Below, piece after piece: positions 1-64,000 of a stretch of 64,000 nt of DNA (the stretch's first letter is position 1; every line of letters begins with the position of its first letter). The notes under the pieces are model-generated. The model ran no database searches. It saw nothing but the letters and a program-made list of their open reading frames with translations, and was not told the DNA's origin. Source of the stretch: a virus; IMG/VR virus record IMGVR_UViG_3300050821_024084, positions 37,022-101,021 of that record; one strand, written 5' to 3'. The position numbers and the translations under genes were made by a program.

Positions 1-623
1 GCTACTTCAGCCGACAGCAGCAGCCCGAGCTCGGTGCAGCCGAGGATCACGCCGTCGCATCCGGCGGCGGCCAGACGTCCGGTGACGTCGCGCAGCTTGT
101 CCCGGCTCTCCTCGGAGATAACGCCCCGGCAGAGCTCATCATAGATGATCCGGTCCACCATCTGACGATCCGGCTCGTCAGGAATCGTGATCGTGAGATC
201 ACGTTCTGCGAGCGCATCTCGGTAGAACTGGTGTTCCATCGTGTAGCGGGTTCCCAGCAGTCCCGGACGAGTCATATCGCGTGTGCGAGCGGCAGCAGTC
301 ACAGCATCGGCGATATGCAGCACCGGTATCGCGACTGCCGTCGCGATCTGAGAGTAGACGCGATGCATCGTGTTCGTGCAGATGATGAGTCCCTCTGCGC
401 CGGCATGCTCCAGATTGCGTGCGCACGTGGCCAGATAATCCCCGGCGAGTTCCCACTGCCCGGACGTCTGGAGATATTCCACGTTCGCGAAGTCGACCGA
501 CAGCACGATGCAGCTCGCGGAATGCAGCTCGCCGAGCCGGGTCCGGACACCCTCGTTGAGCAGACGATAATAGACGGCGGTGCTTTCCCAGCTCATGCCG
601 CCCAGCAGACCGATCGTTTTCAT
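1..623 (-). CDS. Asp/Glu-type amino-acid racemase, C-terminus cut by window edge
   Basis: Reading leftward from the ATG at 623 gives an open frame of 207 codons to the window edge. The N-terminus has the family opening KTIGLLGGMSWEST, and the two catalytic cysteines sit in CTNTMH and GCTELG, as in the broad-specificity amino-acid racemases of the aspartate/glutamate racemase family. These cytoplasmic, cofactor-independent enzymes interconvert L- and D-amino acids by a two-cysteine mechanism. A GGAAGGA Shine-Dalgarno lies 6 nt upstream, and the start overlaps the stop of the upstream gene as ATGA, so translation is coupled. Only the last few residues appear to be missing. Such an enzyme is unusual in a phage. 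Substrate cannot be read from the sequence. Confidence 0.85.
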   Translation of the reverse strand, partial: MKTIGLLGGMSWESTAVYYRLLNEGVRTRLGELHSASCIVLSVDFANVEYLQTSGQWELAGDYLATCARNLEHAGAEGLIICTNTMHRVYSQIATAVAIPVLHIADAVTAAARTRDMTRPGLLGTRYTMEHQFYRDALAERDLTITIPDEPDRQMVDRIIYDELCRGVISEESRDKLRDVTGRLAAAGCDGVILGCTELGLLLSAEV

Positions 624-847
624 GAATCCGTCCTTCCGTTGTCGAACTGATGTTCGGGAAGCAGGGTCGCTGCGCGACCCTGCACCCCGCCTGGTAACGC
701 TCGCCGCCGGACCGGCAGCGACATCCCGCGTCCCGGTCTGCGCGAGCAGCCGAGCTTGTGCGCGTGACGCATCTGGCATTCCGGGCAGCGTCCGCGCACC
801 CGGAACCAGACCGCCCGGACGCGCTCACTCCAGCTGAGCCCGGTCAT
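620..847 (-). CDS. Small Cys/Arg-rich protein, possible zinc-binding
   Basis: A 75-residue protein starts at an ATG preceded by AGGAGG at 6-nt spacing. Residues 20-33 read CPECQMRHAHKLGC, a Cys/His cluster that could hold one zinc ion, followed by an arginine-rich tail. It overlaps the preceding gene by 23 nt and the racemase start by ATGA, so it belongs to the leftward operon. The C-terminal third lies over one copy of a 17-nt palindromic repeat (640-656), which may constrain its sequence. Function is not recognised; a small nucleic-acid-binding protein is an inference from composition. Confidence 0.6.
   Translation of the reverse strand: MTGLSWSERVRAVWFRVRGRCPECQMRHAHKLGCSRRPGRGMSLPVRRRALPGGVQGRAATLLPEHQFDNGRTDS
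640..656. repeat. 17-nt palindromic repeat, copy 1
   Basis: TGTCGAACTGATGTTCG. The inner 14 nt form CGAAC-4 nt-GTTCG. An identical copy lies at 858-874. On the leftward transcript it sits 17 nt upstream of the racemase start. Confidence 0.7.
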
Positions 848-1268
848 CCCGGCCTCCTGTCGAACTGATGTTCGTATCCGGGCCGGGATCGGCCAGGTCG
901 CGATCGCTCCACAGCGTCACCCGGGTCTCGCGCTGCTCCAGCAGCGACGGCAGCCGGTACCAGGCCACCCGGATGGTGTACCGGCCCGTTCCCTCCGTCA
1001 GGACGGTCCAGCCCCGCACCGTCCGGGGGACGCTCACCTGCGTGAGCGGCATATCCGGGCGCGCGCCCGGTCCCGGGGTCCGGTCGGAGCGTCCGATGTG
1101 AATCCATTCTCCCGAGTACCCGTAGATGTCCGGGTACTTCTCCCGGGTCTGAATCTCCAGGATCCACACATCGTCGCGCTCGAAAATCAGATCGACGCCC
1201 TCGACGTGAATCTCGCCCTGCTCGACCTGGATTTCCCGGTCGGGGGCGCGGGGGATGCCGTCAGTCAT
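825..1268 (-). CDS. Hypothetical phage protein
   Basis: The frame from the ATG at 1268 encodes 147 residues of ordinary mixed composition: an acidic N-terminal half (VDLIFERDDVWILEIQTREK) and a beta-rich C-terminal half (VRGWTVLTEGTGRYTIRVAWYRL). The upstream region carries AAGGAACGAGG as a ribosome site. The same frame is open further upstream to 1418, but there it overlaps the better-supported neighbour at 1286-1492, so the shorter form is preferred. Its last 23 nt overlap the next gene. No family is recognised. The repeated hydrophobic strands suggest a small folded domain and not a shadow ORF. Confidence 0.65.
   Translation of the reverse strand: MTDGIPRAPDREIQVEQGEIHVEGVDLIFERDDVWILEIQTREKYPDIYGYSGEWIHIGRSDRTPGPGARPDMPLTQVSVPRTVRGWTVLTEGTGRYTIRVAWYRLPSLLEQRETRVTLWSDRDLADPGPDTNISSTGGRDDRAQLE
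858..874. repeat. 17-nt palindromic repeat, copy 2
   Basis: Identical to 640-656. On the leftward transcript it lies directly upstream of the AGGAGG ribosome site of the gene starting at 847, so both copies sit just before start codons of consecutive genes. Confidence 0.7.
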
Positions 1269-1285
1269 GTCCTCGTTCCTTCCTC

Positions 1286-1492
1286 TCAGACGTGATTCCG
1301 GGGAATGCCGAGCAAGTCCAGCGCCTGCTCCAGCAGATCCTCCGGGTGCATCTCGAAAACAGTTTCGTAGTCGTCGCCGGCTGTCCGGTGCACGACTGTC
1401 TGATCGTTGTCGATCCACAGCACGCAGTCCCGGTCCAGCTTTCCCGTCTCGTACGCGGCATGCAGCTCCGCCAGCGTCGCATAGCGCATCAT
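1286..1492 (-). CDS. Small acidic protein of a common actinophage type
   Basis: The frame starts with tandem ATG codons at 1492 and 1489, 5 nt after an AGGAGG site; GTG or ATG codons further upstream would include the Shine-Dalgarno and are rejected. The 68-residue product reads RYATLAELHAAYETGKL, then VLWIDNDQTVVH, and ends MHPEDLLEQALDLLGIPRNHV. Small proteins with a WIDND-like strand and a LLxxALDLLGIP ending are frequent in actinobacteriophages; their function is unknown. It probably folds as one alpha/beta domain. Confidence 0.75.
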   Translation of the reverse strand: MMRYATLAELHAAYETGKLDRDCVLWIDNDQTVVHRTAGDDYETVFEMHPEDLLEQALDLLGIPRNHV

Positions 1493-1510
1493 GCGTTCCT
1501 CCTCCATCAC

Positions 1511-1708
1511 TCAGGGGAGGCCCCGGGCCGGGGCCTCCCCGCCACCTGGCTCCTCCTCACCGGTCACGCCCGTCCCGCACCACGGGGACCAGGCGGCCCA
1601 CGTCGTGCGACCATCCGGCAGCGAGACCGACTGCTCCATCCACAGATGCCCGCGCGTCCAGCAGTCCAGACCCGGAACATCCGCCCACAGACCCGCAGGC
1701 GCGTCCAT
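1511..1708 (-). CDS. Hypothetical Trp-rich small protein
   Basis: A 65-residue protein starting at the ATG at 1708, which shares one base with the stop of the upstream HNH gene (TGATG). It has a CAGGAG site 9-10 nt upstream. Six tryptophans occur, for example in DCWTRGHLWMEQ and TTWAAWSPWCGTGV. The C-terminal GGGEAPARGLP is encoded by a strong stem-loop (1514-1540). No family is recognised. Confidence 0.65.
   Translation of the reverse strand: MDAPAGLWADVPGLDCWTRGHLWMEQSVSLPDGRTTWAAWSPWCGTGVTGEEEPGGGEAPARGLP
1514..1540. terminator. 11-bp stem-loop at a gene end (possible terminator)
   Basis: GGGGAGGCCCC at 1514-1524 pairs perfectly with GGGGCCTCCCC at 1530-1540 across a 5-nt loop. It lies over the last codons of the gene at 1511-1708 and just before the next gene's ribosome site. 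No U-tract follows in the leftward direction, so attenuation or mRNA protection is as likely as termination. Confidence 0.45.
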
Positions 1709-2064
1709 CACACCCGCTCCTGACGCTGCGACCAGCGACGCAAACGCTCCAGATCCCGCTCATCCGCCAGCTCGCGCGTTGCGGCATGCAGCAGCTCCGA
1801 CCAGCGTCCGCGCTCCTCATTGCAATCCGGACAGCTCAGCGCATAGGCACGCTCCCCGGGCAGATGCAGCAGCGGACGACCATCCGGATACCGGGACCGG
1901 TCATTCAGATGATCAATCGTCGCGAAATCCGCCGGAGTATCACGCGTGCGACCCGCCATCCGCCGCTCCATGTGCAGCGCCAGCGGCATCCCGCACCACC
2001 AGCACGACGGATCCTCCTCGAACAGCCGGAGCAGTCTGCGACGCATCCGGGAAGTATCCGTCAT
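1708..2064 (-). CDS. HNH-type endonuclease-like protein
   Basis: A 118-residue protein with paired zinc-ligand motifs CWWCG (residues about 21-25) and CPDC (about 79-82) around a central TIDHLNDRSRYPDG segment, whose DH is the usual metal-binding core of compact HNH nucleases; NEERGR follows the second CxxC. It overlaps its neighbours by ATGA and TGATG. Small phage HNH proteins act in packaging-linked cleavage, homing or host DNA breakdown. The position in an early-type operon far from the terminase argues against a packaging role. Catalytic competence is inferred from the motifs only. Confidence 0.75.
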   Translation of the reverse strand: MTDTSRMRRRLLRLFEEDPSCWWCGMPLALHMERRMAGRTRDTPADFATIDHLNDRSRYPDGRPLLHLPGERAYALSCPDCNEERGRWSELLHAATRELADERDLERLRRWSQRQERV

Positions 2065-2195
2065 CGATCCTCCGCATCCTCATGCGATTCCGTCGTCCAG
2101 ACCCAGCGGAGGATCTGCACATGCCAGCCCAGCGGACTGCGTCCGGCTCCCAGCGCGACATACCCGGGTGCGGTCGTATAGCGACGCCAGCTCAT
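2061..2195 (-). CDS. Very small hypothetical protein (44 aa)
   Basis: A 44-codon ORF starting MSWRRYTTAPGYVALG and ending TTESHEDAEDR exactly fills the space between two neighbours, overlapping each by ATGA. That placement, plus ordinary amino-acid composition, is the evidence that it is real. It contains a GWHVQILRWVW strand pair. No function is recognised. Confidence 0.6.
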   Translation of the reverse strand: MSWRRYTTAPGYVALGAGRSPLGWHVQILRWVWTTESHEDAEDR

Positions 2196-2605
2196 GCCGG
2201 CTCACTGTGCCAGATGACATGCAGCGGCGGCCAGTCCGTCCAGCGGGGCCGTCCGCGCACCCAGTCACCCAGTATCATGCGACCGTCCCGGCTCGTCTCC
2301 CGGAACGTCCACCAGGTCAGACCGCTGACATGCAGCTCCAGACGTCCGCACTGGAATTCGAGACGATTCGGCTCGCTGAACGGAGCATTCAGCCCGGCAT
2401 GCAGCCACAGACGCGCAGCCCGGGGACGCATGACCGGCGGCACATTCATCATCACGCATGCGCCCCACGGGAACGCAGGATTCACGTCGGCATGCAGCTC
2501 CAGCCAGCGCGTCCGCACACGGATGCACGGCACCCCCGCGTACGCATCGACGGAGAACACACCTGGTGGTGCAGCGGGGGTCCGGGGGCGGGGAATATCC
2601 GTCAT
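2192..2605 (-). CDS. Hypothetical beta-rich protein
   Basis: A 137-residue protein in the coupled operon, starting at the ATG at 2605 that overlaps the stop of the upstream gene. The sequence alternates short strands (PCIRVRTRWLELHADV, RLEFQCGRLELHVSGLTWW), suggesting a small beta-sandwich. It is rich in Trp and Pro and has no membrane segment or signal peptide. No family is recognised. Confidence 0.6.
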   Translation of the reverse strand: MTDIPRPRTPAAPPGVFSVDAYAGVPCIRVRTRWLELHADVNPAFPWGACVMMNVPPVMRPRAARLWLHAGLNAPFSEPNRLEFQCGRLELHVSGLTWWTFRETSRDGRMILGDWVRGRPRWTDWPPLHVIWHSEPA

Positions 2606-2850
2606 TCGCTCGCTTTCTTCTGTTTCAGGTACCAGGCTTCCAGCAGCTCTTCCGCTCGCTCCAGCTCCTCCAGCGCCTGCGCGCCGTGCAGCGCGCAGAT
2701 GACGGCATCCGCCTCGGCCCGGGTCAGCGCCTGCGCATCAGTCCACGTGCAGCCGCTGGAGCTGTGCGGAGGCGGATGACCCGGCTCCTGCGTGCAGATC
2801 GCGCCGTGCTGACAGAACGACTGACAGCACAGCTCATCAATCAGTCGCAC
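2602..2850 (-). CDS. Hypothetical Cys-rich protein with helical C-terminus
   Basis: The most likely start is the GTG at 2850, 8 nt inside the end of the upstream gene, giving 82 residues. The frame is open to 2931, so a longer form cannot be excluded. Residues 8-27 hold four cysteines and histidines (CCQSFCQHGAIC), followed by a helical segment ALTRAEADAVICALHG and a charged helix ending in YLKQKKASE. The N-terminal cluster could bind zinc. It overlaps the next gene by ATGA. Confidence 0.55.
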   Translation of the reverse strand: MRLIDELCCQSFCQHGAICTQEPGHPPPHSSSGCTWTDAQALTRAEADAVICALHGAQALEELERAEELLEAWYLKQKKASE

Positions 2851-3032
2851 TCCGGATTCTCTTCCCGCTTTCCCGCCGCGCGTCGCGCACGCGACAACGG
2901 ACCCGGCTGATTCGGATTCGGCTGATGCCATCGTCGCGACCGCGACCCGTCATCCCGGTGCAGCTGCCGCAGATACGGCTCTATCTGCCGGTACGCGCTC
3001 GCGCGCCAGCGACCCGGATTGCGACGACTCAT
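2841..3032 (-). CDS. Small basic hypothetical protein
   Basis: A 63-residue, Arg/Gln-rich protein (SRRNPGRWRASAYRQIEPYL at the N-terminus), with its start overlapping the upstream stop as ATGA. The charge suggests nucleic-acid binding, but no motif is recognised. Confidence 0.55.
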   Translation of the reverse strand: MSRRNPGRWRASAYRQIEPYLRQLHRDDGSRSRRWHQPNPNQPGPLSRARRAAGKREENPECD

Positions 3033-3289
3033 TCCTCCTCCTCATAGAACGGCAGCGGCGCGAGCCAGTAGTACACCGTGATCCCGCTGCGCTCCCGGCT
3101 ACGCGACTCCCCCGCCTGCGACCCGTCCGGATACGACGCTCGCCAGACAATCTCATCCTGACCCGTCAGCCTGCGGATCTCATTCGCACGCCGACGAGCT
3201 GCCCCGGGCGATCCGCAGACACACAACGTCACCGGATCGCCATACGCGCCGATCTGCTCCGACAGCGTCCACACCGTCCGGTCAGACAT
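3029..3289 (-). CDS. Hypothetical protein
   Basis: The ATG at 3289 is preferred because AGGTGA lies 6 nt upstream and it overlaps the upstream gene by 8 nt; an ATG at 3295 is also possible. The 86-residue product has VTLCVCGSPGAARRRANEIRRLTG (helix after a glycine turn), then a basic linker and a C-terminal VYYWLAPLPFYEEEE. No family is recognised. Confidence 0.6.
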   Translation of the reverse strand: MSDRTVWTLSEQIGAYGDPVTLCVCGSPGAARRRANEIRRLTGQDEIVWRASYPDGSQAGESRSRERSGITVYYWLAPLPFYEEEE

Positions 3290-3596
3290 CAGCATCACCT
3301 GGTCCCGGCCGGGGGTCCGGGGGAAGCAGCATCTCTGTCTGCATGCGACGCAGCTGCGACGCCGACCGGGGACGCACGGGGATGACCGTCCCCAGCAGCC
3401 GGAACTCCGCCGGATACGCGCGCGCAGCCGCCTGCGCCAGGATCATCCGCTGCACCACGTGAATCGCCGCACGCGCCTCCGCCAGATCCCCCTCGCGATT
3501 CGGACCCTGAGGGACCAGCAGCTCCAGCCTGGTGTAGCAGCCGCCCAGCTCCTGCACCAGCGCACGCTCAGCCGGGGTGAGCACGTCATCCGTCAT
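3282..3596 (-). CDS. Conserved actinophage-type helical protein
   Basis: A 104-residue protein, with LTPAERALVQELGGCYTRL at the N-terminus and AIHVVQRMILAQAAARAYP in the middle. Phages of mycobacteria and related hosts often encode a protein with this pattern (a charged helix, then a QAxxAQAAARAYPxxYRLLG helix), function unknown. It is coupled to both neighbours by short overlaps. The QAAARAYP segment is the recognisable signature. Confidence 0.7.
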   Translation of the reverse strand: MTDDVLTPAERALVQELGGCYTRLELLVPQGPNREGDLAEARAAIHVVQRMILAQAAARAYPAEFRLLGTVIPVRPRSASQLRRMQTEMLLPPDPRPGPGDADV

Positions 3597-3799
3597 GACT
3601 CCTCCTCAGAGATCAGCCAGTCACGCAAGCGCCGGATCTCCCGGACCAGCGCCTCACTGTCCACGTACGGCTCGTGCACGTGCGAGCACTGCGGGCGCTC
3701 CGGCTCCGGCAGCAGGTCACCTGCATGATGCATGTGATGAGCCGCCGTCCAGCGCTCCAGCCGGGCTAGCACCTTCGCGGCGAGATCCTTCTCATTCAT
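3593..3799 (-). CDS. Small His-rich hypothetical protein
   Basis: A 68-residue protein with an N-terminal amphipathic helix (KDLAAKVLARLERWTAAHH), a central Cys/His-containing segment (CSHVHEPYVDSEAL) and a C-terminal charged helix. Start and stop overlap neighbours by ATGA. Function unknown. Confidence 0.6.
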   Translation of the reverse strand: MNEKDLAAKVLARLERWTAAHHMHHAGDLLPEPERPQCSHVHEPYVDSEALVREIRRLRDWLISEEES

Positions 3800-4347
3800 C
3801 CGGCTGGCCCGTCGAGATAATCCCAGACCTGCTGATCCGGATCCGGCCCGACCTGCCGGTCCTGACCCCAGTCAGGTTCCGCCTCGGCGGCGAGCCGGGG
3901 AGCCGGATTCGGACGATGCGCATCGTCGCTGACCGACATGTCCTCGCCAGGATCATCGGCAAACGGCCAGCCCGCATCCGGGAAATGCTCCTGCATCCAC
4001 TCCGGCGTGACCGGGATGTGCCCGACGGACTCGTCCAGCTTCCACGTCCCGAATCCCGAGGCCATCCACTGACCCAGCCGGTGCAGCTGATGTCCCAGCG
4101 ACCGGTCCGCGATGCCGTGCTCATCACGCGGACCCCAGCGCACATGCCACAGCCAGTCCGGCGGACCGAGCAGCAGCGAGCACACCGGACCGGAACGCTC
4201 CGGCGTGCAGCGCCACTCCAGGATGCCCGCCCCGATCTCCTCCAGCAGCAGCGCGTGCAGCGGCTGATAGTACAGCTCGATGGTCGTGCCGCGATCCTGC
4301 TGATGCGTCAGCCGGGCACGCAGGATGCCGCCGTTGTTATTGCTCAC
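3796..4347 (-). CDS. Hypothetical protein
   Basis: A 183-residue protein with an ordered N-terminal half of alternating strands (TTIELYYQPLHALLLEEIG, PVCSLLLGPPDWLWHVRWG) and an acidic, Pro/Asp-rich C-terminal third that looks disordered. It is the second gene of the leftward operon and overlaps both neighbours by 4 nt. No family is recognised. Confidence 0.65.
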   Translation of the reverse strand: MSNNNGGILRARLTHQQDRGTTIELYYQPLHALLLEEIGAGILEWRCTPERSGPVCSLLLGPPDWLWHVRWGPRDEHGIADRSLGHQLHRLGQWMASGFGTWKLDESVGHIPVTPEWMQEHFPDAGWPFADDPGEDMSVSDDAHRPNPAPRLAAEAEPDWGQDRQVGPDPDQQVWDYLDGPAG

Positions 4348-4697
4348 CTGTCACAGCTCCCCGGGATGTCGTCGTCATGCAGCTCCGCGAGAATCTCCGC
4401 GAGCCTGGTCGTCCCCTCCGGGGTCCGGGGATCCGCCCGGACGGTCCGCCAGGTCACCTTCCCCAGACCCCGGGGCAGCTCCTGACCCGGCCGGAGCACC
4501 GTCACGACGGGCTTCTCCAGCATGATCGCCAGACCCAGCTCCACGCAGAACCTCACATCCGGGGTGGTCTCCGGCACCATCAGCACCACGTACCGGGACG
4601 TGGTCATGGCAGGCAGCGTCTTCACCTGCACGTGGGAGACAATAGCCTCCCACTCCGCCCGCTCCTGCGGGGGCAGCTCGTCTATCCAGCTGGCCAC
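4344..4697 (-). CDS. Nucleoside deoxyribosyltransferase-like / Rossmann-like protein
   Basis: First gene of the leftward operon: a GTG start 6 nt after an AAGGAG site, 117 residues. The core YVVLMVPETTPDVRFCVELG followed by LAIMLEKPVVTVLRPG is the strand-loop-helix pattern of nucleoside 2-deoxyribosyltransferases and related SLOG/TIR-like nucleotide-binding folds, in which a Glu in the ExGxA helix contacts the ribose. Here E and G are present (VELGLA). Role in nucleotide salvage or defence signalling is not resolved; the short length favours a minimal nucleotide-processing domain. Confidence 0.5.
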   Translation of the reverse strand: MASWIDELPPQERAEWEAIVSHVQVKTLPAMTTSRYVVLMVPETTPDVRFCVELGLAIMLEKPVVTVLRPGQELPRGLGKVTWRTVRADPRTPEGTTRLAEILAELHDDDIPGSCDR

Positions 4698-4741
4698 CGG
4701 ACTCCTTCCTGTTCCTGCGCGCCGGGCGCGCGCTTACCGCC

Positions 4742-4747
4742 AGCTTA
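4742..4747 (-). promoter_or_regulatory. Possible -10 of the leftward operon
   Basis: TAAGCT on the minus strand, the same hexamer that precedes several rightward genes in this window. It lies about 45 nt before the GTG at 4697. A GC-rich hairpin (4717-4731) would fall in the leader. No good -35 is visible, so support is positional. Confidence 0.35.
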
Positions 4748-4783
4748 CCACCCGGGGCCGCATGCGGGGCGGTAAAAATAAGG

Positions 4784-4813
4784 TTGCGCGGCAGGGGGCG
4801 CGGGGGGTATAGT
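4784..4813 (+). promoter_or_regulatory. Promoter of the RNA array and rightward genes
   Basis: TTGCGC at 4784-4789 and TATAGT at 4808-4813 with an 18-nt spacer. Expected start of transcription is about 4820, exactly at the beginning of the structured leader RNA. It lies between divergent operons. Confidence 0.65.
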
Positions 4814-4820
4814 CAGACCT

Positions 4821-4888
4821 GTGACCGCAGGGAAGTGCAGTTTCCTTCCGTGTGTCCCAACCGAAGAGAAGCGGCTCCCGGCGGTCAC
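4821..4888 (+). ncRNA. Structured leader RNA hairpin
   Basis: GTGACCGC at 4821-4828 pairs perfectly with GCGGTCAC at 4881-4888. Inside, GGGA and TCCC segments and CCGAAGAGAAGCGG can form further helices. It begins at the predicted transcription start. A second small hairpin (TTGAG-AA-CTCAA, about 4896-4909) follows. It is not similar to the three motif copies downstream; it could be a processing or stability element, or a further Y-type RNA. Confidence 0.45.
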
Positions 4889-4925
4889 GTGAAACTTGAG
4901 AACTCAACTGACGCATCACATAAGC

Positions 4926-5077
4926 TCTCCTCCGATGCGCAGGCAGGCGGGTACTTCGGCAACGCACATGTCTCAGGAACATGCAATTCCTGGTTCAAGC
5001 CCAGGTCGGCGCTCCGGCGTCGATAGCGTAATTTCCCCGCAAGGGGAGTCCCGCAGCCGCTCAGTTCACGGAGGAGA
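4926..5077 (+). ncRNA. Y RNA-like RNA 1 with circularly permuted tRNA-like body
   Basis: Outer helix 4926-4933/5070-5077 (8 bp, TCTCCTCC with GGAGGAGA), conserved box GATGCGCAG 4934-4942, inner helix 4947-4951/5050-5054 and conserved box CAGTTCAC 5062-5069. Between them lies a tRNA fold in permuted order: the 3' strand of the D stem (4962-4965), an anticodon-like arm (4967-4983, loop CTCAGGA), a T arm (4989-5005, loop TTCAAGC), then the acceptor strands 5006-5012 and 5017-5023 joined by a 4-nt loop, and the 5' strand of the D stem (5026-5029). Bacterial and phage Y RNAs that mimic tRNA and sit near Ro60 genes are known; a TROVE gene lies 3.2 kb downstream. Identification as a Y RNA is inference; pairing and covariation are seen. 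Confidence 0.7.
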
Positions 5078-5107
5078 CCCCCGGATCCTCGCAAGGGGGT
5101 CCGGGGG
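5078..5107 (+). terminator. Strong hairpin between RNA motif copies
   Basis: CCCCCGGA at 5078-5085 pairs perfectly with TCCGGGGG at 5100-5107. It separates motif copies 1 and 2 and could be a processing or partial termination signal; no U-tract follows. Confidence 0.45.
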
Positions 5108-5112
5108 ACGAG

Positions 5113-5245
5113 CCTCTCCGATGCGCAGTCAGCGAGATACTTCACTGGTAATGAAAAGGTTACAGGTTCGAGTCCTGCCATTCCTCTCGGGGAATGTAGC
5201 TCAAATGGAAGAGCATTTCTCGCAGACGATCAGTTCACGGAGAGG
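5113..5245 (+). ncRNA. Y RNA-like RNA 2 with circularly permuted tRNA-like body
   Basis: Same plan as copy 1 with compensating changes: outer helix 5113-5119/5239-5245 (CCTCTCC with GGAGAGG), GATGCGCAG box 5120-5128, inner helix 5132-5137/5218-5223 (GCGAGA with TCTCGC), CAGTTCAC box 5231-5238. The body contains an anticodon-like hairpin (TTCA-CTGGTAA-TGAA, 5141-5155), a T arm 5162-5178 with loop TTCGAGT, acceptor strands 5179-5185 and 5190-5196 closed by a short loop, and a complete D arm 5199-5214 (GCTC-8 nt-GAGC with GG in the loop). If read as a spliced tRNA it would have a GGT (Thr) anticodon, but the closed acceptor means it cannot be charged as it stands. Confidence 0.72.
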
Positions 5246-5255
5246 ACCTTACTGC

Positions 5256-5371
5256 GCGATCCCGTCCCGTCCATCACAATGCGGGCACCTGTTTCAGCGG
5301 GATCGCGTTTAACGTCCGGCGCGCAGCAGACGGGGTTTTTCTGAGGGGTTAGACCTCGCCTGCGCGCCGGA
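5256..5371 (+). ncRNA. Two further structured RNA domains
   Basis: GCGATCCCG 5256-5264 pairs with CGGGATCGC 5298-5306 (9 bp, with an inner CCCG/CGGG helix). TCCGGCGCGCAG 5315-5326 pairs with CTGCGCGCCGGA 5360-5371 (12 bp) around two small hairpins, one of them GAGG-GGTTAGA-CCTC. They fill the space between motif copies 2 and 3. Function unknown; they could be additional small RNAs or processing signals. Confidence 0.45.
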
Positions 5372-5377
5372 TCACAC

Positions 5378-5462
5378 GTCAGCCAGATGCGCAGCATGCG
5401 GGTACTTCGAGTTGCGGAAAGCTCACCATCTGTCCCGCGTGCGACCCGGTACACTGGCTGAC
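5378..5462 (+). ncRNA. Y RNA-like RNA 3, without tRNA-like body
   Basis: Outer helix 5378-5385/5455-5462 (GTCAGCCA with TGGCTGAC), GATGCGCAG box 5386-5394, inner helix 5398-5402/5434-5438 (GCGGG with CCCGC), second box CGGTACAC 5447-5454. The enclosed part (5406-5433) is short and only forms a small hairpin (GAGTT with AGCTC), with no T arm. The helix sequence differs completely from copies 1 and 2 while the boxes are kept, which is covariation support. It ends 4 nt before the tRNA gene. Confidence 0.65.
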
Positions 5463-5466
5463 CCGG

Positions 5467-5542
5467 CGCGGGGTAGAGGAGTTCGGTCGTCCTCGTGGCG
5501 CTCATAACGCCGAGATCGCAGGTTCAAATCCTGCCCCCGCTA
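5467..5542 (+). tRNA. tRNA-Met (anticodon CAT)
   Basis: A full cloverleaf in 76 nt: acceptor CGCGGGG/CCCCGCT with an unpaired first position, D arm GAGG-11 nt-CCTC, anticodon arm with loop CTCATAA (5-bp stem including one T-G), variable loop of 5 and T arm GCAGG-TTCAAAT-CCTGC. The unpaired position 1-72 resembles initiator tRNAs, but the anticodon stem lacks the three G-C pairs typical of initiators, so elongator, initiator or a lysidine-type Ile reading is not decided. CCA is not encoded (ACGA follows). Confidence 0.88.
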
Positions 5543-5603
5543 CGAGATCCTCCGCGTCTTCCCTCCGGGGGACGCGGGGGATCTTCCACCCAGGAAGGAT
5601 GTC

Positions 5604-5822
5604 ATGCCACCCAAGCGAAGCAAGAACACTGTCGCCAAGGCGACCCGTGCTGCCAGCTGGGCACGCGGCAAGGAGCGCAGCCAGCGGCGGATCTCGGAGC
5701 AGACTGCGGCCGCGCGACGCAATCGCGAGACCCGCGCAGCGGGCCTCGCCACCCCCTGGCAGCAGGCACGCGCCGTGCGTCGCGCGCGCCGGGCCGAGGA
5801 AAGGAACGCAGCGAATGACTAA
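5604..5822 (+). CDS. Small basic protein, probable nucleic-acid binding
   Basis: A 72-residue protein, about one third Arg/Lys (PPKRSKNTVAKATRAASWAR at the N-terminus), with GGAAGG 5 nt before the ATG. It directly follows the RNA array and overlaps the next gene by 8 nt. The charge and predicted helices suggest RNA or DNA binding; a link to the RNA array is inference from position only. Confidence 0.65.
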   Translation: MPPKRSKNTVAKATRAASWARGKERSQRRISEQTAAARRNRETRAAGLATPWQQARAVRRARRAEERNAAND

Positions 5823-6159
5823 GACGGATGCAGCGGCAGCAGCCCGGGAGATGCTCCGGATGCTGGACGACGGCCGGGGCTGGTGCAAGCAGACCTACTT
5901 CCGGCGCATCAAGGACCCGGATACCGGGCAGCTCGTGGGTCAGTACTGCCTGCAAGGGGCGCTGCATAGTCTGCTGGGCGTGCAGACCTGGGCAGCCGTG
6001 GACACGAGGAACGCGATTGTCAGTATCCTCGCGGAGCAGTACCCGGAGCGTCTCGACCCGCGATGGCTCACGATCCCCAGCTTCAACGATCACGAGGCCA
6101 CCACCTGGGACGACGTGCGCGTCGTCCTGGAGAAGCTCGTCGCACGGGAGGACGCGTGA
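5815..6159 (+). CDS. Tandem family protein 1 (DUF6197-like)
   Basis: First of five consecutive paralogues. The shared plan is an N-terminal helix with EMLRMLDDG and a Trp, a short Cys/Gly-containing loop (QYCLQGAL), a helix ending in EQYPERL, a FNDH motif and a C-terminal TTWDDVRVVLEKLVARE. This resembles the actinobacterial DUF6197 pattern (RCLLGAL ... FND ... HAEVxxLLxxA), of unknown function. The start at 5815 overlaps the previous gene and follows a GAAAGGA site. 114 residues, cytoplasmic. Confidence 0.75.
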   Translation: MTKTDAAAAAREMLRMLDDGRGWCKQTYFRRIKDPDTGQLVGQYCLQGALHSLLGVQTWAAVDTRNAIVSILAEQYPERLDPRWLTIPSFNDHEATTWDDVRVVLEKLVAREDA

Positions 6160-6506
6160 AGCGGAACCCGCACGTCGCGGAGGACATGCTCGCGTACCTG
6201 GGCGACCCCGGGCACTGGATCCAGGGCAGGTACGAGATGAGGGAGCAGCGCTGTCTGCTCGGAGAACACGGCGCAGCCGCCTACAGCAACGCGAATCACT
6301 GGGCCGGACGCACGCGGCGACCCGGGAATTCCCGGCTGCTCAGGCAGCTGGCGAGCATCATCCAGGAGCAGTACCCGGAACGTCTTGAGTGCCTGCGCGG
6401 CATCGGTGAGGTCATCGCGGGGTTTAACGATCACCCGGAGACCCGGCATGCCGAGGTTGTTGCCGTGCTGGAGAAGCTCGTCGTCCGGGAACAGGAGGAC
6501 GCGTGA
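6156..6506 (+). CDS. Tandem family protein 2 (DUF6197-like)
   Basis: Starts at the GTG at 6156 overlapping the previous stop (GTGA). 116 residues with the family plan: EDMLAYLGDPGHWIQG, RCLLGEHGAAAY, a helix ending IIQEQYPERL, FNDHPET, and HAEVVAVLEKLVVRE. This member keeps the canonical RCLLG and HAEV motifs best. Function unknown. Confidence 0.75.
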   Translation: MKRNPHVAEDMLAYLGDPGHWIQGRYEMREQRCLLGEHGAAAYSNANHWAGRTRRPGNSRLLRQLASIIQEQYPERLECLRGIGEVIAGFNDHPETRHAEVVAVLEKLVVREQEDA

Positions 6507-6868
6507 CTGAAACGAGGACGGAGCACGCTCAGATCGCCCGGGAGATGCTCGATCTGCTAGATGAGGGACGCAGCTGGCTCAAGGGCAGCGTATCCGATGC
6601 GAGCCGGCAGCGTCGCTGCGTGCTCGGCGCGTATCAGCGAGTGATCGAGCTGCGACGGGGGGTCTGGGGGGGTGACTGGTGGACACCGTTCGTGGCGGCG
6701 CTGGAGCAGACGGTACATGAGCAGTACCCGGAGCGCACGCGACGTGCCGCCTCCTTGTTCTGGGCGAACATGATTGATCCGGCAGCGATCAGCTGGTTCA
6801 ATGACCATGAAGACACCACCTGGGATGATATCCGGGTGGTGCTGGAGAAAATGGCGGTGCAGGAATGA
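6503..6868 (+). CDS. Tandem family protein 3 (DUF6197-like)
   Basis: GTG start overlapping the previous stop; 121 residues. Motifs: REMLDLLDEGRSWLKG, RRCVLGAYQRVIEL, TVHEQYPERT, WFNDHEDTTWDD and VVLEKMAVQE. A Trp-rich insert (GVWGGDWWTPF) is encoded by a G-run repeat (6657-6672). Function unknown. Confidence 0.75.
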   Translation: MTETRTEHAQIAREMLDLLDEGRSWLKGSVSDASRQRRCVLGAYQRVIELRRGVWGGDWWTPFVAALEQTVHEQYPERTRRAASLFWANMIDPAAISWFNDHEDTTWDDIRVVLEKMAVQE

Positions 6869-7236
6869 ACGAGACGGAAACCGAGATCGCGGTGCTCCGG
6901 GAGATGCTCCGGTGGCTGCGCGATCCGGAGCACTGGGTCAAGAAATCGTACATGAGCCTGGGGCGCATGTGCCTGACGGCTGCTCACGGGTCGATCTGCT
7001 ATCAGAATCCGTTCTACTGGATGACCTGGCGTGACGGGGAAGGACCCTCACTGTCGCTCCGGACGCTGGCGGACGTCATCCGGGAGCAGTACCCGGAGCG
7101 GGCACCCGTGCGGCAGGGTCCGGGACTGCGGCCGGCAGGGGAGATCGTCCTGTTCAACGATCATCCGGACACCGTGCACGCCGATATCATCAGCGTGCTG
7201 GAGAAGTCCATCGCGCGCCTGGAGGAAGCCGCATGA
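6865..7236 (+). CDS. Tandem family protein 4 (DUF6197-like)
   Basis: ATG overlapping the previous stop; 123 residues. Motifs: REMLRWLRDPEHWVKK, a diverged Cys loop (RMCLTAAHG), VIREQYPERA, LFNDHPDTVHADIISVLEKS. It has an aromatic insert (YQNPFYWMTW) absent from copies 1 and 2. Confidence 0.75.
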   Translation: MNETETEIAVLREMLRWLRDPEHWVKKSYMSLGRMCLTAAHGSICYQNPFYWMTWRDGEGPSLSLRTLADVIREQYPERAPVRQGPGLRPAGEIVLFNDHPDTVHADIISVLEKSIARLEEAA

Positions 7237-7589
7237 CCATCAAGGACGAGGCGGAGCAGATGCTCCGGGTACTGCCCGGTCCGGGACAGTGGATGCGCTG
7301 CGGATTCTCCTCCGGTTCGCGTCGGTGCCTGATAGGGGCGTATGCTCAGGCAACCGGGGACATTGCTATGGATCTGGTGTGGGGTCGCACTCCCTCGCGA
7401 TGCGAGGAGATCCCGTATCTCCAGCTCCTGGCGGGCATCATCCGGGAGCAGTACGCCGAGCGCGTGGCGCTCTGCGAGGACGTGACCAATACGATCATGG
7501 GGTTCAACGACAGCGCGTGCACCCGGTACGCGGATGTGCGCGTCGTGCTGGAAAAAGCGCTCGTGCGAGCGCAGGAACAGGAAGAGTGA
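7233..7589 (+). CDS. Tandem family protein 5 (DUF6197-like)
   Basis: ATG overlapping the previous stop; 118 residues. Motifs: EQMLRVLPGPGQWMRC, RRCLIGAYAQATG, GIIREQYAERV, GFNDSACTRYADVRVVLEKAL. The H of FNDH is replaced by S here. It shares one base with the start of the vWA gene (TGATG). Confidence 0.75.
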   Translation: MTIKDEAEQMLRVLPGPGQWMRCGFSSGSRRCLIGAYAQATGDIAMDLVWGRTPSRCEEIPYLQLLAGIIREQYAERVALCEDVTNTIMGFNDSACTRYADVRVVLEKALVRAQEQEE

Positions 7590-8218
7590 TGACAGAACCA
7601 GGCTATGCGCACTACATCGGGCTGTTCGACCGGTCCGGATCCATGGACGGCATCCGGGAAGAAACCGAGAACGGCATCCGGGCGTTCTTCGATCAGCAGC
7701 GCGATCTTCCCGGCAAGGCGACGGTATCCGAATACCAGTTCGATTACGAGCCGGAGCTGATATGCAGCTTCGAGGACCTTCTCAATCTGCGACCCTACAA
7801 GCTCGCGCCGCGCGGCAGCACAGCGCTCCTGGACGCCATCGGCTACGTCCTGGATCATGAGGGACGCAAGCTGGAACTCCTGCCGGAAGAGATGCGACCC
7901 GAGCAGGTGTTCTTCCTCATCGCTACCGACGGGAAGAACAATTCCTCGCGCAACTTCGGGCTCACGGACATCCGGGCCAGGCTCCAGCATCAGCAGGACG
8001 TGTACAAGTGGGAAATCGTGTACATGGGCGCGAACGTGGACGCCTTCGAGGAGGGGAATGCCATGAGCATCCCGAGCACCAGCACGCTCCAGTACGCGAA
8101 CACCACGACAACGGAGGCATACAAGATGTCCGGCGGGGCGGTGCGACGCAGCCGGATCAGCGGACAGTCCGTCAGCTACACTCCGGAAGAACGCGAGCAG
8201 GCGAAGGGCGAGTCCTGA
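7589..8218 (+). CDS. von Willebrand factor A domain protein
   Basis: A 209-residue single-domain vWA protein. The metal-ion-dependent adhesion site is complete: DRSGSMDG near the N-terminus (D-x-S-x-S), the Thr in GSTALLDAIG and the Asp in FFLIATDGKNNSS. No signal peptide or membrane segment, so it acts in the cytoplasm. It is coupled to the tandem family upstream and followed after a strong hairpin by the TROVE gene, whose C-terminal half is another vWA domain. A partner role in an RNA-surveillance complex is inference. Confidence 0.85.
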   Translation: MTEPGYAHYIGLFDRSGSMDGIREETENGIRAFFDQQRDLPGKATVSEYQFDYEPELICSFEDLLNLRPYKLAPRGSTALLDAIGYVLDHEGRKLELLPEEMRPEQVFFLIATDGKNNSSRNFGLTDIRARLQHQQDVYKWEIVYMGANVDAFEEGNAMSIPSTSTLQYANTTTTEAYKMSGGAVRRSRISGQSVSYTPEEREQAKGES

Positions 8219-8267
8219 TCCGCCCCTACGTCGAATGGCCACGCGCAGTAATCGACGGACGACGGAT

Positions 8268-8303
8268 CCGCCGGGTGGAAGATGTCGATCTTGCACCCGG
8301 CGG
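8268..8303 (+). terminator. 15-bp stem-loop upstream of the TROVE gene
   Basis: CCGCCGGGTG 8268-8277 pairs with CACCCGGCGG 8294-8303 and AAGAT 8279-8283 with ATCTT 8288-8292, around a GTCG loop. It lies between the vWA stop and the TROVE ribosome site (8315-8320). It could end the upstream transcript or act as a 5' UTR control element. Confidence 0.55.
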
Positions 8304-8325
8304 TCCGCTTGCAGAAGGGACTACG

Positions 8326-9207
8326 ATGAAACTGAATCAGCCAGGGACCCGCGCGGGACGCGGACCTCTGGCAACGGAAACCGTCAGCTCAGTCAAGACG
8401 CACGAAGACGGCACCGGCTATCAGCGCGATGAGCGCTCGCAGCTGTTCCTGCTCGCCACCACGACGTTCGCAGGCGAGGGCAGCTTCTACGAGAGCGCTG
8501 CCGTCAGCGACGAGCGACTCAAGACCCTGACGCGCACGCTCGCGATCACGACGGACGGCTGGACGTGGCTCTGCGGATTCCTGCCGTGGCTGCGGAGCGA
8601 CGGCAGCATCCGGACTGCATCGCTGATCTGCGCCGCCGAGGCGGTAGCGGCCCGGATCGCGGAACGGAAGCGTCTGCTTCGTGGGGAACCTGCGACCGGA
8701 AGCTACGAGATTCTCGACACGCAGGGTCCGCCCCTGACGCACCGGCAGCTGATCGCAGTCGTCTGCCAGCGCGCCGACGAGCCCTGCGAGATGCTGGCTT
8801 ATGCGCTGGGGGTCTGGGGGCGCGCGCTGCCGCTGCCGGTCAAGCGAGGCATCGCTGATGCAGCGGTGCGGCTGTGGAACGAGGCTGCCGCGCTGCGCTG
8901 GGACAAGCCGGGGAACGCGGTGCGCTTTGCCGACGTACTGGAGCTCTGTCACCCCCGGACCGGAGCAGACTGGCAGAATGTCATGTTCCGGGATCTGATC
9001 ACGGAACGCAAGGGCCGGGACGACTACGAGCCGGACCGGCTGCTCCGCAAGGTGCGAGCACGCTGGCTGCTCAACCAGCAGCAGCCCGCCGGACGACACG
9101 CCATCGCGCGGCACGCGCTGGACGGCGACATGCAGGACCGGAAGCTCATCGACGACGCGGCAGTCGGTCAATGGGAATGGACACGAAGCTGGCTGGGTGA
9201 AAGGTGA
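8326..9207 (+). CDS. Ro60/TROVE protein, N-terminal half (split gene)
   Basis: Starts at the ATG at 8326, 5 nt after AAGGGA; 293 residues. It matches the N-terminal part of bacterial Ro60 (Rsr-type TROVE proteins): TGYQRDERSQLFLLATTTFAGEG, a FYES segment, WLRSDGSIRTASL, QRADEPCEMLAYALGVWGRALP and a KRGIADA segment. The TROVE HEAT-repeat ring binds Y RNA on its outer surface and single-stranded ends of misfolded RNA in its cavity. The ORF stops at 9207 just before the segment that continues the ring, which is encoded in the next frame from 9197/9209. A natural two-chain Ro60, a frameshift site or a sequencing error are all possible. Confidence 0.85.
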   Translation: MKLNQPGTRAGRGPLATETVSSVKTHEDGTGYQRDERSQLFLLATTTFAGEGSFYESAAVSDERLKTLTRTLAITTDGWTWLCGFLPWLRSDGSIRTASLICAAEAVAARIAERKRLLRGEPATGSYEILDTQGPPLTHRQLIAVVCQRADEPCEMLAYALGVWGRALPLPVKRGIADAAVRLWNEAAALRWDKPGNAVRFADVLELCHPRTGADWQNVMFRDLITERKGRDDYEPDRLLRKVRARWLLNQQQPAGRHAIARHALDGDMQDRKLIDDAAVGQWEWTRSWLGER

Positions 9208-9208
9208 C

Positions 9209-10183
9209 ATGGAACCAGATCGCCCCCCGGAGCTGATTGAAGGGCCGGGGGTGCAGGGGGAGCCGAAGGAGCTGCGCTCTGCCCTGCGCCTGACTCCTGC
9301 CGAGCAATGGCAGCTCATGATCCCGCAGATGGGCTACATGGCGCTACTGAGACAGCTGCGCGCGTTCGACAAGGCCGGAATCCCGGAATCCGTCGCGAAC
9401 AAGGTCGCGCAGCGGATTGCCGATCCCGCGCAGGTCGCACGCTCGCGACAGCTGCCGTTCCGGTTCTACTCGGCGTACATCAACGCGCCGTCGCTCCGCT
9501 GGGGGCAGGCACTGGAGCAGGCTCTCCAGGCGTGTCTCCCGAATGTCCCCGAGCTGCCCGGCCGGACGCTGATCCTGATCGACACCTCCGGCTCGATGGA
9601 GAGCTTCCTCTCCGAGCGACCCGACTCCCGGCCCCGACGGGGGAAGGGCCGCCGGGGCGGCAGCCCGGACGAGCCGCCGCCCGTCCGGCCGATGCGCGTC
9701 CAGGCAGCCGCTCTGCTCGGGCTGGCGCTCGCGCTGAAGAACCCGGAAGCTGTAGATGTCTGGGGTTTCGCTGACGGGCAGTTCCGGGTCACGGGCATCG
9801 GGCCGGGTCAGTCCCTGCTCAAGGCGGTGGAGGCGTTCAGCCGGTGCACCGGCAACGTCGGGCATGGTACGCAGATCGCGCTGGCGGCCCGGATGTGCTA
9901 CGGCGCGCACGACCGGGTGTGCATCTTCACGGACATGCAGACCTTCGGGCCGGGCGGAGGATTCGGCTTCTACAGCTCCTACGGCGTCGGGGATGTCAGC
10001 GCGGCGGTGCCTGCGCGGGTGCCGGTCTACGCCTTCAACCTGGCGGGCTACGAGGCGTCGGCTATGCCCGTCGGCGGGGGCAACCGTCACGAGCTGGGCG
10101 GTCTCTCGGACGCGACGTTCACAATGATCCCGGTTATCGAGGCCGGGCGCTCGGCGCGCTGGCCGTGGGAACAAGCAGCATGA
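9209..10183 (+). CDS. Ro60/TROVE protein, C-terminal half with vWA domain (split gene)
   Basis: The ATG at 9209 has AAAGG 4-5 nt upstream; a GTG at 9197 in the same frame is the alternative and would overlap the previous ORF by 11 nt. About 324 residues. It begins with a Pro-rich linker, then resumes the TROVE ring (MIPQMGYMALLRQLRAFDKAG, RIADPAQVARSRQLPFRFY, PSLRWGQALEQAL). It continues into a vWA domain with the MIDAS motif DTSGSM, a GTQ threonine and CIFTDMQTF. In single-chain bacterial homologues these parts follow each other without a break. The MIDAS is intact, so metal binding should be retained. Confidence 0.85.
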   Translation: MEPDRPPELIEGPGVQGEPKELRSALRLTPAEQWQLMIPQMGYMALLRQLRAFDKAGIPESVANKVAQRIADPAQVARSRQLPFRFYSAYINAPSLRWGQALEQALQACLPNVPELPGRTLILIDTSGSMESFLSERPDSRPRRGKGRRGGSPDEPPPVRPMRVQAAALLGLALALKNPEAVDVWGFADGQFRVTGIGPGQSLLKAVEAFSRCTGNVGHGTQIALAARMCYGAHDRVCIFTDMQTFGPGGGFGFYSSYGVGDVSAAVPARVPVYAFNLAGYEASAMPVGGGNRHELGGLSDATFTMIPVIEAGRSARWPWEQAA

Positions 10184-10186
10184 CGC

Positions 10187-10225
10187 GCGGGGACCGCTAT
10201 ACTGTAAGCAGCATGCGGTCCCCGC
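10187..10225 (+). terminator. 11-bp perfect inverted repeat with -10-like loop
   Basis: GCGGGGACCGC 10187-10197 pairs with GCGGTCCCCGC 10215-10225. The 17-nt loop contains TATACT. Three readings are possible: terminator of the TROVE gene, operator over a promoter, or both. The next gene starts 18 nt later. Confidence 0.5.
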
Positions 10226-10243
10226 ATTATGAGGAGGAAAGCA

Positions 10244-10507
10244 GTGATCCAGGACATCGAGACCACCCCGCTGCGCGGCAGGCGCGTGATCTGGACCGGC
10301 AGCAATCAGGATGAGATGCGCGAGGTGGCGGGCTACCGGTTCCAGGGCGTGTGGGAGTCCATGGCACTTGTTGCCAGCATGGCAGGCGATACTACGCATC
10401 TGCCCGTCGGCTGGGCGGTGCAGGTCTTCGAGAACGGCAACTGGGTCTCCGGGCCGGAAGTCACGCTGAGCGCTTACACGCAGCTGCGCGTCCCGCAGGA
10501 CGCATGA
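10244..10507 (+). CDS. Hypothetical protein
   Basis: GTG start at 10244, 3 nt after GAGGAGGAAA; the upstream ATG at 10229 would include the ribosome site and is rejected. 87 residues with alternating strands (GRRVIWTGSNQDEM, GWAVQVFENGNWVSGPEVTL), suggesting a small beta-barrel. No family is recognised. Confidence 0.65.
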   Translation: MIQDIETTPLRGRRVIWTGSNQDEMREVAGYRFQGVWESMALVASMAGDTTHLPVGWAVQVFENGNWVSGPEVTLSAYTQLRVPQDA

Positions 10508-10529
10508 CCGGCACTCAGGAAGGAACCGA

Positions 10530-11021
10530 ATGAAAGACGCTAACACGGCGGTGGTGCTCGATCTGGATAGCACGCTTGCCGACGTCCGGCACCGACGTGG
10601 TCTGCTGCCGCTCGTGAATCCGGCGAGCACCTGGGAGGAGTACTCGCTCGCCTGCGACGGCGACAGCCCGATCCCGGAAACATTCGCCCTGATGAACGCG
10701 CTGTGGCCGCTGCATCAGATCCACATCATCAGCGGGCGGCACGAGATCGCGATGGACAAGACGGTGCGCTGGCTGGCGCACTGCCGGGGCCGGTACGACT
10801 TCCTCCAGCTGCGCACCGACGGTGGTCAGGGGGGATGGACCGCCAACGGCCGGTTCAAGGTCGACTACATCTCGCAGCTGGAAGATTCCGGCGTGCGTGT
10901 CCTGCTGTACGTGGAGGACTACCCGGATGTTGTCCAGCAGGTCCGGGTCGAATGCGAGATCCCGGTCCTGCATGTCCGCACGGCCAGTGCGGAGGACAAC
11001 ATCCCAGATCCGGGCCGGTGA
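10530..11021 (+). CDS. HAD-superfamily phosphatase (polynucleotide 3'-phosphatase-like)
   Basis: A 163-residue protein with an AGGAAGGAA site 6 nt upstream. HAD motif I is VVLDLDSTLADVRHR, motif II is HIISGR, and the C-terminal acidic motif is VLLYVEDYPDVV. Single-domain HAD proteins of this size in phages resemble the 3'-phosphatase half of polynucleotide kinase, which trims 2',3'-cyclic or 3'-phosphate RNA ends for repair. The kinase half (Walker A) is absent. The location beside the Ro60 genes is compatible with RNA-end processing, but substrate is inferred. Confidence 0.75.
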   Translation: MKDANTAVVLDLDSTLADVRHRRGLLPLVNPASTWEEYSLACDGDSPIPETFALMNALWPLHQIHIISGRHEIAMDKTVRWLAHCRGRYDFLQLRTDGGQGGWTANGRFKVDYISQLEDSGVRVLLYVEDYPDVVQQVRVECEIPVLHVRTASAEDNIPDPGR

Positions 11022-11024
11022 CGC

Positions 11025-11387
11025 GTGATCTGGTGCTTTCTCTCGGTGCTCCAGGTGGGTGTCTACGGCTGGTTTGCGCGCTGCCAGATGCAGGATCCGG
11101 GAAGCTATCGAGCGTGGGTGGCTGACGGGGCAGCGTCGATTGTGACGCTGGGAACCGGGGTTGCTCTCAGTACCACCGGTTACCCCCTGCTGCGTGTCTA
11201 CGGCGCAGGGATGGCCTTGTTCGCGATATTCCTGCTCAGGCGCTGGTGGAAAAAGCGCCCGCCGCGTCAGCGCACGGGCGCTGGCGCTCTGCTCGGCGCG
11301 AAGTCTCGCGCGATGCGCGAGGCCGTGCTTCGCAAGATGCGTGAGGCCGGGGACGGTCTGCGACGGCCCCTGCCGGTGCCCGCGTGA
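11025..11387 (+). CDS. Small membrane protein
   Basis: GTG start at 11025; 120 residues. Two or three hydrophobic segments (IWCFLSVLQVGVYGWFA; AASIVTLGTGVALS; VYGAGMALFAIFLL) precede a strongly basic cytoplasmic tail (RRWWKKRPPRQR). Function unknown; the basic tail could bind nucleic acid or membrane. Confidence 0.65.
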   Translation: MIWCFLSVLQVGVYGWFARCQMQDPGSYRAWVADGAASIVTLGTGVALSTTGYPLLRVYGAGMALFAIFLLRRWWKKRPPRQRTGAGALLGAKSRAMREAVLRKMREAGDGLRRPLPVPA

Positions 11388-11716
11388 GCGCGGCGGCTAC
11401 CGGTCTGCTCGCGCTCATTGCATGCCTGACGCTTCGCTACGGCCTGAACCTGATCCTGTCTCGCAGGGAGCTGCGCAGACGCGTGCTGGATCTGTGCGAT
11501 GCGGTGGTGCGGGGCCTGAATGACAGGGAGAATCCAGACGGGGCGCCCGTGCAGGGCGTGACGCATGTGGTCAAGACCAGGACCCGGCCTGCCTACTGGA
11601 TAGCCGTCCGCGCGGCACGCGGACGTCCCGTGCATGTCTGGGGCGGCTGGACCTGGCATGCAGATGTAACACGCATCACGCCGGACGTCGTGCAGAAGAG
11701 AAAGCGAGTGCTATAG
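11384..11716 (+). CDS. Membrane-anchored hypothetical protein
   Basis: GTG start overlapping the previous stop; 110 residues. One N-terminal hydrophobic segment (ATGLLALIACLTLRYGLNLIL) precedes a basic stretch and a C-terminal soluble part containing HVWGGWTWHADVTRITPD. It is probably a single-pass inner-membrane protein co-translated with its neighbour. Confidence 0.6.
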   Translation: MSAAATGLLALIACLTLRYGLNLILSRRELRRRVLDLCDAVVRGLNDRENPDGAPVQGVTHVVKTRTRPAYWIAVRAARGRPVHVWGGWTWHADVTRITPDVVQKRKRVL

Positions 11717-11717
11717 T
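11712..11717 (+). promoter_or_regulatory. -10 hexamer of a leaderless gene
   Basis: TATAGT ends 6 nt before the GTG at 11724, with no ribosome site between. The spacing places transcription start at or next to the start codon. The -35 is weak. Confidence 0.5.
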
Positions 11718-11723
11718 AACCAC

Positions 11724-12338
11724 GTGACGGATGATCTGCACGCGCAGCTCGCGGACTGCATTACGCAGATCATTCCTGTCGTCCGGCAGCTTCAGATGGC
11801 TATGCTGCGTACCTCCGTCCCCGCCGGGACGGGGGTGCGCGTGCATGCGGGGACTGGCAGCCGACCCCCCTGGAATGGCGCGGCGGCTCTGACCGTGCTC
11901 GAATTGCATGCGCTGGTCCGCGCCCTGGAAAAGGAGCTGCGCGACGCACGCGGACTGTCCGCGCGTCTGCGCGGCAGCAGCGACGCGAATACCGAGGCGG
12001 CCCTGAACGCCATTCCTGATCTGCTGACCGCGCTGCCCGTCCCGGAGGGAGCGCGCGTGCTGCGCGTGCTGACACGCTGGCTGCGCGGCGCACGGACCGT
12101 CCTGGGGGATCTGGAGCTGCCGCGCCGGCTGCCGCGTGTCAAGGGCGCAGGTGAGCCGCGCTGTCCGTTCTGCACATTCCAGACTCTGCGGATGTGGGCG
12201 CTGGAAGGCATTGTCCGATGCTTGAATCCGGTGTGCACGGATGCAGAAGGGCGGCATCCCGTGGCGAGAATGGAATTCAGCTCCTTTACCGGGGAGCTGG
12301 AGCTTATCTGGCAAGATGGAGGGGTAGGACTGTCATGA
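11724..12338 (+). CDS. Zinc-ribbon protein of a common actinophage type
   Basis: 204 residues from the GTG at 11724. The N-terminal two thirds are helical (LADCITQIIPVVRQLQMAML, LTVLELHALVRALEKELRDA). The C-terminal third carries a zinc ribbon, CPFC followed by LRMWALEGIVRCLNPVC. Similar helical-plus-zinc-ribbon proteins occur in many actinobacteriophages; their function is not known. Probable DNA binding is inferred from the ribbon. Confidence 0.65.
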   Translation: MTDDLHAQLADCITQIIPVVRQLQMAMLRTSVPAGTGVRVHAGTGSRPPWNGAAALTVLELHALVRALEKELRDARGLSARLRGSSDANTEAALNAIPDLLTALPVPEGARVLRVLTRWLRGARTVLGDLELPRRLPRVKGAGEPRCPFCTFQTLRMWALEGIVRCLNPVCTDAEGRHPVARMEFSSFTGELELIWQDGGVGLS

Positions 12339-12571
12339 GAACCTTCCGGGGCTACCGGCCCGCCCCGCCGGAGGAGTACACGGCGAAAGGCATCACCAAT
12401 AATGGCGAGATGCCCGACTACGAAGGCATCATGTTCAGCGACGGGACGCTGTGCGTGCGCTGGCTGACGCAGTACCGGTCGCATTCAGTGTGGGAGAGCT
12501 GGGAAGCGTTCTACCATGTGCACGGGCATCCCGAGTACGGGACCCGGATCGAGTGGGACCGTGAGCGCTGA
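12335..12571 (+). CDS. Hypothetical protein
   Basis: ATG overlapping the previous stop; 78 residues. The C-terminal half is aromatic and acidic (VRWLTQYRSHSVWESWEAFY). Similar short proteins with a WESWEAFxxVHG pattern are plausible phage accessory proteins, but I do not recognise a named family. Confidence 0.6.
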   Translation: MRTFRGYRPAPPEEYTAKGITNNGEMPDYEGIMFSDGTLCVRWLTQYRSHSVWESWEAFYHVHGHPEYGTRIEWDRER

Positions 12572-12573
12572 TC

Positions 12574-12825
12574 GTGAGCTGGTCCGGATGCGAGCTGCCG
12601 CTGATTGACGGCGACTGGCAGGGACTCTGGACCACAGCCGAGGCGGCGGCGCTGCTGGGGCCGCCCGTGCTGACCGAGCGTCAGGTCCGGGAGATGGTCC
12701 GTCAGCAGGGGGTGCGTCCCGCCGGACGCCGGAAAGACAGCGGAGCGTCCCGGCGCTACCTGCGCGTCTACCGGGTACCGGAGCTTATCCGCGCCTACGA
12801 CGCGTTGGCGACGCCCGCCGCGTAG
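12574..12825 (+). CDS. Helix-turn-helix DNA-binding protein
   Basis: GTG start 2 nt after the previous stop; 83 residues. LWTTAEAAALLGPP followed by LTERQVREMVRQQGVRP is an excisionase/MerR-like winged helix-turn-helix, followed by a basic wing (GRRKDSGASRRYLR) and a short C-terminal helix. It is the last gene before a terminator. It may be a regulator or an accessory recombination factor; no integrase is visible here. Confidence 0.65.
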   Translation: MSWSGCELPLIDGDWQGLWTTAEAAALLGPPVLTERQVREMVRQQGVRPAGRRKDSGASRRYLRVYRVPELIRAYDALATPAA

Positions 12826-12835
12826 CCAACCGGTC

Positions 12836-12856
12836 AGCCTCGCAAGAAGCGAGGCT
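12836..12856 (+). terminator. Rho-independent-type terminator
   Basis: AGCCTCGC 12836-12843 pairs with GCGAGGCT 12849-12856 across AAGAA, directly after the HTH gene. A T-run occurs about 20 nt later (12877-12882). Confidence 0.6.
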
Positions 12857-12901
12857 GCTACCTGCGGAAACAATAATTTTTTGCGTTTTGCTGCGGCGCG
12901 G

Positions 12902-12931
12902 TTGCTACCGCTGTAAAGTACGTGGCATACT
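12902..12931 (+). promoter_or_regulatory. Promoter upstream of the secreted LysM protein
   Basis: TTGCTA 12902-12907 and CATACT 12926-12931, spacer 18 nt. It overlaps the left arm of an inverted repeat, which may act as an operator. Confidence 0.5.
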
Positions 12932-12975
12932 AATGCCAACGGGCGAGCTGTCTTTGCTGCCGGGTTGGCGTTAGT
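12929..12975. repeat. Inverted repeat in the 260-nt intergenic region
   Basis: ACTAATGCCAAC 12929-12940 and GTTGGCGTTAGT 12964-12975 are complementary at 11 of 12 positions, and each arm is itself partly palindromic (GGCAT-4 nt-ATGCC on the left). It lies at or just after the predicted transcription start, so an operator or leader stem-loop is likely. No gene is seen in 12826-13085. Confidence 0.5.
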
Positions 12976-13042
12976 GCCAGGCCCCGGCCGCAGCGCATCT
13001 GCCCTGACCCTGCCGACAGCAGCGGAACTCCCGGGACGCAGA

Positions 13043-13067
13043 AGTTCCCGCGCAGCGCGCGGGAACT
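13043..13067 (+). promoter_or_regulatory. Leader hairpin before the LysM gene
   Basis: AGTTCCCGCGC 13043-13053 pairs perfectly with GCGCGGGAACT 13057-13067 across a 3-nt loop, ending 4 nt before the CAGGAG ribosome site. It could modulate translation or protect the mRNA 5' end. Confidence 0.5.
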
Positions 13068-13085
13068 GACCAGGAGCATCCACGG

Positions 13086-13802
13086 ATGTCGGTACTGCGT
13101 GTTTCCAGCGTGACGGCCGGCCTCGCCAGCATCCTCATGATGGCGATGGCATTCGCAAGTTCTCCGGCTCACGCAAGCGTCCGGCCACAGACTGCGGTGC
13201 ACACCACGACCCTGGACGTCCAGGGGGTGCAGCGCGACCGGACGAGCTTGTCAGCAGGTCCGCATGTGAAAATCGTCGTCAGCGGTAACACGCTGAGCGG
13301 CATCGCTGAGCAGAAGTACGGCAATCCGGCCTGCTGGCCGGGTGTCTACGATGCGAACAAGAAGACGATCGGGTCCGACCCGGACGTCATCACCGTCGGG
13401 GAGCGGCTGACCCTGCCCGCTGCCTGCGACACCACCCCGCCCGTTGAGGTGACCGCCGTCGTGAAGAAGACGGTCCCGGTGCACAGCGGCGCGACGGAGA
13501 CTGTATCTGCGGCCAGGAGCGGCAGCTTCTACGCAGACGTCCTGACCAGAAGCCAGGTCGAGGCGCTGTGGGAGGACGAGGGCGGTCCGGCCGGTGATGC
13601 GGTCGAGGCGGCGGATATCGCCTACTGCGAGTCCGGCTGGAACCGGTTCGCTTACAATCCCTCGGGAGCGACGGGCATCTGGCAGATCCTGGGCGCTGTC
13701 GCACCCGGGAACCTGACCGACCCGTACGTCAACGCCCGGAATGCAGTCGTGAAATTCGACAATGCCGGGCATTCCTTCGCGCCATGGGTGTGCAAGGCGT
13801 AA
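13086..13802 (+). CDS. Secreted LysM / transglycosylase-like protein
   Basis: 238 residues. A signal peptide runs over residues 1-30 (hydrophobic core SVTAGLASILMMAMAFA, cleavage near AHAS). A LysM-type module occupies about 60-115 (VVSGNTLSGIAEQKYGNP, then a VGERLTLP end). The C-terminal domain, about 160-238, contains IAYCESGWNRFAYNPSGATGIWQI, the signature of lysozyme-like/Rpf-type transglycosylases with the catalytic Glu in CESGW. It would act outside the membrane on peptidoglycan. It has its own promoter and terminators, looks like host secreted proteins, and may be acquired cargo. Confidence 0.85.
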   Translation: MSVLRVSSVTAGLASILMMAMAFASSPAHASVRPQTAVHTTTLDVQGVQRDRTSLSAGPHVKIVVSGNTLSGIAEQKYGNPACWPGVYDANKKTIGSDPDVITVGERLTLPAACDTTPPVEVTAVVKKTVPVHSGATETVSAARSGSFYADVLTRSQVEALWEDEGGPAGDAVEAADIAYCESGWNRFAYNPSGATGIWQILGAVAPGNLTDPYVNARNAVVKFDNAGHSFAPWVCKA

Positions 13803-13810
13803 CAGGGTTA

Positions 13811-13827
13811 CGCTCGCAGGGCGAGCG
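13811..13827 (+). terminator. Short GC hairpin after the LysM gene
   Basis: CGCTCGC 13811-13817 pairs with GCGAGCG 13821-13827 across 3 nt, 9 nt after the stop codon. No T-run. Confidence 0.5.
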
Positions 13828-13863
13828 CACCTGGTACAACTGAATACGCCGCACACCCTCGCA

Positions 13864-13888
13864 GGACCCGGTACTCTGTGCCGGGTCC
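13864..13888 (+). terminator. Second hairpin before the ParB-like gene
   Basis: GGACCCGG 13864-13871 pairs with CCGGGTCC 13881-13888. It immediately precedes the TATGCT hexamer (13894-13899), so it could terminate upstream transcription and isolate the next unit. Confidence 0.5.
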
Positions 13889-13906
13889 TGTGCTATGCTC
13901 AGGAAC

Positions 13907-14596
13907 GTGGATAAGATCGAGCGCGTGAAAATCACCCGGCTGAAGCCATTCCCGGGTAATCCCCGCCGGGGGAACACGGAGGCGATCGCCGCCTCCTTGC
14001 AAGAGCACGGCCTGTACAAGCCGCTCATCGCGCAGCGCAGCACCGGGCACGTGATGGTCGGGAACAACACGCTGGACGCCGCGCAGCAGCTCGGCTGGAC
14101 CGAGATCGACGTCATCTACAAGGACGTCGACGATGACCGGGCGCAGCGCATCATGCTGGTGGACAACAAGACCAGCGACGAGGCCGACTACGACATGGTG
14201 CTGCTGTCAGTCCTCATAGACGCGCTGGAAAATGACTACACCGGCACCGGGTACGACCCGGAAGAAGCCGAGCAGCTCATCGCCCTGCGGCATGCGCTGG
14301 CAGCCGACGGGGAAGCCGCCGATGAGCTGATCGAGCTGACCGAGGTTCCCGCGACTGGCGCGGCCTACGCCGAGACCCCGTATCAGGAAGCCGCCCGTGC
14401 CGAGCGGCAGGCCCAGCAGACCCCCCGGCAGATCGCCGGGATGCGCGAGATCTTCCTGGTGTACCCGGAAGATGAGCACCGGGAGGTCACGGAGCTGCTA
14501 GCTCAGCTCCGGGAGGCGTGGGGGGAGGACATCCGCGCGCCGCAGATGGTGCTCCGGCTGCTGCGAGAAGCTGTCGCAGCCCTGGCTGTGCGGTAA
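13907..14596 (+). CDS. ParB-like nuclease-domain protein
   Basis: The start is the GTG at 13907, 7 nt after TATGCT, consistent with a leaderless message; an ATG at 13895 in the same frame is possible. About 229 residues. The ParB/Srx fold is clear: ITRLKPFPGNPRRGN, AIAASLQEHGLYKPLI, GHVMVGNNTLDAAQQLGW and QRIMLVDNKTSDEADYD. In phages this domain accompanies DNA methyltransferases, terminases or modification enzymes. Here it heads the probable hypermodification cassette. The C-terminal third is helical and unknown. Confidence 0.85.
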   Translation: MDKIERVKITRLKPFPGNPRRGNTEAIAASLQEHGLYKPLIAQRSTGHVMVGNNTLDAAQQLGWTEIDVIYKDVDDDRAQRIMLVDNKTSDEADYDMVLLSVLIDALENDYTGTGYDPEEAEQLIALRHALAADGEAADELIELTEVPATGAAYAETPYQEAARAERQAQQTPRQIAGMREIFLVYPEDEHREVTELLAQLREAWGEDIRAPQMVLRLLREAVAALAVR

Positions 14597-14599
14597 GCT
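14594..14599 (+). promoter_or_regulatory. -10 hexamer of a leaderless gene
   Basis: TAAGCT, 7 nt before the ATG at 14607, with no ribosome site between. It overlaps the stop codon of the ParB-like gene. Confidence 0.5.
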
Positions 14600-14606
14600 G
14601 GGGACC

Positions 14607-15515
14607 ATGCAACTAGGAATGCAGGTCAGCGAGCTGTGGGACGACTACGTCCGGTTTCACCGGCTCGCTCTGGAAACTCGTGACGTGGATCCCGTCTACC
14701 CGGTGCTCCGCCGGATATGTGACACCCAGGACTGGAGCACCGAGAAACGCGTTCAGGCGGTGCTCGCGCATGTCACGTACTACGATCTCGGCTCCGCGCT
14801 GCTGGCGCTGGAGACCGGCGACTGGCGCAAGCGCCCGATGGGCACGGAGCGTCGCAATCTGTTCCCGGACGAGCAGCTGGGCAAGCACCTGATCTCGACA
14901 GAGAAGGAAGTCGTTTTCTACGGCGGATACGTGCGCTGGCTCGGGGACGATCTGTCCGGCACGGACCGTCAGGGCAACTGGCGCATCGTCACCGAGCGGC
15001 TGCTGCGCGTGCACGGCAACGGTCGATGGGCCGCGTACAAGACATGCGAGATGCTCGCGGAGATCGCGGATTTCCCGCTCGACGCCCCGGACATGGGGCA
15101 TGCCTACTCCACCGGTCCCCGGCAGGGCCTGAATCTGCTGTATCCCGCTGCGCGTCTGGTACGCGGCATGCGCCCGGACGCCATCAGCGCGCTGGACGCC
15201 TACAGTACCCGGCTGTGCGCCCGGCTGGAAGATGCGGGACTCCCGGCGCGCATCGCCCAGACCGAGACCACGCTCTGCGACTTCCACGGTCTGGTAACAG
15301 GCCGGTACTACGTCGGGCATGACATTGATCTCATGCAGAAACAGCTCCTGAAGGCGGGGGAGGCCGGGGGGGATCTGGTGGAAGCAGCCTGGCGCGCACG
15401 GCTGGCGGTACTGCCGGCGAGCTACCTGGGGGAGGTAGGCCGTCGCTGGGAGGGACCGGACCGGCTGCGCAAGCTGGCGTACCGGCGCACGGGGGAGATC
15501 CTCACGCGTGACTGA
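14607..15515 (+). CDS. Amino acid:DNA transferase-like DNA hypermodification enzyme
   Basis: 302 helical residues with VQAVLAHVTYYDLGSALLAL, a conserved GNGRWAAYKTCEMLAEI segment, APDMGHAYSTGPRQGL, and DFHGLVTGRYYVGHDID near the C-terminus. This pattern matches phage proteins annotated as amino acid:DNA transferase or alpha-glutamyl/putrescinyl-thymine pyrophosphorylase relatives (helix-hairpin-helix glycosylase-like fold), which replace an activated hydroxymethyl group on a DNA pyrimidine by an amino acid or amine. The family name is from memory and moderately certain. The neighbours (dioxygenase, kinase, amidoligase, FAD oxidoreductase) fit that pathway. Coupled to the next gene by an 8-nt overlap. 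Confidence 0.6.
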   Translation: MQLGMQVSELWDDYVRFHRLALETRDVDPVYPVLRRICDTQDWSTEKRVQAVLAHVTYYDLGSALLALETGDWRKRPMGTERRNLFPDEQLGKHLISTEKEVVFYGGYVRWLGDDLSGTDRQGNWRIVTERLLRVHGNGRWAAYKTCEMLAEIADFPLDAPDMGHAYSTGPRQGLNLLYPAARLVRGMRPDAISALDAYSTRLCARLEDAGLPARIAQTETTLCDFHGLVTGRYYVGHDIDLMQKQLLKAGEAGGDLVEAAWRARLAVLPASYLGEVGRRWEGPDRLRKLAYRRTGEILTRD

Positions 15516-16383
15516 CGGCTGGACATACGGCGTCGAGCTGGAGTGGCCGGATGTTGACGTCCGGACGGAGCTGCCGGACGAATGGGCGTGGTCAGCCACG
15601 GACTACACCGTGGTCAGTTCCGACGGCATAGCGAACGATCCTAAACGCGAGCTGATCCTGCACGGCGGGGAGCTGAACTCCCCGGTGTGCCGGTCGCCGG
15701 AAGAACTGAGCGAGCGCAGCCTGGAGCTGGCCGAGCTGCTCCGGCCGGGCCGGAACTACCGCTCCAATCTGCATATCCACCTTGCGATGCCGGAGCTGGA
15801 GAACCTGGAGCTGCTCAAGCAAGCAGCGGATTTCACCTGGCGTGAGCTGCCGCGCACGCTGGAGGTCATGGATCCGCTGCGGATGCTGCTCAACGGCCTG
15901 ACTGATACTGATGAGATTGCCGGAGCGGAGAAGCGGATGGCGCATTCTGCGCGGTCCCGGCACTACTTCACCAGCCGGACGCGTCACCTGATGCGGATGC
16001 AGGCCCGGTCGCGAGAGGAATTCCTCCGGGCGGAAGTGCCGCTGCGCAAGCGCGACGGTGCGCCGCAGTGGCAGCTCGCCCCGCGCGAGGCGGTGAACTT
16101 CCGGTCGCTGCGCAAGCACGGGACCGTGGAGTTCCGGTTCTTTGCCGGGGATGACCGGGGCCACGGCGTGCGGGCAGCGGCGAGCTTCGCGCGGGACTGG
16201 ATGCGCTGCGCCTGCGAGGACAATAAGGGCTTCGAGGTGCCGTACTGGGATGAGCTGCCGGTGCAGCTCCCGTTCGAGCTGCGGCTTGAGCGGGGCTGGG
16301 CCTGGACCAATCTCCAGCACAATTCGCGTGACACGGTTCGACAGCGCCTGGCTGATATGGGTAAGCTGGATGCATGTACGTGA
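15508..16383 (+). CDS. Amidoligase-like (COOH-NH2 ligase) protein
   Basis: GTG start overlapping the previous gene; 291 residues. The N-terminus TYGVELEWPDVD, a DGIANDP segment, GGELNSPVCRSPEEL, SNLHIHLAMPE and the C-terminal TVEFRFFAG follow the glutamine-synthetase-like amidoligase layout (GxExE for metal/ATP, ELxSP strand, a His-x-His strand and a C-terminal EFR). These ATP-dependent enzymes form amide bonds; phage versions are predicted to elaborate modified bases. The catalytic Glu and Arg positions appear present. Substrate unknown. Confidence 0.65.
   Translation: MTDGWTYGVELEWPDVDVRTELPDEWAWSATDYTVVSSDGIANDPKRELILHGGELNSPVCRSPEELSERSLELAELLRPGRNYRSNLHIHLAMPELENLELLKQAADFTWRELPRTLEVMDPLRMLLNGLTDTDEIAGAEKRMAHSARSRHYFTSRTRHLMRMQARSREEFLRAEVPLRKRDGAPQWQLAPREAVNFRSLRKHGTVEFRFFAGDDRGHGVRAAASFARDWMRCACEDNKGFEVPYWDELPVQLPFELRLERGWAWTNLQHNSRDTVRQRLADMGKLDACT
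16338..16367 (+). promoter_or_regulatory. Internal promoter for a leaderless gene
   Basis: TCGACA 16338-16343 and TAAGCT 16362-16367 with an 18-nt spacer, 6 nt before the ATG at 16374, inside the end of the amidoligase-like gene. Confidence 0.5.
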
Positions 16384-16784
16384 TGGTCGTCTGCGCCGGG
16401 AATGTCGCTCGCAGTCCTGCGCTGGCCTGCCTGCTCCAGGCGTCCCGGGCGGATCTGCGAGTGGAATCAGCTGGCGTCGGCCGCAAGGCTGTTGCCGGCC
16501 TGCGGATGAAGAAGCCGATGCGCGGGCTGCTCACGCAGGCGGGCTACGCGGAATTCGCGCAGGCGCATCGCAGTCGGCTGATAGCCGATCTGCCAGAGCG
16601 CCCGGATCTGTGTATCGCGGTCGGTGTCCCGCAGATGCGACGCCTGGAAGAGCTGCTGCCGGACGTGCCCCGGCAGGCGTGCGATCCGCTGATTCCTGAC
16701 CCGGCCTACGGAGATCAGGTCTCCTACGACCGGGCCTGGACGTGTATCCTGGAGAACGCCGCCCGGCTGGCGGTGGCCCTGTGA
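16374..16784 (+). CDS. Low-molecular-weight tyrosine phosphatase-like protein
   Basis: 136 residues. The N-terminal loop VVCAGNVARSP is the CX5RS phosphate-binding P-loop of LMW protein tyrosine phosphatases and arsenate reductases (C, then R five residues on). The C-terminal PDPAYGD supplies the usual general-acid Asp of a DP-Y segment. It would hydrolyse a phosphomonoester in the cytoplasm. Within this cassette it might act on a phosphorylated nucleotide or protein; which is not determined. Its start is 6 nt downstream of TAAGCT without a ribosome site. Confidence 0.75.
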   Translation: MYVMVVCAGNVARSPALACLLQASRADLRVESAGVGRKAVAGLRMKKPMRGLLTQAGYAEFAQAHRSRLIADLPERPDLCIAVGVPQMRRLEELLPDVPRQACDPLIPDPAYGDQVSYDRAWTCILENAARLAVAL

Positions 16785-17617
16785 AGCTTATCGTGGTGGG
16801 GGCAGGCATCGCCGGGTCGGCCCTGTGCCAGCTCGCTGAAGAGCGCGGGCACGACGTGACGCTGGTGTCGGACGGCGTGCCGGACAGCCTGGCGGCGACG
16901 GCGGTGCTGCGGCGCGGTTACCATGCGGGCAAGCCGGACCAGCTGGCGGCCCTGGACTACGCCCTGGACTGCTACCAGCGGTGGGGGGTGCCGGTGCGCC
17001 GGGGCGGGCTAGGGCAGAGCTACCGGCGGCTCGGGGATGAGCCGGTGGCAGATGAGGACTGGCTCCTGCTGGACCCCGCCGCTCCGCTGGCGGAACCCGA
17101 CGTGCGCGCTGAGATCCTGACGGTGAAGAACGGGACGGCGTGGCTCGGGGCGGGCCGGTCGCTGGAAGGCGATGCTGTTGTTGTCGCAACCGGTGCCCGG
17201 GAGGGCAATCTCCAGGCGACAGGGAGCGTCACCTGGGGCGTCACCCTGGTGCACAGCCATCCGGAGGCGCTGCGCGACGAGCAGATCCGCATCTACCAGT
17301 GGGCCCCGTACCGGACGATCGTCGCCGGGGTAGTGAACGGGGAAGCCCGGGTGGGCTCGTCATCGGCCCGGAGCCCGGATGCGGCCCGGAACCAGATGAC
17401 CAAGATGCTGGAGAAAGCCTGGGGTCTGGGCTGGCTGACCACGCGAAAAAGCTGGGGCGAGGTGCTGGGCGCGCGACTGAAGACCGAGCAGCTGTCCTGG
17501 CGGGATCCTGAGGACGGGGCCTGGCGGCTGGCCGGGTTCCACCGGACCGGCTATGCGCTAGCTCCGGCTGCGGCACGTGATCTGCTGAGCGAGATCGAGT
17601 TGACGGTCAGCGGGTAA
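16781..17617 (+). CDS. FAD-dependent oxidoreductase (DAO family)
   Basis: GTG start at 16781 overlapping the previous stop; 278 residues. The N-terminus VKLIVVGAGIAGSALCQLAEERG is a classic dinucleotide-binding GxGxxG motif. VVVATGARE is the ATG motif, and the C-terminal GFHRTGYALAPAAARDL matches the FAD-closing end of D-amino-acid-oxidase-type enzymes. It probably oxidises an amine or amino acid. In phage hypermodification operons such enzymes are thought to act on an amino acid attached to the base. Alternative: free amino-acid oxidation, notable given the racemase at the left end. Confidence 0.75.
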   Translation: MKLIVVGAGIAGSALCQLAEERGHDVTLVSDGVPDSLAATAVLRRGYHAGKPDQLAALDYALDCYQRWGVPVRRGGLGQSYRRLGDEPVADEDWLLLDPAAPLAEPDVRAEILTVKNGTAWLGAGRSLEGDAVVVATGAREGNLQATGSVTWGVTLVHSHPEALRDEQIRIYQWAPYRTIVAGVVNGEARVGSSSARSPDAARNQMTKMLEKAWGLGWLTTRKSWGEVLGARLKTEQLSWRDPEDGAWRLAGFHRTGYALAPAAARDLLSEIELTVSG

Positions 17618-17628
17618 TCTGCTAGTCT
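17600..17628 (+). promoter_or_regulatory. Strong promoter for a leaderless gene
   Basis: TTGACG 17600-17605 and TAGTCT 17623-17628 with a 17-nt spacer, 7 nt before the GTG at 17636. One of the best -35/-10 pairs in the window. Confidence 0.65.
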
Positions 17629-17635
17629 CGGGTAT

Positions 17636-18223
17636 GTGTACCTGGTATACCTGACGGGAGCGCCTGCGACCGGGAAATCCTCGCTGATGGCCCGGCTGAC
17701 GAACGGTCTCACGCGCGTGCCGCAGCTGGCAGACGGCGTGGTTCCGTACGAGGAGCTGCTGGCTCCTGACGGGCGGATGACCGGTGTGGAGCTCGGCAAG
17801 CGCCGGGAGCGATTCTCCGGCACGGACGCGATGGCGTACAGCATCATGCCGAAGGTCTGCGCCTGGGTGGAGCGCTCCATGCGCGAGCTGATGCTGGGCG
17901 AGGGCGATCGCCTGTCCAGCATGAAGTTCCTGACTGCTGCTGAGAAGGCGGGCTACGAGATACATCTCGTGCATCTGAGTGCCCGGCAGTCCGTGCTGGA
18001 CGAGCGCTGCGAGGCACGAGGAAGCCGCCAGTCCCGGCACTGGCGCATCGGGCGCGTCACGATGGCTGTCCGCCTGGCGGCTCACGCAGAAGCTGCCGGG
18101 CACACGGTGCACACGCTGGATGCCGAGCGCCCGCTTGATGAGCTGGTGCGTGAGATGCGGGAGCAGATGCCGTTCCTGCTGGAACTGGGGAACGCCGATG
18201 ATCCGGTTGCGACTCGCCACTAG
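17636..18223 (+). CDS. P-loop kinase, candidate hydroxymethyl-pyrimidine DNA kinase
   Basis: 195 residues beginning VYLVYLTGAPATGKSSL, a Walker A motif (GAPATGKS) at residues 8-15. A DAMAYS segment and EIHLVHLSARQSVLDERCEARG follow, with an arginine-rich lid (RGSRQSRHWRIGR) typical of small nucleotide or polynucleotide kinases. Phage hypermodification pathways use a P-loop kinase to phosphorylate 5-hydroxymethyl-pyrimidines in DNA before substitution; its position next to a TET/JBP-like dioxygenase supports that role. The GTG start follows TAGTCT by 7 nt. Confidence 0.75.
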   Translation: MYLVYLTGAPATGKSSLMARLTNGLTRVPQLADGVVPYEELLAPDGRMTGVELGKRRERFSGTDAMAYSIMPKVCAWVERSMRELMLGEGDRLSSMKFLTAAEKAGYEIHLVHLSARQSVLDERCEARGSRQSRHWRIGRVTMAVRLAAHAEAAGHTVHTLDAERPLDELVREMREQMPFLLELGNADDPVATRH

Positions 18224-19508
18224 AGTAGCAGATCGCGTTATCAAGGAAAAGCTCGAAGGCTATACCCTAGGTGAGCAGGACTATGACGTCCTGGTGCGCG
18301 GGAAGGCGCTCGTGCGGATGCCGGACGGACGTCCGCTGCTGTGCTATCTGCCGGGCGTCCTGAAAGAGACCCAGGAGCGCGAGGGCGTCTACGATATTCT
18401 GCATCCGCTGTACACGCACATGACCAACAACCGGGGCGCGGCCAGCGGGACGCGGAGGATCGTCCGGGGGTCCGGCGAGAAGACCGGCAAGCGCAGCGAT
18501 GCGATGTCGGTGGCCTCGCCGTTCATCGGGGCGGCAGATCCCGGCGGGATCTACCGGTACTGCCGTCTGACAGAATGGACTGGCAGTCATCTCCCGCAGT
18601 GGGAGGCACTGCATCCGTATCTCCGGGAGATCGCGCATCACTTCGAGCAGCAGATCCCGGATCGGCATGCCGTCCAGATGGAGTACGTGCAGCGCACCGA
18701 CCACGCCTGGGTCGTGCCGGGAACGCCGTTCACCACTATCACCGTCAACAACTCGTTCGCGACGGGCGTGCACAAGGACGCCGGGGATCTGGAGACGGGG
18801 TTCTCCGCGCTGTCCTGCCTGCGTCAGGGCGACTACGAGGGCGGCGTCCTGGTGTTTCCCGCGTATCGCATCGGGGTAGACATGCAGGACGGGGATCTGC
18901 TGCTGATGGACGCGCATCAGTGGCACGGCAACACCCGCATGATGTGCGGCTGCGGGGAGCCTATCCAGCGGCGGTTCTGCGAGACGTGCGGGGCTGAGCG
19001 GATCAGCGTGGTGTGCTATTACCGGACTAAGATAGCCGACTGCGGCACCCCGGAAGAGGAACTGGAACGCGCCGTGACGGACACGGAGCGCCGGTCAGGA
19101 CTAGGAGACGAGCTTGATGAGCGGGACACGAACTCAGACCCTGCAAGTGGACTCCCGGGCGCTCCAGCGGTACGTGCAGGGGATGACCTACCAGCAGATA
19201 GCGGACGCGGAGCAGTGCTCCGAGCAGACAGCTCACATCCGGGTCCGCCGGGCGATCCGGAACCAGTACCGGCTGGAAGCCGACGAGCTCCGCGTCGTCG
19301 CGGACGAGCAGCTCAGCTTCCTGACCCGGCAGCTGACCGCGCTGATCCACAAGAAGTCCTACAAGATAGCGCCCAACGGGAAGATCGCCGTTCACCCGGA
19401 GACCGGGGAGCCGCTGGAGGACTACAGCGAGCAGCGGATGACCGCGCTGGCGCTGCTCAAGGTGGGCGAGTCCCGGCGCAAGCTGCTCGGACTCGACCAG
19501 CCAGTTAA
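18198..19508 (+). CDS. TET/JBP-like Fe(II)/2-oxoglutarate dioxygenase with overlapping 3' extension
   Basis: Starts at the ATG at 18198, 26 nt inside the kinase gene. The catalytic core is clear: FTTITVNNSFATGVHKDAGD supplies the HxD iron ligands, DGDLLLMDAHQWHGNT the distal His, and ERISVVCYYRTK the 2-oxoglutarate-binding Arg. These enzymes hydroxylate the methyl of T or 5mC in DNA. A Cys-rich insert (CGCGEPIQRRFCETCGAER) suggests a zinc knuckle. The domain ends near 19100, but the frame stays open to 19508, overlapping the small terminase by 392 nt. The extra 135 residues are Pro/Arg/Ala-rich, as expected of an out-of-frame reading. The true protein may end earlier through an undetected frameshift. 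Confidence 0.75.
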   Translation: MIRLRLATRVADRVIKEKLEGYTLGEQDYDVLVRGKALVRMPDGRPLLCYLPGVLKETQEREGVYDILHPLYTHMTNNRGAASGTRRIVRGSGEKTGKRSDAMSVASPFIGAADPGGIYRYCRLTEWTGSHLPQWEALHPYLREIAHHFEQQIPDRHAVQMEYVQRTDHAWVVPGTPFTTITVNNSFATGVHKDAGDLETGFSALSCLRQGDYEGGVLVFPAYRIGVDMQDGDLLLMDAHQWHGNTRMMCGCGEPIQRRFCETCGAERISVVCYYRTKIADCGTPEEELERAVTDTERRSGLGDELDERDTNSDPASGLPGAPAVRAGDDLPADSGRGAVLRADSSHPGPPGDPEPVPAGSRRAPRRRGRAAQLPDPAADRADPQEVLQDSAQREDRRSPGDRGAAGGLQRAADDRAGAAQGGRVPAQAARTRPAS

Positions 19509-19641
19509 GCACCGGGTGGAGATCACCGACAAGATGGACTCCGAGATCGAGCGCCTGGCGCAGGATCTCGCTGCGAACGGCGCAGGCGAGCCGGTGCTGC
19601 CGGAGCTACCTGCCGGGGTGACGTCCGGTGACGGAGACTGA
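19117..19641 (+). CDS. Terminase small subunit
   Basis: ATG at 19117 after AGGAG (about 9 nt upstream); 174 residues. The N-terminal MTYQQIADAEQCSEQTAHIRVRRAI is a helix-turn-helix for recognising the packaging site, followed by a long helical oligomerisation region with LALLKVGESRRKLLGLDQP, which is typical of actinophage small terminases. The gene overlaps the large subunit by 14 nt. The N-terminal 130 codons are overlapped in another frame by the dioxygenase ORF. Confidence 0.8.
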   Translation: MSGTRTQTLQVDSRALQRYVQGMTYQQIADAEQCSEQTAHIRVRRAIRNQYRLEADELRVVADEQLSFLTRQLTALIHKKSYKIAPNGKIAVHPETGEPLEDYSEQRMTALALLKVGESRRKLLGLDQPVKHRVEITDKMDSEIERLAQDLAANGAGEPVLPELPAGVTSGDGD

Positions 19642-22369
19642 CGAGCCTCCGGAGCTCCCCCCTAACTGGCGGGATCTCGGTCCTGATGCCAAGCGCGTGC
19701 TGCTGCACAAGCTGCGCGGCATGGCGGTCAGCAAAGGACTGGGCGGACCTCGTGAGTGGCGGTCGAAAGCGCGGCCCAAGCAGCTGCCCCCGAGTGACCC
19801 AGCACATCATCTGCCGGACGGTAACGGGTTCAGATGCGGATGTTCCGGTCCTGATGAGAACTGGAATATCTGGATGTTCATGGCCGGCCGGGGGTGTGTT
19901 GCCGGGCATACGCGCATCTGGCTACCGCTGGAGAACCGGTTCGAGCGGATCGATACGCTAGTCCGTCAGGGAGAGGCCGTCATTGTCCTCTCCCTGACGG
20001 AGAATGGCGCAGAACCACGTCAGACTGACGGGGCTCCTTTCATCGGGGGCGTGGCAGAGCTGTATGATGTGCTGACTTCGGACGGCAACCGCATCACGGT
20101 GACTGACCGGCATCGTTTCCTGACTCCGCAAGGATGGCTGCCACTCGCTCGCGTGCACGTCGGACAGCTTCTTGCCGGAGGCGCTCCCGCTCCTCCGCAG
20201 GAAGCTTCTTCACACCGGTCAGGGTGGCGTGAAGATGCTCGGAATTGGCGGGGAACACGCGAAGATTCTCCGGACGATTATCCGAGGTATCCCCGTTCAC
20301 ATGATCAACTACCTCGTCAGGGGACAGGCAGCGTCCTAGCACCTGCTCCATCACGAGTCGATGCTGCCGGACATACCCGAGATTATTCATGTGAGGATGA
20401 TTTCTCATCTTCACGAGAATGTAACCGTCCTCGTCGACTGCATAGCCTCCCTTCCAGAAGTAGTTATGCTCGGGACGCGCTTTCGCCTCTAGACACGGAA
20501 GTCCGAGTTCTATCAGGCGTGAGCGAACTGTCTCTGCGTTACAGCCGAGGATGGCTGCCATTTCCGTGCATGTCATCTGCTGGGCATGCAAGTCGCGGAG
20601 CTTATCAGTGTCTACAGGCATGCGACTGCCCTGAGACATGCGCTTGCGCGACAGGTCAGAAGCCCTATGCCCTCGCAGCTGCACCCCGGCACGTTGCAGA
20701 GCGCGTCCTACGGTCTGATAACTTGTTCCGGTTGTCTGAGCAAGGTCTTTCAGCGGCTCTCCTTCCTGATAGCGCCGGATCAGGTCCGGAAGAAGATCTG
20801 ACGGTATCTTGGAGTACTCTCGGCTCGGCATGTGAGCATGGTATCACGTGGACGAGAGTACGGTCGGTCCGGTCTGCGGGAACAGGATGGTTTTATGACC
20901 TGACTGTCCCTGGTGCAGAGAATTATGCGGCGGAAGGTCTCTGGCATCACAATTGCGGAAAAACCTGGTCGGGCGCTAACTGGATAATTGAACAGGCGCT
21001 CCGGAACCCGGGAACGATGTGGGCGGTCGTTGCCCCGACATTCCGGGATGTCCGGGTCACGTGCTTCGAAGGCCCCTCCGGGATTCGACGTCTTCTTCAG
21101 CCTGGTGAGGAAGATCAATGGCGCAGGAATGAGCTGCGCCTGGATCTGGTGAATGGCTCCGTTATTTACGGGTATTCGGCTGACCAGCCGGAACGATTGC
21201 GCGGATCTAACCTTTCCGGGGCGTGGGTAGATGAAATGGGGAGTTTTGCGTATGAGGAAACCTGGTATGAGGGACTAGTCCCTGCGCTACGTATCGGGGA
21301 ACATCCCCGTGTCATGGTCACCACGACTCCGCGCCCGACGAAGCTCATCCGGGATCTGTACTCGCGTCGCGACGGCACCGTTCACACCACCACGGCCTCC
21401 ACCTGGGAGAATGCGGCCAACCTGTCGGCTGCCGCCCTCGATGAGCTCAAGCGCCGGTACGAAGGCACCCGGCTGGGCCGTCAGGAGCTTGAAGGCGTCC
21501 TCCTGGAGGATCTGGAAGGCGCGCTGTGGCGGCGCAGCGATATCGACGCTGCGCGAGTCAGGCCGGAGGACGTGCCAGATCTGGCCCGCGTGGTGGTGGC
21601 GATCGACCCGGCGATGAGCGCCGACGAGGATGCTGACGAGACGGGCATCATCGTGTCCGGGGAAGACGGGCGCGGCCACGGGTACGTCCTGGCGGACTGG
21701 TCGATGCAGGGCACGCCCGAGGCATGCATGCGGCGGGCTGTCCAGGCGTACAAGCACTACAACGCGGACTGCGTCGTGGCTGAGGTCAACAACGGCGGTG
21801 ACTTTATCGGCACGGTGCTGCGCACCGTCGATCCGAATCTGCCCTACCATCAGGTGCGGGCCTCGCGCGGGAAGGCGATCCGGGCAGAGCCTGTGTCGTC
21901 ACTGGCGGAGCAGCACCGGCTGCATCACGTGGGGAACTTCCCGGAGCTGGAAGATCAGCTCTGCTCATTCGTCCCGGGAATCGCCGGGCCGTCCCCGGAC
22001 CGGCTTGACGCGCTGGTCTGGTCAGTATTCGAGCTGAAGAGCTTGTCGCAGTCCAGCTGGCTCTCCGCGTACGGAGCCATCCGCTGCACGCAATGCGAGA
22101 TGGCGTTCCGGGGCTCGGCGACGTGCCCGCGCTGCGGAGCAGATGCACCTGCATCGCCTGACGGGGGAAGCTTCTCCCCGGAGGGGGCGGGGGAGGATCG
22201 CAGCATGGGCGGCTGGGCCTCGGTGTACCGGCTGGCCAGGTGCAGCAAGGGACACGTGTACTCTGAGCGGTCCGGTGGCTGCCCGCAGTGCCGGTCCGGC
22301 GGCCTGGACTGGCTGCGCGCGCACGGCAAGCCCGGTGGACAGGCAGGTTCCGGGGCGGTAAGCTCGTAG
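19628..22369 (+). CDS. Terminase large subunit interrupted by an intein
   Basis: GTG start at 19628; 913 residues before splicing, 560 after removal of the 353-residue intein. Extein joining recreates the Walker A motif: FMAGRG before and CGKTW after the intein give GRGCGKT. The Walker B segment is LSGAWVDEMGSF. The C-terminal RNase H-like nuclease starts ARVVVAIDPAMSADEDADETG and continues with VAEVNNGGDF and DRLDALVWSVFEL. A C-terminal tail with three CxxC pairs (CTQCEM, CPRCG, CPQCRSG) looks like a zinc-ribbon extension. It cuts and pumps phage DNA into the prohead. Confidence 0.92.
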   Translation: MTETDEPPELPPNWRDLGPDAKRVLLHKLRGMAVSKGLGGPREWRSKARPKQLPPSDPAHHLPDGNGFRCGCSGPDENWNIWMFMAGRGCVAGHTRIWLPLENRFERIDTLVRQGEAVIVLSLTENGAEPRQTDGAPFIGGVAELYDVLTSDGNRITVTDRHRFLTPQGWLPLARVHVGQLLAGGAPAPPQEASSHRSGWREDARNWRGTREDSPDDYPRYPRSHDQLPRQGTGSVLAPAPSRVDAAGHTRDYSCEDDFSSSRECNRPRRLHSLPSRSSYARDALSPLDTEVRVLSGVSELSLRYSRGWLPFPCMSSAGHASRGAYQCLQACDCPETCACATGQKPYALAAAPRHVAERVLRSDNLFRLSEQGLSAALLPDSAGSGPEEDLTVSWSTLGSACEHGITWTRVRSVRSAGTGWFYDLTVPGAENYAAEGLWHHNCGKTWSGANWIIEQALRNPGTMWAVVAPTFRDVRVTCFEGPSGIRRLLQPGEEDQWRRNELRLDLVNGSVIYGYSADQPERLRGSNLSGAWVDEMGSFAYEETWYEGLVPALRIGEHPRVMVTTTPRPTKLIRDLYSRRDGTVHTTTASTWENAANLSAAALDELKRRYEGTRLGRQELEGVLLEDLEGALWRRSDIDAARVRPEDVPDLARVVVAIDPAMSADEDADETGIIVSGEDGRGHGYVLADWSMQGTPEACMRRAVQAYKHYNADCVVAEVNNGGDFIGTVLRTVDPNLPYHQVRASRGKAIRAEPVSSLAEQHRLHHVGNFPELEDQLCSFVPGIAGPSPDRLDALVWSVFELKSLSQSSWLSAYGAIRCTQCEMAFRGSATCPRCGADAPASPDGGSFSPEGAGEDRSMGGWASVYRLARCSKGHVYSERSGGCPQCRSGGLDWLRAHGKPGGQAGSGAVSS
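19895..20953 (+). mobile_element. Intein in the terminase ATPase loop, with antisense endonuclease gene
   Basis: 353 residues from Cys1 (CVAGHTRIWLP) to the terminal His-His-Asn, followed by Cys+1 of the extein. Block B is ITVTDRHRFLT (TxxH); the C-terminal blocks are GWFYDLTVPGAENYAAEG and LWHHN. Splicing residues are all canonical. The roughly 245-residue middle carries no endonuclease in the sense frame. It reads as a low-complexity linker because an HNH endonuclease gene lies there on the opposite strand (20094-20831). Insertion in the P-loop is a frequent intein site. Confidence 0.9.
20094..20831 (-). CDS. HNH homing endonuclease encoded antisense to the terminase intein
   Basis: 245 residues from the ATG at 20831. 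Two N-terminal helix-turn-helix units (DLIRRYQEGEPLKDLAQTTG and TCTEMAAILGCNAETVRSRL) precede an HNH domain: YVRQHRLVMEQVLGRCLSPD, EVVDHVNGDTSDNRPENLRV (HxN core) and a terminal HLHATL. The C-terminal KKLPAEERERLRQEAVRR is a basic helix. No Shine-Dalgarno is seen; ATACC lies 8 nt upstream, compatible with leaderless expression. The gene is wholly inside the intein reading frame on the other strand, and its 3' end overlaps the intein's block B. It probably cuts intein-less terminase genes to spread the element. Confidence 0.85.
   Translation of the reverse strand: MPSREYSKIPSDLLPDLIRRYQEGEPLKDLAQTTGTSYQTVGRALQRAGVQLRGHRASDLSRKRMSQGSRMPVDTDKLRDLHAQQMTCTEMAAILGCNAETVRSRLIELGLPCLEAKARPEHNYFWKGGYAVDEDGYILVKMRNHPHMNNLGYVRQHRLVMEQVLGRCLSPDEVVDHVNGDTSDNRPENLRVFPANSEHLHATLTGVKKLPAEERERLRQEAVRRARERVAAILAESGNDAGQSP
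22336..22364 (+). promoter_or_regulatory. Promoter for a leaderless head gene
   Basis: TGGACA 22336-22341 and TAAGCT 22359-22364 with a 17-nt spacer, 6 nt before the ATG at 22371. Good match to the pattern seen elsewhere in the window. Confidence 0.65.
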
Positions 22370-22370
22370 C

Positions 22371-22613
22371 ATGCCGCTTCACTTCACTCCGCAGGACCGG
22401 GCCGATGCCCTGGATCTGTTCATGAAAGGCAAGGCATGCGAGCACTGCGGCGGCGTGCATCAGCGTGCCTGCCCGCGCGTCCGTGAGCTGGAATGGAACG
22501 ACAAAGGCCAGATCCGGCGCGTGGTGTACTGGGCCGACGCGGAGTGGCAAGGGGCGCGGGAGTTCATCACCTGGCCGGAAGACTGCTACGAGGAGGACGA
22601 AGACGATGAGTGA
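22371..22613 (+). CDS. Small hypothetical Cys/His protein
   Basis: 80 residues between terminase and portal. CEHCGGVHQRACPRV could bind a zinc ion; the rest includes RRVVYWADAEWQGAREFITW and an acidic tail. Small proteins with the pattern CxxCGGxHxxxCPRV are common next to actinophage terminases or portals. Leaderless start predicted (see 22336-22364). Confidence 0.75.
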   Translation: MPLHFTPQDRADALDLFMKGKACEHCGGVHQRACPRVRELEWNDKGQIRRVVYWADAEWQGAREFITWPEDCYEEDEDDE

Positions 22614-22773
22614 CGACGCGCCCGTGTTCCCCCCGATGATGCAGGCTGCCGTCGCGATCCATGAAGCGTTCCTGGCGTACGTGGAGGCCGGGTTCACGCG
22701 TGATGAGGCGCTGAGGATTGTCGTCACGCAGATGAGCTGGTTCAGGCCGCCGCTCCAGCCGGAGCCAGAATGA
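22606..22773 (+). CDS. Small hypothetical protein (55 aa)
   Basis: ATG at 22606, overlapping the previous gene by 8 nt; ends at 22773. PPMMQAAVAIHEAFLAYVEA followed by GFTRDEALRIVVTQM is a helix pair seen in many short actinophage proteins. Function unknown. Confidence 0.7.
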   Translation: MSDDAPVFPPMMQAAVAIHEAFLAYVEAGFTRDEALRIVVTQMSWFRPPLQPEPE

Positions 22774-23102
22774 CCAGCGCGGGAGGCGCGGTCACGATGT
22801 CCCGGCTGTCGCTCCAGTACGTGTCCGTCCCGGTGCAGGCGTACAAGGGGGGCACGGTCTACAATCCCACGAATGACGTGGTGGAATTCGCCTTCGTACA
22901 GAATTACGGGACGGTGCCGTCCAGCTGGGCGGCGGGCAGCTGGGTATCGCAGCTGAATTACACGTATCCGTATGCGGCTCAGTGCCTGGTGGGGCCAGGC
23001 GGGGCGACGGCACCGACCACGGGGGTTTACAACATCTGGGTGCAGATCCAGGACGATCCGGAAGTCCCGGTGTTCATCGCCGGTCAATTGCAGATCATAT
23101 GA
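22770..23102 (+). CDS. Hypothetical head-region protein
   Basis: ATG overlapping the previous stop; an internal ATG at 22797 is an alternative start. 110 residues, beta-rich (VSVPVQAYKGGTVYNPTNDV, VYNIWVQIQDDPEVPVFIAG). The composition suggests a small structural or decoration protein. No named family is recognised. Confidence 0.6.
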   Translation: MTSAGGAVTMSRLSLQYVSVPVQAYKGGTVYNPTNDVVEFAFVQNYGTVPSSWAAGSWVSQLNYTYPYAAQCLVGPGGATAPTTGVYNIWVQIQDDPEVPVFIAGQLQII

Positions 23103-23118
23103 CGGGAAGGGGGCGGGA

Positions 23119-26100
23119 ATGGCGCGTCGCTCCACGCTGATGGCCGCGAAGTACATGCCGGGCGCGGCGTCCCCGACCTCCGCCCCGCAGAATGCGGGGG
23201 CTCCGTACTACGGGCTCGTGTCACCGCTGGCACAGCAGCTCGCGAATGAGCGGGGCTATTCTAATTCCTACGGGCCGTTCCTGCCGAGGCCCGCGCAGAC
23301 ATTTACTGAGGGCGCATTCGGGCCGTTCAGCCCGATTCTCCCGGTCCCGGTAGATGCGCCTCCCGTCGAAGACGGGCTGCCGGATCCCCGGCTGTTCGAG
23401 TACCAGGTCGGGTGGAACCTGCCGGTCGGGCAGCCGGGGACCGAGGGTCTCAAGCTAGTGGATTTCGCTACGCTGCGCACGCTGGGGGATCTGTACTCGG
23501 TCGCGCGGGCGTGCATCGAGAAACGCAAGAACGAGATCACCGGCCTGGACTGGGATATCGTGCCGACGCACGAGGCGTCCAAGGCGTACCAGGGCGACCG
23601 GAAGGCCAACCGGGATCTGGGCGAGCGCATCGCCAAGGCGAAGAAGTTCTTCCGGCAGCCGGACCCGGACTACTTCTCGTTCGGGGAATTCCTCACTGCC
23701 GTGCTGGAGATGGTGTTCGTCTACGACGCGCTGTCTATCGTGCTGCGGCCTAAGCGCGGTAAGGGGATGGGCAAAGGGCTGCTCGGGTCGGATCTGGACT
23801 GCCTGGAGCTAGTTGACGGAGCCACTATTCGCCCGCTTTTGGGAATGCACGGAGAAATTCCGAGGCCGCCCTGCTATAGCGAGGACACGGAAATTCTCAC
23901 CCGGGGCGGCTGGAAGCTGTTCAGCGATCTCAAGGGAACAGAAGAAGTTGCTACCCGCTCGAAAGACGGTGTGTTTGAGTGGCAGCGGCCCACGCATTAC
24001 GTGAATGAGGCGTACACCGGTCCGATGGTGCAATTCTCCGGTCGCACTATTGACTGCCTGGTAACCCCTGATCACCGGATGCTCACGACTGTAGGTCCTG
24101 ACGGCTGGTCCGAGGCTAGCCGGGTGCGAGACAGTAAAGGACGGATCTGCGGTCATGCAGACGGTAAGGACGGGACTCAGCGGGAATGGATCACATCGGC
24201 GCAGCGTCTCCTGGAAAGAAAGCAGGCAGGCGCAAAAAAGGATGACCGGCTGGTAGCTGTCAGCTCGTGGCACGGGCGCGAGCTGCGGAGTGCCACGTTT
24301 ACCGTCACGGGCCAGGTGTTTCGGTGGGACGATGGTGATGTGCATCGTGCAGAGGGACCGGAAATCCCTGCGGATGTGCGGGATCACTCAGTAGAGATGA
24401 CGGGTGATCAGTACGCGGCCTTCATGGGCATGTACCTGTCTGAAGGCGGTCTCATCCACGACAGAGAAAAGCACGGCTACCGGATTACCATCAGCCAGAC
24501 CGCGAACGGAAAGGGAATCGCGGAGTACGGACAGCTTATCCAGGAGCTATTCGGTGATCTTCGGCGAGGCTCTGGCGGGTGGAATATCTGGAGGAAGGCG
24601 CTGTGGCGGTACTGCCATCAGTTCGGATACGCACCGGATAAGTTCGCGCCACCCGAAGTGCTTGATATGTCGCGGCGTCAGCTCAAGATATTCTGGAGGT
24701 ACTACTGGCTAGGCGACGGGCATACGGAGCACACACAGGAGCAGGAAGTCGTGGCGACCTCCAGCTGTCTGATGGCGGGCGCGTTCCAGGAAATCATCCA
24801 GAAACTCGGGTACTCATCATCTGCTCGCCCTAGTGGTGATGGCTATTATCGCTTGCGTACACGGAAGACTGCCTATCCCGGGTATAACGCTAAGCAGGCT
24901 GATTACTCGGGGCGTGTTTACTGCGTGACGGTGCCGAATGGTATTGTTTATGTCCGGAGGAATGGCCGGGCGGTGTGGTCAGGAAATTCGCCCGCCTACC
25001 AGCAGTACCTTTACGGCGTGCCGCGCAGCGACTACATGACAATGATCACGCAGCGGGACATTGATGAAGGCGGCCTGGCCGGATCCGAGATCCAGTCGTT
25101 CACGTCGGATCAGCTGCTGTACCTGCGCACTACTCCCCGGCGCTGGACGCCGTATGGCTTCGCTAACCTGGAGCAGTCGCTCATCCCGGTGCTGACGGGG
25201 CTGCAAAAGCAGGCGTATCAGCTTGATTATTTTCGTGAGGGATGCTATTCTCCGGACACTGAGATTCTCACGAAAGATGGCTGGAAGCTCTTCCCGGACC
25301 TGACCTACGACGATGAGCTTGCTACTCGAAGCGAGCAGGGAGACTTCCGCTGGCATCGACCGGAAGCCATTCTTTCGTACGACTTCGACGGGGAGCTGCT
25401 CGCTTTTCAGAGCAAGGCAGTAGATCAGCTTGTGACACCTGGTCACAGGATGATCGTGCAGCACCTGCCATCCTACGTGCGTGATCACCCGGCTACTCCG
25501 GAACATGGCTGGCACGTGCGGCTCGCGAAATATTTCGCCGAGCATCCAAGCGCCCAGTTCCAGATGCCGGCGACGTCTCGCTGGACAGGACCCGAGCCGG
25601 AGTACCAGGAAATCGACACCTGGCGCAAGGTCAAGCGGCAGTATGGTACGGAGAAGGCCATCACGTGGCTCCGCGAGCACCTGGTGCCGGGTGAGTGGGC
25701 TCCGTCTGCGCAGGTGCTCAAGTCTGCTCAGGCAGCAGGCGTCGGGAGAAACTCTCTTGAGCGTGCGAAAGACGTGCTCGGGATACAATCACGACGCGTC
25801 GGCAGCACGCGCTCCGGAAGGGGAGTTTCTTTCTGGGAGATGCGTCTTCCTGCTGAAGACCTGGCTGTGCTGGAGCGCGCAGAGGAAATCCGTACGGGAA
25901 GCCGCCGGATCCCGATGAAGGAGTTCTGCGGGCTCCTTGGCCTGTATATCTCAGAGGGCTGGGTGCGATCAGATCGTAATGATGTACTCATTGCCCAGCA
26001 TGCGGATAATCCGCGTATCGAGCGTATTCGCGAGATACTGGACAGTACCGGGCTGCACTGGAGCTATCAGGAATCGAACCAGAGATTCGCGGTGTGCAGC

Positions 26101-29100
26101 AAGGACCTCGCGCGCTGGCTTCGGGATAACTGCCCGGGACGGGCATGGGAGAAGCGCATTCCGGTTCGGTTCAAGAACCTCGGCCCGGAATGCCTCGCCG
26201 CTCTGATGGAGGGTCTGACACTCGGAGATGCGCATCTCGGCCCAGCTGGTCAGCGTTACTACACAACGACAAGCCCTGGTCTTGCAGACGATGTGCAGGA
26301 GATTTTCCAGAAGCTCGGGTGTGATGCCTGGATTCGCCAGACGAAGATGGAGAAGTATTTTTCTGGTGAATACGGTGAGACTCCGTATGGCGGTCACGCG
26401 CGACGGCAGATGTATGTCGTCCGGGAACGGATGCAGGATGCTCATATGGTTCCTGCGCCTGTGCCTGTTTCGTACACCGGAAAAGTCTGGTGCGTGACTG
26501 TCCCCGGTGGGGTGGTCTATGTCCGGCGGAATGGTCGCGCTATCTGGTGCGGGAATACTATCCCCGGCATCTATATCAGCCCCGGGGACCCCAACATGAC
26601 CCCGAATCAGATCCGGGAACTGCAAGACGCCCTGAACGCGATTGCCGGGGACCCCGCCTGGCATCACAAGGTCATCGTGCTGCCGCCCGGCTCCAAGACC
26701 GAGCCGCAGCGCCCGGTGGATCTCGCTGACCAGTTCGACGAGATCCTGATGACTGAAGTCTGCATGAACTTCGACATCAACCCGATGGACCTGGGCATCG
26801 TCCCCAAGGTCAGCACTGCCGTCTCGCCGTTCGCGGCGCGTGAGATGGCGCAGGCATCCAAGACGGTGCACGAGCGGACCGCGACCAAGCCGCTGCTGAA
26901 GTTCCTCTGCAACATCTTCGACTCCATCCTGCATCGCGTCTGCGGTCAGGATGATATGAAGTTCACGTTCGAGGGCCTGTCCGAGACGCAGGACGAAGCC
27001 TCGATGACGGATCTTATCGTCAAGCAGGTGCAGTACGGCATCCGGTCGGTGGATGAGGGACGTGCCGAGCTGGAGCTGCCCCCCTGGAATCTGCCCGAGA
27101 CGTCCGGTCCGGTGGTGTTCACCCAGATGGGTCCGGTGGCGTTCGAGCAGGCGCAGCAGCTTCTCCAGGCGCAGGCAGCTCCGCAGCAAGGCAGCGACAC
27201 CAGTCACAACGGGCCGAAGAAGGCCACCAGCACCTCGGGCCGGGGCGACCAGTACGGCGGTCCGGGGCGTCCCCGGCACAGCACCCCGTTCCCGGCTCCG
27301 CAGTCCACCAAGCCTAGCTCGGACGTGCCCCCGGAGCGCGCCGGACGGGGGACGCCCGCGCACGATGCAGCGCGCGCCGGGATGGGTGTCACCGCGCATG
27401 CAGCGGCGAAGGCGGAGCTCGGGGCGCTGACCCGGCACCTGAAGAAGGGCCGTCAGATCTCCACCTGGGAGGCCCGGCACATCCCCGGGGCGACCCTGGC
27501 GGCGATCTCCGAGGATCTGGCCAAGGGACTGTCGGTCGAGCAGGCGGTGGACATCGCCGCGCTGATCATGCTCGGCGAGGACGTGGTGCTCCCAAAAGCG
27601 GAGATGCGGCAGTGGCCGGGGTGGCAGCGTGATCTCGGGCTGGTCGGCGCGTACACGGAGATCATCCGGCATGCGTTCCGGACAGCGGAAAACGAGGACA
27701 TGCAGCTGCGCCGGGATCAGGCACGCGGCGTCGTCACCGTGACCCCCGGGGTGTTCCGGGACATGACCGGGCAGATCCTGCGGGATGCCGTGTCCGGGGC
27801 GCTCGCACCGCTGGTGCGGGATGCCTGGAAGCTGGGGTACGAGTCCGCTCAGGAGCTGGCCGGCGCGTATCCGCACGAGATGCCCGGGGTGATGGACGCC
27901 TTCCTGGCGACAGAGCTGCGGCACTGGTCGGAGCAGATCGGCCGGACGGGGCTAGGGAACGCTTCGCAGCGGGCGGAGCTCATCGCCCGGACTGAGATCT
28001 CCCGGGCGCAGTCCGCTGCCGCGCTCCAGTGCTATCGCGATTCCGGGGTGGCCTACAAGCATCTGCTGACCGCGCCGGACGACGTGTGCCCGGCTTGCCA
28101 GGGGGACGCTGCTGACGGGGACATCCCGCTGGACGCGGCGTTCGGGTCGGGGAATCTCGGGCCTCCGCTGCATCCGGCGTGCCGGTGCGCTGTCGCTCCG
28201 GCCGGGATCGAGGCGGAGCCTCCGCTGGCGCATCTCGGCAAGGCGGAGCAGGATGCCCCCGCTGAGACGGTGGCGTTCCTGCTTATCCGGGCGCTGAACG
28301 TCGAGGGCAAGTGGCGCTATCTGCTCCAGAAGCGGGGGGAGAGCAGCTCGAACCCTGGTGAATGGGGCCTTCCGGGCGGGACAGCACATCCGGATGAGAC
28401 TCCGTGGGCAACCGCGATGCGGGAGTCCGAGGAGGAGATGGGCGCGCTGCCCGGCCTGGCACCAGGGCAGGTGATCTGCGACATGCTGGACGACAGACGG
28501 CAGCGCTTCACGTTCGTCTGCGAGACCGCCTGGTTCGAGCCGTCAATGGACGGGTCCACCCCGGAGGAAGTCGCCGGCTGGGGCTGGTTCCGGCCGAGGG
28601 AGATCGCGGAACTGGACCTGCATCCGGCGTTCGAGCAGACCTGGGAGCTGTTCCGGGACGCTGAGAAGGATCGCAGCCGGTCCCGGGTGCTCGTGAACGG
28701 CCAGGAGATCTACCCCGAGGACAACGAGGAAGAAGACGACTGGCCGCCGGGGGGCGGCGGGGGGACGTATCCGCATCCGCATCGCGCTGACGGCACGGAG
28801 GTTTTCGCCCTCGGCGGGCGGCCGGGAACCGAGCCACCGCGCTGGGACGGTGATGAGACTGAGCCGTTCGTCGCGCTGCCCGCCGGTCCGGCGGGCGCGC
28901 ACGGGGTCCGGGAAGGCCGCGCGGCGCTGCCCCCCGCTGGCGGCACGAGCCCGCACGTCGCGGACGGATCGGTGAAGAAGCCGCGTCCGGCAGACAACGG
29001 CCCGGATGAGGATGATGATGCCTGGTGGCCGCTGGTGCGCGGACGCCCGCCGAACGCGGTGGGCAAGGGAGCTAGTGACTACTGGGACCCGAACCCGGTC

Positions 29101-29511
29101 GAGCCGGAGCATGTCCTGTCGGTCATGCGCTCGAATTTCCCGGAGGACGTGCTCAGCTGGGTGAAGCGAGCGCACTGGATCGGGCCGGTGGAGGTGCCGT
29201 GGGAGAGAGTTAACACCAAGGATGCCGACAGCTGGGCAGCCAGCCATCAGCGGGACGCGGTGCACCGGTTCGCCCGGCAGATCAAAGCCGGGACGGGGCA
29301 TCTCAATCCGAGCATCCTGGTGCAGCGACCAGACGACGATAAGTGTGATATAGTGGACGGGCATCACCGGGCTCTGGCTCGCCATCAGCTCGGGAAACCG
29401 GTGCTCGCTTATGTGGGTTTCGTTCATGCGGGAGACATGCAGGCCGCGCTCGAAACTCACAGCAGTCAGTTCCACTCCGGCAGTAATCCGCAGAACAAAG
29501 GAGAAACATGA
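23119..29511 (+). CDS. Portal-MuF-Nudix-HHxA fusion protein with two inteins
   Basis: ATG at 23119 after a GGGAAGGGGGCGGGA stretch; 2130 residues before and about 1320 after splicing. The portal exteins are residues 1-251 (RTLGDLYSVARACIEKRKNE), 624-708 (TPYGFANLEQSLIPVLTGL) and from 1147 on (TIPGIYISPGD, EVCMNFDINPMDLGI). A MuF-type head domain follows, with RAELIARTEISRAQSAA and paired metal ligands CPAC ... HPACRC (around 1656-1695). Then comes a Nudix hydrolase domain with a full Nudix box (GGTAHPDE ... MRESEEEMG), and a C-terminal ParB-like DIVDGHHRALARHQLG domain. It forms the DNA-entry ring of the capsid; the enzymatic tail may be packaged or act during assembly. Confidence 0.9.
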   Translation: MARRSTLMAAKYMPGAASPTSAPQNAGAPYYGLVSPLAQQLANERGYSNSYGPFLPRPAQTFTEGAFGPFSPILPVPVDAPPVEDGLPDPRLFEYQVGWNLPVGQPGTEGLKLVDFATLRTLGDLYSVARACIEKRKNEITGLDWDIVPTHEASKAYQGDRKANRDLGERIAKAKKFFRQPDPDYFSFGEFLTAVLEMVFVYDALSIVLRPKRGKGMGKGLLGSDLDCLELVDGATIRPLLGMHGEIPRPPCYSEDTEILTRGGWKLFSDLKGTEEVATRSKDGVFEWQRPTHYVNEAYTGPMVQFSGRTIDCLVTPDHRMLTTVGPDGWSEASRVRDSKGRICGHADGKDGTQREWITSAQRLLERKQAGAKKDDRLVAVSSWHGRELRSATFTVTGQVFRWDDGDVHRAEGPEIPADVRDHSVEMTGDQYAAFMGMYLSEGGLIHDREKHGYRITISQTANGKGIAEYGQLIQELFGDLRRGSGGWNIWRKALWRYCHQFGYAPDKFAPPEVLDMSRRQLKIFWRYYWLGDGHTEHTQEQEVVATSSCLMAGAFQEIIQKLGYSSSARPSGDGYYRLRTRKTAYPGYNAKQADYSGRVYCVTVPNGIVYVRRNGRAVWSGNSPAYQQYLYGVPRSDYMTMITQRDIDEGGLAGSEIQSFTSDQLLYLRTTPRRWTPYGFANLEQSLIPVLTGLQKQAYQLDYFREGCYSPDTEILTKDGWKLFPDLTYDDELATRSEQGDFRWHRPEAILSYDFDGELLAFQSKAVDQLVTPGHRMIVQHLPSYVRDHPATPEHGWHVRLAKYFAEHPSAQFQMPATSRWTGPEPEYQEIDTWRKVKRQYGTEKAITWLREHLVPGEWAPSAQVLKSAQAAGVGRNSLERAKDVLGIQSRRVGSTRSGRGVSFWEMRLPAEDLAVLERAEEIRTGSRRIPMKEFCGLLGLYISEGWVRSDRNDVLIAQHADNPRIERIREILDSTGLHWSYQESNQRFAVCSKDLARWLRDNCPGRAWEKRIPVRFKNLGPECLAALMEGLTLGDAHLGPAGQRYYTTTSPGLADDVQEIFQKLGCDAWIRQTKMEKYFSGEYGETPYGGHARRQMYVVRERMQDAHMVPAPVPVSYTGKVWCVTVPGGVVYVRRNGRAIWCGNTIPGIYISPGDPNMTPNQIRELQDALNAIAGDPAWHHKVIVLPPGSKTEPQRPVDLADQFDEILMTEVCMNFDINPMDLGIVPKVSTAVSPFAAREMAQASKTVHERTATKPLLKFLCNIFDSILHRVCGQDDMKFTFEGLSETQDEASMTDLIVKQVQYGIRSVDEGRAELELPPWNLPETSGPVVFTQMGPVAFEQAQQLLQAQAAPQQGSDTSHNGPKKATSTSGRGDQYGGPGRPRHSTPFPAPQSTKPSSDVPPERAGRGTPAHDAARAGMGVTAHAAAKAELGALTRHLKKGRQISTWEARHIPGATLAAISEDLAKGLSVEQAVDIAALIMLGEDVVLPKAEMRQWPGWQRDLGLVGAYTEIIRHAFRTAENEDMQLRRDQARGVVTVTPGVFRDMTGQILRDAVSGALAPLVRDAWKLGYESAQELAGAYPHEMPGVMDAFLATELRHWSEQIGRTGLGNASQRAELIARTEISRAQSAAALQCYRDSGVAYKHLLTAPDDVCPACQGDAADGDIPLDAAFGSGNLGPPLHPACRCAVAPAGIEAEPPLAHLGKAEQDAPAETVAFLLIRALNVEGKWRYLLQKRGESSSNPGEWGLPGGTAHPDETPWATAMRESEEEMGALPGLAPGQVICDMLDDRRQRFTFVCETAWFEPSMDGSTPEEVAGWGWFRPREIAELDLHPAFEQTWELFRDAEKDRSRSRVLVNGQEIYPEDNEEEDDWPPGGGGGTYPHPHRADGTEVFALGGRPGTEPPRWDGDETEPFVALPAGPAGAHGVREGRAALPPAGGTSPHVADGSVKKPRPADNGPDEDDDAWWPLVRGRPPNAVGKGASDYWDPNPVEPEHVLSVMRSNFPEDVLSWVKRAHWIGPVEVPWERVNTKDADSWAASHQRDAVHRFARQIKAGTGHLNPSILVQRPDDDKCDIVDGHHRALARHQLGKPVLAYVGFVHAGDMQAALETHSSQFHSGSNPQNKGET
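23872..24987 (+). mobile_element. Portal intein 1 with in-frame LAGLIDADG endonuclease
   Basis: 372 residues from Cys1 (CYSEDTEILTRGGWKLF) to Asn, followed by Ser+1. Block B is CLVTPDHRML. The endonuclease motifs are AAFMGMYLSEGGLIHD and FWRYYWLGDGHTEH. The end is YCVTVPNGIVYVRRNGRAVWSGN, where the penultimate residue is Gly and not the usual His. It is clearly paralogous to portal intein 2. Confidence 0.9.
25243..26556 (+). mobile_element. Portal intein 2 with in-frame LAGLIDADG endonuclease
   Basis: 438 residues from Cys1 (CYSPDTEILTKDGWKLF) to Asn, followed by Thr+1. Block B is QLVTPGHRMIV. The endonuclease motifs are FCGLLGLYISEGWVRSD and ALMEGLTLGDAHLG. The end is WCVTVPGGVVYVRRNGRAIWCGN, again with Gly before Asn. 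First and last 25 residues are nearly the same as portal intein 1; the middles differ. The insertion site lies in the conserved FREG-TIPG portal segment. Confidence 0.9.
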
Positions 29512-29846
29512 CCACGCCCACGCCTCCGGCATCGACGCCGACCCTGACCCTGACCACGGATGCAACGTCCTACGTTGTCGGGTCGACCCTGACCCTGACC
29601 GCTAATTACGCGGACGTCCAGTCCACGCCATCCACCCTGACGATCTCCGTCACCGCGACGGACGCGCAGGGCAACACCGTCTCCGCGACGGACTCGGTCA
29701 CGGTAGTCCAGCAGGTCAGCGAGCTGATGACCGTGGTCCCGACCGACTCGTCCAACGACACGTACACGCTGGTCAGCAACACCGTCTCCAACGGCACCGG
29801 CACGGCGATCTTCACCACGACTGTCGGCACGCCGCCTGCGTCCTGA
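29508..29846 (+). CDS. Ig-like small structural protein
   Basis: 112 residues, ATG overlapping the portal stop. Thr/Ser/Val-rich with strands TLTLTTDATSYVVGSTLTLT and STLTISVTATDAQGNT, typical of bacterial Ig-like or cadherin-like beta-sandwich domains on phage particles. No signal peptide. Probably a head decoration protein. Confidence 0.6.
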   Translation: MTTPTPPASTPTLTLTTDATSYVVGSTLTLTANYADVQSTPSTLTISVTATDAQGNTVSATDSVTVVQQVSELMTVVPTDSSNDTYTLVSNTVSNGTGTAIFTTTVGTPPAS

Positions 29847-29983
29847 TGGCGCTGCTCACGATCACGGCCACGGCGACGGACTCCGCTGGCAGCACTGCCA
29901 CCGGATCCGTCACCGTGACTGTCACACAGACAACCGGAGGTGACGATGGAGCGAGCACGCGCGACAGCCGGAGCGACAATTGA
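29846..29983 (+). CDS. Very small Ig-strand-like protein (45 aa)
   Basis: ATG shares its A with the previous TGA (TGATG). It begins MALLTITATATDSAGSTATG, resembling one strand pair of the preceding protein, so it may be a remnant of a longer Ig domain, separated by a stop and frame change. Overlaps the next gene by 38 nt. Confidence 0.45.
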   Translation: MALLTITATATDSAGSTATGSVTVTVTQTTGGDDGASTRDSRSDN

Positions 29984-30119
29984 CGGCATCACCGTGGATC
30001 TCCGGGTGACCACCGACAAGGCCGGGGATGTGCTGTGCATGCTGGAATGCGACGGCCGGGAAGCCGCCGTTATCTTCCAGAAGAACGGCGAGATCAGCTT
30101 CGACGTTCCCGGTTCATGA
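29946..30119 (+). CDS. Small hypothetical protein (57 aa)
   Basis: ATG at 29946 after GGAGGTGA; ordinary composition (TIDGITVDLRVTTDKAGDV, ECDGREAAVIFQKNGEIS). Probably a small beta-sheet protein. Function unknown. Confidence 0.55.
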   Translation: MERARATAGATIDGITVDLRVTTDKAGDVLCMLECDGREAAVIFQKNGEISFDVPGS

Positions 30120-30134
30120 CTCAGGAGATAACCG

Positions 30135-30614
30135 ATGGCGATTTCTGACATCTACGAGGCGAACTCGGGACTGATCGCGGTCGCCTCGACCGGCGGCACG
30201 GTTCCCGTCATGTACGTCCAGGCTCCGGCGTCCAAGCGGACGTGGATCGTGGGCGTGCGCGTCGGCGTCGGCGTGACCACGGCGGCGACCGGCAACTCGG
30301 TGCTGTTCGGGCTGTCCCGGAGCACGGTTGCCGCTGCGGGGGGCACGTACCTGGCGCTCAACGCCAATGACAGTGCAGCCGGCTCCGCGTTCACGCAGGC
30401 GTATGCCTCATCGTTCAGCTCGAACCCGGCTCCGGCAGCAACGGGTTTTCTCTGGCAGCAGGAGCTTCCGCAGTCCACCGGGTCATCCTGGGAGGAATTC
30501 CCGCCTCTCGGGTACGAGTGGAGCATCCCGGCTGGCGGGACGGTGGCGTGCTTCGCGGTGCCCTCGGTGAACACGTCCACCCCGGTCTCATTCCAGCTGG
30601 TGATCAGCGAGTAG
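30135..30614 (+). CDS. Structural beta-rich protein
   Basis: 159 residues, GGAGATAACC upstream of the ATG. Gly/Ala/Thr-rich strands (RTWIVGVRVGVGVTTAATGN, GYEWSIPAGGTVACFAVPS) resemble head fibre or neck decoration proteins. No named family is recognised. Confidence 0.6.
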   Translation: MAISDIYEANSGLIAVASTGGTVPVMYVQAPASKRTWIVGVRVGVGVTTAATGNSVLFGLSRSTVAAAGGTYLALNANDSAAGSAFTQAYASSFSSNPAPAATGFLWQQELPQSTGSSWEEFPPLGYEWSIPAGGTVACFAVPSVNTSTPVSFQLVISE

Positions 30615-30663
30615 GCAACCCCGGTTCCGGGCGGTTCCTCTGACGTAAAAGGGCGTTGTCCTG

Positions 30664-32523
30664 ATGACTACGTACCGGCTGATGGACGGCCAGTCGGGTC
30701 GTCCCGGGAACGGCCCGGCATCCGGCACCAGCTACAGCGGGGCGCTGGTTGTCGGGACGATGTTCTGCGTCAGCGCAGGCGGCCTCTGGTTCGAGGGCTT
30801 CTGGTGGTGGGTGCCGTCTGCCAACGGTGACACCGCAAGCGGGCAGAAATTCTGCCTGTGGCAGCTGTCGTCGGCGAGTAACGGGCTGCTTGTCCCGAAT
30901 AGCACGGTCACCGCCGGGACGCTGACCGCTGGCGCGTGGAATTACGTGCCGCTGGCGACTCCGCTGCTGCTGTCGCCATCCGCCTCAAACAGCTACGGGG
31001 CGATCTACCTCGCTGCAACCGGCAAGACGTTCACCTCAGGGTTCCCTGAGACGAAGAACCAGTTCGGCTCCGGTGACACCTACAGCGCCGGGATCACCAA
31101 CGGGCCACTGATCGCACCATCGTCCAGCAGCGGGAGCGCGGCTGCCGGATCAGCGTTCTCCTGGACCAAGCCGCAGTGCCCCTACACGGTCGCGTCTGAT
31201 CCTACGGTCGACATGCCCGGCCAGAATGACAGCGACGCGAATCTGTGGCTGGACGTGCAGATCGCAGATACCCCGCCGTCAGGTGCAACGTACCGGTGCT
31301 TCCCGAACGAGCCCGCATTCGTCGTGCCCGGGGTAAGCGCGCAGTCTGCCGCGTACACGCTGGGGCTGCACTTCGAGCTCACGGAGAGCTGCTCGCTTGA
31401 GCGGATCTGGCACTACTCGCCGCCGAGTGCGACGGTGCTGCCCACACGATGCGGCATCTGGCGTGAGAGTACCCAGGCCGAGGTTGCCGGCACGGGCAAC
31501 TCGTCACCGACGTGGTCAGGTGCGGCGGGATCAGGATGGGTGTCATGCGATTACACCAGCTCGGGGGTAGTTCTCGCTCCGGGCGTCGAGTATATCGTCT
31601 CCACATTCACGAGCGACAATACCGATCCGTGGTTTCTCGCGCAGTCCGGCTTCTGGGGCAGCACTCCCGGTCCGTTTCCCAGCGGCATCACGCAAGGTCC
31701 GCTGGAGGTCCTGGGGAACTCGGCTGCAACCCCCGGTAATGACTCCTGGAATCAGAGTACGGTCTGGACGTACCCGGCCACCAGTACCGAACCTGAATAC
31801 GACGGCATCGATGTTGAGGTCAGCCCTGCCGCCGCGAGCACAGGAACGCCAGCGAACGGCGGCAGTATCATCCAGCGGCAGCCGTCTCAGCGGAACCGCC
31901 TGGTTACCCGGCATCTAGCCGGGACACCTCCGCTCGGGACAGCGCGGACCGGCGGGGCTGTCGTCCGGCATCGCCCGGTACGCGGCACCTGGCGATCCGT
32001 TACCGTGAAGGTCAGTCCGTCCGGTCAGGCTCCGGGCGGCCTGGTCGCCCGGCGGAATGCTGAGCAGATCGCACGGGTGCTGTGGCGGCATGGTCCCGGA
32101 GTGCTGCCGCCTGGGTCTCCGGTCAGCGGGAAGAGCATCACCCGGCGCTCCTCAGCCCGGGTCGTGTGGCACGGTCACGGGGTGGTCGTGCCTCCCGCGC
32201 AGCCGGTCACCGGGGGAGCAGTCAGTCACCGGGTCCGGCCGGCGATCCGAGCCGTCTGGAAGTCGGCTGCCGGGACTCCCGCGCTGCCTCCGGGCAAGGG
32301 CGTCGTTCCGCCGCTGATCGCGGTGTGGCGGCGCACCTGGCGACGAGGGGTGTGGAGCAACCCGGTCCCGCAGGGCGCGAACCGGGTTGTCGTCAGCGGA
32401 CCAGGGCTGACGATTGTCGCGGCGATGCCGGAGCTCACCTGGGATCCGGGTCCGGCGGAAACGAACTGGGGGACCGGCATGCCGGAGGTGACATGGGAGC
32501 CTGGCCCGGCGAGCCTCGCATGA
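30664..32523 (+). CDS. Large DUF4082-like surface protein with basic tail
   Basis: 619 residues. Two related beta-domains, roughly 1-195 (TYRLMDGQSGRPGNGPASG, GLWFEGFWWWVPS) and 205-385 (ATYRCFPNEPAFVVPG, LGLHFELTESCSLERIWHY), have the layout of DUF4082-type surface domains. The last 220 residues are a Pro/Arg-rich, repeated low-complexity tail ending in two near copies of PELTWDPGPA / PEVTWEPGPA. It is probably displayed on the virion. Confidence 0.65.
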   Translation: MTTYRLMDGQSGRPGNGPASGTSYSGALVVGTMFCVSAGGLWFEGFWWWVPSANGDTASGQKFCLWQLSSASNGLLVPNSTVTAGTLTAGAWNYVPLATPLLLSPSASNSYGAIYLAATGKTFTSGFPETKNQFGSGDTYSAGITNGPLIAPSSSSGSAAAGSAFSWTKPQCPYTVASDPTVDMPGQNDSDANLWLDVQIADTPPSGATYRCFPNEPAFVVPGVSAQSAAYTLGLHFELTESCSLERIWHYSPPSATVLPTRCGIWRESTQAEVAGTGNSSPTWSGAAGSGWVSCDYTSSGVVLAPGVEYIVSTFTSDNTDPWFLAQSGFWGSTPGPFPSGITQGPLEVLGNSAATPGNDSWNQSTVWTYPATSTEPEYDGIDVEVSPAAASTGTPANGGSIIQRQPSQRNRLVTRHLAGTPPLGTARTGGAVVRHRPVRGTWRSVTVKVSPSGQAPGGLVARRNAEQIARVLWRHGPGVLPPGSPVSGKSITRRSSARVVWHGHGVVVPPAQPVTGGAVSHRVRPAIRAVWKSAAGTPALPPGKGVVPPLIAVWRRTWRRGVWSNPVPQGANRVVVSGPGLTIVAAMPELTWDPGPAETNWGTGMPEVTWEPGPASLA

Positions 32524-32864
32524 AGCTGATGGCACGGCATCTGGCGGAGCTGCTGAAATCAGCAGAGACGCCAGTGGTCTCGACAGTTCATCATCCGCTG
32601 GGACGCGAGGGACTCTGGCACACGCCATCGAAGAAAGTACCGGAGAAACAACAGCTTCCCGCGTACGTCCAAAATACGGCACGTGCGCTCATGCGCGACC
32701 ACGGAATGGGCGAAAGCGAAGCAATCGCCACGGCGATTAACGCCGTCAAGGCGTGGGCGCGAGGGGAAGCGTTCGGCGGGAAGGTCAAGGTCACGCCCGA
32801 AGTGCAGGAGGCGGCGCGTCGTGCGCTAGAGGAGTGGGCGGATCTCCGGGCGTCACATCACTGA
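32520..32864 (+). CDS. Conserved actinophage-type helical protein
   Basis: ATG overlapping the previous stop (ATGA); 114 residues. LPAYVQNTARALMRDHGMGESEAIATAIN followed by AVKAWARG and a C-terminal VTPEVQEAARRALEEWADL is a familiar pattern in actinophage head regions (a helical protein often near the protease). Its final 7 nt overlap the end of an opposite-strand gene. Confidence 0.65.
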   Translation: MKLMARHLAELLKSAETPVVSTVHHPLGREGLWHTPSKKVPEKQQLPAYVQNTARALMRDHGMGESEAIATAINAVKAWARGEAFGGKVKVTPEVQEAARRALEEWADLRASHH

Positions 32865-33133
32865 TCGTTGTCGTCCTGGAGCCATATCCTGCGATGCAGG
32901 TCGTCGGCTTCGCTGGCTTCCAGCACCATCGTTATCGTGATCTCGTGCATGCCTTCATCAAGCCGGGCCGAGGTCAGCTTCTGCGGGCGCTTGAGGGAAT
33001 TCAGTATCTCGACCTCCCGGAGCGCACTCCCGAGCAGATCGCGTATCTCGTAATTGTTCACACCGTCCGGATCGTGCTTCAGGCGCAGGCGCATCTGCTC
33101 GATCTCGGTGGCGAGGCCGGTGTAGTAGTACAT
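32858..33133 (-). CDS. Leftward hypothetical protein inside the head operon
   Basis: 91 residues from the ATG at 33133 (MYYYTGLATEIEQMRLRLKH, NNYEIRDLLGSALREVEI, EITITMVLEASEADDLHRR). The composition is balanced and helical. On its own strand TATACT (33145-33140) lies 6 nt before the ATG and no ribosome site is present, so it is probably a leaderless gene. Opposed orientation inside a late operon suggests a cargo gene or an antisense regulator. Function unknown. Confidence 0.65.
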   Translation of the reverse strand: MYYYTGLATEIEQMRLRLKHDPDGVNNYEIRDLLGSALREVEILNSLKRPQKLTSARLDEGMHEITITMVLEASEADDLHRRIWLQDDNDQ

Positions 33134-33194
33134 GCGCCCAGTATAGCAGGACAAACGTAAACGACTACAGCCACGCACCACTCAGGGAGGACTC

Positions 33195-35996
33195 GTGGCA
33201 ACGACACTGACCGACAGTGGTGAGCTGACCTTTCTCAGTTTCCCTATCGAGAAGACCGAGGAAACAGCCGACGGCGACGTCATCGTCTGGGGGAAGGCCA
33301 CTGACAGCACGGTGGACTCTGACGGGCAGATCGTCGATGCTGCCTGGTCGGCGAAGGCGATCGCGGAGTGGCTGCCTATCGGTAACGTTCGCGTTCAGCA
33401 TCAGGCTCAGCGTGACCCGGCCGGCAAGGCCATAGATGCATCCTACGGCAGCGACGCGCACTATGTCAAGTCCCTGATCGTCGAGCCGGTTGCCAAGGAG
33501 CTGGTCAAGAAAGGTGTGCTGACCGCCTACTCGGTCGGCATCGCGCGTCCGGTCATCGAGCCGGATATCAGCGGCAAGGCACGCGGCGGGATCATCAAGG
33601 GCGGCAAGCTGGTCGAGCTGTCACTGGTGGACCGGCCCGCGAACAAGAACTGCGGTATCCAGCTCGTCAAGTCCGAGGGTGACGCCGGCCCCGAGTGGAC
33701 CGGCAAGGTCTGGGGAGACGAGGAGCTGCTCACCAAGGCTGCTGTGACCGAGCCCGCTGAGGACAGCGAGACCGAAGATGAGCCGACCCCGCCGTCAGCC
33801 TCGGCGGAAACTCAGCCGACCGTCGGCAAGTCCGTGACGATTGAGCTGCCGGAGGACGTGTCCGTGGCGTTCACGCCACGTGATCTGGAGAAGATGCTGA
33901 CGCGCCGGGGAGCTGCACCCGTCCCGGATACGGAAAAGCGCGACTTCGACCCGAACGTGGGGACGCACGGCACTGATCGCGACGCGATGTCCGGCTCGGA
34001 CTTCGCAGGCCGGGACCGGTCGTTCCCGATACATGATCAGTCCGACGTCTCCGACGCGCTCCAGTCTATCGGCCGGGCGGGCTCGGACAACTATGATGCT
34101 GCCACGCTGCGCGCGAACATCAAGCGGATCGCGCGCCGGAAGGGATTCTCCGTGCCGGGAGACTCGGATTCAGATAAGCCCAAGAAGAAGGCCAGCAAAA
34201 GCGAGGATGCCCCGGTGCTGACCGAGGAGCTGCTGGAGGCGATCATGAAGACCGTCTCCTGCGACATGTGCAAGGGCACCGGCAAGGTGGATGGCAAGTC
34301 GTGCCCGTCGTGCATGACCAAGGGCATGAACCGGATGGACGCCGATGACCACGACGACGACTCCGACGCTGATGAAGACGACAAGGGCGCGGACAAGGCG
34401 GCCAAGAAGCCCAAGGGCAAGAAGCTGCCCCCCTGGCTGAACAAGCCGGATGGCAAGGGCGACAACGACGCTGACAGCGACTCCAGGAGCGACAAGGGCG
34501 GCACGCCAGCCGATGGCGTGACCGGCATGCATGCCGAGCCTGCGCCCGTGCACCGGGAGCCGGACGGATCCGACATCGAGTCGTTCGAGAAGGACGCGAG
34601 CCTGAGCGACGGCGACAACGAGAAGCCGTCCCGGCTGGAGTCGCAGATCGAGGGCAAGCTAGAGCGCGACGCTGTGCTGCACTTCAAGTCACTAGGTGTT
34701 GATCACCAGCTCGGCGTCCTGCACGATCTGTGCTGCCCCGCCTACGCTCCGGAGGACGTGGCGAAGGCGCACCCGGGCTCGGACTTCGCGAACATCGACC
34801 TGGAGTGGTTCGCTCGCAAGGCGATGGACCTGGCGGCAGGCGGCACGCTGGCGGAGGCATCCCGGGCGACCCTGGCCTGGACGCAGGCCCGGACGCTCAA
34901 GACCCTGACGGCTGGCCAGATGGCAGAGCTCCAGGCGGAGGCGCACAAGGCATTCCGGGATGCGAATCCTGGTCCCGGCAGCGCCCCGGTACCTGGCTGT
35001 GTCAGCCCCGAGAAGTTCCACCGACCCTATCTCACGGCGGGACACGCGGCAGAATCGGCCAGCGGGCACGCCGACGGACCGAGCGCGACCATCCCGTCTG
35101 GTCAGATCCACGCCGAGCAGTTCGGGCGCGGCTTCATCTCCGACGGGCATGCGGCGGATTCCCCGGCGAACAAGGGCAGCGTCCCGCAGAGCGTGGACTA
35201 CGTGCCGGTCGTCCGGGAGAACGCGCAGGCGGCGATGCGCGCGATGCACGATCACGTCGCGCAGACTTTCCCGGATGTGTGCCCCATGGAGATGTCCCGG
35301 GATGAGCACACGGTCATGTCGAATCCGGTTCCGGTTCCGGGTGGCACGCCTGCGACCAGCGCCGCACGCATCGGGCAGGTGCACAAGACGGAGGACGCCG
35401 ACGAGCAGATCGAGAAGCTGCTTGCCGAGGCTGAGCTGGAGAAGGCGCAGAAGAAGATGCGCAAGAAGCTCGGCAAGAAGGTCCTCGCCGGCAAGATGAC
35501 AGTTGACGAGGCCCGGTCCAGGCTGGGCCGGACCGTCACGCAGAAGGCGGAGGAGCCGGAGCCTGACGTGCAGAAGGCGGCTGAGACCGCACCGGTATCG
35601 CGCTGGTCTGACGGCAGTCCCGTGCCGCCTGTCTGGGTCACGAATGGCGGTGTCTCGCCTGACCTGATGAAGTCGGCCCTCGACACGGCCCTGGAGCCGC
35701 TGCTAGCCCGGCTCGGTGAGCAGGACGTCCTGCTCAGGAAGCAGGCCCAGATGCTGGACGCGCTCGCGGACCAGCCCGACCCGGCAGTCGCCCCCTTCAA
35801 GGGCCTGGCTGCCAACCCCCAGAAGATGGCTTCTGCGCGCCCGGCGGGCGCGCAGTCAGTGGCTGAGGTCGCGGAGCGGACTCAGGCCATGATGCTCCGG
35901 GAGCTGGAAACTCAGTACCGGACAGCCGCGCATCCTGCGGAGCGGGAAGCGGCGTTTCGTTCCATGATGAAACTACGAGGTCTGAATACGCAGTAA
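33195..35996 (+). CDS. Prohead protease fused to scaffold-like region
   Basis: GTG start after GGGAGGA; 933 residues. The N-terminal 160 residues form an HK97-type serine protease: catalytic His in VRVQHQA, Ser in VLTAYSVGI, and the conserved ELSLVDRPANKNCGI strand. A long acidic/Lys-rich middle follows, with a CDMCKGTGKVDGKSCPSC zinc-knuckle (DnaJ-like) near residue 355. The C-terminal third is helical (ADEQIEKLLAEAELEKAQKK). The protease would mature the capsid and its own scaffold. Fusion of protease and scaffold is common; the zinc knuckle inside is less so. Confidence 0.85.
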   Translation: MATTLTDSGELTFLSFPIEKTEETADGDVIVWGKATDSTVDSDGQIVDAAWSAKAIAEWLPIGNVRVQHQAQRDPAGKAIDASYGSDAHYVKSLIVEPVAKELVKKGVLTAYSVGIARPVIEPDISGKARGGIIKGGKLVELSLVDRPANKNCGIQLVKSEGDAGPEWTGKVWGDEELLTKAAVTEPAEDSETEDEPTPPSASAETQPTVGKSVTIELPEDVSVAFTPRDLEKMLTRRGAAPVPDTEKRDFDPNVGTHGTDRDAMSGSDFAGRDRSFPIHDQSDVSDALQSIGRAGSDNYDAATLRANIKRIARRKGFSVPGDSDSDKPKKKASKSEDAPVLTEELLEAIMKTVSCDMCKGTGKVDGKSCPSCMTKGMNRMDADDHDDDSDADEDDKGADKAAKKPKGKKLPPWLNKPDGKGDNDADSDSRSDKGGTPADGVTGMHAEPAPVHREPDGSDIESFEKDASLSDGDNEKPSRLESQIEGKLERDAVLHFKSLGVDHQLGVLHDLCCPAYAPEDVAKAHPGSDFANIDLEWFARKAMDLAAGGTLAEASRATLAWTQARTLKTLTAGQMAELQAEAHKAFRDANPGPGSAPVPGCVSPEKFHRPYLTAGHAAESASGHADGPSATIPSGQIHAEQFGRGFISDGHAADSPANKGSVPQSVDYVPVVRENAQAAMRAMHDHVAQTFPDVCPMEMSRDEHTVMSNPVPVPGGTPATSAARIGQVHKTEDADEQIEKLLAEAELEKAQKKMRKKLGKKVLAGKMTVDEARSRLGRTVTQKAEEPEPDVQKAAETAPVSRWSDGSPVPPVWVTNGGVSPDLMKSALDTALEPLLARLGEQDVLLRKQAQMLDALADQPDPAVAPFKGLAANPQKMASARPAGAQSVAEVAERTQAMMLRELETQYRTAAHPAEREAAFRSMMKLRGLNTQ

Positions 35997-36017
35997 CACC
36001 AGAAAGGAGAAGTTCGC

Positions 36018-39000
36018 GTGGCGGACATTCTCACGGAAAGCGCCCCGCCCGCAGCGGGTCCGGGCGATCTCAGCCAGCCATCTCGCGAGGTGGCGGTCAT
36101 GGCGAACCGGTATTCGACGACCGGTGACGTCATCAAGGCACGCATGCCCGAGCTAGTCAAGGGCGCGGGCTATGCCCTCGGGGAGAACGCTCCCCTGAAC
36201 GACAACATGGAGATCCTCACCCGGGCGCATCAGGCGACCCTGGACCTGCGGACGGAGACGTATCGCGGGTACACGGACAAGCCGTCCGTGGTCAAGGGGA
36301 TGAACGGCGACTTCCTGGGTCAGCGCGGCTACCTGAAGACGGCGCTGACCGCTCCGTCCATCCAGGAGCAGATGCAGCAGCTCGTCGGCATGCTGCCGGG
36401 CGGCGCGGATGCGCTGAAGTCGTTCACTGCTGGGAACCTTGGGATCGGGTCTGTTTATGGACTCGTTCCTTTCGACCTCAATGGGGTCCTCGCACGGTAA
36501 CGTGCGTGTCCTCCGCTTCGTGAAGAAAATGCCTTGCACCTTCACGGCTGATCTCAAGCGGAGGGATCTCCACTCGGTAACGAGTGTGATCAAACCACGA
36601 GAATTGCTGGGACATCTCGCAGGCACATACGCTACAGCGTGACGTAAAAACGTGAGCGCGACAGCTAAAAAGTTATGTGACAGAGACAATCAGCAGCCGA
36701 GCCCGCCTGATTCGTTCGACGGGAAGGTTCAACGACTATGTACGTGGCTCCTCATGACGAGGATGAAGATATAGTCTGACCTCACGTGAGAGCGTGAGAG
36801 GCCAGCAGAAATGACTGGCCCCGCCGTTTATGCGCGGTGAGTAACAACGTGATCCGGTCTACACAGTATTTCGCAACAAACTGCCCCGTCCGCCCGGACA
36901 GGGTACCGCTCGTCAGGCGAAGGTCTTCACAGGTGTCAGTGGCTCTCAGACCGGCGGTCAGGGCATCATTGACATCTCGATTCCTGAGCTGGTGCAGTCC
37001 GGCGGCTCGCTGTCCTCGACGGCGTGGCCGCTGAACCTGCCTCCGTCGGGATCGCAGACCGAGGTTGATCTCAACATTCCCTATCGCTTCTTCGGTCTCA
37101 CAGAATCACTGTCCTGGCTGGCGCAGTTCGCCGGGCAGGGCTTCGAGGACATCAGCGCACTAGCTAACCTGATCCTGCTGCAAGAAATGATGATGGGTGT
37201 TTTATCCGGATATGTCCGGTTTCGCCCCCTCACTCGGTGACGAGTGAGTGATAACCACGAGAATTGCTGGGACACCCGTATCACCCTGTTGCACCACAAC
37301 GTGGCCCGAAAGGACGAGCGTGACGGTCTGAAAAGCAGCAGGCAGGGGCAATCAGCAGCCGAGCCCACCTGGATTCGCTCCGATGGGAAGGTTCAGAGAC
37401 TATGTACGTGGAGTCTTAGCGCCAGTAATCTGATGAAGCTGCTTCAGCTTTTCTGGCAAGCACGAGGGTGACGTCATCGTACATCCATCGCACCGCTGGT
37501 GCATCGCGCTTGCTTCCGAGCAGATAGTGATACTTCTTGTCCTTACCGGCCATCCTGCGTCGCAGGACACATCCGGTATGCCGCTCGATGATGGCGGCAG
37601 TGCTCTCAAGCACAGACGGTGTGCCTATCAGCCCGATCATCCGCTTGTCGATAGATCCGTCTCCGTCCCAGAGCCCGCGCAGAAGATGGCGTTCCAGCTC
37701 GGGGGCCACAGACGGGAGAGTAGCGGAGTAGCTTTTGTCATGGTGGAGTCCTAGCTTATTCAGGTCCCTTACCATCTTCACGCTGTAGAGCGTGAGTCGC
37801 ATCATCCCGTCCTTCTGAGGGGTGAGCGGTGCGTCATGGTTAAGTTCCCGCGCCACTGCGCGGAGTAGCTCAGCATCGTTCTCTTTCAGGCTGATCTGAA
37901 TTTTGCGACCGTCGTTAGTGACGTGGCCGTCTGCTAGAATAAGCCCGAGGATATACGCCTTCTCGGCGGTGTCTATCCGGGTGAAGTAATCACGGTCTGT
38001 TGTCCATTTCGGCGGTGGGCTCATCTGTACAGTATAGCGCGCTGAGATTATGATATAGTCCGGTCTCATGTGAGAGCATGAGAGGCATGCAGAAATGACA
38101 TGCCCGCTCGCTGTCAAGCGAGAGGTAACAGAACGGAAGAGTATCAGCTCCTGGCTGGTACCTCGACAGCACTTTCTGCTCCGGCAACTCCGACTCTCAC
38201 GGCCCGGACGGCTGGCTCGAACGAGACGGCGCTGTCCACGGACGGCTCCGCCACGTACGTGACCGTCACGGCCACGAACTACTTCGGCGAGACGGTTGCC
38301 AGCACGGCAGCTACCCTCACCCCGACCACGGGGCAGGTCGTTGACGTGACCATCGTCCCGGTCACCGGGGCGCAGTCCTACAACATCTACGTCGGCACGG
38401 CCAACGCCCGGACCACGCTGTACCGCATGGCGACTGGCGTCGGCGGGCAGCGCTACACGCTTCAGGGGACCGCTCCCAGCTCGGGTGCGAACTCGCCGGC
38501 GGCGGACACCGGCACGGGCACCAACACCCGGCTGGAGGGCCTGATCCCGACGCTGACCGGCAAGTCGGCGCAGACCACGGTCTACCCCAACGGGTGGCAG
38601 GGCGGCTACTACCAGCCGTCTGTCGGCACGCACCTGTCGTACAACGCGATCTACACGGCGCTGGATGCGCTGTGGGAGTCGGTATTCACGAACCCGGGAG
38701 CATTCCGGGCGGATCCGGCGGAGATCGCCGGTGACGGCGGCGACATCATGCGGCTGTCCACCGACGTCATCAACCAGGGCTCGGCGACGAACTACCGCCT
38801 GTGGCTCGACCAGGCGGACGTCTCTGGCGTCCGGGTCGGCGCGGCGGTGTCGGAGTTCCAGAACCCGATCACCCGGTCGGTGCTCAAGCTCGTCGTGCAT
38901 CCGTGGATGACGCAGGGCACCGCGATGCTCATGACGTACCAGCTCCCGCAGACGTGGACGAACGTCGCGAATGCGTGGGAGATGACGTGCGTGCAGGACT

Positions 39001-39140
39001 ACGTCTCAATCGCGTGGCCCGTCATTGACGCCACGTTCCGCTACTCGATCTTCCTGTACGCCGCGCTGTGCGGCTACGCTCCGTACTACTCGGGGATTCT
39101 TCAGGGGCTGCAAGTAAGCGATACCACCCCCTACCAGTAA
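36018..39140 (+). CDS. Major capsid protein, three exons split by two group I introns
   Basis: GTG start after AAGGAGAAG. Exons inferred at 36018-36478, 36850-37198 and 38136-39140, giving 604 residues in frame. The HK97-fold signatures cross the junctions: GIGSVYGLVPFDL, then VYTVFRNKLPRPPGQGTARQ, then ANLILLQEMMMG joined to EEYQLLAGTSTAL. Exon 3 contains a Thr-rich Ig/FN3-like insert (about 75 residues, TYVTVTATNYFGETVASTA) and the capsid C-terminal half (YRLWLDQADVSGVRVGAAV, APYYSGILQGL). Junction 2 fits capsid conservation well; junction 1 (Phe-Asp-Leu to Asp-Pro-Val) is less sure. Confidence 0.85.
36479..36849 (+). ncRNA. Group I intron 1 in the capsid gene
   Basis: Core elements in order: P GAATTGCTGGGACA (36601-36614), Q CAATCAGCAGCCGAGCCC (36687-36704), R GGTTCAACGACTATGTACG (36726-36744), S AAGATATAGTC (36766-36776). 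P1 pairs exon GACCT with GGGTC, giving the expected U-G at the 5' splice site (after 36478). The last base is G (36849). P9 is CTCACG/CGTGAG at 36781-36798, followed by GGCCAG/CTGGCC. No ORF inside. Boundaries are inferred. Confidence 0.85.
37416..38024 (-). CDS. LAGLIDADG homing endonuclease encoded antisense in intron 2
   Basis: 202 residues from the ATG at 38024; the frame is open far beyond, but the sequence before this point is capsid shadow. Two LAGLIDADG helices are present: EKAYILGLILADGHVTNDG and ERHLLRGLWDGDGSIDKR, each ending in the acidic catalytic residue, with DNA-contacting strands between (RKIQISLKENDAELL, YHYLLGSKRDAP). On its strand TATACT (38036-38031) precedes the ATG by 6 nt, a leaderless design. 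It would cut intron-less capsid genes and drive intron homing. Confidence 0.87.
   Translation of the reverse strand: MSPPPKWTTDRDYFTRIDTAEKAYILGLILADGHVTNDGRKIQISLKENDAELLRAVARELNHDAPLTPQKDGMMRLTLYSVKMVRDLNKLGLHHDKSYSATLPSVAPELERHLLRGLWDGDGSIDKRMIGLIGTPSVLESTAAIIERHTGCVLRRRMAGKDKKYHYLLGSKRDAPAVRWMYDDVTLVLARKAEAASSDYWR
38031..38036 (-). promoter_or_regulatory. -10 hexamer of the intron endonuclease gene
   Basis: TATACT on the minus strand, 6 nt before the ATG at 38024. The same hexamer and spacing precede the minus-strand gene at 33133 (33140-33145). Confidence 0.55.
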
Positions 39141-39149
39141 TCCGCTTGA

Positions 39150-39176
39150 GGCCGGGCGGCTCGCTGCCGCCCGGCC
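39150..39176 (+). terminator. Strong hairpin after the capsid gene
   Basis: GGCCGGGCGGC 39150-39160 pairs perfectly with GCCGCCCGGCC 39166-39176 across TCGCT, 9 nt after the capsid stop. No T-run. It may attenuate transcription so that capsid is made in excess over downstream proteins. Confidence 0.6.
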
Positions 39177-39198
39177 CCGGCAGAAAGGAAACGGCCCG

Positions 39199-39585
39199 AT
39201 GGCCATCTTCGCAAACGGACCGGACTACCAGACCTACTCGGTCACTGGTACGACCCCGACCCAGATCTTCTACACGCGCGGCTACGGCGGCACCGCCATC
39301 GGGTCCGGCGTGACAGTGCGCAATCCCACGGTTGTCAATGCAGGCACTGTTGCGCTGTACGTGACCGGCGGCACGGTCGCAGCCGTCGGCGCTACTGCCT
39401 CGACCGTGTACGCTCTCGGCGCGGGCATCGCGCTCCAGCCGGGCGATCAGCTGGTGATCTTCGGCACTGCTGTCACTCAGTCCACGGGCAACCAGGGGAC
39501 CTTCGACCTGTTCGGCTGCGTCGCCGGGTCGATCAACACCATCACGGTCGAGGGCGGTTACGCTACGCAGACGATTGTGAGCTGA
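39199..39585 (+). CDS. Small structural protein (head decoration-like)
   Basis: 128 residues, AGAAAGGAAACG upstream. Gly/Thr/Val-rich beta-strand sequence (GVTVRNPTVVNAGTVALYVT, GIALQPGDQLVIFG), similar in style to the next two gene products, suggesting a family of small trimeric decoration or fibre proteins. No named family is recognised. Confidence 0.6.
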   Translation: MAIFANGPDYQTYSVTGTTPTQIFYTRGYGGTAIGSGVTVRNPTVVNAGTVALYVTGGTVAAVGATASTVYALGAGIALQPGDQLVIFGTAVTQSTGNQGTFDLFGCVAGSINTITVEGGYATQTIVS

Positions 39586-39587
39586 TC

Positions 39588-40112
39588 ATGGCGAAGGCTA
39601 ACTCTCCCGGGCAGACCACGGGCATTGACCCGCCTGTCGCCACCCCGTCACTTCAGGTATACAATCCCCCGGCTGTGGGGCATCCGCACTGCGTGATCTT
39701 CAACAGCGGCGCGTCGCCTGTCTACCTGGGCGGCACGTCCGTGACCGCGCAGAACGGGTTCTACTTCCCGGCAGGAGCGCAGATCAGCCTGCCGTTCGCC
39801 CCGTTCCCGATCTACGCCATCGACGGGTACACGCTCGGTACCGCGACGGCTACGCTCACGATCAACGCTGTCTCCGGCGGTACTGTCCTGGCAGCCGGGA
39901 GCATCGCGACCTTCACGCCCGGAACGCTCCTCCAGATCGGTAATGCAGGGGCACCGAACTCGCAGGAAGTGGTGGTGATCGCCAATATCCCGAACACCGG
40001 TACGGTCACGACCACGACCCCGATCCTGTACGATCACATCTCCGGGGCAACTGTCACGACAATTGCCAGCCAGAACGCCTCGTCACTGTCGGTGAACGTC
40101 GGGACGACCTGA
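39588..40112 (+). CDS. Small structural protein (head decoration-like)
   Basis: 174 residues. HCVIFNSGASPVYLGGTSVT and FYFPAGAQISLPFAPFPIYA resemble jelly-roll head fibre proteins that present a nucleotide- or sugar-like pocket. The C-terminal half contains TPGTLLQIGNAGAPNSQEVV, a strand repeat also seen in the adaptor gene at 41964 (an LLYDH-type ending). Function inferred from composition and position. Confidence 0.6.
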   Translation: MAKANSPGQTTGIDPPVATPSLQVYNPPAVGHPHCVIFNSGASPVYLGGTSVTAQNGFYFPAGAQISLPFAPFPIYAIDGYTLGTATATLTINAVSGGTVLAAGSIATFTPGTLLQIGNAGAPNSQEVVVIANIPNTGTVTTTTPILYDHISGATVTTIASQNASSLSVNVGTT

Positions 40113-40393
40113 TGCCGTCCGCCATCACACCGGTCACGCTGGCGGCGGGCAGCGTCTCGGTCCTGGTGAATGTCCCGCCAGGTCCGTGCAGTGTCGTCAT
40201 CTCAGCCGGCGCGGGCACGGTGGGGTTGTATTTCGGCCTGGGAACTGCTGTTACGTCATCTAACGGGCTGTACGTCCCCGGGGGCTACCCGCCGTGGCTC
40301 TACCAGCGGTACGTCGGCCAGGCAGGGCGTATCATCTACGCTACCGCACAAAGCGGCACGATCACGGCGACAGCCGGGGTCCTCGAACCGTAG
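40112..40393 (+). CDS. Small structural protein (head decoration-like)
   Basis: ATG shares a base with the previous stop (TGATG); 93 residues. SVVISAGAGTVGLYFGLGTA and GLYVPGGYPPWLYQRYVG again suggest a beta-sandwich virion protein. Confidence 0.55.
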   Translation: MPSAITPVTLAAGSVSVLVNVPPGPCSVVISAGAGTVGLYFGLGTAVTSSNGLYVPGGYPPWLYQRYVGQAGRIIYATAQSGTITATAGVLEP

Positions 40394-40400
40394 GAGGCAT

Positions 40401-40676
40401 ATGGGTCAGCGTGTTCAGCTCCCGCCCGGCTGCGCCGGATTTCGCTGCGCGGACGGGAGTGTCTACTCGGCGAAGCCGGGAACGTCTGTCGTGCTGGAGG
40501 ACCGGCACGCGACATCGCTTTCGAAAAGCCAGCATCAGTCTATCGGCCTGGTGACGGCCGGGGAGAGTTTCTCCCTCGGCACGAAGGAGAGCCGGCGCTG
40601 CCCGGACTGCCGGTTCCTGGCGCAAGCCTGGTCGCAGGACTGCCCGCGCTGCGGAGCGGAGACCATAGCGGCATAG
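40401..40676 (+). CDS. Small zinc-ribbon protein
   Basis: 91 residues, AGGAGG 5 nt before the ATG. The N-terminal half (GFRCADGSVYSAKPGTSVVL) is a small beta-fold; the C-terminus has CPDCRFLAQAWSQDCPRCG, a two-knuckle zinc ribbon. Last gene of this rightward block. Function unknown. Confidence 0.65.
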   Translation: MGQRVQLPPGCAGFRCADGSVYSAKPGTSVVLEDRHATSLSKSQHQSIGLVTAGESFSLGTKESRRCPDCRFLAQAWSQDCPRCGAETIAA

Positions 40677-40681
40677 CGAAA

Positions 40682-40775
40682 CCCCCGGCCCTCGGGAACG
40701 GCAGAGATTACGTCCCAGGGAAGTGAGAACCGGGGGCTCGCTATTCCCGGAGCGCGGGGGTAGAAGGCTCCGGGA
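40682..40775. terminator. Bidirectional terminator region between convergent genes
   Basis: CCCCCGG 40682-40688 with CCGGGGG 40730-40736, and TCCCGGAGC 40745-40753 with GCTCCGGGA 40767-40775. They lie between the rightward gene ending at 40676 and the leftward gene ending at 40787. No coding sequence is seen here. Confidence 0.6.
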
Positions 40776-40786
40776 GCTTGTGGTGG

Positions 40787-41149
40787 TCAGGCAGGATGGA
40801 TGGCGTCCTCCGTGTGGCCGGGAACCTCGTACGTCGCCTTGAAACTGATGCGCCGGGTGGCGACCCGGGAGCCGTCACGCTGATCGGCTGCGATCCCGCA
40901 ATCCATCAGCGCCCGGCGGATTGCGTTTGCGGCCAGGTGCTTCTGGATGTCGAAGTGCTTGGCTGCCAGCTGATTCAGCCGGTAGATGTCCGCTAGATCA
41001 GCGGTGATGACTCGCACTCCGCCCGGGTGAAGAGCCGGGTATGCCTCGATGAGCATGTCCCGCTCGTCTTCCGCGCGCATCCCGTCGGGCGGGGAGAGCA
41101 GCGGGATGCCGCTCAGCTGGGCCATGACGCTTTCCGTGGTGAGAGCCAT
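40787..41149 (-). CDS. Leftward hypothetical protein, possible regulator
   Basis: 120 residues, GGAGGA 4 nt before the ATG at 41149. Helical (LTTESVMAQLSGIPLL, DIYRLNQLAAKHFDIQKHLAANAIRRALM), with a C-terminal strand pair. The LAAKHFDIQKHLAANAIRRAL segment could be a DNA-recognition helix, but this is weak. It has its own promoter and terminator, so it is expressed separately from the late operon. Confidence 0.65.
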   Translation of the reverse strand: MALTTESVMAQLSGIPLLSPPDGMRAEDERDMLIEAYPALHPGGVRVITADLADIYRLNQLAAKHFDIQKHLAANAIRRALMDCGIAADQRDGSRVATRRISFKATYEVPGHTEDAIHPA

Positions 41150-41357
41150 GATTCCTCCTGATTCGCCTGTTCCTTGCCCCCGGAGGCCGGACGAGGCTGC
41201 CTAGGAGTTCCCGTCCGCGCCTCCAGCCGAGCTATGTGCCGTCCATGATCGGCCAATATGGACCCGATCGATTCCAGGGCAGTGCACGGGCCGGGGGGCC
41301 TGCCCGCACAACACCAGCATACCGCATAAGGCGGTGTGCTGTAAACAGTGAGAAAAG
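41150..41357. other. Divergent intergenic region with a possible short leftward ORF
   Basis: It holds the leftward promoter (41316-41345). A leftward frame ending at 41113, overlapping the start of the gene at 41149, would encode a helical tail (IGSILADHGRHIARLEART) but lacks a convincing start. Left as undecided. No other feature seen. Confidence 0.4.
41316..41345 (-). promoter_or_regulatory. Leftward promoter
   Basis: On the minus strand TTTACA (41345-41340) and TATGCT (41321-41316) with an 18-nt spacer. It drives the gene starting at 41149 through a leader of about 160 nt. Confidence 0.65.
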
Positions 41358-41939
41358 GTGAGTACCACGTCTCTGTACGCACGCTCAGACATCGTGAGCG
41401 TCTGGATACCGCCGGAAAGCGGAGGGTGCGGCAGCACGCACACCCGACCCGTGGACGGCGGGAAGCCTGAGCCGGAATGGCGGCTCGACTGCCCGGCGTG
41501 CACGGCCTACCTGAAGAAGGTCAGGGATCCGCTGTGGGCTGCGATGCCTGCGGACATCCCGGAAACGCCGGATGAGCGGACCATACGCGAGGACGCCGAG
41601 AAGCGCGGCGAGCGCGCCCTGAAGAAGTCACAAGAGGAAATCAACGTCAAGCTGGCGGAGACTACCGTGCAGATCGCGGAGCTGCTGGCCCGGCACGACG
41701 GCCCGGCTCCGGACCAGGCGGACATCGCAGCTCTGGTGGCTGCGGAGGTCGCGAAGCTCATGGAGCAGCGCGACAGTGTGCCGGAGCCCGTGCCTGCGCC
41801 CGTGCAGCTGGAGCTTTTCGAGTCTGAGCCGATGGACCTGTCCCGGCTGCACAGGCAGACTCTCGCAAAGATGTGCCGGGAGCGTGACCTGGATGACACG
41901 GGCGGCAAGGAACAGCTCCTCGCCCGCCTGACGGCCTGA
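41358..41939 (+). CDS. Protein with C-terminal SAP/HeH-like domain
   Basis: GTG at 41358; 193 residues. The N-terminus has CGSTHTRP and CPAC in a possible zinc-binding module. A charged coiled-coil middle (RTIREDAEKRGERALKKSQEEINVKLAE) follows, then a terminal LSRLHRQTLAKMCRERDLDDTGGKEQLLARL, the two-helix pattern of SAP/HeH DNA-binding modules. Actinophages often encode such a protein between capsid and adaptor genes. DNA binding is inferred. Confidence 0.7.
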   Translation: MSTTSLYARSDIVSVWIPPESGGCGSTHTRPVDGGKPEPEWRLDCPACTAYLKKVRDPLWAAMPADIPETPDERTIREDAEKRGERALKKSQEEINVKLAETTVQIAELLARHDGPAPDQADIAALVAAEVAKLMEQRDSVPEPVPAPVQLELFESEPMDLSRLHRQTLAKMCRERDLDDTGGKEQLLARLTA

Positions 41940-41963
41940 CGAAGGGGGAGATGAGAGTTGACC

Positions 41964-42914
41964 ATGCCGCTCCCGGTGTCCCCGACACCGTATATCACCC
42001 CGTCGACTCTCATTTCCGCTCCGACCGGAATCAGCTGGTCGACAATCCCGCCCGGCCGGGATACGACACCCGCCCAGAAGTATGCCGAGCAGCTGAATAT
42101 CTGCCAGCGTGCCACGCAGATGGCCGACCAGTACTGCAATCAGGTGCTGCGCGCCACCACGGATACCGAGATGTACACCGGTCCGGGCGACTACGGGGGC
42201 CGGGTCAACATGCAGCAGGACACCGGGCTCACCCGGGTCATCCTCCAGCGCTGGCCGATCCTGACGATCAGCTCGATCCAGGTCGCGGCCAGCTCGGTGT
42301 TCCCCCGGCAGTGGCAGACGCTGCCGGGGGGCTGGTGGTCGCTGGAGAACCCGGTCTCCGGGCTCTACGGGTCTGTGGTGCCGGTCGCTGCCGGGCAGGG
42401 CGGTCAGGCGATGAACATCGGGCCGGGGTATATCAGCTGGTGCCTGGGACGGCAGGGATTCACCATCCAGATCCAGTATATCAACGGCTGGCCGCACGCC
42501 GGGCTGACTGCGAATGCGAGCGTCGGGGCGACCAGCATCACTGTTGACGACTGCACCGGCTGGACCGTGCCGCAGGCGGATACCGGTCTTATCGGGGCAA
42601 CCGGCGTGATCTATGACGGCGGGCAGCAGGAGGTCGTCCAGGTGACCGCCGCCTCGGCGACCTCCGGGCCGGGAATGCTCACGCTGGCAAGCGCGCTGCT
42701 GTATGATCATGAGTCCGGGGTCGCCGTGACGACGCTGCCGGAGACCATCCGGTGGGCGTGCATCCTGTTCGGCGCGGCGATGGCCCTGACGCGAGGTGCG
42801 ACTTCGACGACCGTGCAGGAAAGCCCCGGCGGGAAGCAGAGCTCAGCTGCGCGATCGGAAACCCTGTTCGAGCAGGCATGTCATCAGCTGCACCCCTGGA
42901 AGCGGGTCATCTGA
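41964..42914 (+). CDS. Head-tail adaptor (connector) protein
   Basis: Start at the ATG at 41964 (GAGAG upstream) or the TTG two codons earlier. About 316 residues. TPAQKYAEQLNICQRATQMADQYCNQVL near the N-terminus and LPETIRWACILFGAAMALTRGAT near the C-terminus are the helical layout of connector proteins in which a beta-insert separates the helices; here the insert is enlarged (TANASVGATSITVDDCTGW). It would bind below the portal. The enlarged insert shares an LLYDHESG segment with the capsid-adjacent protein at 39588. Confidence 0.65.
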   Translation: MPLPVSPTPYITPSTLISAPTGISWSTIPPGRDTTPAQKYAEQLNICQRATQMADQYCNQVLRATTDTEMYTGPGDYGGRVNMQQDTGLTRVILQRWPILTISSIQVAASSVFPRQWQTLPGGWWSLENPVSGLYGSVVPVAAGQGGQAMNIGPGYISWCLGRQGFTIQIQYINGWPHAGLTANASVGATSITVDDCTGWTVPQADTGLIGATGVIYDGGQQEVVQVTAASATSGPGMLTLASALLYDHESGVAVTTLPETIRWACILFGAAMALTRGATSTTVQESPGGKQSSAARSETLFEQACHQLHPWKRVI

Positions 42915-43429
42915 TGCCGATCGTCACCACGCAGCAGGAGATTCTCAAGCTGCTGGACAACCTGCCGATGCCGAACGGGAACTACGAGCTCCAGGCATAC
43001 ATCACGCCCCCTGACCCGGAAACGGACTACAGCAACCCGCACGCGTACATCTGGCCTGCGAAAGGCGACGAGTCCCGGAACCCGGCATTCGGCGGGGCGA
43101 TCCCGCGCAATACCGGGGTGTTCACGCCGTCCGGGACGAAGCCGATCCTGCATGAGATGCATGTGTATCTCGTCTGGTTCAGCACAAATGACGATCCGGA
43201 TGCAGATACTTGGTTCCCCGGCATGGTCGACGCGGTGATGTGGGCGCTGCGGACCTCGCCGGATCCGCTGCCGGTGACCGATCCGTTCACCGGGCTGACG
43301 AACAGCCAGCTGGTGGGGATCGGTGAAAGAATGACTTATGAGCTGGTTCTGCGAAGTACTGAGGATGAGGCGTACGACCGGTATGACGCCCTGATAACCA
43401 TCCACATCTGGGAGATCCTGCAAGCCTAG
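42914..43429 (+). CDS. Head-tail completion / tail terminator-like protein
   Basis: ATG shares a base with the previous stop; 171 residues. ILHEMHVYLVWFSTND, FPGMVDAVMWALRTS and ERMTYELVLRSTEDEAYDRYDALITIHIWEIL fit the alpha/beta fold of tail terminator or head-closure proteins, and position between adaptor and tail genes agrees. Assignment is by fold pattern and order, not by a named motif. Confidence 0.6.
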   Translation: MPIVTTQQEILKLLDNLPMPNGNYELQAYITPPDPETDYSNPHAYIWPAKGDESRNPAFGGAIPRNTGVFTPSGTKPILHEMHVYLVWFSTNDDPDADTWFPGMVDAVMWALRTSPDPLPVTDPFTGLTNSQLVGIGERMTYELVLRSTEDEAYDRYDALITIHIWEILQA

Positions 43430-43572
43430 AACAAGGCGGACAGGGCGAGGGCGAGCAGCCCGGCGGGCAGCAGCCAGGTCAGGTTCGTGCCCGTGACCAC
43501 GCCCCCGGCGACCAGGGTCGCGAGAGCGAACAGGATGCACGCGGCGACGAGGAAAGCCCTGGACAGCGTCAT
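43426..43572 (-). CDS. Leftward small two-span membrane protein (48 aa)
   Basis: Starting at the minus-strand ATG at 43572, the product is almost entirely two hydrophobic segments, AFLVAACILFALATLVAGG and LTWLLPAGLLALALSALF, with a short polar turn. Small proteins of this plan occur at similar positions in many actinophages. Its stop overlaps the end of the rightward gene by 4 nt. It may be a superinfection-exclusion or lysis accessory protein; function unknown. Confidence 0.65.
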   Translation of the reverse strand: MTLSRAFLVAACILFALATLVAGGVVTGTNLTWLLPAGLLALALSALF

Positions 43573-43603
43573 ACCTGGTATGTACCCACGAGAGAGGTGA
43601 ATT

Positions 43604-43849
43604 ATGCCTTACACCTACACGTACCCGGACTACATGAATACCGCTACCGGCAAGGCACTGACCGTGACCGCCGGCAGCTCCTACACCTGCGCCATCTTCT
43701 CGGGGCGTCTCACCACGGCGACGTCGTTCCCGAACGACGGGCGCTGGACAAACGCAACGACCTTCATCGACCTGACGCGCGCCCCGGAGCCTGCGCGCCC
43801 GGAGCCTCCGGCCAGGCCGCTCGTGATCCCGGCTACCGAAGGGAAGTAA
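43604..43849 (+). CDS. Small tail-region protein
   Basis: 81 residues, GAGAGGTGA 5-6 nt before the ATG. Begins PYTYTYPDYMNTATGKALTV; a Pro-rich end (EPARPEPPARPLVIP). Probably a minor structural protein. No family is recognised. Confidence 0.55.
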   Translation: MPYTYTYPDYMNTATGKALTVTAGSSYTCAIFSGRLTTATSFPNDGRWTNATTFIDLTRAPEPARPEPPARPLVIPATEGK

Positions 43850-43850
43850 C

Positions 43851-45179
43851 GTGCCGAACAACCCGGTTGTCGGGGTTCAGCCCCCGGCTGTCTACCCCGC
43901 CGAGCGCACCTGGCTCGGCATCGGACGGGAGCTGACGGCCGGGACGGCGGTGCTGCCGACCAACACCATCCCGATGGACGCCAAGTCCTACAGTCCGGAA
44001 GACACCCCGCACTTCCTGCCGGACGAGGCGATCCGTGGCCAGATGGCCATGCTGTACAACGAGATTCTCGGCCCGGCTGATGCGACGTTCAGCTTCGGCG
44101 GCCCGAACTTCCTCGACGTGCACGGATTTTTCGCCGATAACATATTCGGGGACACATCCTCGTACTACAACGGGACGCTCACCGGAACGACGACGACGAC
44201 GGCAGCGCTTCTTGTCGGGGCGACGGCTGCCACGGTATCGAACGCGGTGACCCCCGGCTGGACGGTCGGCAGCTACGTCCAGTTCGAGCCGGCGGGCAGC
44301 CCGATCGCAGAAGTGGTCAAGGTCGGCGGTACCTCGGCAACGCAGGTGTTCTTCGCGGGCAACCCGCTGCGGTTCCAGCACGGGTCCGGCGGGTCAATCT
44401 ACACGATCGGCACCCCGGCGAACACGTTCACGCATGTGTTCGCACTGCTGAACAGCTCGTACGGCTACAACGGCATCCTCGGCGCGCAGCCTCCGACGCA
44501 CACGCTGATGGACGTCACGCAGATCATCACCGGCACGGCGAACACGCTCGGCCCGGCGAACCTGTTCGGTGCCAGGGCGTACCCGATGTCGTGCCTGTCC
44601 GCGATGGACTTCACCGGCAACGCCGAGCAGCTGCTCGACATCAAGGTGACGGGCAACTCGTGGCCGTCAGTCGTGGCGAGCACGGTCCCGACGAACGTCA
44701 TCAGCTCGGTAATCCCGGTCGCGAACTGGCAGTCCACCGTATTCATCGGCGGGACGGGGGTGGCGAACCAGGTGTTCGACATCGGCGAGTGGTCGGTGAA
44801 CATCAAGCGCGAGCTGAAGGTCTACTGGACCGCGCAGGGCGCTCAGACACCCTATATCATCGCCCGGGGGCCGCTCTCTGCTTCGGGAGTTATGCAATTC
44901 ACCGTCCCGAGCGATGACTCGCCATTGTACTACCTAATCGAAAATTCGCAACCCCAGGTTCAGGTGAACCTCTCTAACGGTCTCGCAGGTACGAGTCTCG
45001 TCTCTCTCACGATTAACATGCAGGTCGCGGCCTTTGTCAAATCGAAGGTTACGAGGAACCAGGTTCTCGTCGGTTATGATGACAATTATAACGCCGTCGC
45101 GAACGCTACTAACGTCGGTGGATCCGGCGGACTCGGTCCCGTCACGATGACTCTCGTAAACAGCCTCCCCGCTTACTGA
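43851..45179 (+). CDS. Major tail protein
   Basis: GTG start with GAAGGGAAG upstream; 442 residues. It begins AERTWLGIGRELTAGTAVLP and ends with an Ig-like strand set (LVSLTINMQVAAFVKSKV). Tube-forming strands and position before the chaperones and tape measure support the call. The last 290 bases (about 44890-45179) change composition sharply: codons end in T or A far more than in the rest of the gene, suggesting a recently exchanged segment. Confidence 0.75.
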   Translation: MPNNPVVGVQPPAVYPAERTWLGIGRELTAGTAVLPTNTIPMDAKSYSPEDTPHFLPDEAIRGQMAMLYNEILGPADATFSFGGPNFLDVHGFFADNIFGDTSSYYNGTLTGTTTTTAALLVGATAATVSNAVTPGWTVGSYVQFEPAGSPIAEVVKVGGTSATQVFFAGNPLRFQHGSGGSIYTIGTPANTFTHVFALLNSSYGYNGILGAQPPTHTLMDVTQIITGTANTLGPANLFGARAYPMSCLSAMDFTGNAEQLLDIKVTGNSWPSVVASTVPTNVISSVIPVANWQSTVFIGGTGVANQVFDIGEWSVNIKRELKVYWTAQGAQTPYIIARGPLSASGVMQFTVPSDDSPLYYLIENSQPQVQVNLSNGLAGTSLVSLTINMQVAAFVKSKVTRNQVLVGYDDNYNAVANATNVGGSGGLGPVTMTLVNSLPAY

Positions 45180-45239
45180 GCCGGGCGCTGTCTGCGGTAC
45201 TGCGAGCGGAAGCCTCGTACAGCCCCTCGTACCCGGGGA

Positions 45240-45269
45240 TTGACGCCCACACTTCACCTGTGCTACTCT
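45240..45269 (+). promoter_or_regulatory. Promoter of the tail operon
   Basis: TTGACG 45240-45245 and TACTCT 45264-45269 with an 18-nt spacer. Transcription start about 45276 would leave a 78-nt leader before the chaperone ATG at 45354 (ribosome site CAGGAGA). Confidence 0.65.
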
Positions 45270-45353
45270 CGTCCATGAGTCCCTCCGACTCGTCTGCCGG
45301 GCGGCGGCTCACCACCGCTGCCCGGCTCAAGTCATATCACGGTCAGGAGACGC

Positions 45354-45713
45354 ATGGCAATCGAGCGCCTGGAGCTGCCGTCCGGGAACTGGATCGAGTA
45401 CCGGTCCGATCTCAAGGCGAAAGACAAGTTCGCGACGCAGGACGCGATCGAGATCACGGTCGGGGAGAACGGCCTCCAGAATATGCGCGGCGGTTTCGCG
45501 AACCGGCTCCGCAATGCCCTGCTGATGCAGCTGATCACCGCCTGGTCGTTTGAGGGCGTCCCGATCCCGTCCGTCAACCTGGCCGGGGCGGACACGGTCG
45601 GCGACGTGCTGGATCTCGATGACTACAACGTCCTGACCGAGGCGGTCGCCCCGCTGCTGATGAAAGTCGCCGGAACGGGTGATTCCCCAAACCGCAAGAC
45701 GTCCGAGCGCTGA
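45354..45713 (+). CDS. Tail assembly chaperone, short form
   Basis: 119 residues (AIERLELPSGNWIEYRSDLK, then NVLTEAVAPLLMKVAGTG). It lies directly before the tape measure region, where lambda G/GT-type chaperones are encoded. The C-terminal codons contain the slippery heptamer C CCA AAC (45686-45692), beyond which the 0 frame runs only 21 nt to the TGA at 45711-45713. Confidence 0.85.
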   Translation: MAIERLELPSGNWIEYRSDLKAKDKFATQDAIEITVGENGLQNMRGGFANRLRNALLMQLITAWSFEGVPIPSVNLAGADTVGDVLDLDDYNVLTEAVAPLLMKVAGTGDSPNRKTSER

Positions 45714-45967
45714 CGACGGTCTTCTTCTCGCACGGGAAGAAGGGCTCGCTGCCGCCGGGCATGCCGGTGCAGATGCTCACCTACCGCTGGTGGGCGAAGA
45801 TGTACGGCTGGACGCCGGAGCAGGTCGCGGAGCTCTCGCTGGAGATCTGCGAGTGGTTCCCGGCCATCGAGGAAGCTGAGCACGAGGCTGGCCAGATGCG
45901 ACAGCGGATGCAGCAGCGCTCTGCTGCTCCGCCCGGGAAGGGAGGCGGTCCGGCATGGCGGGCATAG
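45354..45967 (+). CDS. Tail assembly chaperone, -1 frameshift product
   Basis: A -1 slip on C CCA AAC (45686-45692) continues as PKPQDVRALTTVFFSHGKKG and LTYRWWAKMYGWTPEQVAELSL, ending at 45967; total about 204 residues. This is the equivalent of the lambda gpGT fusion, which recruits the tube protein to the tape measure. The -1 ORF lacks an appropriately placed start of its own, supporting programmed frameshifting. Downstream pairing was not analysed. Confidence 0.85.
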
Positions 45968-46437
45968 CAGCCACTATCGGCATCCTGGAAGGCATTGAGT
46001 TCCGGACCATCAAGACTGTCCCGGAGGTTGCCCGCGCGATGGGTGACACGTACCGGGATCATCTTCAGAATGTCACGCTGCGACGGACCGCGCACGGGAT
46101 GTACACCTACACGCCGTCTCCGCCCGGAGCGCCGCCGTCGTTCGTGTCAGGTGAGCTGGCCTACTCGATCACCGTCACTGTCAGCCCCGGCTGGCCGCGC
46201 GCCAGCTCCGAGGTCGCGCCGCACACCGTCTACGCGGCGATCCAGGAATTCGGCGGGGACACCTGGCCGGATCACTCTAAGTTCATGCGCTGGTTCATGG
46301 AGGGGCAGTACTGGTACAAGAAGATCGTGCATCTTCCGGAGCGGCCCTACATGCGGCCTGCGCTGGAGGAAGTGATCGCCAGCGGTGAGCTTCAGGATGC
46401 AGCAGTGACCGCGTTCCGTGAGGGGATGGGGATGTAG
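45955..46437 (+). CDS. HK97 gp10-like minor tail/head-completion protein
   Basis: 160 residues, overlapping the chaperone frame by 13 nt. AMGDTYRDHLQNVTLRRTAHG and APPSFVSGELAYSITV, then a C-terminal ERPYMRPALEEVIASGELQDAAVTAF, match the HK97 gp10 pattern (PxRPFLRPA near the end). Usually this gene precedes the tail tube gene; here it lies between chaperones and tape measure. Confidence 0.65.
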   Translation: MAGIAATIGILEGIEFRTIKTVPEVARAMGDTYRDHLQNVTLRRTAHGMYTYTPSPPGAPPSFVSGELAYSITVTVSPGWPRASSEVAPHTVYAAIQEFGGDTWPDHSKFMRWFMEGQYWYKKIVHLPERPYMRPALEEVIASGELQDAAVTAFREGMGM

Positions 46438-49400
46438 ATGCCTGACTTGCCGGAGGTGGAGCAGACTTTTGTCGCTGACGTCACTCAGTATCTGGCTGGC
46501 CTTCAGGCGATGATCCAGGAGGGCCGCGAGTTCATCGAGATGACCGAGGAAGAGGTCGTTGTAGTCGAGGAACTCCAGCACGCTATCGATGACCTGGAGA
46601 GCAAGGTCGTCGTCATCGACCTGGAAGTGCGCGGCACGGACCCGGGAGACTGGTCGACGGAGGCGCTAGCGACGCAGGTTGTCGACTGGGGGAGATTTAC
46701 TGAGGAGCAGCTTGACCTGCTCCAGTACCATATGGATGCCGCACGGCAGGCGATGGCGAGTCTGGGCGAAGAAGCCGAGCAGACCGGGAGTGATCTCGAT
46801 GTTCTCGGCATGCAAGCGCAGGTAGCGTCCCGCAACTGGGGCGAGCTGACCGAGACGCAGTTCGCCTGGGCGAAGGGAGCTGTCGCTGATCAGCTGGCTG
46901 CTGCTGCCCTGGCGGAAGAGCTCACGGGAATGGCACCGAGCGCGGAGCGTTTCGGCGCGGGGCTGGACTATATCTACTCAGAGGCGCAGAAGCTCGACTT
47001 CGGCCTGCGCGTGCTGTCCGACGAGGCTGGCCCGGTCGGGGAGACATTCAGCATATGGTATCTCGGCAGCCTGGACGCAGCTGCTGCCACCCGGCAGGCG
47101 GGTCAGGCGGCTGACAATGCCGGACACCAGTTCCGCATCTGGGGGACAGGCATCACGTTCAGCAGCTACGCGCTGCACTGGATGATCGCCGGCTCGATCG
47201 AGTTCCTGGCTGTCGCCGTTCCCGCGCTTGTCGCCTTCGGGTCGGCTGCGATGGTCGCCGCTCAGGCGGCTACCTGGATGGGTGACCAGCTGGAGGGCAC
47301 CTACACCGCCACCGAGGCAACATCCTCCATGATCGGGGAGACCACCGGGCAGGTGTACGGGCTCAAGTCTGCGCTCCAGCAGGCGCAGAACGCCTCGGAC
47401 CCGCAGGTCTACGAGCTGCTCGGCGCGTCTGTTAACTTCGCGAAGACGTCATTCGGCGGGTTCTGGACCTCGGGCTCGCAGGTCATCGACATGATGGACC
47501 GGCTCGGTGCTGAGATCGATATCGACATGCAGTCCGCGTTCGGGGCGACGGCGCAGGGACTGCTCAGTCACATGGTGGCGGATCTCACGGCGCTCGGGGA
47601 GGTGTTCGGCAACCTGGGGCATGCGATCCTCCAGCTGGCGGGCGACATGCCCGGCCTGGCCGAGGTCATCCTCGGGGTTCTCGCGGGCCTGTCGAAGCTG
47701 CTGGAAATCCTGGTCAACTTCTTCTCGATGGTCCAGATCGGCGGGGTCAGCATCATCACCTTCGCAATGGCGCTGGAAGAGGCCGGGCGCTGGGGTGGCC
47801 TGCTGCTGAACATGTTCGACGGGCTCGTGTCGGGAATCGGCGGTCTCATCACCAAGGTCGGCCTCGGTGTCGCGGAAATGACCGAATTCGAGGGAGCGGG
47901 CATGGCCGTCGGGGAGGCGATGGTCGGCGCGGGCGGTGCGGTTGAGAAGCTCGGCGCGTCCATGACTGAGGCCGGGGCGATGACCAAGACGCTCGGCGGC
48001 ACGTTCAAGATGCTTTTCACGACCGGCTGGGGCTGGGCGATCATCGGAGCAGTCACGCTCGGCATCCTGGTCGAGAAGATGCTGGACACCGGGGACGCAG
48101 CCGAGCAGATGGCCTCCGAGATGGAGAATGCCATCGGCAAGGCCAGTGTCACGCAGGGTCTCACCGATATCCTCCAGGATCTCCCGAAACTCCAGCAGTC
48201 GCTCGTCGCGCCTGTCGAGGCTCTGAAGCAGCTCTCGGACGCGACGAACTCGGCTGGAGCCAGTCTGGAGAAGCAGCACGGCGAGACGACGTCCGCTGTT
48301 GACTCGCTGAACCAGCTCGCCCTGGCGGGTGTCAACGCCGACATGCACGAGGGAGCACTGCGCAACACGACTGAGACTCTGACAACTGCGCAGAATAAGC
48401 TTATCAACCAGTTCGCCGACGCGATGACCATGACGCAGAAGTTCAACGGGGTGACGTACAGTCTCGCAGATACACTCGGGCTGGCGTCGGCAGCCGGCCT
48501 GAATCTCAATACCATGTTCAATAAGCAGGGCCAGATCACGGAGGTCGCGCGGCAGCAGATCCTGAATCTGATCCAGGGCTACCAGAACATGGCGCAGACG
48601 GGCAGCACCCTGGGGAATGACATCAATGCGGTCACGGTGCAGCTCATGGAACAGCAGACCAAGGTCCAGGGGCTGAATCAGGCATGGGATAGCTTCATGA
48701 CCGGCGTGACCGGCGGCACGAACTCGCTGGCGACCCTGAACAGCGACCTGATCACCATGGGCAACGTCACTACCAATGCGACCAGCAAGATCACGGCATA
48801 CGCTCAGCAGCAGCAGGGCCTGTCCTTGTCCACCGGTCAGATCGCGCAGGCGCTCAAGAGCTTCAGCGGCACGAGTGCCCAGGTCTGGCAGAACTATGAC
48901 GCTTCCCTGACTCAGGCTGAGCAGGTGACGGACTGGCTGCGGACCGCAGCATCCGAGGGCATGGTCACGAACACGCAGTACAGCGAGTCTGTCAAGGGCG
49001 TCGTAGCGGAACTGCTGCCGTACGCCAAGAGCAGCTCGACAGCCGTCTCGGAGCTGTCCGCTCTCGCGCAGGAGGCAGGCGGCCCGGCGACGGCGAACTA
49101 CAAGACGCTCAAGGACTGGGTAGGCAACACCAAGACAGCGCAAGATGCCTTGAATGATACTGTCAAGACTGCTACCGGGCTGATGGCCAACCTCGCGAAT
49201 GTAGCAGCGAATCTGTCGTCCACGCTGGACAGCACGGTTGACAGCGCTCTCGCGCAGGGCACGGTCAACATCAAGGGCATCGCTAATGCGACGCAGGCGT
49301 TCTCACAGGATCTCCGGACTAACGGCATCAATGCGAGCTCGACTAAGGGAGCTATCGCATCGCTGGCGAATCAGCTGCATGCCTCAGGGGAGAACGCGCA

Positions 49401-49977
49401 GACTACGGCACAGATCATCTATGCGCTGACCCTGCGGCTGACGGGAAATGCCAAGGAGGCTCAGGCAGCAGCCGACGAAGTGCTTTTCCTGGCGAGGTCC
49501 TGGAATCAGGTCCCGGCGAACAAATCCACCACGTACGATATCTACACCAACAATATCGTGACTAACAGCACGAGGACCACGGTCGGAGGGGGGCCGGCTC
49601 CGCGCATGGCGCGCGGCGGCCTGGTACCCGGTCAGGGACGCGGCGATACCGTCCCGGCGATGCTGGAACCGGGCGAGGCAGTCGTCCCCCGGCATCTGGT
49701 GCCGTCTGTCGCGCCGTACCTGCGATCCCGGGGCGTCCCGGGGTTTGCGACCGGCACGACGAGCGTTCCCCCGATGTTCTGGGGCGGGGGCGGCGTGGAC
49801 GAGTACCCGATCGGGGTCGGCCATGAGGGCAGGCCGCTGCACATCCACCTGGAGATGGACGGACGGTCCCTGGCGGATGCGGTGGTCCCTGCGATGGTCG
49901 GCGCGACGGCCCGGTATAATATCCGTAACTCAGGCCGGGTGACAGGCGTTCTCCGGCCTGCTACCGGAAGGTCGTAG
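46438..49977 (+). CDS. Tape measure protein
   Basis: 1179 residues, the longest helical protein in the tail operon. The N-terminal 130 residues are coiled coil (IQEGREFIEMTEEEVVVVEELQ). Several hydrophobic segments follow between 240 and 560 (YALHWMIAGSIEFLAVAVPALVAF; GWAIIGAVTLGILVEKML), as in other tape measures that enter the membrane. Then come Gln/Asn/Thr-rich helices and a C-terminal region with RGGLVPGQGRGDTVPAMLEPGEAVVP, the conserved end motif. Length predicts a tail of about 170-180 nm by the usual 1.5 Angstrom per residue rule. Confidence 0.88.
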   Translation: MPDLPEVEQTFVADVTQYLAGLQAMIQEGREFIEMTEEEVVVVEELQHAIDDLESKVVVIDLEVRGTDPGDWSTEALATQVVDWGRFTEEQLDLLQYHMDAARQAMASLGEEAEQTGSDLDVLGMQAQVASRNWGELTETQFAWAKGAVADQLAAAALAEELTGMAPSAERFGAGLDYIYSEAQKLDFGLRVLSDEAGPVGETFSIWYLGSLDAAAATRQAGQAADNAGHQFRIWGTGITFSSYALHWMIAGSIEFLAVAVPALVAFGSAAMVAAQAATWMGDQLEGTYTATEATSSMIGETTGQVYGLKSALQQAQNASDPQVYELLGASVNFAKTSFGGFWTSGSQVIDMMDRLGAEIDIDMQSAFGATAQGLLSHMVADLTALGEVFGNLGHAILQLAGDMPGLAEVILGVLAGLSKLLEILVNFFSMVQIGGVSIITFAMALEEAGRWGGLLLNMFDGLVSGIGGLITKVGLGVAEMTEFEGAGMAVGEAMVGAGGAVEKLGASMTEAGAMTKTLGGTFKMLFTTGWGWAIIGAVTLGILVEKMLDTGDAAEQMASEMENAIGKASVTQGLTDILQDLPKLQQSLVAPVEALKQLSDATNSAGASLEKQHGETTSAVDSLNQLALAGVNADMHEGALRNTTETLTTAQNKLINQFADAMTMTQKFNGVTYSLADTLGLASAAGLNLNTMFNKQGQITEVARQQILNLIQGYQNMAQTGSTLGNDINAVTVQLMEQQTKVQGLNQAWDSFMTGVTGGTNSLATLNSDLITMGNVTTNATSKITAYAQQQQGLSLSTGQIAQALKSFSGTSAQVWQNYDASLTQAEQVTDWLRTAASEGMVTNTQYSESVKGVVAELLPYAKSSSTAVSELSALAQEAGGPATANYKTLKDWVGNTKTAQDALNDTVKTATGLMANLANVAANLSSTLDSTVDSALAQGTVNIKGIANATQAFSQDLRTNGINASSTKGAIASLANQLHASGENAQTTAQIIYALTLRLTGNAKEAQAAADEVLFLARSWNQVPANKSTTYDIYTNNIVTNSTRTTVGGGPAPRMARGGLVPGQGRGDTVPAMLEPGEAVVPRHLVPSVAPYLRSRGVPGFATGTTSVPPMFWGGGGVDEYPIGVGHEGRPLHIHLEMDGRSLADAVVPAMVGATARYNIRNSGRVTGVLRPATGRS

Positions 49978-52900
49978 ATGGCCGCTATCGTCCAGCAGAT
50001 CACAGGTGCTGTCTCTCCCGATTACGGCATTGCCACGGGGACGATGGCAACAGCAGAGTACAACTCGATTGTAGCTTTCGCCTCCTGGAACACGGCGGGT
50101 GTCGGCGGCACGTCTGTCAATATCCCGGCGGTGAATGTCACCGACAGCGCGGGCAACTGCTGGCGGCAGATCGGTATCAGCACTGCGCTTACGCCGGGGG
50201 GCGTGCGATGCGCGGTCTGGGCTACGCTCAACGCGCGCCCGGTGACGTGGGTGTCTGTCTCGCTGACGGGCTGGGGAGCGGCGACTGCCTATACTATAGC
50301 GGAGATCTCCGGGCTGCCGCAAGCCCTGGCCCTGGATTTCGCGGTCAGCTACGCGGGAGGGATATTCAACGGGACAGCGATCTCGGTGACAGGCATCGCC
50401 TCGACGGCGGATATCGGATTCGCGGTCGTGGGCGCAGATATCAATCCCCTCGGGGGGACAACCGTGAGCACGCCGTCCGGGTGGACGGCACTGGCAACGG
50501 CGGCGACTGTACCGGGCGGGGCCGGCACTGCTGTCGCGCATGCCTACTGGAATACGGCTGTTGCAGCGGGTACTGCCACAGTATCGTGGGTGTTCTCCAA
50601 CGGGCTTAATTTCACGAATCAGGCTGCTGTCTACTGCGGGATCAGCGCGAGCGCGTCCCCTCCGCAGCAAGAGAACCGGAACTTCCCCCTGATCATTGCC
50701 GAGAATGCGTTCGGTGCGACACCCGGCGACACCCGGGCGTCGGTCGATTACACGTTCGATAACAACTACGTCCGGTGGCAGGATATCAGCAGCCGGGTGA
50801 TCGGCGCGGATATCGGGGGACGCATCTCTGATTCGCGCGGGCGGGAGTATGAGCTTCAGCAGGAAGAATCCGGCGAGCTGACCGTTCACCTGAACAACGT
50901 GGACGGCGCGTTCATCCCGGGGAATGCCGCGAGCCCGTACTACAGCAGCGCGCTGAACGGGAACATGAGCTTCGAGACGGGAACGGGCGGCTGGACCGCC
51001 TCGAACGGCGCGGTCACTGCGAGCACTGCCTACGCGTTCTCCGGCACGCAGTCTGCGCAGCTGACCCCGTCCGGCGGCACCATGCAGGCGTACATCAGCT
51101 CGACAGTTATGACTGTCAACCCGAACTACCCGCTGTCCGCTTCAGCTCAGCTCTACACGCCAAACCCGGTGTTCTACGATTCCCTGATCCCGGTGAGCTC
51201 CCCGTCCGGCTGGTGGAAGCTCGCGGATGCTGCCGGGTCACGCGTTGCTGCTGACTCGTCGGGCAATCTGCATAACGCGGTGGCCGGGACAAACGTGACA
51301 TTCGGGTACTCCAGCCTGGCTGTCACGGGTGACACTTCGACGCTCTTCGGCGGATCGGCTGCATCCGCCGGACTGCTGACCAACTGGAAGCCCGTGCTGA
51401 CTCCGGTTACTGTCGAAGCCTGGGTCAACCGGCTGACGATAAACCAGACAGGGAGCCCGCGTATCATCTGCGCCGGGCACACGGACGCGGATTTCACGGG
51501 GTTCGAGCTCTACCTGAACGGCGGCACGCAGCCACGTCTCGTCTTCGGGAACGGAGCAACGGCTGTCACGGTATCGTCGTCGGGCACGGTGCCGAATGCC
51601 GGCTGGACGTACCTGGCAGGCACGTGGAACGGCACGACTGCTACCCTGTACCAGAACGGGGTGAGCGTCGGTACCGGCACCCTGAGCGGGACCATGGCAA
51701 CGCCGGCAGCCCCGGTATCCGTCGGCTACGATGCTGCATACAACGGCGACTACTTCAACGGGGCGATCGCGCAGTGTGCTCTGTACCCCGCAGCGCTGGC
51801 GGCAACCGCGATCACTGCTCATTACGCTGCCGGACCGCTGAATGCTGCCGCGAACATTGACTGGTACAATGCGAGCAACACGTATCTCAGCTCAACGTCG
51901 GGTACCGCGATCCAGGTCCCGGCCGGGACCTGGACGCAGGCAGTCAACCTGGGTGGCTCCGCTCCTGCCGGGGCTGCCGGAGCCCGGATCAGCGTTGTTC
52001 TCGGGGGGACGCCGAGCACGTCAGATGTCCTCTACATCGATGAGGCTGCGCTTGTCTACGGGACGGCAGCTGTCGCGACGAATCTCGTCACGCTGGAGGT
52101 ACCCGCCCGGACGACCGCCTGGTGGAACGGGCGTCAGTACCCGCTGTGGAGCGGATACGCGGAACGCTGGCCGCTGCACTGGCAGGAGCTGCCGCAGTGG
52201 GGATTCGCCGAGATGAAAGCGACGGACGCGATCGCTGTCACGTCCATCGGCGAGATGCTGTCTGCCCTGGACGGCGAGGTTCTCATCGACAATCCGTACG
52301 CCTACCTGCCGTGCAAGGAGCAGTACACGGACGCGTTCACCGGGGCGACGACTGCGCAGCCGTTCCTGTTCGGGACCAGCCCGTACTACGCTCCGGCCGA
52401 TGCCAACGGGCTGATCGCCATCAACAAGGCTCCGGAGAATCAGGTGACCGGCACCTACGGCGACGGGCTGGGCGGTCAGGTATCAACGGGCCTGGACATC
52501 AGCTTCATGGGTGATAGCGGCACCGGGATGGGCACCGACTCGTACGGCAGCGCCACGACGGGGACGCAGGGTCCCCGGATGACATACGCGGATCCCGGCA
52601 TGGCGGCAGTGACATTCATCCCGTCAGAGGGGCCGGGAGGATTCTGCGCGGAGTTCTGGTTCGTGTACGGGGGAACGGCGAGCTCCTGCGACCTGCTCGG
52701 CCTCTACGGAGGCCCGTCCGCTTTTCTCGCGACGGAAGCTGTTGCTATCGGTTCGAGACCCATGAACGGCAATTTCATTCAGATAATGGCGTACCTTAAT
52801 GGCCTCTTCGATGTCACGAGCTTCGGCACGGATGTTCTCAACGGGTACATCAGCAACGGAGGATCTGCACCGCAGCACGTCGTCATCAACTGGAATAACA

Positions 52901-54396
52901 GCTTCCCGGAGATCTATGTCAACGGCGTCTCAAGCGGGATCCCGACTGCCGCTTCCGGTTCCGGTCTTGGGGCCGTCGTGCTCGGCGCGGGACGATATGC
53001 GTACGATCTCGATAACGCGACTCCGCTGCTCTACGGCGTCCAGAACTATGTTGCCGGGCATCTTGCGGTCTACCCCTATCAGCTCTCACCGCAGCGCATC
53101 GTGTCACACTACAACACCGGGCTGAACGGCGCAGCCGGGCTGACCGCCGGGCAGGTCTTCGCGCAGATCCTGACCTGGGCCGGGTTCGGGCTCAGGCGCG
53201 GCGGCTTCCTGTGGTCGTCAGCAACCGGGAACCCTGAGGTGACACAGATCGGCCCGGCATACAACCTGGAGGGCGCGTCTGCTGCGAGCAACCTGTACGC
53301 GCTCCAGCAGTCGGAAGGCGGCCTGATGAACGTCCAGGCGAACGGAAGTCTCGTCTACCTGGAACGCTGGGCGACGTACAATGTCCCGGTCAGCGACTAC
53401 CTGGGAGATAACGCCACCTCGGACTCGATCCTGCTGAACGCGAATTCGTCATTCGCCGGCAACATCTCATCGTACAGCGCGGTAAACGGGACGATCAGCT
53501 TTGTCACGAGCCCGGCGTACGGTCCGGGGGCTGCCGGCTCGTGCCTGCTGTCTCCGGCAGGCACAGCCGCCGTTGCGAGTGTCAACAGCAGTAAGTTCCC
53601 GGTCAGCGGGGGCGGGACCTACACGGCCGGGGCATGGGTCTACTCCCCCGCAGGCTATTCTAGCATATTCGTCGGCTGCGACTGGTATAACGGTGCCACG
53701 TTCCTGTCGAGCAGCAGCAGCACCTTCAGCGTCGCGTCAGCGTCCTGGTCCTACTTCGAGGCAGGCGATGGCGCACCGCTGACCGCAACGCAGGCCGTGC
53801 TCCGGGTAGGAGAGACAGGCAGCCCCGGGACCGCGAATACGCTGAACGTCGCCTGGGCTGCTGCGATTCCGCGCAGCACGGAGATCCCTGTCCTGGGTGA
53901 CGCAGAATTCGATTTCGACAACACGTATATCTACAATGAGGCTATCGTCACCCAGGAGGACGGGCCGAATCAGCTGTTCACCGTTGACGACCGGGACATC
54001 CCGTCTCAGAACGCGCTCTTCAGGCGGACCGCACTGAACATCACGGCTAACGTGGTCAGCCCGTATGACGTAGCCGACAACGCCACCTGGCAGCTCGCGA
54101 CGTTCGGGGAGCCGGAGCTGCACGTGGCGGCGATTACTATCGACGTGGCGTCCAATCCGTCAGTACTCAAGCGCGTCCTCAGCCTGGATATCGGTGATGT
54201 CGTCACGTATACGCGCCGTCCGCTCGGCTCGCAGCCGCTGACGACCTCCGGGATGATCCAGCGAATCTCCCATGACATCGGCCCGGGGTACTTCCGGGTG
54301 AAGCTCCAGGTCTCGCCGGGCGGTCCTGCGCAGAACGTCCTGGCAGCGGATGTTCCCGGGTATGACACGTCTGCGACGACGGAACTGGGGTGGTAG
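49978..54396 (+). CDS. Large minor tail protein with LamG-like domain
   Basis: 1472 residues, start 1 nt after the tape measure stop. An N-terminal 230-residue beta-domain is followed by a core with SVDYTFDNNYVRWQDISSRV and GELTVHLNNVDGAFIPGN, like actinophage tail-tip proteins. A concanavalin/LamG-type lectin module occupies about 400-620 (WWKLADAAGSRVAADSSGN, VTVEAWVNRLTINQTGSPRI, WTYLAGTWNGTTATLYQNG), and a second lectin-like region lies near 870-1010. It probably forms the tail tip and binds host surface sugars. Confidence 0.75.
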   Translation: MAAIVQQITGAVSPDYGIATGTMATAEYNSIVAFASWNTAGVGGTSVNIPAVNVTDSAGNCWRQIGISTALTPGGVRCAVWATLNARPVTWVSVSLTGWGAATAYTIAEISGLPQALALDFAVSYAGGIFNGTAISVTGIASTADIGFAVVGADINPLGGTTVSTPSGWTALATAATVPGGAGTAVAHAYWNTAVAAGTATVSWVFSNGLNFTNQAAVYCGISASASPPQQENRNFPLIIAENAFGATPGDTRASVDYTFDNNYVRWQDISSRVIGADIGGRISDSRGREYELQQEESGELTVHLNNVDGAFIPGNAASPYYSSALNGNMSFETGTGGWTASNGAVTASTAYAFSGTQSAQLTPSGGTMQAYISSTVMTVNPNYPLSASAQLYTPNPVFYDSLIPVSSPSGWWKLADAAGSRVAADSSGNLHNAVAGTNVTFGYSSLAVTGDTSTLFGGSAASAGLLTNWKPVLTPVTVEAWVNRLTINQTGSPRIICAGHTDADFTGFELYLNGGTQPRLVFGNGATAVTVSSSGTVPNAGWTYLAGTWNGTTATLYQNGVSVGTGTLSGTMATPAAPVSVGYDAAYNGDYFNGAIAQCALYPAALAATAITAHYAAGPLNAAANIDWYNASNTYLSSTSGTAIQVPAGTWTQAVNLGGSAPAGAAGARISVVLGGTPSTSDVLYIDEAALVYGTAAVATNLVTLEVPARTTAWWNGRQYPLWSGYAERWPLHWQELPQWGFAEMKATDAIAVTSIGEMLSALDGEVLIDNPYAYLPCKEQYTDAFTGATTAQPFLFGTSPYYAPADANGLIAINKAPENQVTGTYGDGLGGQVSTGLDISFMGDSGTGMGTDSYGSATTGTQGPRMTYADPGMAAVTFIPSEGPGGFCAEFWFVYGGTASSCDLLGLYGGPSAFLATEAVAIGSRPMNGNFIQIMAYLNGLFDVTSFGTDVLNGYISNGGSAPQHVVINWNNSFPEIYVNGVSSGIPTAASGSGLGAVVLGAGRYAYDLDNATPLLYGVQNYVAGHLAVYPYQLSPQRIVSHYNTGLNGAAGLTAGQVFAQILTWAGFGLRRGGFLWSSATGNPEVTQIGPAYNLEGASAASNLYALQQSEGGLMNVQANGSLVYLERWATYNVPVSDYLGDNATSDSILLNANSSFAGNISSYSAVNGTISFVTSPAYGPGAAGSCLLSPAGTAAVASVNSSKFPVSGGGTYTAGAWVYSPAGYSSIFVGCDWYNGATFLSSSSSTFSVASASWSYFEAGDGAPLTATQAVLRVGETGSPGTANTLNVAWAAAIPRSTEIPVLGDAEFDFDNTYIYNEAIVTQEDGPNQLFTVDDRDIPSQNALFRRTALNITANVVSPYDVADNATWQLATFGEPELHVAAITIDVASNPSVLKRVLSLDIGDVVTYTRRPLGSQPLTTSGMIQRISHDIGPGYFRVKLQVSPGGPAQNVLAADVPGYDTSATTELGW

Positions 54397-54399
54397 AAG

Positions 54400-56214
54400 A
54401 TGCCTACGCCTCCGGGTACCTTCTCTACCGGGCCGGTGAGCCCGCAGCAGCTCAACGCGGACATGTACTCCTACGACGGAACCGGGTTCGGGCGCAACGG
54501 CGTGGAGTGGCATTCCCGCAAGCCGGTCCTGCTGGATGTCATCCTCGCGCCGGTCACGCCGCCGTCCTTCAACTCCTCGACCGCCGGGACCTGGAGCAAC
54601 ATGACCACAGTCGGCGGATACAACGTGCTGGACAACTCGGTTTTCAGCGGACTCGGATCGGACTACCCGGGCAGCTACAGTGATATCCAGCTCGTCCCGC
54701 AGGCCATCAGCGGGGCCGGATCGCGGGGAACGTACGGAGGCTGGTACCTGTCGTTCATCAGCGTGGCGCTGACGGCGGCCAGTGCCTCGACCGCTGCGAT
54801 GGGGGCCGGTGTCTATCATGGCGGGACGTTCATCGCGCCCGGGACAGTCCAGCGTCAGTTCAGTTCCGATCCCGGTGTTGCGATATATCTCGACCTCGTG
54901 AACGTGGGGGGGAACACCAGCGGGTGGACCGGCGGCATCCTGGTCGCGCAGGAGGCTGTCATAGCGAAGATGCCGCTATACGTCGTGGACAACAACGATA
55001 ATTCCGGGAAGCAGTCTCGCTTCGAGTGGGTCTGGGCGGCTGTCTCAACGGGGGGCGGAACGGTCGGGTCAGTGCCGGCTCCGGTGACGAACTGGGGGAC
55101 CGTGACATCCGCGAATCTGAATTCCGGGGTGCAGAACTGCTTCACTTTCCTGAATAACCCTCCGTTCCTGCGCGCTGAGCAGGCGCTCCAGACAAGCACC
55201 ACCAGCGGGGTGGCAACGGAGATCGTGTGGGGCACTGCCGCCGCCATCACCGATAACTACGGCGGCTACAGCACCTCGACGGGGAAATACACCGTGCCGC
55301 TATCCGGCCTGTACCTGGCATTCCCGACGCTTTCCTACGGCAGCCCGACGAACAACGGCACGCGCACGGTCGGGGTCGCTGTCAACGGTACTTCCACGAC
55401 GTGCTATGGCGGCAACATGGCGGGGATCGGCCTGGCCCTGCCGACCTGCGTCACCCAGGTGTCTGTCCTTGATCTCAGTGCGGGTGACACGGTTGCCGTG
55501 AACGCGCTCCAGGATTCAGGTGGCGCTATCACGCTGGGGGGCGGATTCACGCTCGGCGGCAAGAGCCGGTTTGATCTGCTGTACCTCTGCCCGCTGACTC
55601 CGGCCGGACAGCTCCTGAGCTACAGCCCGCCGGTCCTCGGGTACCGCTGGCAGGCAGGGATGGCGTCCGGCACTGCGCTGACCGCGCTGCTGAACGCGCA
55701 TCTGGGCAGCGACCTGGAGTTCCTCATCAACCGGCCGTATTTCACCGGAGTGCAGAACGTCGCGCAGACGGGCCTCAGCAACGGTCTTCCGTACCGCATC
55801 ACGATTGACACTCCCGGCGGGATCATTCACGGCTCAAACGGAGACAATTACGGCGGGTGGAGTACTGCGAACAGCTGGTATGTCGCTCCAGTCGCCGGGT
55901 GGTACCTGGTATTCTTCACCGGCTGGGCGACGCCGCCCACGACGACATCCGGCTCGCTGAGTGCCGCTATCGTCGCCCCGACCAGCGGCGGTCTTCCGCC
56001 CGCGACTGCTCCTGACTACTATCATGAACATTTTTACCCGAATACGACTGATCATCCAGCGGCTACGGCAGTCGGCCTGTATTACCTCCTGGAAGGGGAG
56101 TACATCTACCCGGAGCTCGGGGTCAGCAACTGGCTGACCTCAGGTACGTGGGGGACTTATGTCAGCTCCACGGTGTACCGGTCACAGTTCACCGTCATCT
56201 GGGTAAGCGAGTAG
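54400..56214 (+). CDS. Minor tail protein with repeated C1q/TNF-like domains
   Basis: 604 residues. Two copies of a jelly-roll motif are seen: YTVPLSGLYLAFPTLSYGSP around residue 300 and WYVAPVAGWYLVFFTGWATP around residue 500, each preceded by a GGYSTSTGKY / GGWSTANSWY strand. This is the pattern of C1q-like trimerising receptor-binding heads. The N-terminal quarter (FNSSTAGTWSNMTTVGGYNV) is also beta-rich. Likely a trimeric tail fibre or receptor-binding protein. Confidence 0.7.
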   Translation: MPTPPGTFSTGPVSPQQLNADMYSYDGTGFGRNGVEWHSRKPVLLDVILAPVTPPSFNSSTAGTWSNMTTVGGYNVLDNSVFSGLGSDYPGSYSDIQLVPQAISGAGSRGTYGGWYLSFISVALTAASASTAAMGAGVYHGGTFIAPGTVQRQFSSDPGVAIYLDLVNVGGNTSGWTGGILVAQEAVIAKMPLYVVDNNDNSGKQSRFEWVWAAVSTGGGTVGSVPAPVTNWGTVTSANLNSGVQNCFTFLNNPPFLRAEQALQTSTTSGVATEIVWGTAAAITDNYGGYSTSTGKYTVPLSGLYLAFPTLSYGSPTNNGTRTVGVAVNGTSTTCYGGNMAGIGLALPTCVTQVSVLDLSAGDTVAVNALQDSGGAITLGGGFTLGGKSRFDLLYLCPLTPAGQLLSYSPPVLGYRWQAGMASGTALTALLNAHLGSDLEFLINRPYFTGVQNVAQTGLSNGLPYRITIDTPGGIIHGSNGDNYGGWSTANSWYVAPVAGWYLVFFTGWATPPTTTSGSLSAAIVAPTSGGLPPATAPDYYHEHFYPNTTDHPAATAVGLYYLLEGEYIYPELGVSNWLTSGTWGTYVSSTVYRSQFTVIWVSE

Positions 56215-56240
56215 CAGCCGCCCGCGAGCAGGAGGGTCTT

Positions 56241-56492
56241 ATGGAAAGATCCGCAGGCCATTCTTTCATACTTCCTGTTGTTATCGTCATCGTCAGTTTC
56301 CTGCTGTTCGCCGGAGGGACGGCCGCTTACACCACCTGGTCTGTCAGTAACTCTCAGCATAACTGGTGCAACACCATTGATCTCCTGCTTGCAGCTCCTG
56401 CTCCTAAAGCAGCCCCGGATAATCCCTCCCGCAACTACGATGCTAAGCTTGCGACGGACTTCCGGGTGCTGAAGGAGAGACTCGGATGCTGA
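56241..56492 (+). CDS. Small single-span membrane protein
   Basis: 83 residues, GGAGGG 6 nt before the ATG. One transmembrane segment (ILPVVIVIVSFLLFAGGTAA) precedes an extracytoplasmic part with WCNTIDLLLA and a final LKERLGC. Proteins with this NWCxTIxLL ... L+ExLGC pattern are frequent in actinophage lysis or tail-end regions; function unknown. Confidence 0.7.
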   Translation: MERSAGHSFILPVVIVIVSFLLFAGGTAAYTTWSVSNSQHNWCNTIDLLLAAPAPKAAPDNPSRNYDAKLATDFRVLKERLGC

Positions 56493-56845
56493 GCATCCTC
56501 GCGGCAAGCAGCAGCGACGGCGGCGGGAGTGCCGGAGTGCTGACGCTGTATTATCTTGCAGGCTCGATAGCGACTATCCTGGGAGTCGCGTACGGTATCA
56601 TCCGGTACTACGGGCGTCAGCGCGATCGCTGGCAGCAAGAGGGGCAGCAGCGTGCCGAGCAAGCGACAGCCATGAAGAACAATTCCCAGAAGCTCACCGA
56701 GAATACTGAGGCTATCGCCGCCCTGACGCATAAGCTCGATGATTTCATCGACACGGTACGCAGCGAGCTGAACGGGCTGACGCATCGCGTATCCCGGCTG
56801 GAGGAGTACCGGGATGCTTCCGACCGGCGGGATAATCACCTGTGA
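56486..56845 (+). CDS. Membrane-anchored coiled-coil protein, holin-like candidate
   Basis: 119 residues, GGAGAG upstream, overlapping the previous gene by 7 nt. One N-terminal transmembrane segment (YYLAGSIATILGVAYGIIRYY) is followed by a charged coiled coil (QKLTENTEAIAALTHKLDDFIDTVRSELN). This layout resembles the accessory membrane proteins next to actinophage endolysins. Holin activity is not shown by sequence. Confidence 0.6.
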   Translation: MLSILAASSSDGGGSAGVLTLYYLAGSIATILGVAYGIIRYYGRQRDRWQQEGQQRAEQATAMKNNSQKLTENTEAIAALTHKLDDFIDTVRSELNGLTHRVSRLEEYRDASDRRDNHL

Positions 56846-57273
56846 CGCTGCCCCGGGCTCCGGCAGTCTTCGGATTCGCGGATGGCACAGTCTGCGCGAT
56901 GGGCATCATCGCGGGGCTCGCGATCACTCATCAGGACGCGCGAGCAATCTGGACGGCGGCGTTCTCCGCCGGGCTGGCGGAGTTCGCGGGCATGGCGGCG
57001 GGCCAGTATCAGTCTGCTCCGGAAGACGGGAAGCTCGCGGCGCTGATCTGCGGGCTGGCCTCGACGGCAGGAGCCGTGCTCCCCGCTGTGCCGTACCTGA
57101 TCACCGGAGGGGCACCGGCACTGGCGTGCGCGATCGTCGTCGCGCTGCTGCTGTGCGCGTGCATTGCGTACCTGCGACCCGACCACCAGGGCAGCAGAGC
57201 ATATGTGCAGAGCTACGGGGTCATGGCGGCGGCGATCGGGCTGTGCCTGCTCGGCGGCCTGATCCCGGCGTAA
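56842..57273 (+). CDS. VIT/Ccc1-like multi-span membrane protein
   Basis: GTG start overlapping the previous stop; 143 residues. Three to four hydrophobic segments. GFADGTVCAMGIIAGLAI, WTAAFSAGLAEFAGMAAGQYQS and LICGLASTAGAVLPAVPYLI follow the vacuolar-iron-transporter (VIT/Ccc1) layout, where DG starts helix 1, AGxxxMAxGxYxS ends helix 2 and GxxxPxxPY lies in helix 3 or later. It is shorter than typical VIT proteins. In a lysis cassette it may serve as a holin; metal transport is an alternative. Confidence 0.55.
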   Translation: MTLPRAPAVFGFADGTVCAMGIIAGLAITHQDARAIWTAAFSAGLAEFAGMAAGQYQSAPEDGKLAALICGLASTAGAVLPAVPYLITGGAPALACAIVVALLLCACIAYLRPDHQGSRAYVQSYGVMAAAIGLCLLGGLIPA

Positions 57274-57286
57274 GGAGGAGCAGCAG

Positions 57287-57760
57287 GTGAGTCTCTACAC
57301 GCATATCCCGCATCCGCATCTGGAGCGACGCCAGAAAGCCGGCCCGGTCAAGGTCGACGACCAGCGGAACCTGGATCACCCCCGCTGGGTGATACGTTTC
57401 AACTCCCGGGTCGCGCTGGCATGCACGCTCGCTGTCGGATCCATGTGGTGCGCGTACGCTTTCGGTCTTCTCGCGCTCCTGGGCCTGCCTACTGCGCTGG
57501 AGCCCGGCAACATCGGGCTGCTGTTCTGGATCTCCAGCGACTTCCTCCAGCTCACGCTGCTCAGCGTGATCATCGTCGGGCAGAACATCCAGGCGGGGGC
57601 TGCCGACAAGCGCTCGGAGCAGACGTATCAGGACAGCGAGATCATTCTGCACGAGCAGGCGCAGCAGGCGGCGCACCTGGCGGCTCAGGACGACAGGATC
57701 GTCGAGATCCAGCGAGCCGTGCAGGATATCCTGGCTCAGGTGAAGGGAGCAGGCTCATGA
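57287..57760 (+). CDS. DUF1003-like membrane protein
   Basis: GTG start, AAGGAGGAGC upstream; 157 residues. Two transmembrane segments (ALACTLAVGSMWCAYAFGLLALL; LLFWISSDFLQLTLLSVIIVG), then GQNIQAGAADKRSEQTYQDSE and a coiled-coil tail. The RFNSRVALACTLAVGSMW and QLTLLSVIIVGQNIQ arrangement resembles DUF1003 proteins. Possible holin partner. Confidence 0.6.
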   Translation: MSLYTHIPHPHLERRQKAGPVKVDDQRNLDHPRWVIRFNSRVALACTLAVGSMWCAYAFGLLALLGLPTALEPGNIGLLFWISSDFLQLTLLSVIIVGQNIQAGAADKRSEQTYQDSEIILHEQAQQAAHLAAQDDRIVEIQRAVQDILAQVKGAGS

Positions 57761-58338
57761 CCAGCGCGCAAGGTATTGATGTCAGCGCATTCCAGCCGGT
57801 GCTGACGTCCGCCGATCTGAACGGGCTGGCATTCTGTTTCACCAAGGCGACAGACGGGCCATCGGAGACCGATCCGAATTTCACCCTGAACTGGCGGGTA
57901 ATGAAGTCAGCCGGCATTCACCGGGGGGCGTACCATGAGCTCCGGCCGGGGGCTGCCGGTCCTCAGGCGGAGCACTTTCTCGCTGTTGTGAAAGACGCCG
58001 GGCTTGAGCCGGGCGATATGCTCGCGGTGGTCGCATCTGATTACGGGGGCGTGACGGATGCTGAGGTAAAAACATGGTGCGATCAGGTGCAGGCGGCGTC
58101 ACGCACCTCGCCAGTCCTGATATACTCAGATCTGTCAGTCGCACGTACACTCACGAGCTGCACCGGATATGCTCTGTGGGTCGCGTGGCCGTCGAGTACT
58201 GCGCCATCGTCAGTTACCCCGTGGAAGACCTGGAAATTCTGGCAGTGGAGCGAGACTGATCTCGATCGCGACGCCTATAACGGCACGGCGGCAGAGCTTC
58301 AGGCGTGGCTTGACGCGATCGCGTATCCTGGTAAGTGA
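57757..58338 (+). CDS. GH25-type lysozyme with altered active site
   Basis: 193 residues, overlapping the previous stop. The GH25 fold is recognisable: GIDVSAFQ at the N-terminus, LAFCFTKATDG, GIHRGAYHELRPG, PVLIYSDLSVAR and a final FWQWSETDLDRDAYNG. The usual DxE catalytic pair on strand 4 is replaced: ASDYGG stands where family members have a D-x-E, so the Glu general acid is missing. It may be a cell-wall-binding pseudo-enzyme, or another residue may compensate. Endolysin is the default call from position. Confidence 0.8.
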   Translation: MTSAQGIDVSAFQPVLTSADLNGLAFCFTKATDGPSETDPNFTLNWRVMKSAGIHRGAYHELRPGAAGPQAEHFLAVVKDAGLEPGDMLAVVASDYGGVTDAEVKTWCDQVQAASRTSPVLIYSDLSVARTLTSCTGYALWVAWPSSTAPSSVTPWKTWKFWQWSETDLDRDAYNGTAAELQAWLDAIAYPGK

Positions 58339-58359
58339 CTACTCCGAGAGGCGGTACCC

Positions 58360-59070
58360 ATGCTGAAGCTGGGCAGGCTCCCCGGTCATATCCCGGTCGG
58401 GCTGAAGGACCTGCGGTACTACGTGGCGGGACCGCTGCCCGCACCTCCGGCATCCGTGCCGCTGTCGCCAGGCGTGGCGTGGGGAATGCTCGGGAATGAC
58501 GAGTACGGGGACTGCGGCGTCGCCGGTCATGAGCACGGGCTGATGGCGGCTGCGCAGGCAGCGCATGACAATGAGACGTTCCCGTCTTCAGATCAGGCAG
58601 TCCAGTACTACCTGACGTACACGGGCGGGCAGGACGACGGCGTGGTGCTCGCGAACTTCCTGGCTTACGTCCGGAAGAACGGGTACTACGGCCATACCCT
58701 CGGCGCGTACGCGCCGATGGGGATCAGCGACATCCGGGCGCTTCAGTTCGCGATCTACGCGTTCGGGTACGCGTATACCGGGATCTCCGTCACGCAGCAG
58801 ATGCTCGACGATTTCCAGGCGGGTGTCCCCTGGATGATGAGCAGTCTCGCCGGGAGCCCGGCCGGCGGGCATTGCATTCCCGTTATCGGCTACGACAGCC
58901 TGTATATTTACGCGGTGACCTGGGGGAGTATCCAGGCGATCGCATATCCCGCATGGCACGGCATGGTTGAGGAGGCCTGGGCGACGCTGACCGGCGAGCT
59001 GGATGCCGGAGACGGGCGAGGGCTGAATTATGCTGCGCTCCGGGCGGATCTCGACCGGATAGTCTCGTGA
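58360..59070 (+). CDS. Papain-fold peptidase/amidase-like protein (candidate second lysin)
   Basis: 236 residues. MLGNDEYGDCGVAGHEHGLM supplies the Cys of a papain-like catalytic dyad, and GGHCIPVIGYD the His, followed by a VTWGSIQ strand as in C39/NlpC-like cysteine peptidases. No signal peptide. Placed directly after the GH25 gene and before a small membrane gene, it may be the active cell-wall hydrolase. Other phages carry this MLGN-GDC family of uncertain role. Confidence 0.65.
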   Translation: MLKLGRLPGHIPVGLKDLRYYVAGPLPAPPASVPLSPGVAWGMLGNDEYGDCGVAGHEHGLMAAAQAAHDNETFPSSDQAVQYYLTYTGGQDDGVVLANFLAYVRKNGYYGHTLGAYAPMGISDIRALQFAIYAFGYAYTGISVTQQMLDDFQAGVPWMMSSLAGSPAGGHCIPVIGYDSLYIYAVTWGSIQAIAYPAWHGMVEEAWATLTGELDAGDGRGLNYAALRADLDRIVS

Positions 59071-59219
59071 ATGCGGCGACCATCACAGCGCTGGCAACAG
59101 CTATCGTGAGCATCATCGGGGCGGTAACGGCGCTGATTACTGCACTCAAGGCTAGTAAGAAGGCGTCCGCTGCGGCGGAGACTGCTGCTAAGCTGGGCAA
59201 TCGTGATACGACTGTATGA
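59067..59219 (+). CDS. Small single-span membrane peptide, holin candidate (50 aa)
   Basis: GTG at 59067 overlapping the previous stop. ITALATAIVSIIGAVTALITAL is one transmembrane helix, followed by an Ala/Lys-rich tail (KASKKASAAAETAAKLG). Size, position after the lysins and charge distribution fit a small holin or antiholin. Its last 17 nt overlap the next gene, and the hexamer TAAGCT (59189-59194) inside it lies 8 nt before that gene's GTG. Confidence 0.6.
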   Translation: MNAATITALATAIVSIIGAVTALITALKASKKASAAAETAAKLGNRDTTV

Positions 59220-59988
59220 TACATTCATGTACGGCGGGGAAGCCGACATCCTGGAGTGCCGTCTTCGCGAGCTTGATGACTCCCCGGTGGACAGGTTCGT
59301 GATCGTCGAGGCGGAGCTCACGCACCGGGGAGATCCGAAGCCGCTGTACTTCCGGGAAGACGAGGCGCGCTTCCGGCCGTGGAGTGACCGGATCACGTAC
59401 ATTCCTGTTGAGGCAGATCTGCTGCCCAGCAGGGCACAGAACCCTGACCCCTGGTCACGTGAGCACGCGCAGCGCGAGTTCGCGCTCCTCGGGCTGGCGG
59501 ATGCTGAGCCCGGAGACATCATCCTGCACGGGGACTGCGATGAGATACCGTCGCGCAATGCCATCGGCCGGACCCTCGCGTCTGAGGGGCTGCTGCCGCT
59601 CGTCCTCCAGATGCGGCTCGCGCAGTACGCGGCCGACTGGGTGCATCCGCTGCCGTGGAACGGCACGGTCGCCACGCGCAGGCGCAGCATCGGGACATTC
59701 GCCAGGCTCCGCGCGCTGCGGAACTCGCTGCCGGTGCTGACAGATGCCGGGACGCATCTGTCCTGGATGGGCGGGACGGACGCGCATGTACAGAAGCTCG
59801 GGCTGCACTGTCACCTGGAGATGACTGCTGCGACAGAAGAGGCGCTCCGGAGCGGGCGCTGGCTGCGCGAGGGCCTGCACTCGGACGGGCACAAGCTGAT
59901 CCCGGCGGACGTGGACAGTACCTGGCCTCAGTGGGTGTATCATCGGGAATGTCCGAGCACCTGGTTCAGGCCGAGGGAAGAGGGTTAA
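59203..59988 (+). CDS. GT17-like glycosyltransferase
   Basis: GTG at 59203; 261 residues. It begins IRLYDTFMYGGEADILECRL and continues VDRFVIVEAELTHRG, the signature opening of family GT17 (N-acetylglucosaminyltransferase III-like) proteins. GDIILHGDCDEIPS provides the DxD-like acidic motif, and LGLHCHLEM and WVYHRECPSTW the C-terminal conserved positions. First gene of the sugar island. Acceptor unknown: virion protein, cell wall or modified DNA. Confidence 0.8.
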   Translation: MIRLYDTFMYGGEADILECRLRELDDSPVDRFVIVEAELTHRGDPKPLYFREDEARFRPWSDRITYIPVEADLLPSRAQNPDPWSREHAQREFALLGLADAEPGDIILHGDCDEIPSRNAIGRTLASEGLLPLVLQMRLAQYAADWVHPLPWNGTVATRRRSIGTFARLRALRNSLPVLTDAGTHLSWMGGTDAHVQKLGLHCHLEMTAATEEALRSGRWLREGLHSDGHKLIPADVDSTWPQWVYHRECPSTWFRPREEG

Positions 59989-60833
59989 TGCGAGTACTGG
60001 TCACCGGATCGAGCGGCTTCATCGGGAAATACGTCCAGCGGGCGCTGGAGAAGAACGGGCATTCCTGCATCGAGTTCGATGCCTCCAGTCGCCGTCAGTA
60101 CGTCGACGATAAAGCGGCTCTTGAGAAAGCTGTCTTTTACAAGTCAGACGCCATTATTAACCTGGCCGGGGTGCTCGGCACGAACGAGCTGTTCCATGGC
60201 GGGCGCGAGCACAAGGCTGTCGAGGTGAACATTCTCGGCGCGCTGAATGTCTACGACGTGGCGGCAGAAGCGGGCATCCCGGTCGTGCAGATCGGCACCG
60301 GGCACAAGGGCCAGCCGAACCCGTACGCGATCACTAAAGGAGCAGCGGAAGAGCTGGGCCTGGCGCGTGCCGCCTGGCAGGGCGAGAAGATCGCGGTGGT
60401 GCGGGCCTACCACGTCTACGGGGCAGGTCAGAAGATGTGCGCGCCGCACGGCACCTCGCCGGTCCGGAAGATCATCCCGTCGTTCATCTGCCGGGCGCTG
60501 ACTGGCATGCCGCTGGAGATCTACGGGAACGGCGAGCAGCAGATCGACCTGGTGCATGCTGCGGACGTGGCGGACGTGCTCATAGACGCGATTGACGGTC
60601 CGTACGGGGTTGTCATCGAGGCCGGGACCGGCGTGGCGACGACGGTGAACTCCGCTGCGAGGGGCGTGCTGCACGCATGCGGTGCCCCGCTGGACCAGGT
60701 GCAGCACACGCCCATGCGAGCCGGGGAGCCGGACCAGGCCCGCGTGGTGGCGTCGGAGCCGGCGTGCGCCGTGCGCCCGTGGCCGTGGCAGCTGACGGAG
60801 ACGATTGCCTGGTACCGGGAGCAGCTCGGGTGA
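59988..60833 (+). CDS. NAD-dependent sugar epimerase/dehydratase (extended SDR)
   Basis: ATG shares a base with the previous TAA (TAATG), with GAAGAGGG upstream; 281 residues. RVLVTGSSGFIGKYV is the TGxxGxxG nucleotide motif, AIINLAGVLG the NAG-type strand and NPYAITKGAAEELG the catalytic YxxxK; GNGEQQIDLVHAADVADVLI is the sugar-side signature. Likely makes a nucleotide sugar for the neighbouring transferases. Confidence 0.85.
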   Translation: MRVLVTGSSGFIGKYVQRALEKNGHSCIEFDASSRRQYVDDKAALEKAVFYKSDAIINLAGVLGTNELFHGGREHKAVEVNILGALNVYDVAAEAGIPVVQIGTGHKGQPNPYAITKGAAEELGLARAAWQGEKIAVVRAYHVYGAGQKMCAPHGTSPVRKIIPSFICRALTGMPLEIYGNGEQQIDLVHAADVADVLIDAIDGPYGVVIEAGTGVATTVNSAARGVLHACGAPLDQVQHTPMRAGEPDQARVVASEPACAVRPWPWQLTETIAWYREQLG

Positions 60834-61570
60834 TCGGGTACAAGGACATGGCCGTCGTCATGACGGTGTGGCGACGGCCCGGGTACACGCGGAAGGCGCT
60901 GGCGTCCTGGGAGAACGTGCGCGGCGTCGGGGAACTCGGGCTCTTCCGGGTCTATGTCGATCCCTCGGACCGGCAGGATGAGATCCTGAGCGTCTGCGCG
61001 GAGTTCCAGGACGGGATTCCGGGCCTGAGCGTTGAGGTGAACCCGGAGCGCTACGGGGTGTCCTGCAATCCGGAGTTCTCCATGGCGCGGGGGTTCCGCG
61101 AGCACGGTGCGGCGTTCTCTGTCGTGGGTGATGATGACATGCTCGTCAGCACGGACGTGCTGGAGTATCTGCGCTGGGGGGCGGATACGTTCGAGGACCG
61201 GAAAGATGTCGCTGCTGTCTGCGCGCACACGCCGGAGCCTGCGCCTGCGGATTCGGATCAGGAAGCGGTGCAGCTCTTGCCGAGGTACCGCTGCTGGACC
61301 TGGGGAACGTGGCGAGACAGGTGGGACACGGTGTTCGAGCCGACGTGGGACAGGCACTATGACTCCGGGGAACCGGCCGGTTACGACTGGAATATCGATC
61401 TTCGCGTGGTGCCGGGTCGCGGGCTGAGATGCGTGTTCCCGCTCGCCAGCCGCTCGCAGAACATCGGGCGGTTCGAGGGCGTGCATGCCAGCCCGGCTGA
61501 GTTCCTGAAGACGGCGAATCCCTCGTTCCGGCAGGAGCGCGAACCTGTGAGCTACCGGGTGATCACGTGA
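60830..61570 (+). CDS. GT-A fold glycosyltransferase
   Basis: GTG at 60830 overlapping the previous stop; 246 residues. AVVMTVWRRPGYTRKALASW opens a GT-A (GT2-like) fold, GAAFSVVGDDDMLVSTDV holds the DxD metal motif, and a CWTWGTWRDRWD segment follows. The C-terminus RSQNIGRFEGVHASPAEF is shared with the paralogue at 62236. Cytoplasmic, no membrane segment. Confidence 0.8.
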   Translation: MIGYKDMAVVMTVWRRPGYTRKALASWENVRGVGELGLFRVYVDPSDRQDEILSVCAEFQDGIPGLSVEVNPERYGVSCNPEFSMARGFREHGAAFSVVGDDDMLVSTDVLEYLRWGADTFEDRKDVAAVCAHTPEPAPADSDQEAVQLLPRYRCWTWGTWRDRWDTVFEPTWDRHYDSGEPAGYDWNIDLRVVPGRGLRCVFPLASRSQNIGRFEGVHASPAEFLKTANPSFRQEREPVSYRVIT

Positions 61571-62010
61571 AGCGGCTGAATCTCGGGGCCGGCGCGGACA
61601 TCCGGGCGAGCTGGGTGAACGTGGACCGGATCTTCCTGCCGGGGATCGACGTTGTGCACGATCTGGACATGGATCCGTGGCCGTGGGAAGACGCGAGCGT
61701 CGATGAGATCAGCGCGATCGACGTGTTCGAGCACGTGGAGGACCCGCTGGTGTTCATGAACCAGGCGGGGCGCATCCTGAAGCCCGGGGGCATCCTCCGG
61801 ATACGGACCGGGTACTGGCGGCATGAGAACTCGTTCACCGACCCCACGCACAAGCGTCACTGCACCGAGAAGAGTTTCGACTACTGGATCGCGGGGACGG
61901 AGTTCTACGAGAAGTACCACGCGGCGTACGCAGCTCCCGGGGTAGCGTTCTCGCAGGTCAGCAATAGTCTCGATGGCTCGGAGCTGGTCGTTGTTCTGAG
62001 GAGGCTCTGA
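61567..62010 (+). CDS. SAM-dependent methyltransferase
   Basis: GTG overlapping the previous stop; 147 residues. KRLNLGAGADIRASWVNVDR is motif I (LGxGxxxxxxWxNVD, as in type 11 methyltransferases of sugar clusters), VDEISAIDVFEHVEDPLVF the post-I region and AGRILKPGGILRIRTGYW motif III. Probably methylates a sugar or lipid-like acceptor made by the island. Confidence 0.8.
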   Translation: MKRLNLGAGADIRASWVNVDRIFLPGIDVVHDLDMDPWPWEDASVDEISAIDVFEHVEDPLVFMNQAGRILKPGGILRIRTGYWRHENSFTDPTHKRHCTEKSFDYWIAGTEFYEKYHAAYAAPGVAFSQVSNSLDGSELVVVLRRL

Positions 62011-62027
62011 AGAGAACGGATCGAGGG

Positions 62028-62243
62028 ATGGTCGTATCAATCCTGACTATTACCGGGCTCGTGCTCGCTATCGCCGTCTCTGTCATGACTCTCATCAGGC
62101 TGTTCCGGACGGAACGCAAGATCCAGGAGGTGCACGTGCTCGTGAATTCCCAGCTGTCGAAGGTGCTGGCCCGGGTCACGCAGCTGACGAGCACGCTGGA
62201 AGAGGCAGATATCGAGATTCCGGAGAGCCCTGAAGATGAGTGA
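62028..62243 (+). CDS. Small membrane protein (71 aa)
   Basis: VVSILTITGLVLAIAVSVMTLI is one transmembrane helix, followed by a charged coiled coil (RTERKIQEVHVLVNSQLSKV) and an acidic tail. It resembles holin-like or Rz-like small proteins; separated from the lysis block by the sugar genes. Overlaps the next gene by 8 nt. Confidence 0.6.
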   Translation: MVVSILTITGLVLAIAVSVMTLIRLFRTERKIQEVHVLVNSQLSKVLARVTQLTSTLEEADIEIPESPEDE

Positions 62244-62970
62244 CATGTCTGTCATGATGACCGCCTGGCGACGGCCCGCCTACCTGCGACGCACGCTGGA
62301 ATCGTGGGCTGCCGTGGACGGGCTGAGGGACCTGCGCCAGTTCGTTGTCGCGCTGGACCCGTCGGATCGTCAGGACGCGGTGCGATCCGAGATCAAGCGA
62401 TCCGCGCTCGCCCCGGAACTCTGGGAGAACTCCGCACAGCTCGGCTGCGGGGGGAACCCGGCAGCATCTGCCCAGCGGATGTTCCAGGAAGATCCTGCCC
62501 TGGAGTTCCTCATCTTCGCGGAAGATGATCTCCTGGTCAGCGACGACGTGCTGCGGTACTTCGCGTGGGCAAAGGAGGAATTCCGGGACCGGTCCGACGT
62601 ACTGCTGGCATGCGCGCACTCGAACGATAACCCGTCAGCTGATGCGGATCCCTCTGCCGTGACGCTTGCCTGCCGGTTCCGGTGCTGGGTGTGGGCCACC
62701 TGGCGGGACCGCTGGGACGACGTGCTGTACCCCACCTGGGACTGGGACTACACCAGCGGTGACCAGGGGGGGCCTACCGGGTGGGACCACCATATCAACC
62801 TGCGCATCATGCCGCCGCGCGGTCTGCTGGCCGCGCTCCCGGCTGCGTCCCGGTCTCAGAACATCGGCAGGTTCGAGGGCGTGCACGCGGACCCGGCAGG
62901 CTTCGGGACGACGCAGAATCCCTCGTTCCGGGAGCACCGGGAGCCGGTCACATTTCAGCTATCTCGCTGA
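62236..62970 (+). CDS. GT-A fold glycosyltransferase, paralogue of the gene at 60830
   Basis: 244 residues. SVMMTAWRRPAYLRRTLESW, EFLIFAEDDLLVSDDVL (acidic metal motif), CWVWATWRDRWDDVLYPTWD and RSQNIGRFEGVHADPAGF align along the whole length with the product of 60830-61570. Its 3' end overlaps the convergent gene by 23 nt. Confidence 0.8.
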   Translation: MSDMSVMMTAWRRPAYLRRTLESWAAVDGLRDLRQFVVALDPSDRQDAVRSEIKRSALAPELWENSAQLGCGGNPAASAQRMFQEDPALEFLIFAEDDLLVSDDVLRYFAWAKEEFRDRSDVLLACAHSNDNPSADADPSAVTLACRFRCWVWATWRDRWDDVLYPTWDWDYTSGDQGGPTGWDHHINLRIMPPRGLLAALPAASRSQNIGRFEGVHADPAGFGTTQNPSFREHREPVTFQLSR

Positions 62971-64000
62971 GGGCGGGCACCCAGTGCTCTTTGAAGACCC
63001 GGTCCACATCGTAGGCCAGGGCGAAGTCCCTGGCCTCTTTTTCCTTGCTCGCCGCCTGCGTGTACGCTAGCTCGTAGCACGCCTCGATCTCCGCGACGCG
63101 AGGCTTGGACCACCAGGCGTGGTGCGCCGCGTTCCAGAACGGCTCGCCGCTTACCATCCAGCCTGCGCCCCGGAGCTCGGCCATCGAACTGAAATTCGTT
63201 ACGATCACAGGCCGACCGCAGCTCTGCGCCTCGATGACCGGGATCCCGAAGCCCTCGGCGTGACTGGCGGAAGACAGCACGTCGATCGCCCCGTACCAGG
63301 CGGCCATGTTCTCCGGCATGATGCGGCCGGTGATCAGGCCGTACGGATCGCTGAACCGGACCTTGCCCTGGAGATCCAGGCTGTTCACCAGATCCATCAG
63401 GTTGAGCGCCTGCGGGGCCTGGGTCAGCGCGTGGATCACCAGGAACGCGTCCGGGTGCTTAGCTGCGAACCGGCTGAATGCCAGGAGCTGCTCCGGGAAG
63501 GACTTGCGCACGGCGTCCTTGTTGGCGGCATTGATCCCGACGATAAATGCATCAGCGGGCAGTCCTATCTCTTCGCGGATGCGCTGCTTGCTGTCCGGCG
63601 GCGTGAAGACCGAGGTGTCGATCGCGTGCGGCACGTACAGCGATGTGAACCCGGCCTGCTCCAGCATGCGCTTGCCGAACCGGCTGACTGCAACCGGTAT
63701 TGCGCCGGAGCGCTGGAAGTACGCGCTGTCCATCGATGACAGCGGAGCGCAGTCAACGGGTGCCCAGTTCACCATCTTCAGGCCGCGCACCTGGTCCGGG
63801 TTCAGGACCCAGGCGTCCATGTGGGCGATGACTACATCGGACTGGACGTGCTTCGCATGCGCGGCAATGATGTCGTTGCCGTAGGGGTCCAGCCCGGCGG
63901 GCAGCACCGGGATGTCGTTCCACAGGGACGGCGCTCCGGCCAGGCCGTGGAACGCGCTGATGAACACCTCATGCCCGGCATCCTTGAGACGGGGAGTCAC
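62948..64000 (-). CDS. GT-B glycosyltransferase (GT4-like), N-terminus outside the window
   Basis: 350 residues visible, leftward, 5' end beyond the window. VPHAIDTSVFTPPDSKQRIR and GFIVGINAANKDAVRK-type strands (FIVGINAANKDAVRKSFPEQ), then SSASHAEGFGIPVIEAQSCGRPVI with the E-x7-E motif of family GT4, identify a retaining GT-B enzyme. It transfers a sugar from a nucleotide sugar. The left part of the fold (VAVSRFGKRMLEQAG) is intact. Convergent to the GT-A gene. Confidence 0.85.
   Translation of the reverse strand: MTPRLKDAGHEVFISAFHGLAGAPSLWNDIPVLPAGLDPYGNDIIAAHAKHVQSDVVIAHMDAWVLNPDQVRGLKMVNWAPVDCAPLSSMDSAYFQRSGAIPVAVSRFGKRMLEQAGFTSLYVPHAIDTSVFTPPDSKQRIREEIGLPADAFIVGINAANKDAVRKSFPEQLLAFSRFAAKHPDAFLVIHALTQAPQALNLMDLVNSLDLQGKVRFSDPYGLITGRIMPENMAAWYGAIDVLSSASHAEGFGIPVIEAQSCGRPVIVTNFSSMAELRGAGWMVSGEPFWNAAHHAWWSKPRVAEIEACYELAYTQAASKEKEARDFALAYDVDRVFKEHWVPALSEIAEM

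Follow-up and report, generated by a model that had tools for sequence, protein, structure and literature searches.

A coreless 53-nt mini-intron beside a complete group I intron in the capsid gene of a soil phage: a candidate natural two-intron module with one core

The window, by which we mean the whole 64-kb stretch of DNA that was analysed, is part of a 101-kb virus record originating from a soil phage. Its capsid gene was resolved by a profile-guided splice alignment, under the rules that an intron ends in G and that the 5′ exon ends in U, into four exons, one of them only 23 nt long, and three introns, located at 36479-36531 (53 nt), 36555-36851 (297 nt) and 37199-38135 (937 nt). The joined capsid frame is open and comprises 1836 nt. 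The introns are referred to below as mini-intron A, intron B and intron C, and L044 is a second viral record holding counterparts of A, the micro-exon and B. The features of the locus are the following.

36018..36478, plus strand: capsid exon 1, with a GTG start and ending in ...TTCGACCT; open joined frame that matches intact relatives
36479..36531, plus strand: mini-intron A, 53 nt, coreless, following U36478 and ending in G36531; placed by the splice alignment, reading frames, a signature test and a 60-nt counterpart at 2753-2812 of L044
36532..36554, plus strand: micro-exon, 23 nt, CCUUGCACCUUCACGGCUGAUCU; placed by the splice alignment and reading frames, with VAPSRLI as its product in L044
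36555..36851, plus strand: intron B, complete group I intron, 297 nt, terminal G36851; RF00028 at 65.7 bits, P1, P10, P9.0 and the splice alignment
36595..36776, plus strand: catalytic core P3-P8 of intron B, with P3 from 36595 and P7 formed by 36734-36739 and 36771-36776; RF00028 and covariation
36852..37198, plus strand: capsid exon 3; protein alignment of relatives and the splice alignment
37199..38135, plus strand: intron C, group I intron, 937 nt, terminal G38135; RF00028, relatives, the splice alignment, P1 and P10
37416..38024, minus strand: gene for a 202-aa LAGLIDADG homing endonuclease, located within P8 of intron C; LAGLIDADG_3 and phrog_4645
38136..39140, plus strand: capsid exon 4, with the stop codon at 39138-39140; the splice alignment

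In regard to the identity of the gene, it was assigned as a capsid gene by its position directly downstream of a head maturation protease, because neither Pfam nor PDB gave a significant match. This protease (33195-35996, plus strand, 933 aa) is fused to a long low-complexity region. The gene product has no capsid match in Pfam, its PHROG match is a family of unknown function, and a Foldseek search with an AlphaFold model built from 58 sequences (pLDDT 62.5) returned no significant PDB match, the best capsid match having an E value of 0.027; a first model, built from 19 sequences, was too poor. The HK97 capsid motifs that an earlier note on this DNA had read in the joined exons were thus not confirmed. 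No second copy of the capsid gene was found in the record of the window or in that of L044. Further upstream, a portal-like ORF (22972-29511, plus strand, 2179 aa) apparently contains two inteins, followed by Mu F and NUDIX domains; the intein blocks start with CYSxDTEILT, end with VYVRRNGRAxWxGN and show a LAGLIDADG_3 match. Among prokaryote genomes, 17 stretches fitting the capsid patterns were inspected and none was a relative, so no host could be proposed.

The earlier note had described two introns in the capsid gene, the first of them 371 nt long and ending in a terminal G at 36849. The corresponding junction 36478/36850 gives FDL-DPVYT (VPFDL-DPVYTVFRN), whereas relatives have FDL-LAPSRLIY-PVYT: among the matches listed, intact relatives read VPFDL-LAPSRLIYPVYTVFRN or a near variant at this place. 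The pattern FDL-x-APSxLxY is present in 58 aligned intact relatives, with A54, P55, S56, L58 and Y60 invariant, which places LAPSRLIY among the best-conserved segments of the capsid protein. The missing codons lie within the supposed intron, as CTTGCACCTTCACGGCTGATCT at 36533-36554, and since LAPSRLIY is therefore encoded by a micro-exon, the region holds two introns rather than one, namely the 53-nt A and the 297-nt B separated by 23 nt, which brings the gene to three introns. The micro-exon completes the leucine codon of FDL, encodes LAPSRLI and supplies the first base of the Y codon. The joins 36478/36532 and 36554/36852 are the only ones that restore the conserved capsid segment; in the reading-frame test, retention of mini-intron A introduced a stop codon, and skipping of the micro-exon caused a frameshift. 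The terminal G of the second of these introns is consequently G36851, situated 5 nt past TAACA as is typical of the family (mostly 5-7 nt), while G36849 would be only 3 nt past it.

Other parts of the earlier reading held up. Two related group I cores are indeed present on the plus strand, as introns B and C match each other in blastn (E 2e-18) and both match Rfam RF00028. The covarying helices of the earlier note are likewise real. Intron B is a complete group I intron, predicted to be self-splicing. It matches the full RF00028 model (1-253) at 36540-36798 with 65.7 bits, above the gathering threshold, and has a P1 between exon GAUCU (36550-36554) and GGAUC (36564-36568), with a U.G pair at the 5′ splice site, a P2 hairpin CACUCG-GUAA-CGAGUG (36571..36586, plus strand) and a P10 between CGGA (36559-36562) and UCCG (36853-36856) of the next exon; P9.0, assigned by sequence inspection, is AC/GU.

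Intron C is an ordinary group I intron carrying an antisense LAGLIDADG gene. Its RF00028 match (37202-38082; 42.0 bits, E 4.5e-9) stays below the gathering threshold of 50 and is interrupted by the endonuclease gene inserted in P8. The junction 37198/38136, proposed before, agrees with all of the 22 intact relatives among the matches listed, where MMMG is likewise followed by EEYQL, and it is accompanied by P1 GGGU/GCCC, a 4-bp P10 GAAG/CUUU, P9.0 GU/AC and terminal G38135. The antisense ORF in P8 was also correctly recognized: 37416-38024 on the minus strand encodes 202 aa matching LAGLIDADG_3 (E 5.8e-12, in two stretches) and phrog_4645 (E 5.8e-36), and by its domain it is a LAGLIDADG homing endonuclease, whose cleavage and homing activities are putative. 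An intron at the same capsid site in another virus (L101, 6334-7465) contains an antisense LAGLIDADG gene that is 53% identical and has an additional N-terminal helix-turn-helix match.

Mini-intron A retains only the substrate part of a group I intron, comprising a P1 with U.G, a GNRA-capped P2, a P10 and a terminal G. Its P1 (P1A) is formed by exon GACCU (36474-36478) and GGGUC (36484-36488), with the U.G pair at the splice site. Only 2 nt past P1A, the minimum-energy fold contains the hairpin P2A, CGCACG-GUAA-CGUGCG (36491..36506, plus strand), capped by a GNRA tetraloop, in which L044 shows two double-compensatory changes. A GNRA-capped P2 stands at the equivalent place in almost every full intron of the capsid family. 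The L2 loop is GUAA in A, as in B, while intron C has GUGA. P10A brings together the P1 loop CAAUG (36479..36483, plus strand) and the start of the micro-exon, CCUUG (36532-36536), with four of the five pairs formed in the window; in L044 it extends over seven contiguous pairs. Mini-intron A ends in G36531, and the A elements of both the window and L044 end in G exactly where protein homology demands it. The signature of a five-pair P1 with an adjacent GNRA-capped P2 occurs at exactly two sites on both strands of the 64-kb window, 36479 and 36555, and its frequency in shuffles of A was 1e-5 and 2e-5. On the other hand, no motif of the P3-P9 core (P, Q, R, S) is present in the 53 nt of mini-intron A, which for this reason is not classed among group I introns proper. 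A core-motif pattern allowing up to two mismatches found only the two known cores in the whole record. By sequence inspection, P9.0 of A with the core of B would have one of two pairs in the window (A-U, with C.A as the other position) and none in L044.

Additional pairings connect mini-intron A with the sequences downstream. One segment of it, CCUCCGCUU (36510..36518, plus strand), pairs with AAGCGGAGG (36556..36564, plus strand) in the guide region of intron B, forming helix Px1, and a second, GUGAAG (36520..36525, plus strand), pairs with CUUCAC (36540-36545) of the micro-exon, forming Px2. In L044, a U-A pair of Px2 is replaced by C-G, the change being synonymous in the exon. Px appears in the minimum-energy fold of both precursors, with z scores of -5.26 in the window and -3.70 in L044, and 0 of 200 shuffles were as stable. 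The segment 36556..36564 (plus strand) accordingly has two alternative uses, either as the 3′ strand of Px1 together with A or in P10B. Base C36559 takes part in both: in Px its partner lies in mini-intron A, and in P10B it lies in the next exon. L044 has T in place of this C, and the two partner positions have changed along with it, synonymously in the exon (CCG to CCA). Such a triple change is the trace expected from a switch between two mutually exclusive pairings.

In L044 the micro-exon (encoding VAPSRLI), intron B and a 60-nt A (2753-2812) are all preserved, even though the identity of the capsid coding sequences is 69%. Comparison of the window with L044 covered 52 pairs in nine helices of these three elements and gave ten double-compensatory changes, one one-sided change and no broken pair. 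The capsid gene of L044 (2446-7140) contains ten introns of 60 to 968 nt and exons down to 19 and 23 nt, and a complete capsid protein results when all ten introns are removed. Its intron B (2836-3134), like an intron of L039 (4738-4985), has A instead of G as the last base, with the junction set by the protein; for B of L044, this terminal A could reflect poor splicing there or an error in the record.

Searches of 2.9 million viral contigs with DNA patterns for the A motif or the micro-exon/B joint recovered it elsewhere only in L037 and L044, the remaining hits being chance matches and one unrelated full intron. Since the locus has the same sequence in L037 as in L044, the A/B module is known from two virus lineages in total, and mini-intron A is present only beside B in both viruses. 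Further search among relatives of the L044 capsid found no new mini-intron, and in about 4 Mb of fetched DNA, inspected on both strands for P1 and P2 without a core, the matches other than A look like chance. The pattern scan also drew attention to an unrelated virus (L133 and L140) in which what is probably a complete group I intron has a similar P1 with GACCT.

The wider capsid family is a rich natural resource: across 24 viruses, 65 introns were counted, which occupy 32 sites and number up to ten per gene. Their sites favour conserved stretches, conservation being 0.85 around intron sites and 0.70 at random sites. Most of the long introns (L006, L039, L054, L070, L071, L097, L102) hold plus-strand endonuclease genes of the DUF559 type (EDxHD-like) rather than LAGLIDADG genes. 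Putative introns of 42 and 54 nt at aa 366-368 in L036, L039 and L042 were rejected, being multiples of three in a variable region. When L2 tetraloops were compared with their P8 receptors, GUAA occurred with CC:GG in 8/8 cases and the exceptions were found among GUGA and GCGA (Fisher p 0.015); the pairs were scored by hand, after which L054 site 145 emerged as one more exception, and with such exceptions the rule serves as a hint only.

In regard to the mechanism, the presence of splice-positioning marks without a catalytic core leads to the proposal that mini-intron A is probably cut out by the core of the adjacent intron. We consider A and B, with a probability of roughly 0.6, to be a two-intron module with one core, in which the core of B would excise first A and then itself; that A is spliced at all, that the core of B is the agent, and that this is the order of events is what we infer from the sequence comparisons. 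In the precursor, P1A and P2A would dock on the core of B, and guanosine would cut after U36478. Exon 1 could then attack after G36531, guided by P10A, joining to the micro-exon and releasing the 53-nt A. Before A leaves, its 3′ part would be paired to the guide of B through Px, so that B could not form P1B and P10B until A is gone. Removal of A would free the guide, and B could then excise itself in the normal way. The complete reading, that of a natural group I ribozyme that removes its own intron and a separate upstream coreless intron of 53-60 nt, in an order fixed by a pairing switch, is in our estimation slightly better than an even bet.

Alternatively, the core that excises A could belong to a different molecule and act in trans, for example that of a released intron B, of intron C or of a second transcript copy. 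Engineered group I ribozymes are known to act in trans (PMC4094466, PMC6155759), and the AU preceding the terminal G of A could pair with GU in J7/9 of intron C (forming G-U and U-A), a fit no worse than that with the AC of B. However, Px ties A physically to B and would gate the guide of B, A accompanies B in both viruses, the whole record offers only two cores, and the GUAA loop shared by A and B differs from the GUGA of intron C, all of which makes excision in trans rather unlikely, although it deserves more weight than the remaining alternatives. It could also be supposed that A is a dead remnant, in which case the gene would be broken, or A would be spliced only rarely or with the help of host proteins, or that A is an assembly artefact. 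The records are metagenomic and A has no core of its own, yet the same element, with compensatory changes, is found in an independent virus at 69% coding-sequence identity, and the remainder of the gene is intact and single-copy; such an origin therefore seems improbable.

Somewhat less credible still is a single 371-nt intron at 36479-36849, which would swallow the LAPSRLI-like stretch and leave a capsid lacking LAPSRLIY. This intron would be in frame, P1A would serve it as a good P1, and Px could be an ordinary extra hairpin. It would nevertheless remove residues invariant in 58 relatives, from a stretch that is conserved as coding sequence in L044, where it shows a synonymous change; in addition, the distance of G36849 from TAACA departs from that of most of the family, and P10B and P9.0 fit 36851 and span B only. 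Translational bypassing, known for T4 gene 60, would have the ribosome hop over the 53 nt, and the short insert, with a stop codon and hairpins directly past the last decoded codon, would suit it. The take-off and landing codons are mismatched, however, being CUC to UGC or CUU in the window and CUU to AGU or GUC in L044, landing on CUU costs one residue, and P1, P2, P10 and the terminal G are left unexplained, so we regard bypassing as highly improbable.

Designed ribozymes are the usual means of studying how self-splicing introns gave way to short introns that share one core, as in the spliceosome. If the two-intron module is correct, this natural case of one core and two introns would make the shared-core step testable in an RNA of under 400 nt. 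The locus is also a warning for annotation: phage group I introns can conceal exons and introns of very small size that no covariance model reports, and essential phage genes may be joined wrongly as a result.

Several known systems resemble parts of this locus. The antisense endonuclease gene had been considered notable in the earlier note; its presence stands, while an antisense LAGLIDADG gene in a phage capsid intron is already known from the mycobacteriophage LittleE, where splicing was demonstrated by RT-PCR and N-terminal sequencing (PMC3706429, Pope 2013). There too, a group I-type intron in the capsid gene carries a LAGLIDADG gene on the bottom strand. However, the LittleE endonuclease is unrelated to that of the window by blastp and is located downstream of the core match instead of in P8 (in L142, endonuclease gene at 1065-1598 and core at 859-1062), and LittleE has a single intron, with neither a micro-exon nor a coreless intron. 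More than one related group I intron in a single phage gene is also the case for the ribonucleotide reductase gene of Twort (cited in PMC3984707), which has two, each with its own core. The capsid gene of Faustovirus E12 is likewise rich in introns, with 12 of them (5 group I), homing endonuclease genes and exons down to 13 bp (PMC6247863), but Faustovirus is a eukaryotic giant virus with mixed intron types, and a coreless group I intron is not described there.

The closest functional parallels come from engineered RNAs. In trans-excision-splicing, group I ribozymes excise short segments by means of P1 and P10/P9.0 (PMC6155759), and spliceozymes remove introns of 64-100 nt in E. coli (PMC4094466). 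As proposed for the module described here, one group I core removes a short non-ribozyme segment, using P1 and P10/P9.0 or P9.2, and joins the flanks; the engineered ribozymes, however, act in trans, whereas the module in the window is natural, is proposed to act in cis, and has its own P2 and a switch helix. In the open-access literature, we found no description of a natural coreless, split or shared-core group I intron, and within that literature the removal of a short intron by the core of another intron has been described so far only in engineered RNAs.

Among natural introns, those of group III in euglenoids are short and without the catalytic core they once had; a core located elsewhere presumably serves them. 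Mini-intron A is similar to them in its small size, lost core and presumed outside core, but the euglenoid introns are found in chloroplasts and derive from group II rather than group I. If the reading proposed here is true, the A/B module would represent a natural counterpart of the engineered spliceozymes and a group I analogue of the coreless group III introns, kept in two virus lineages.
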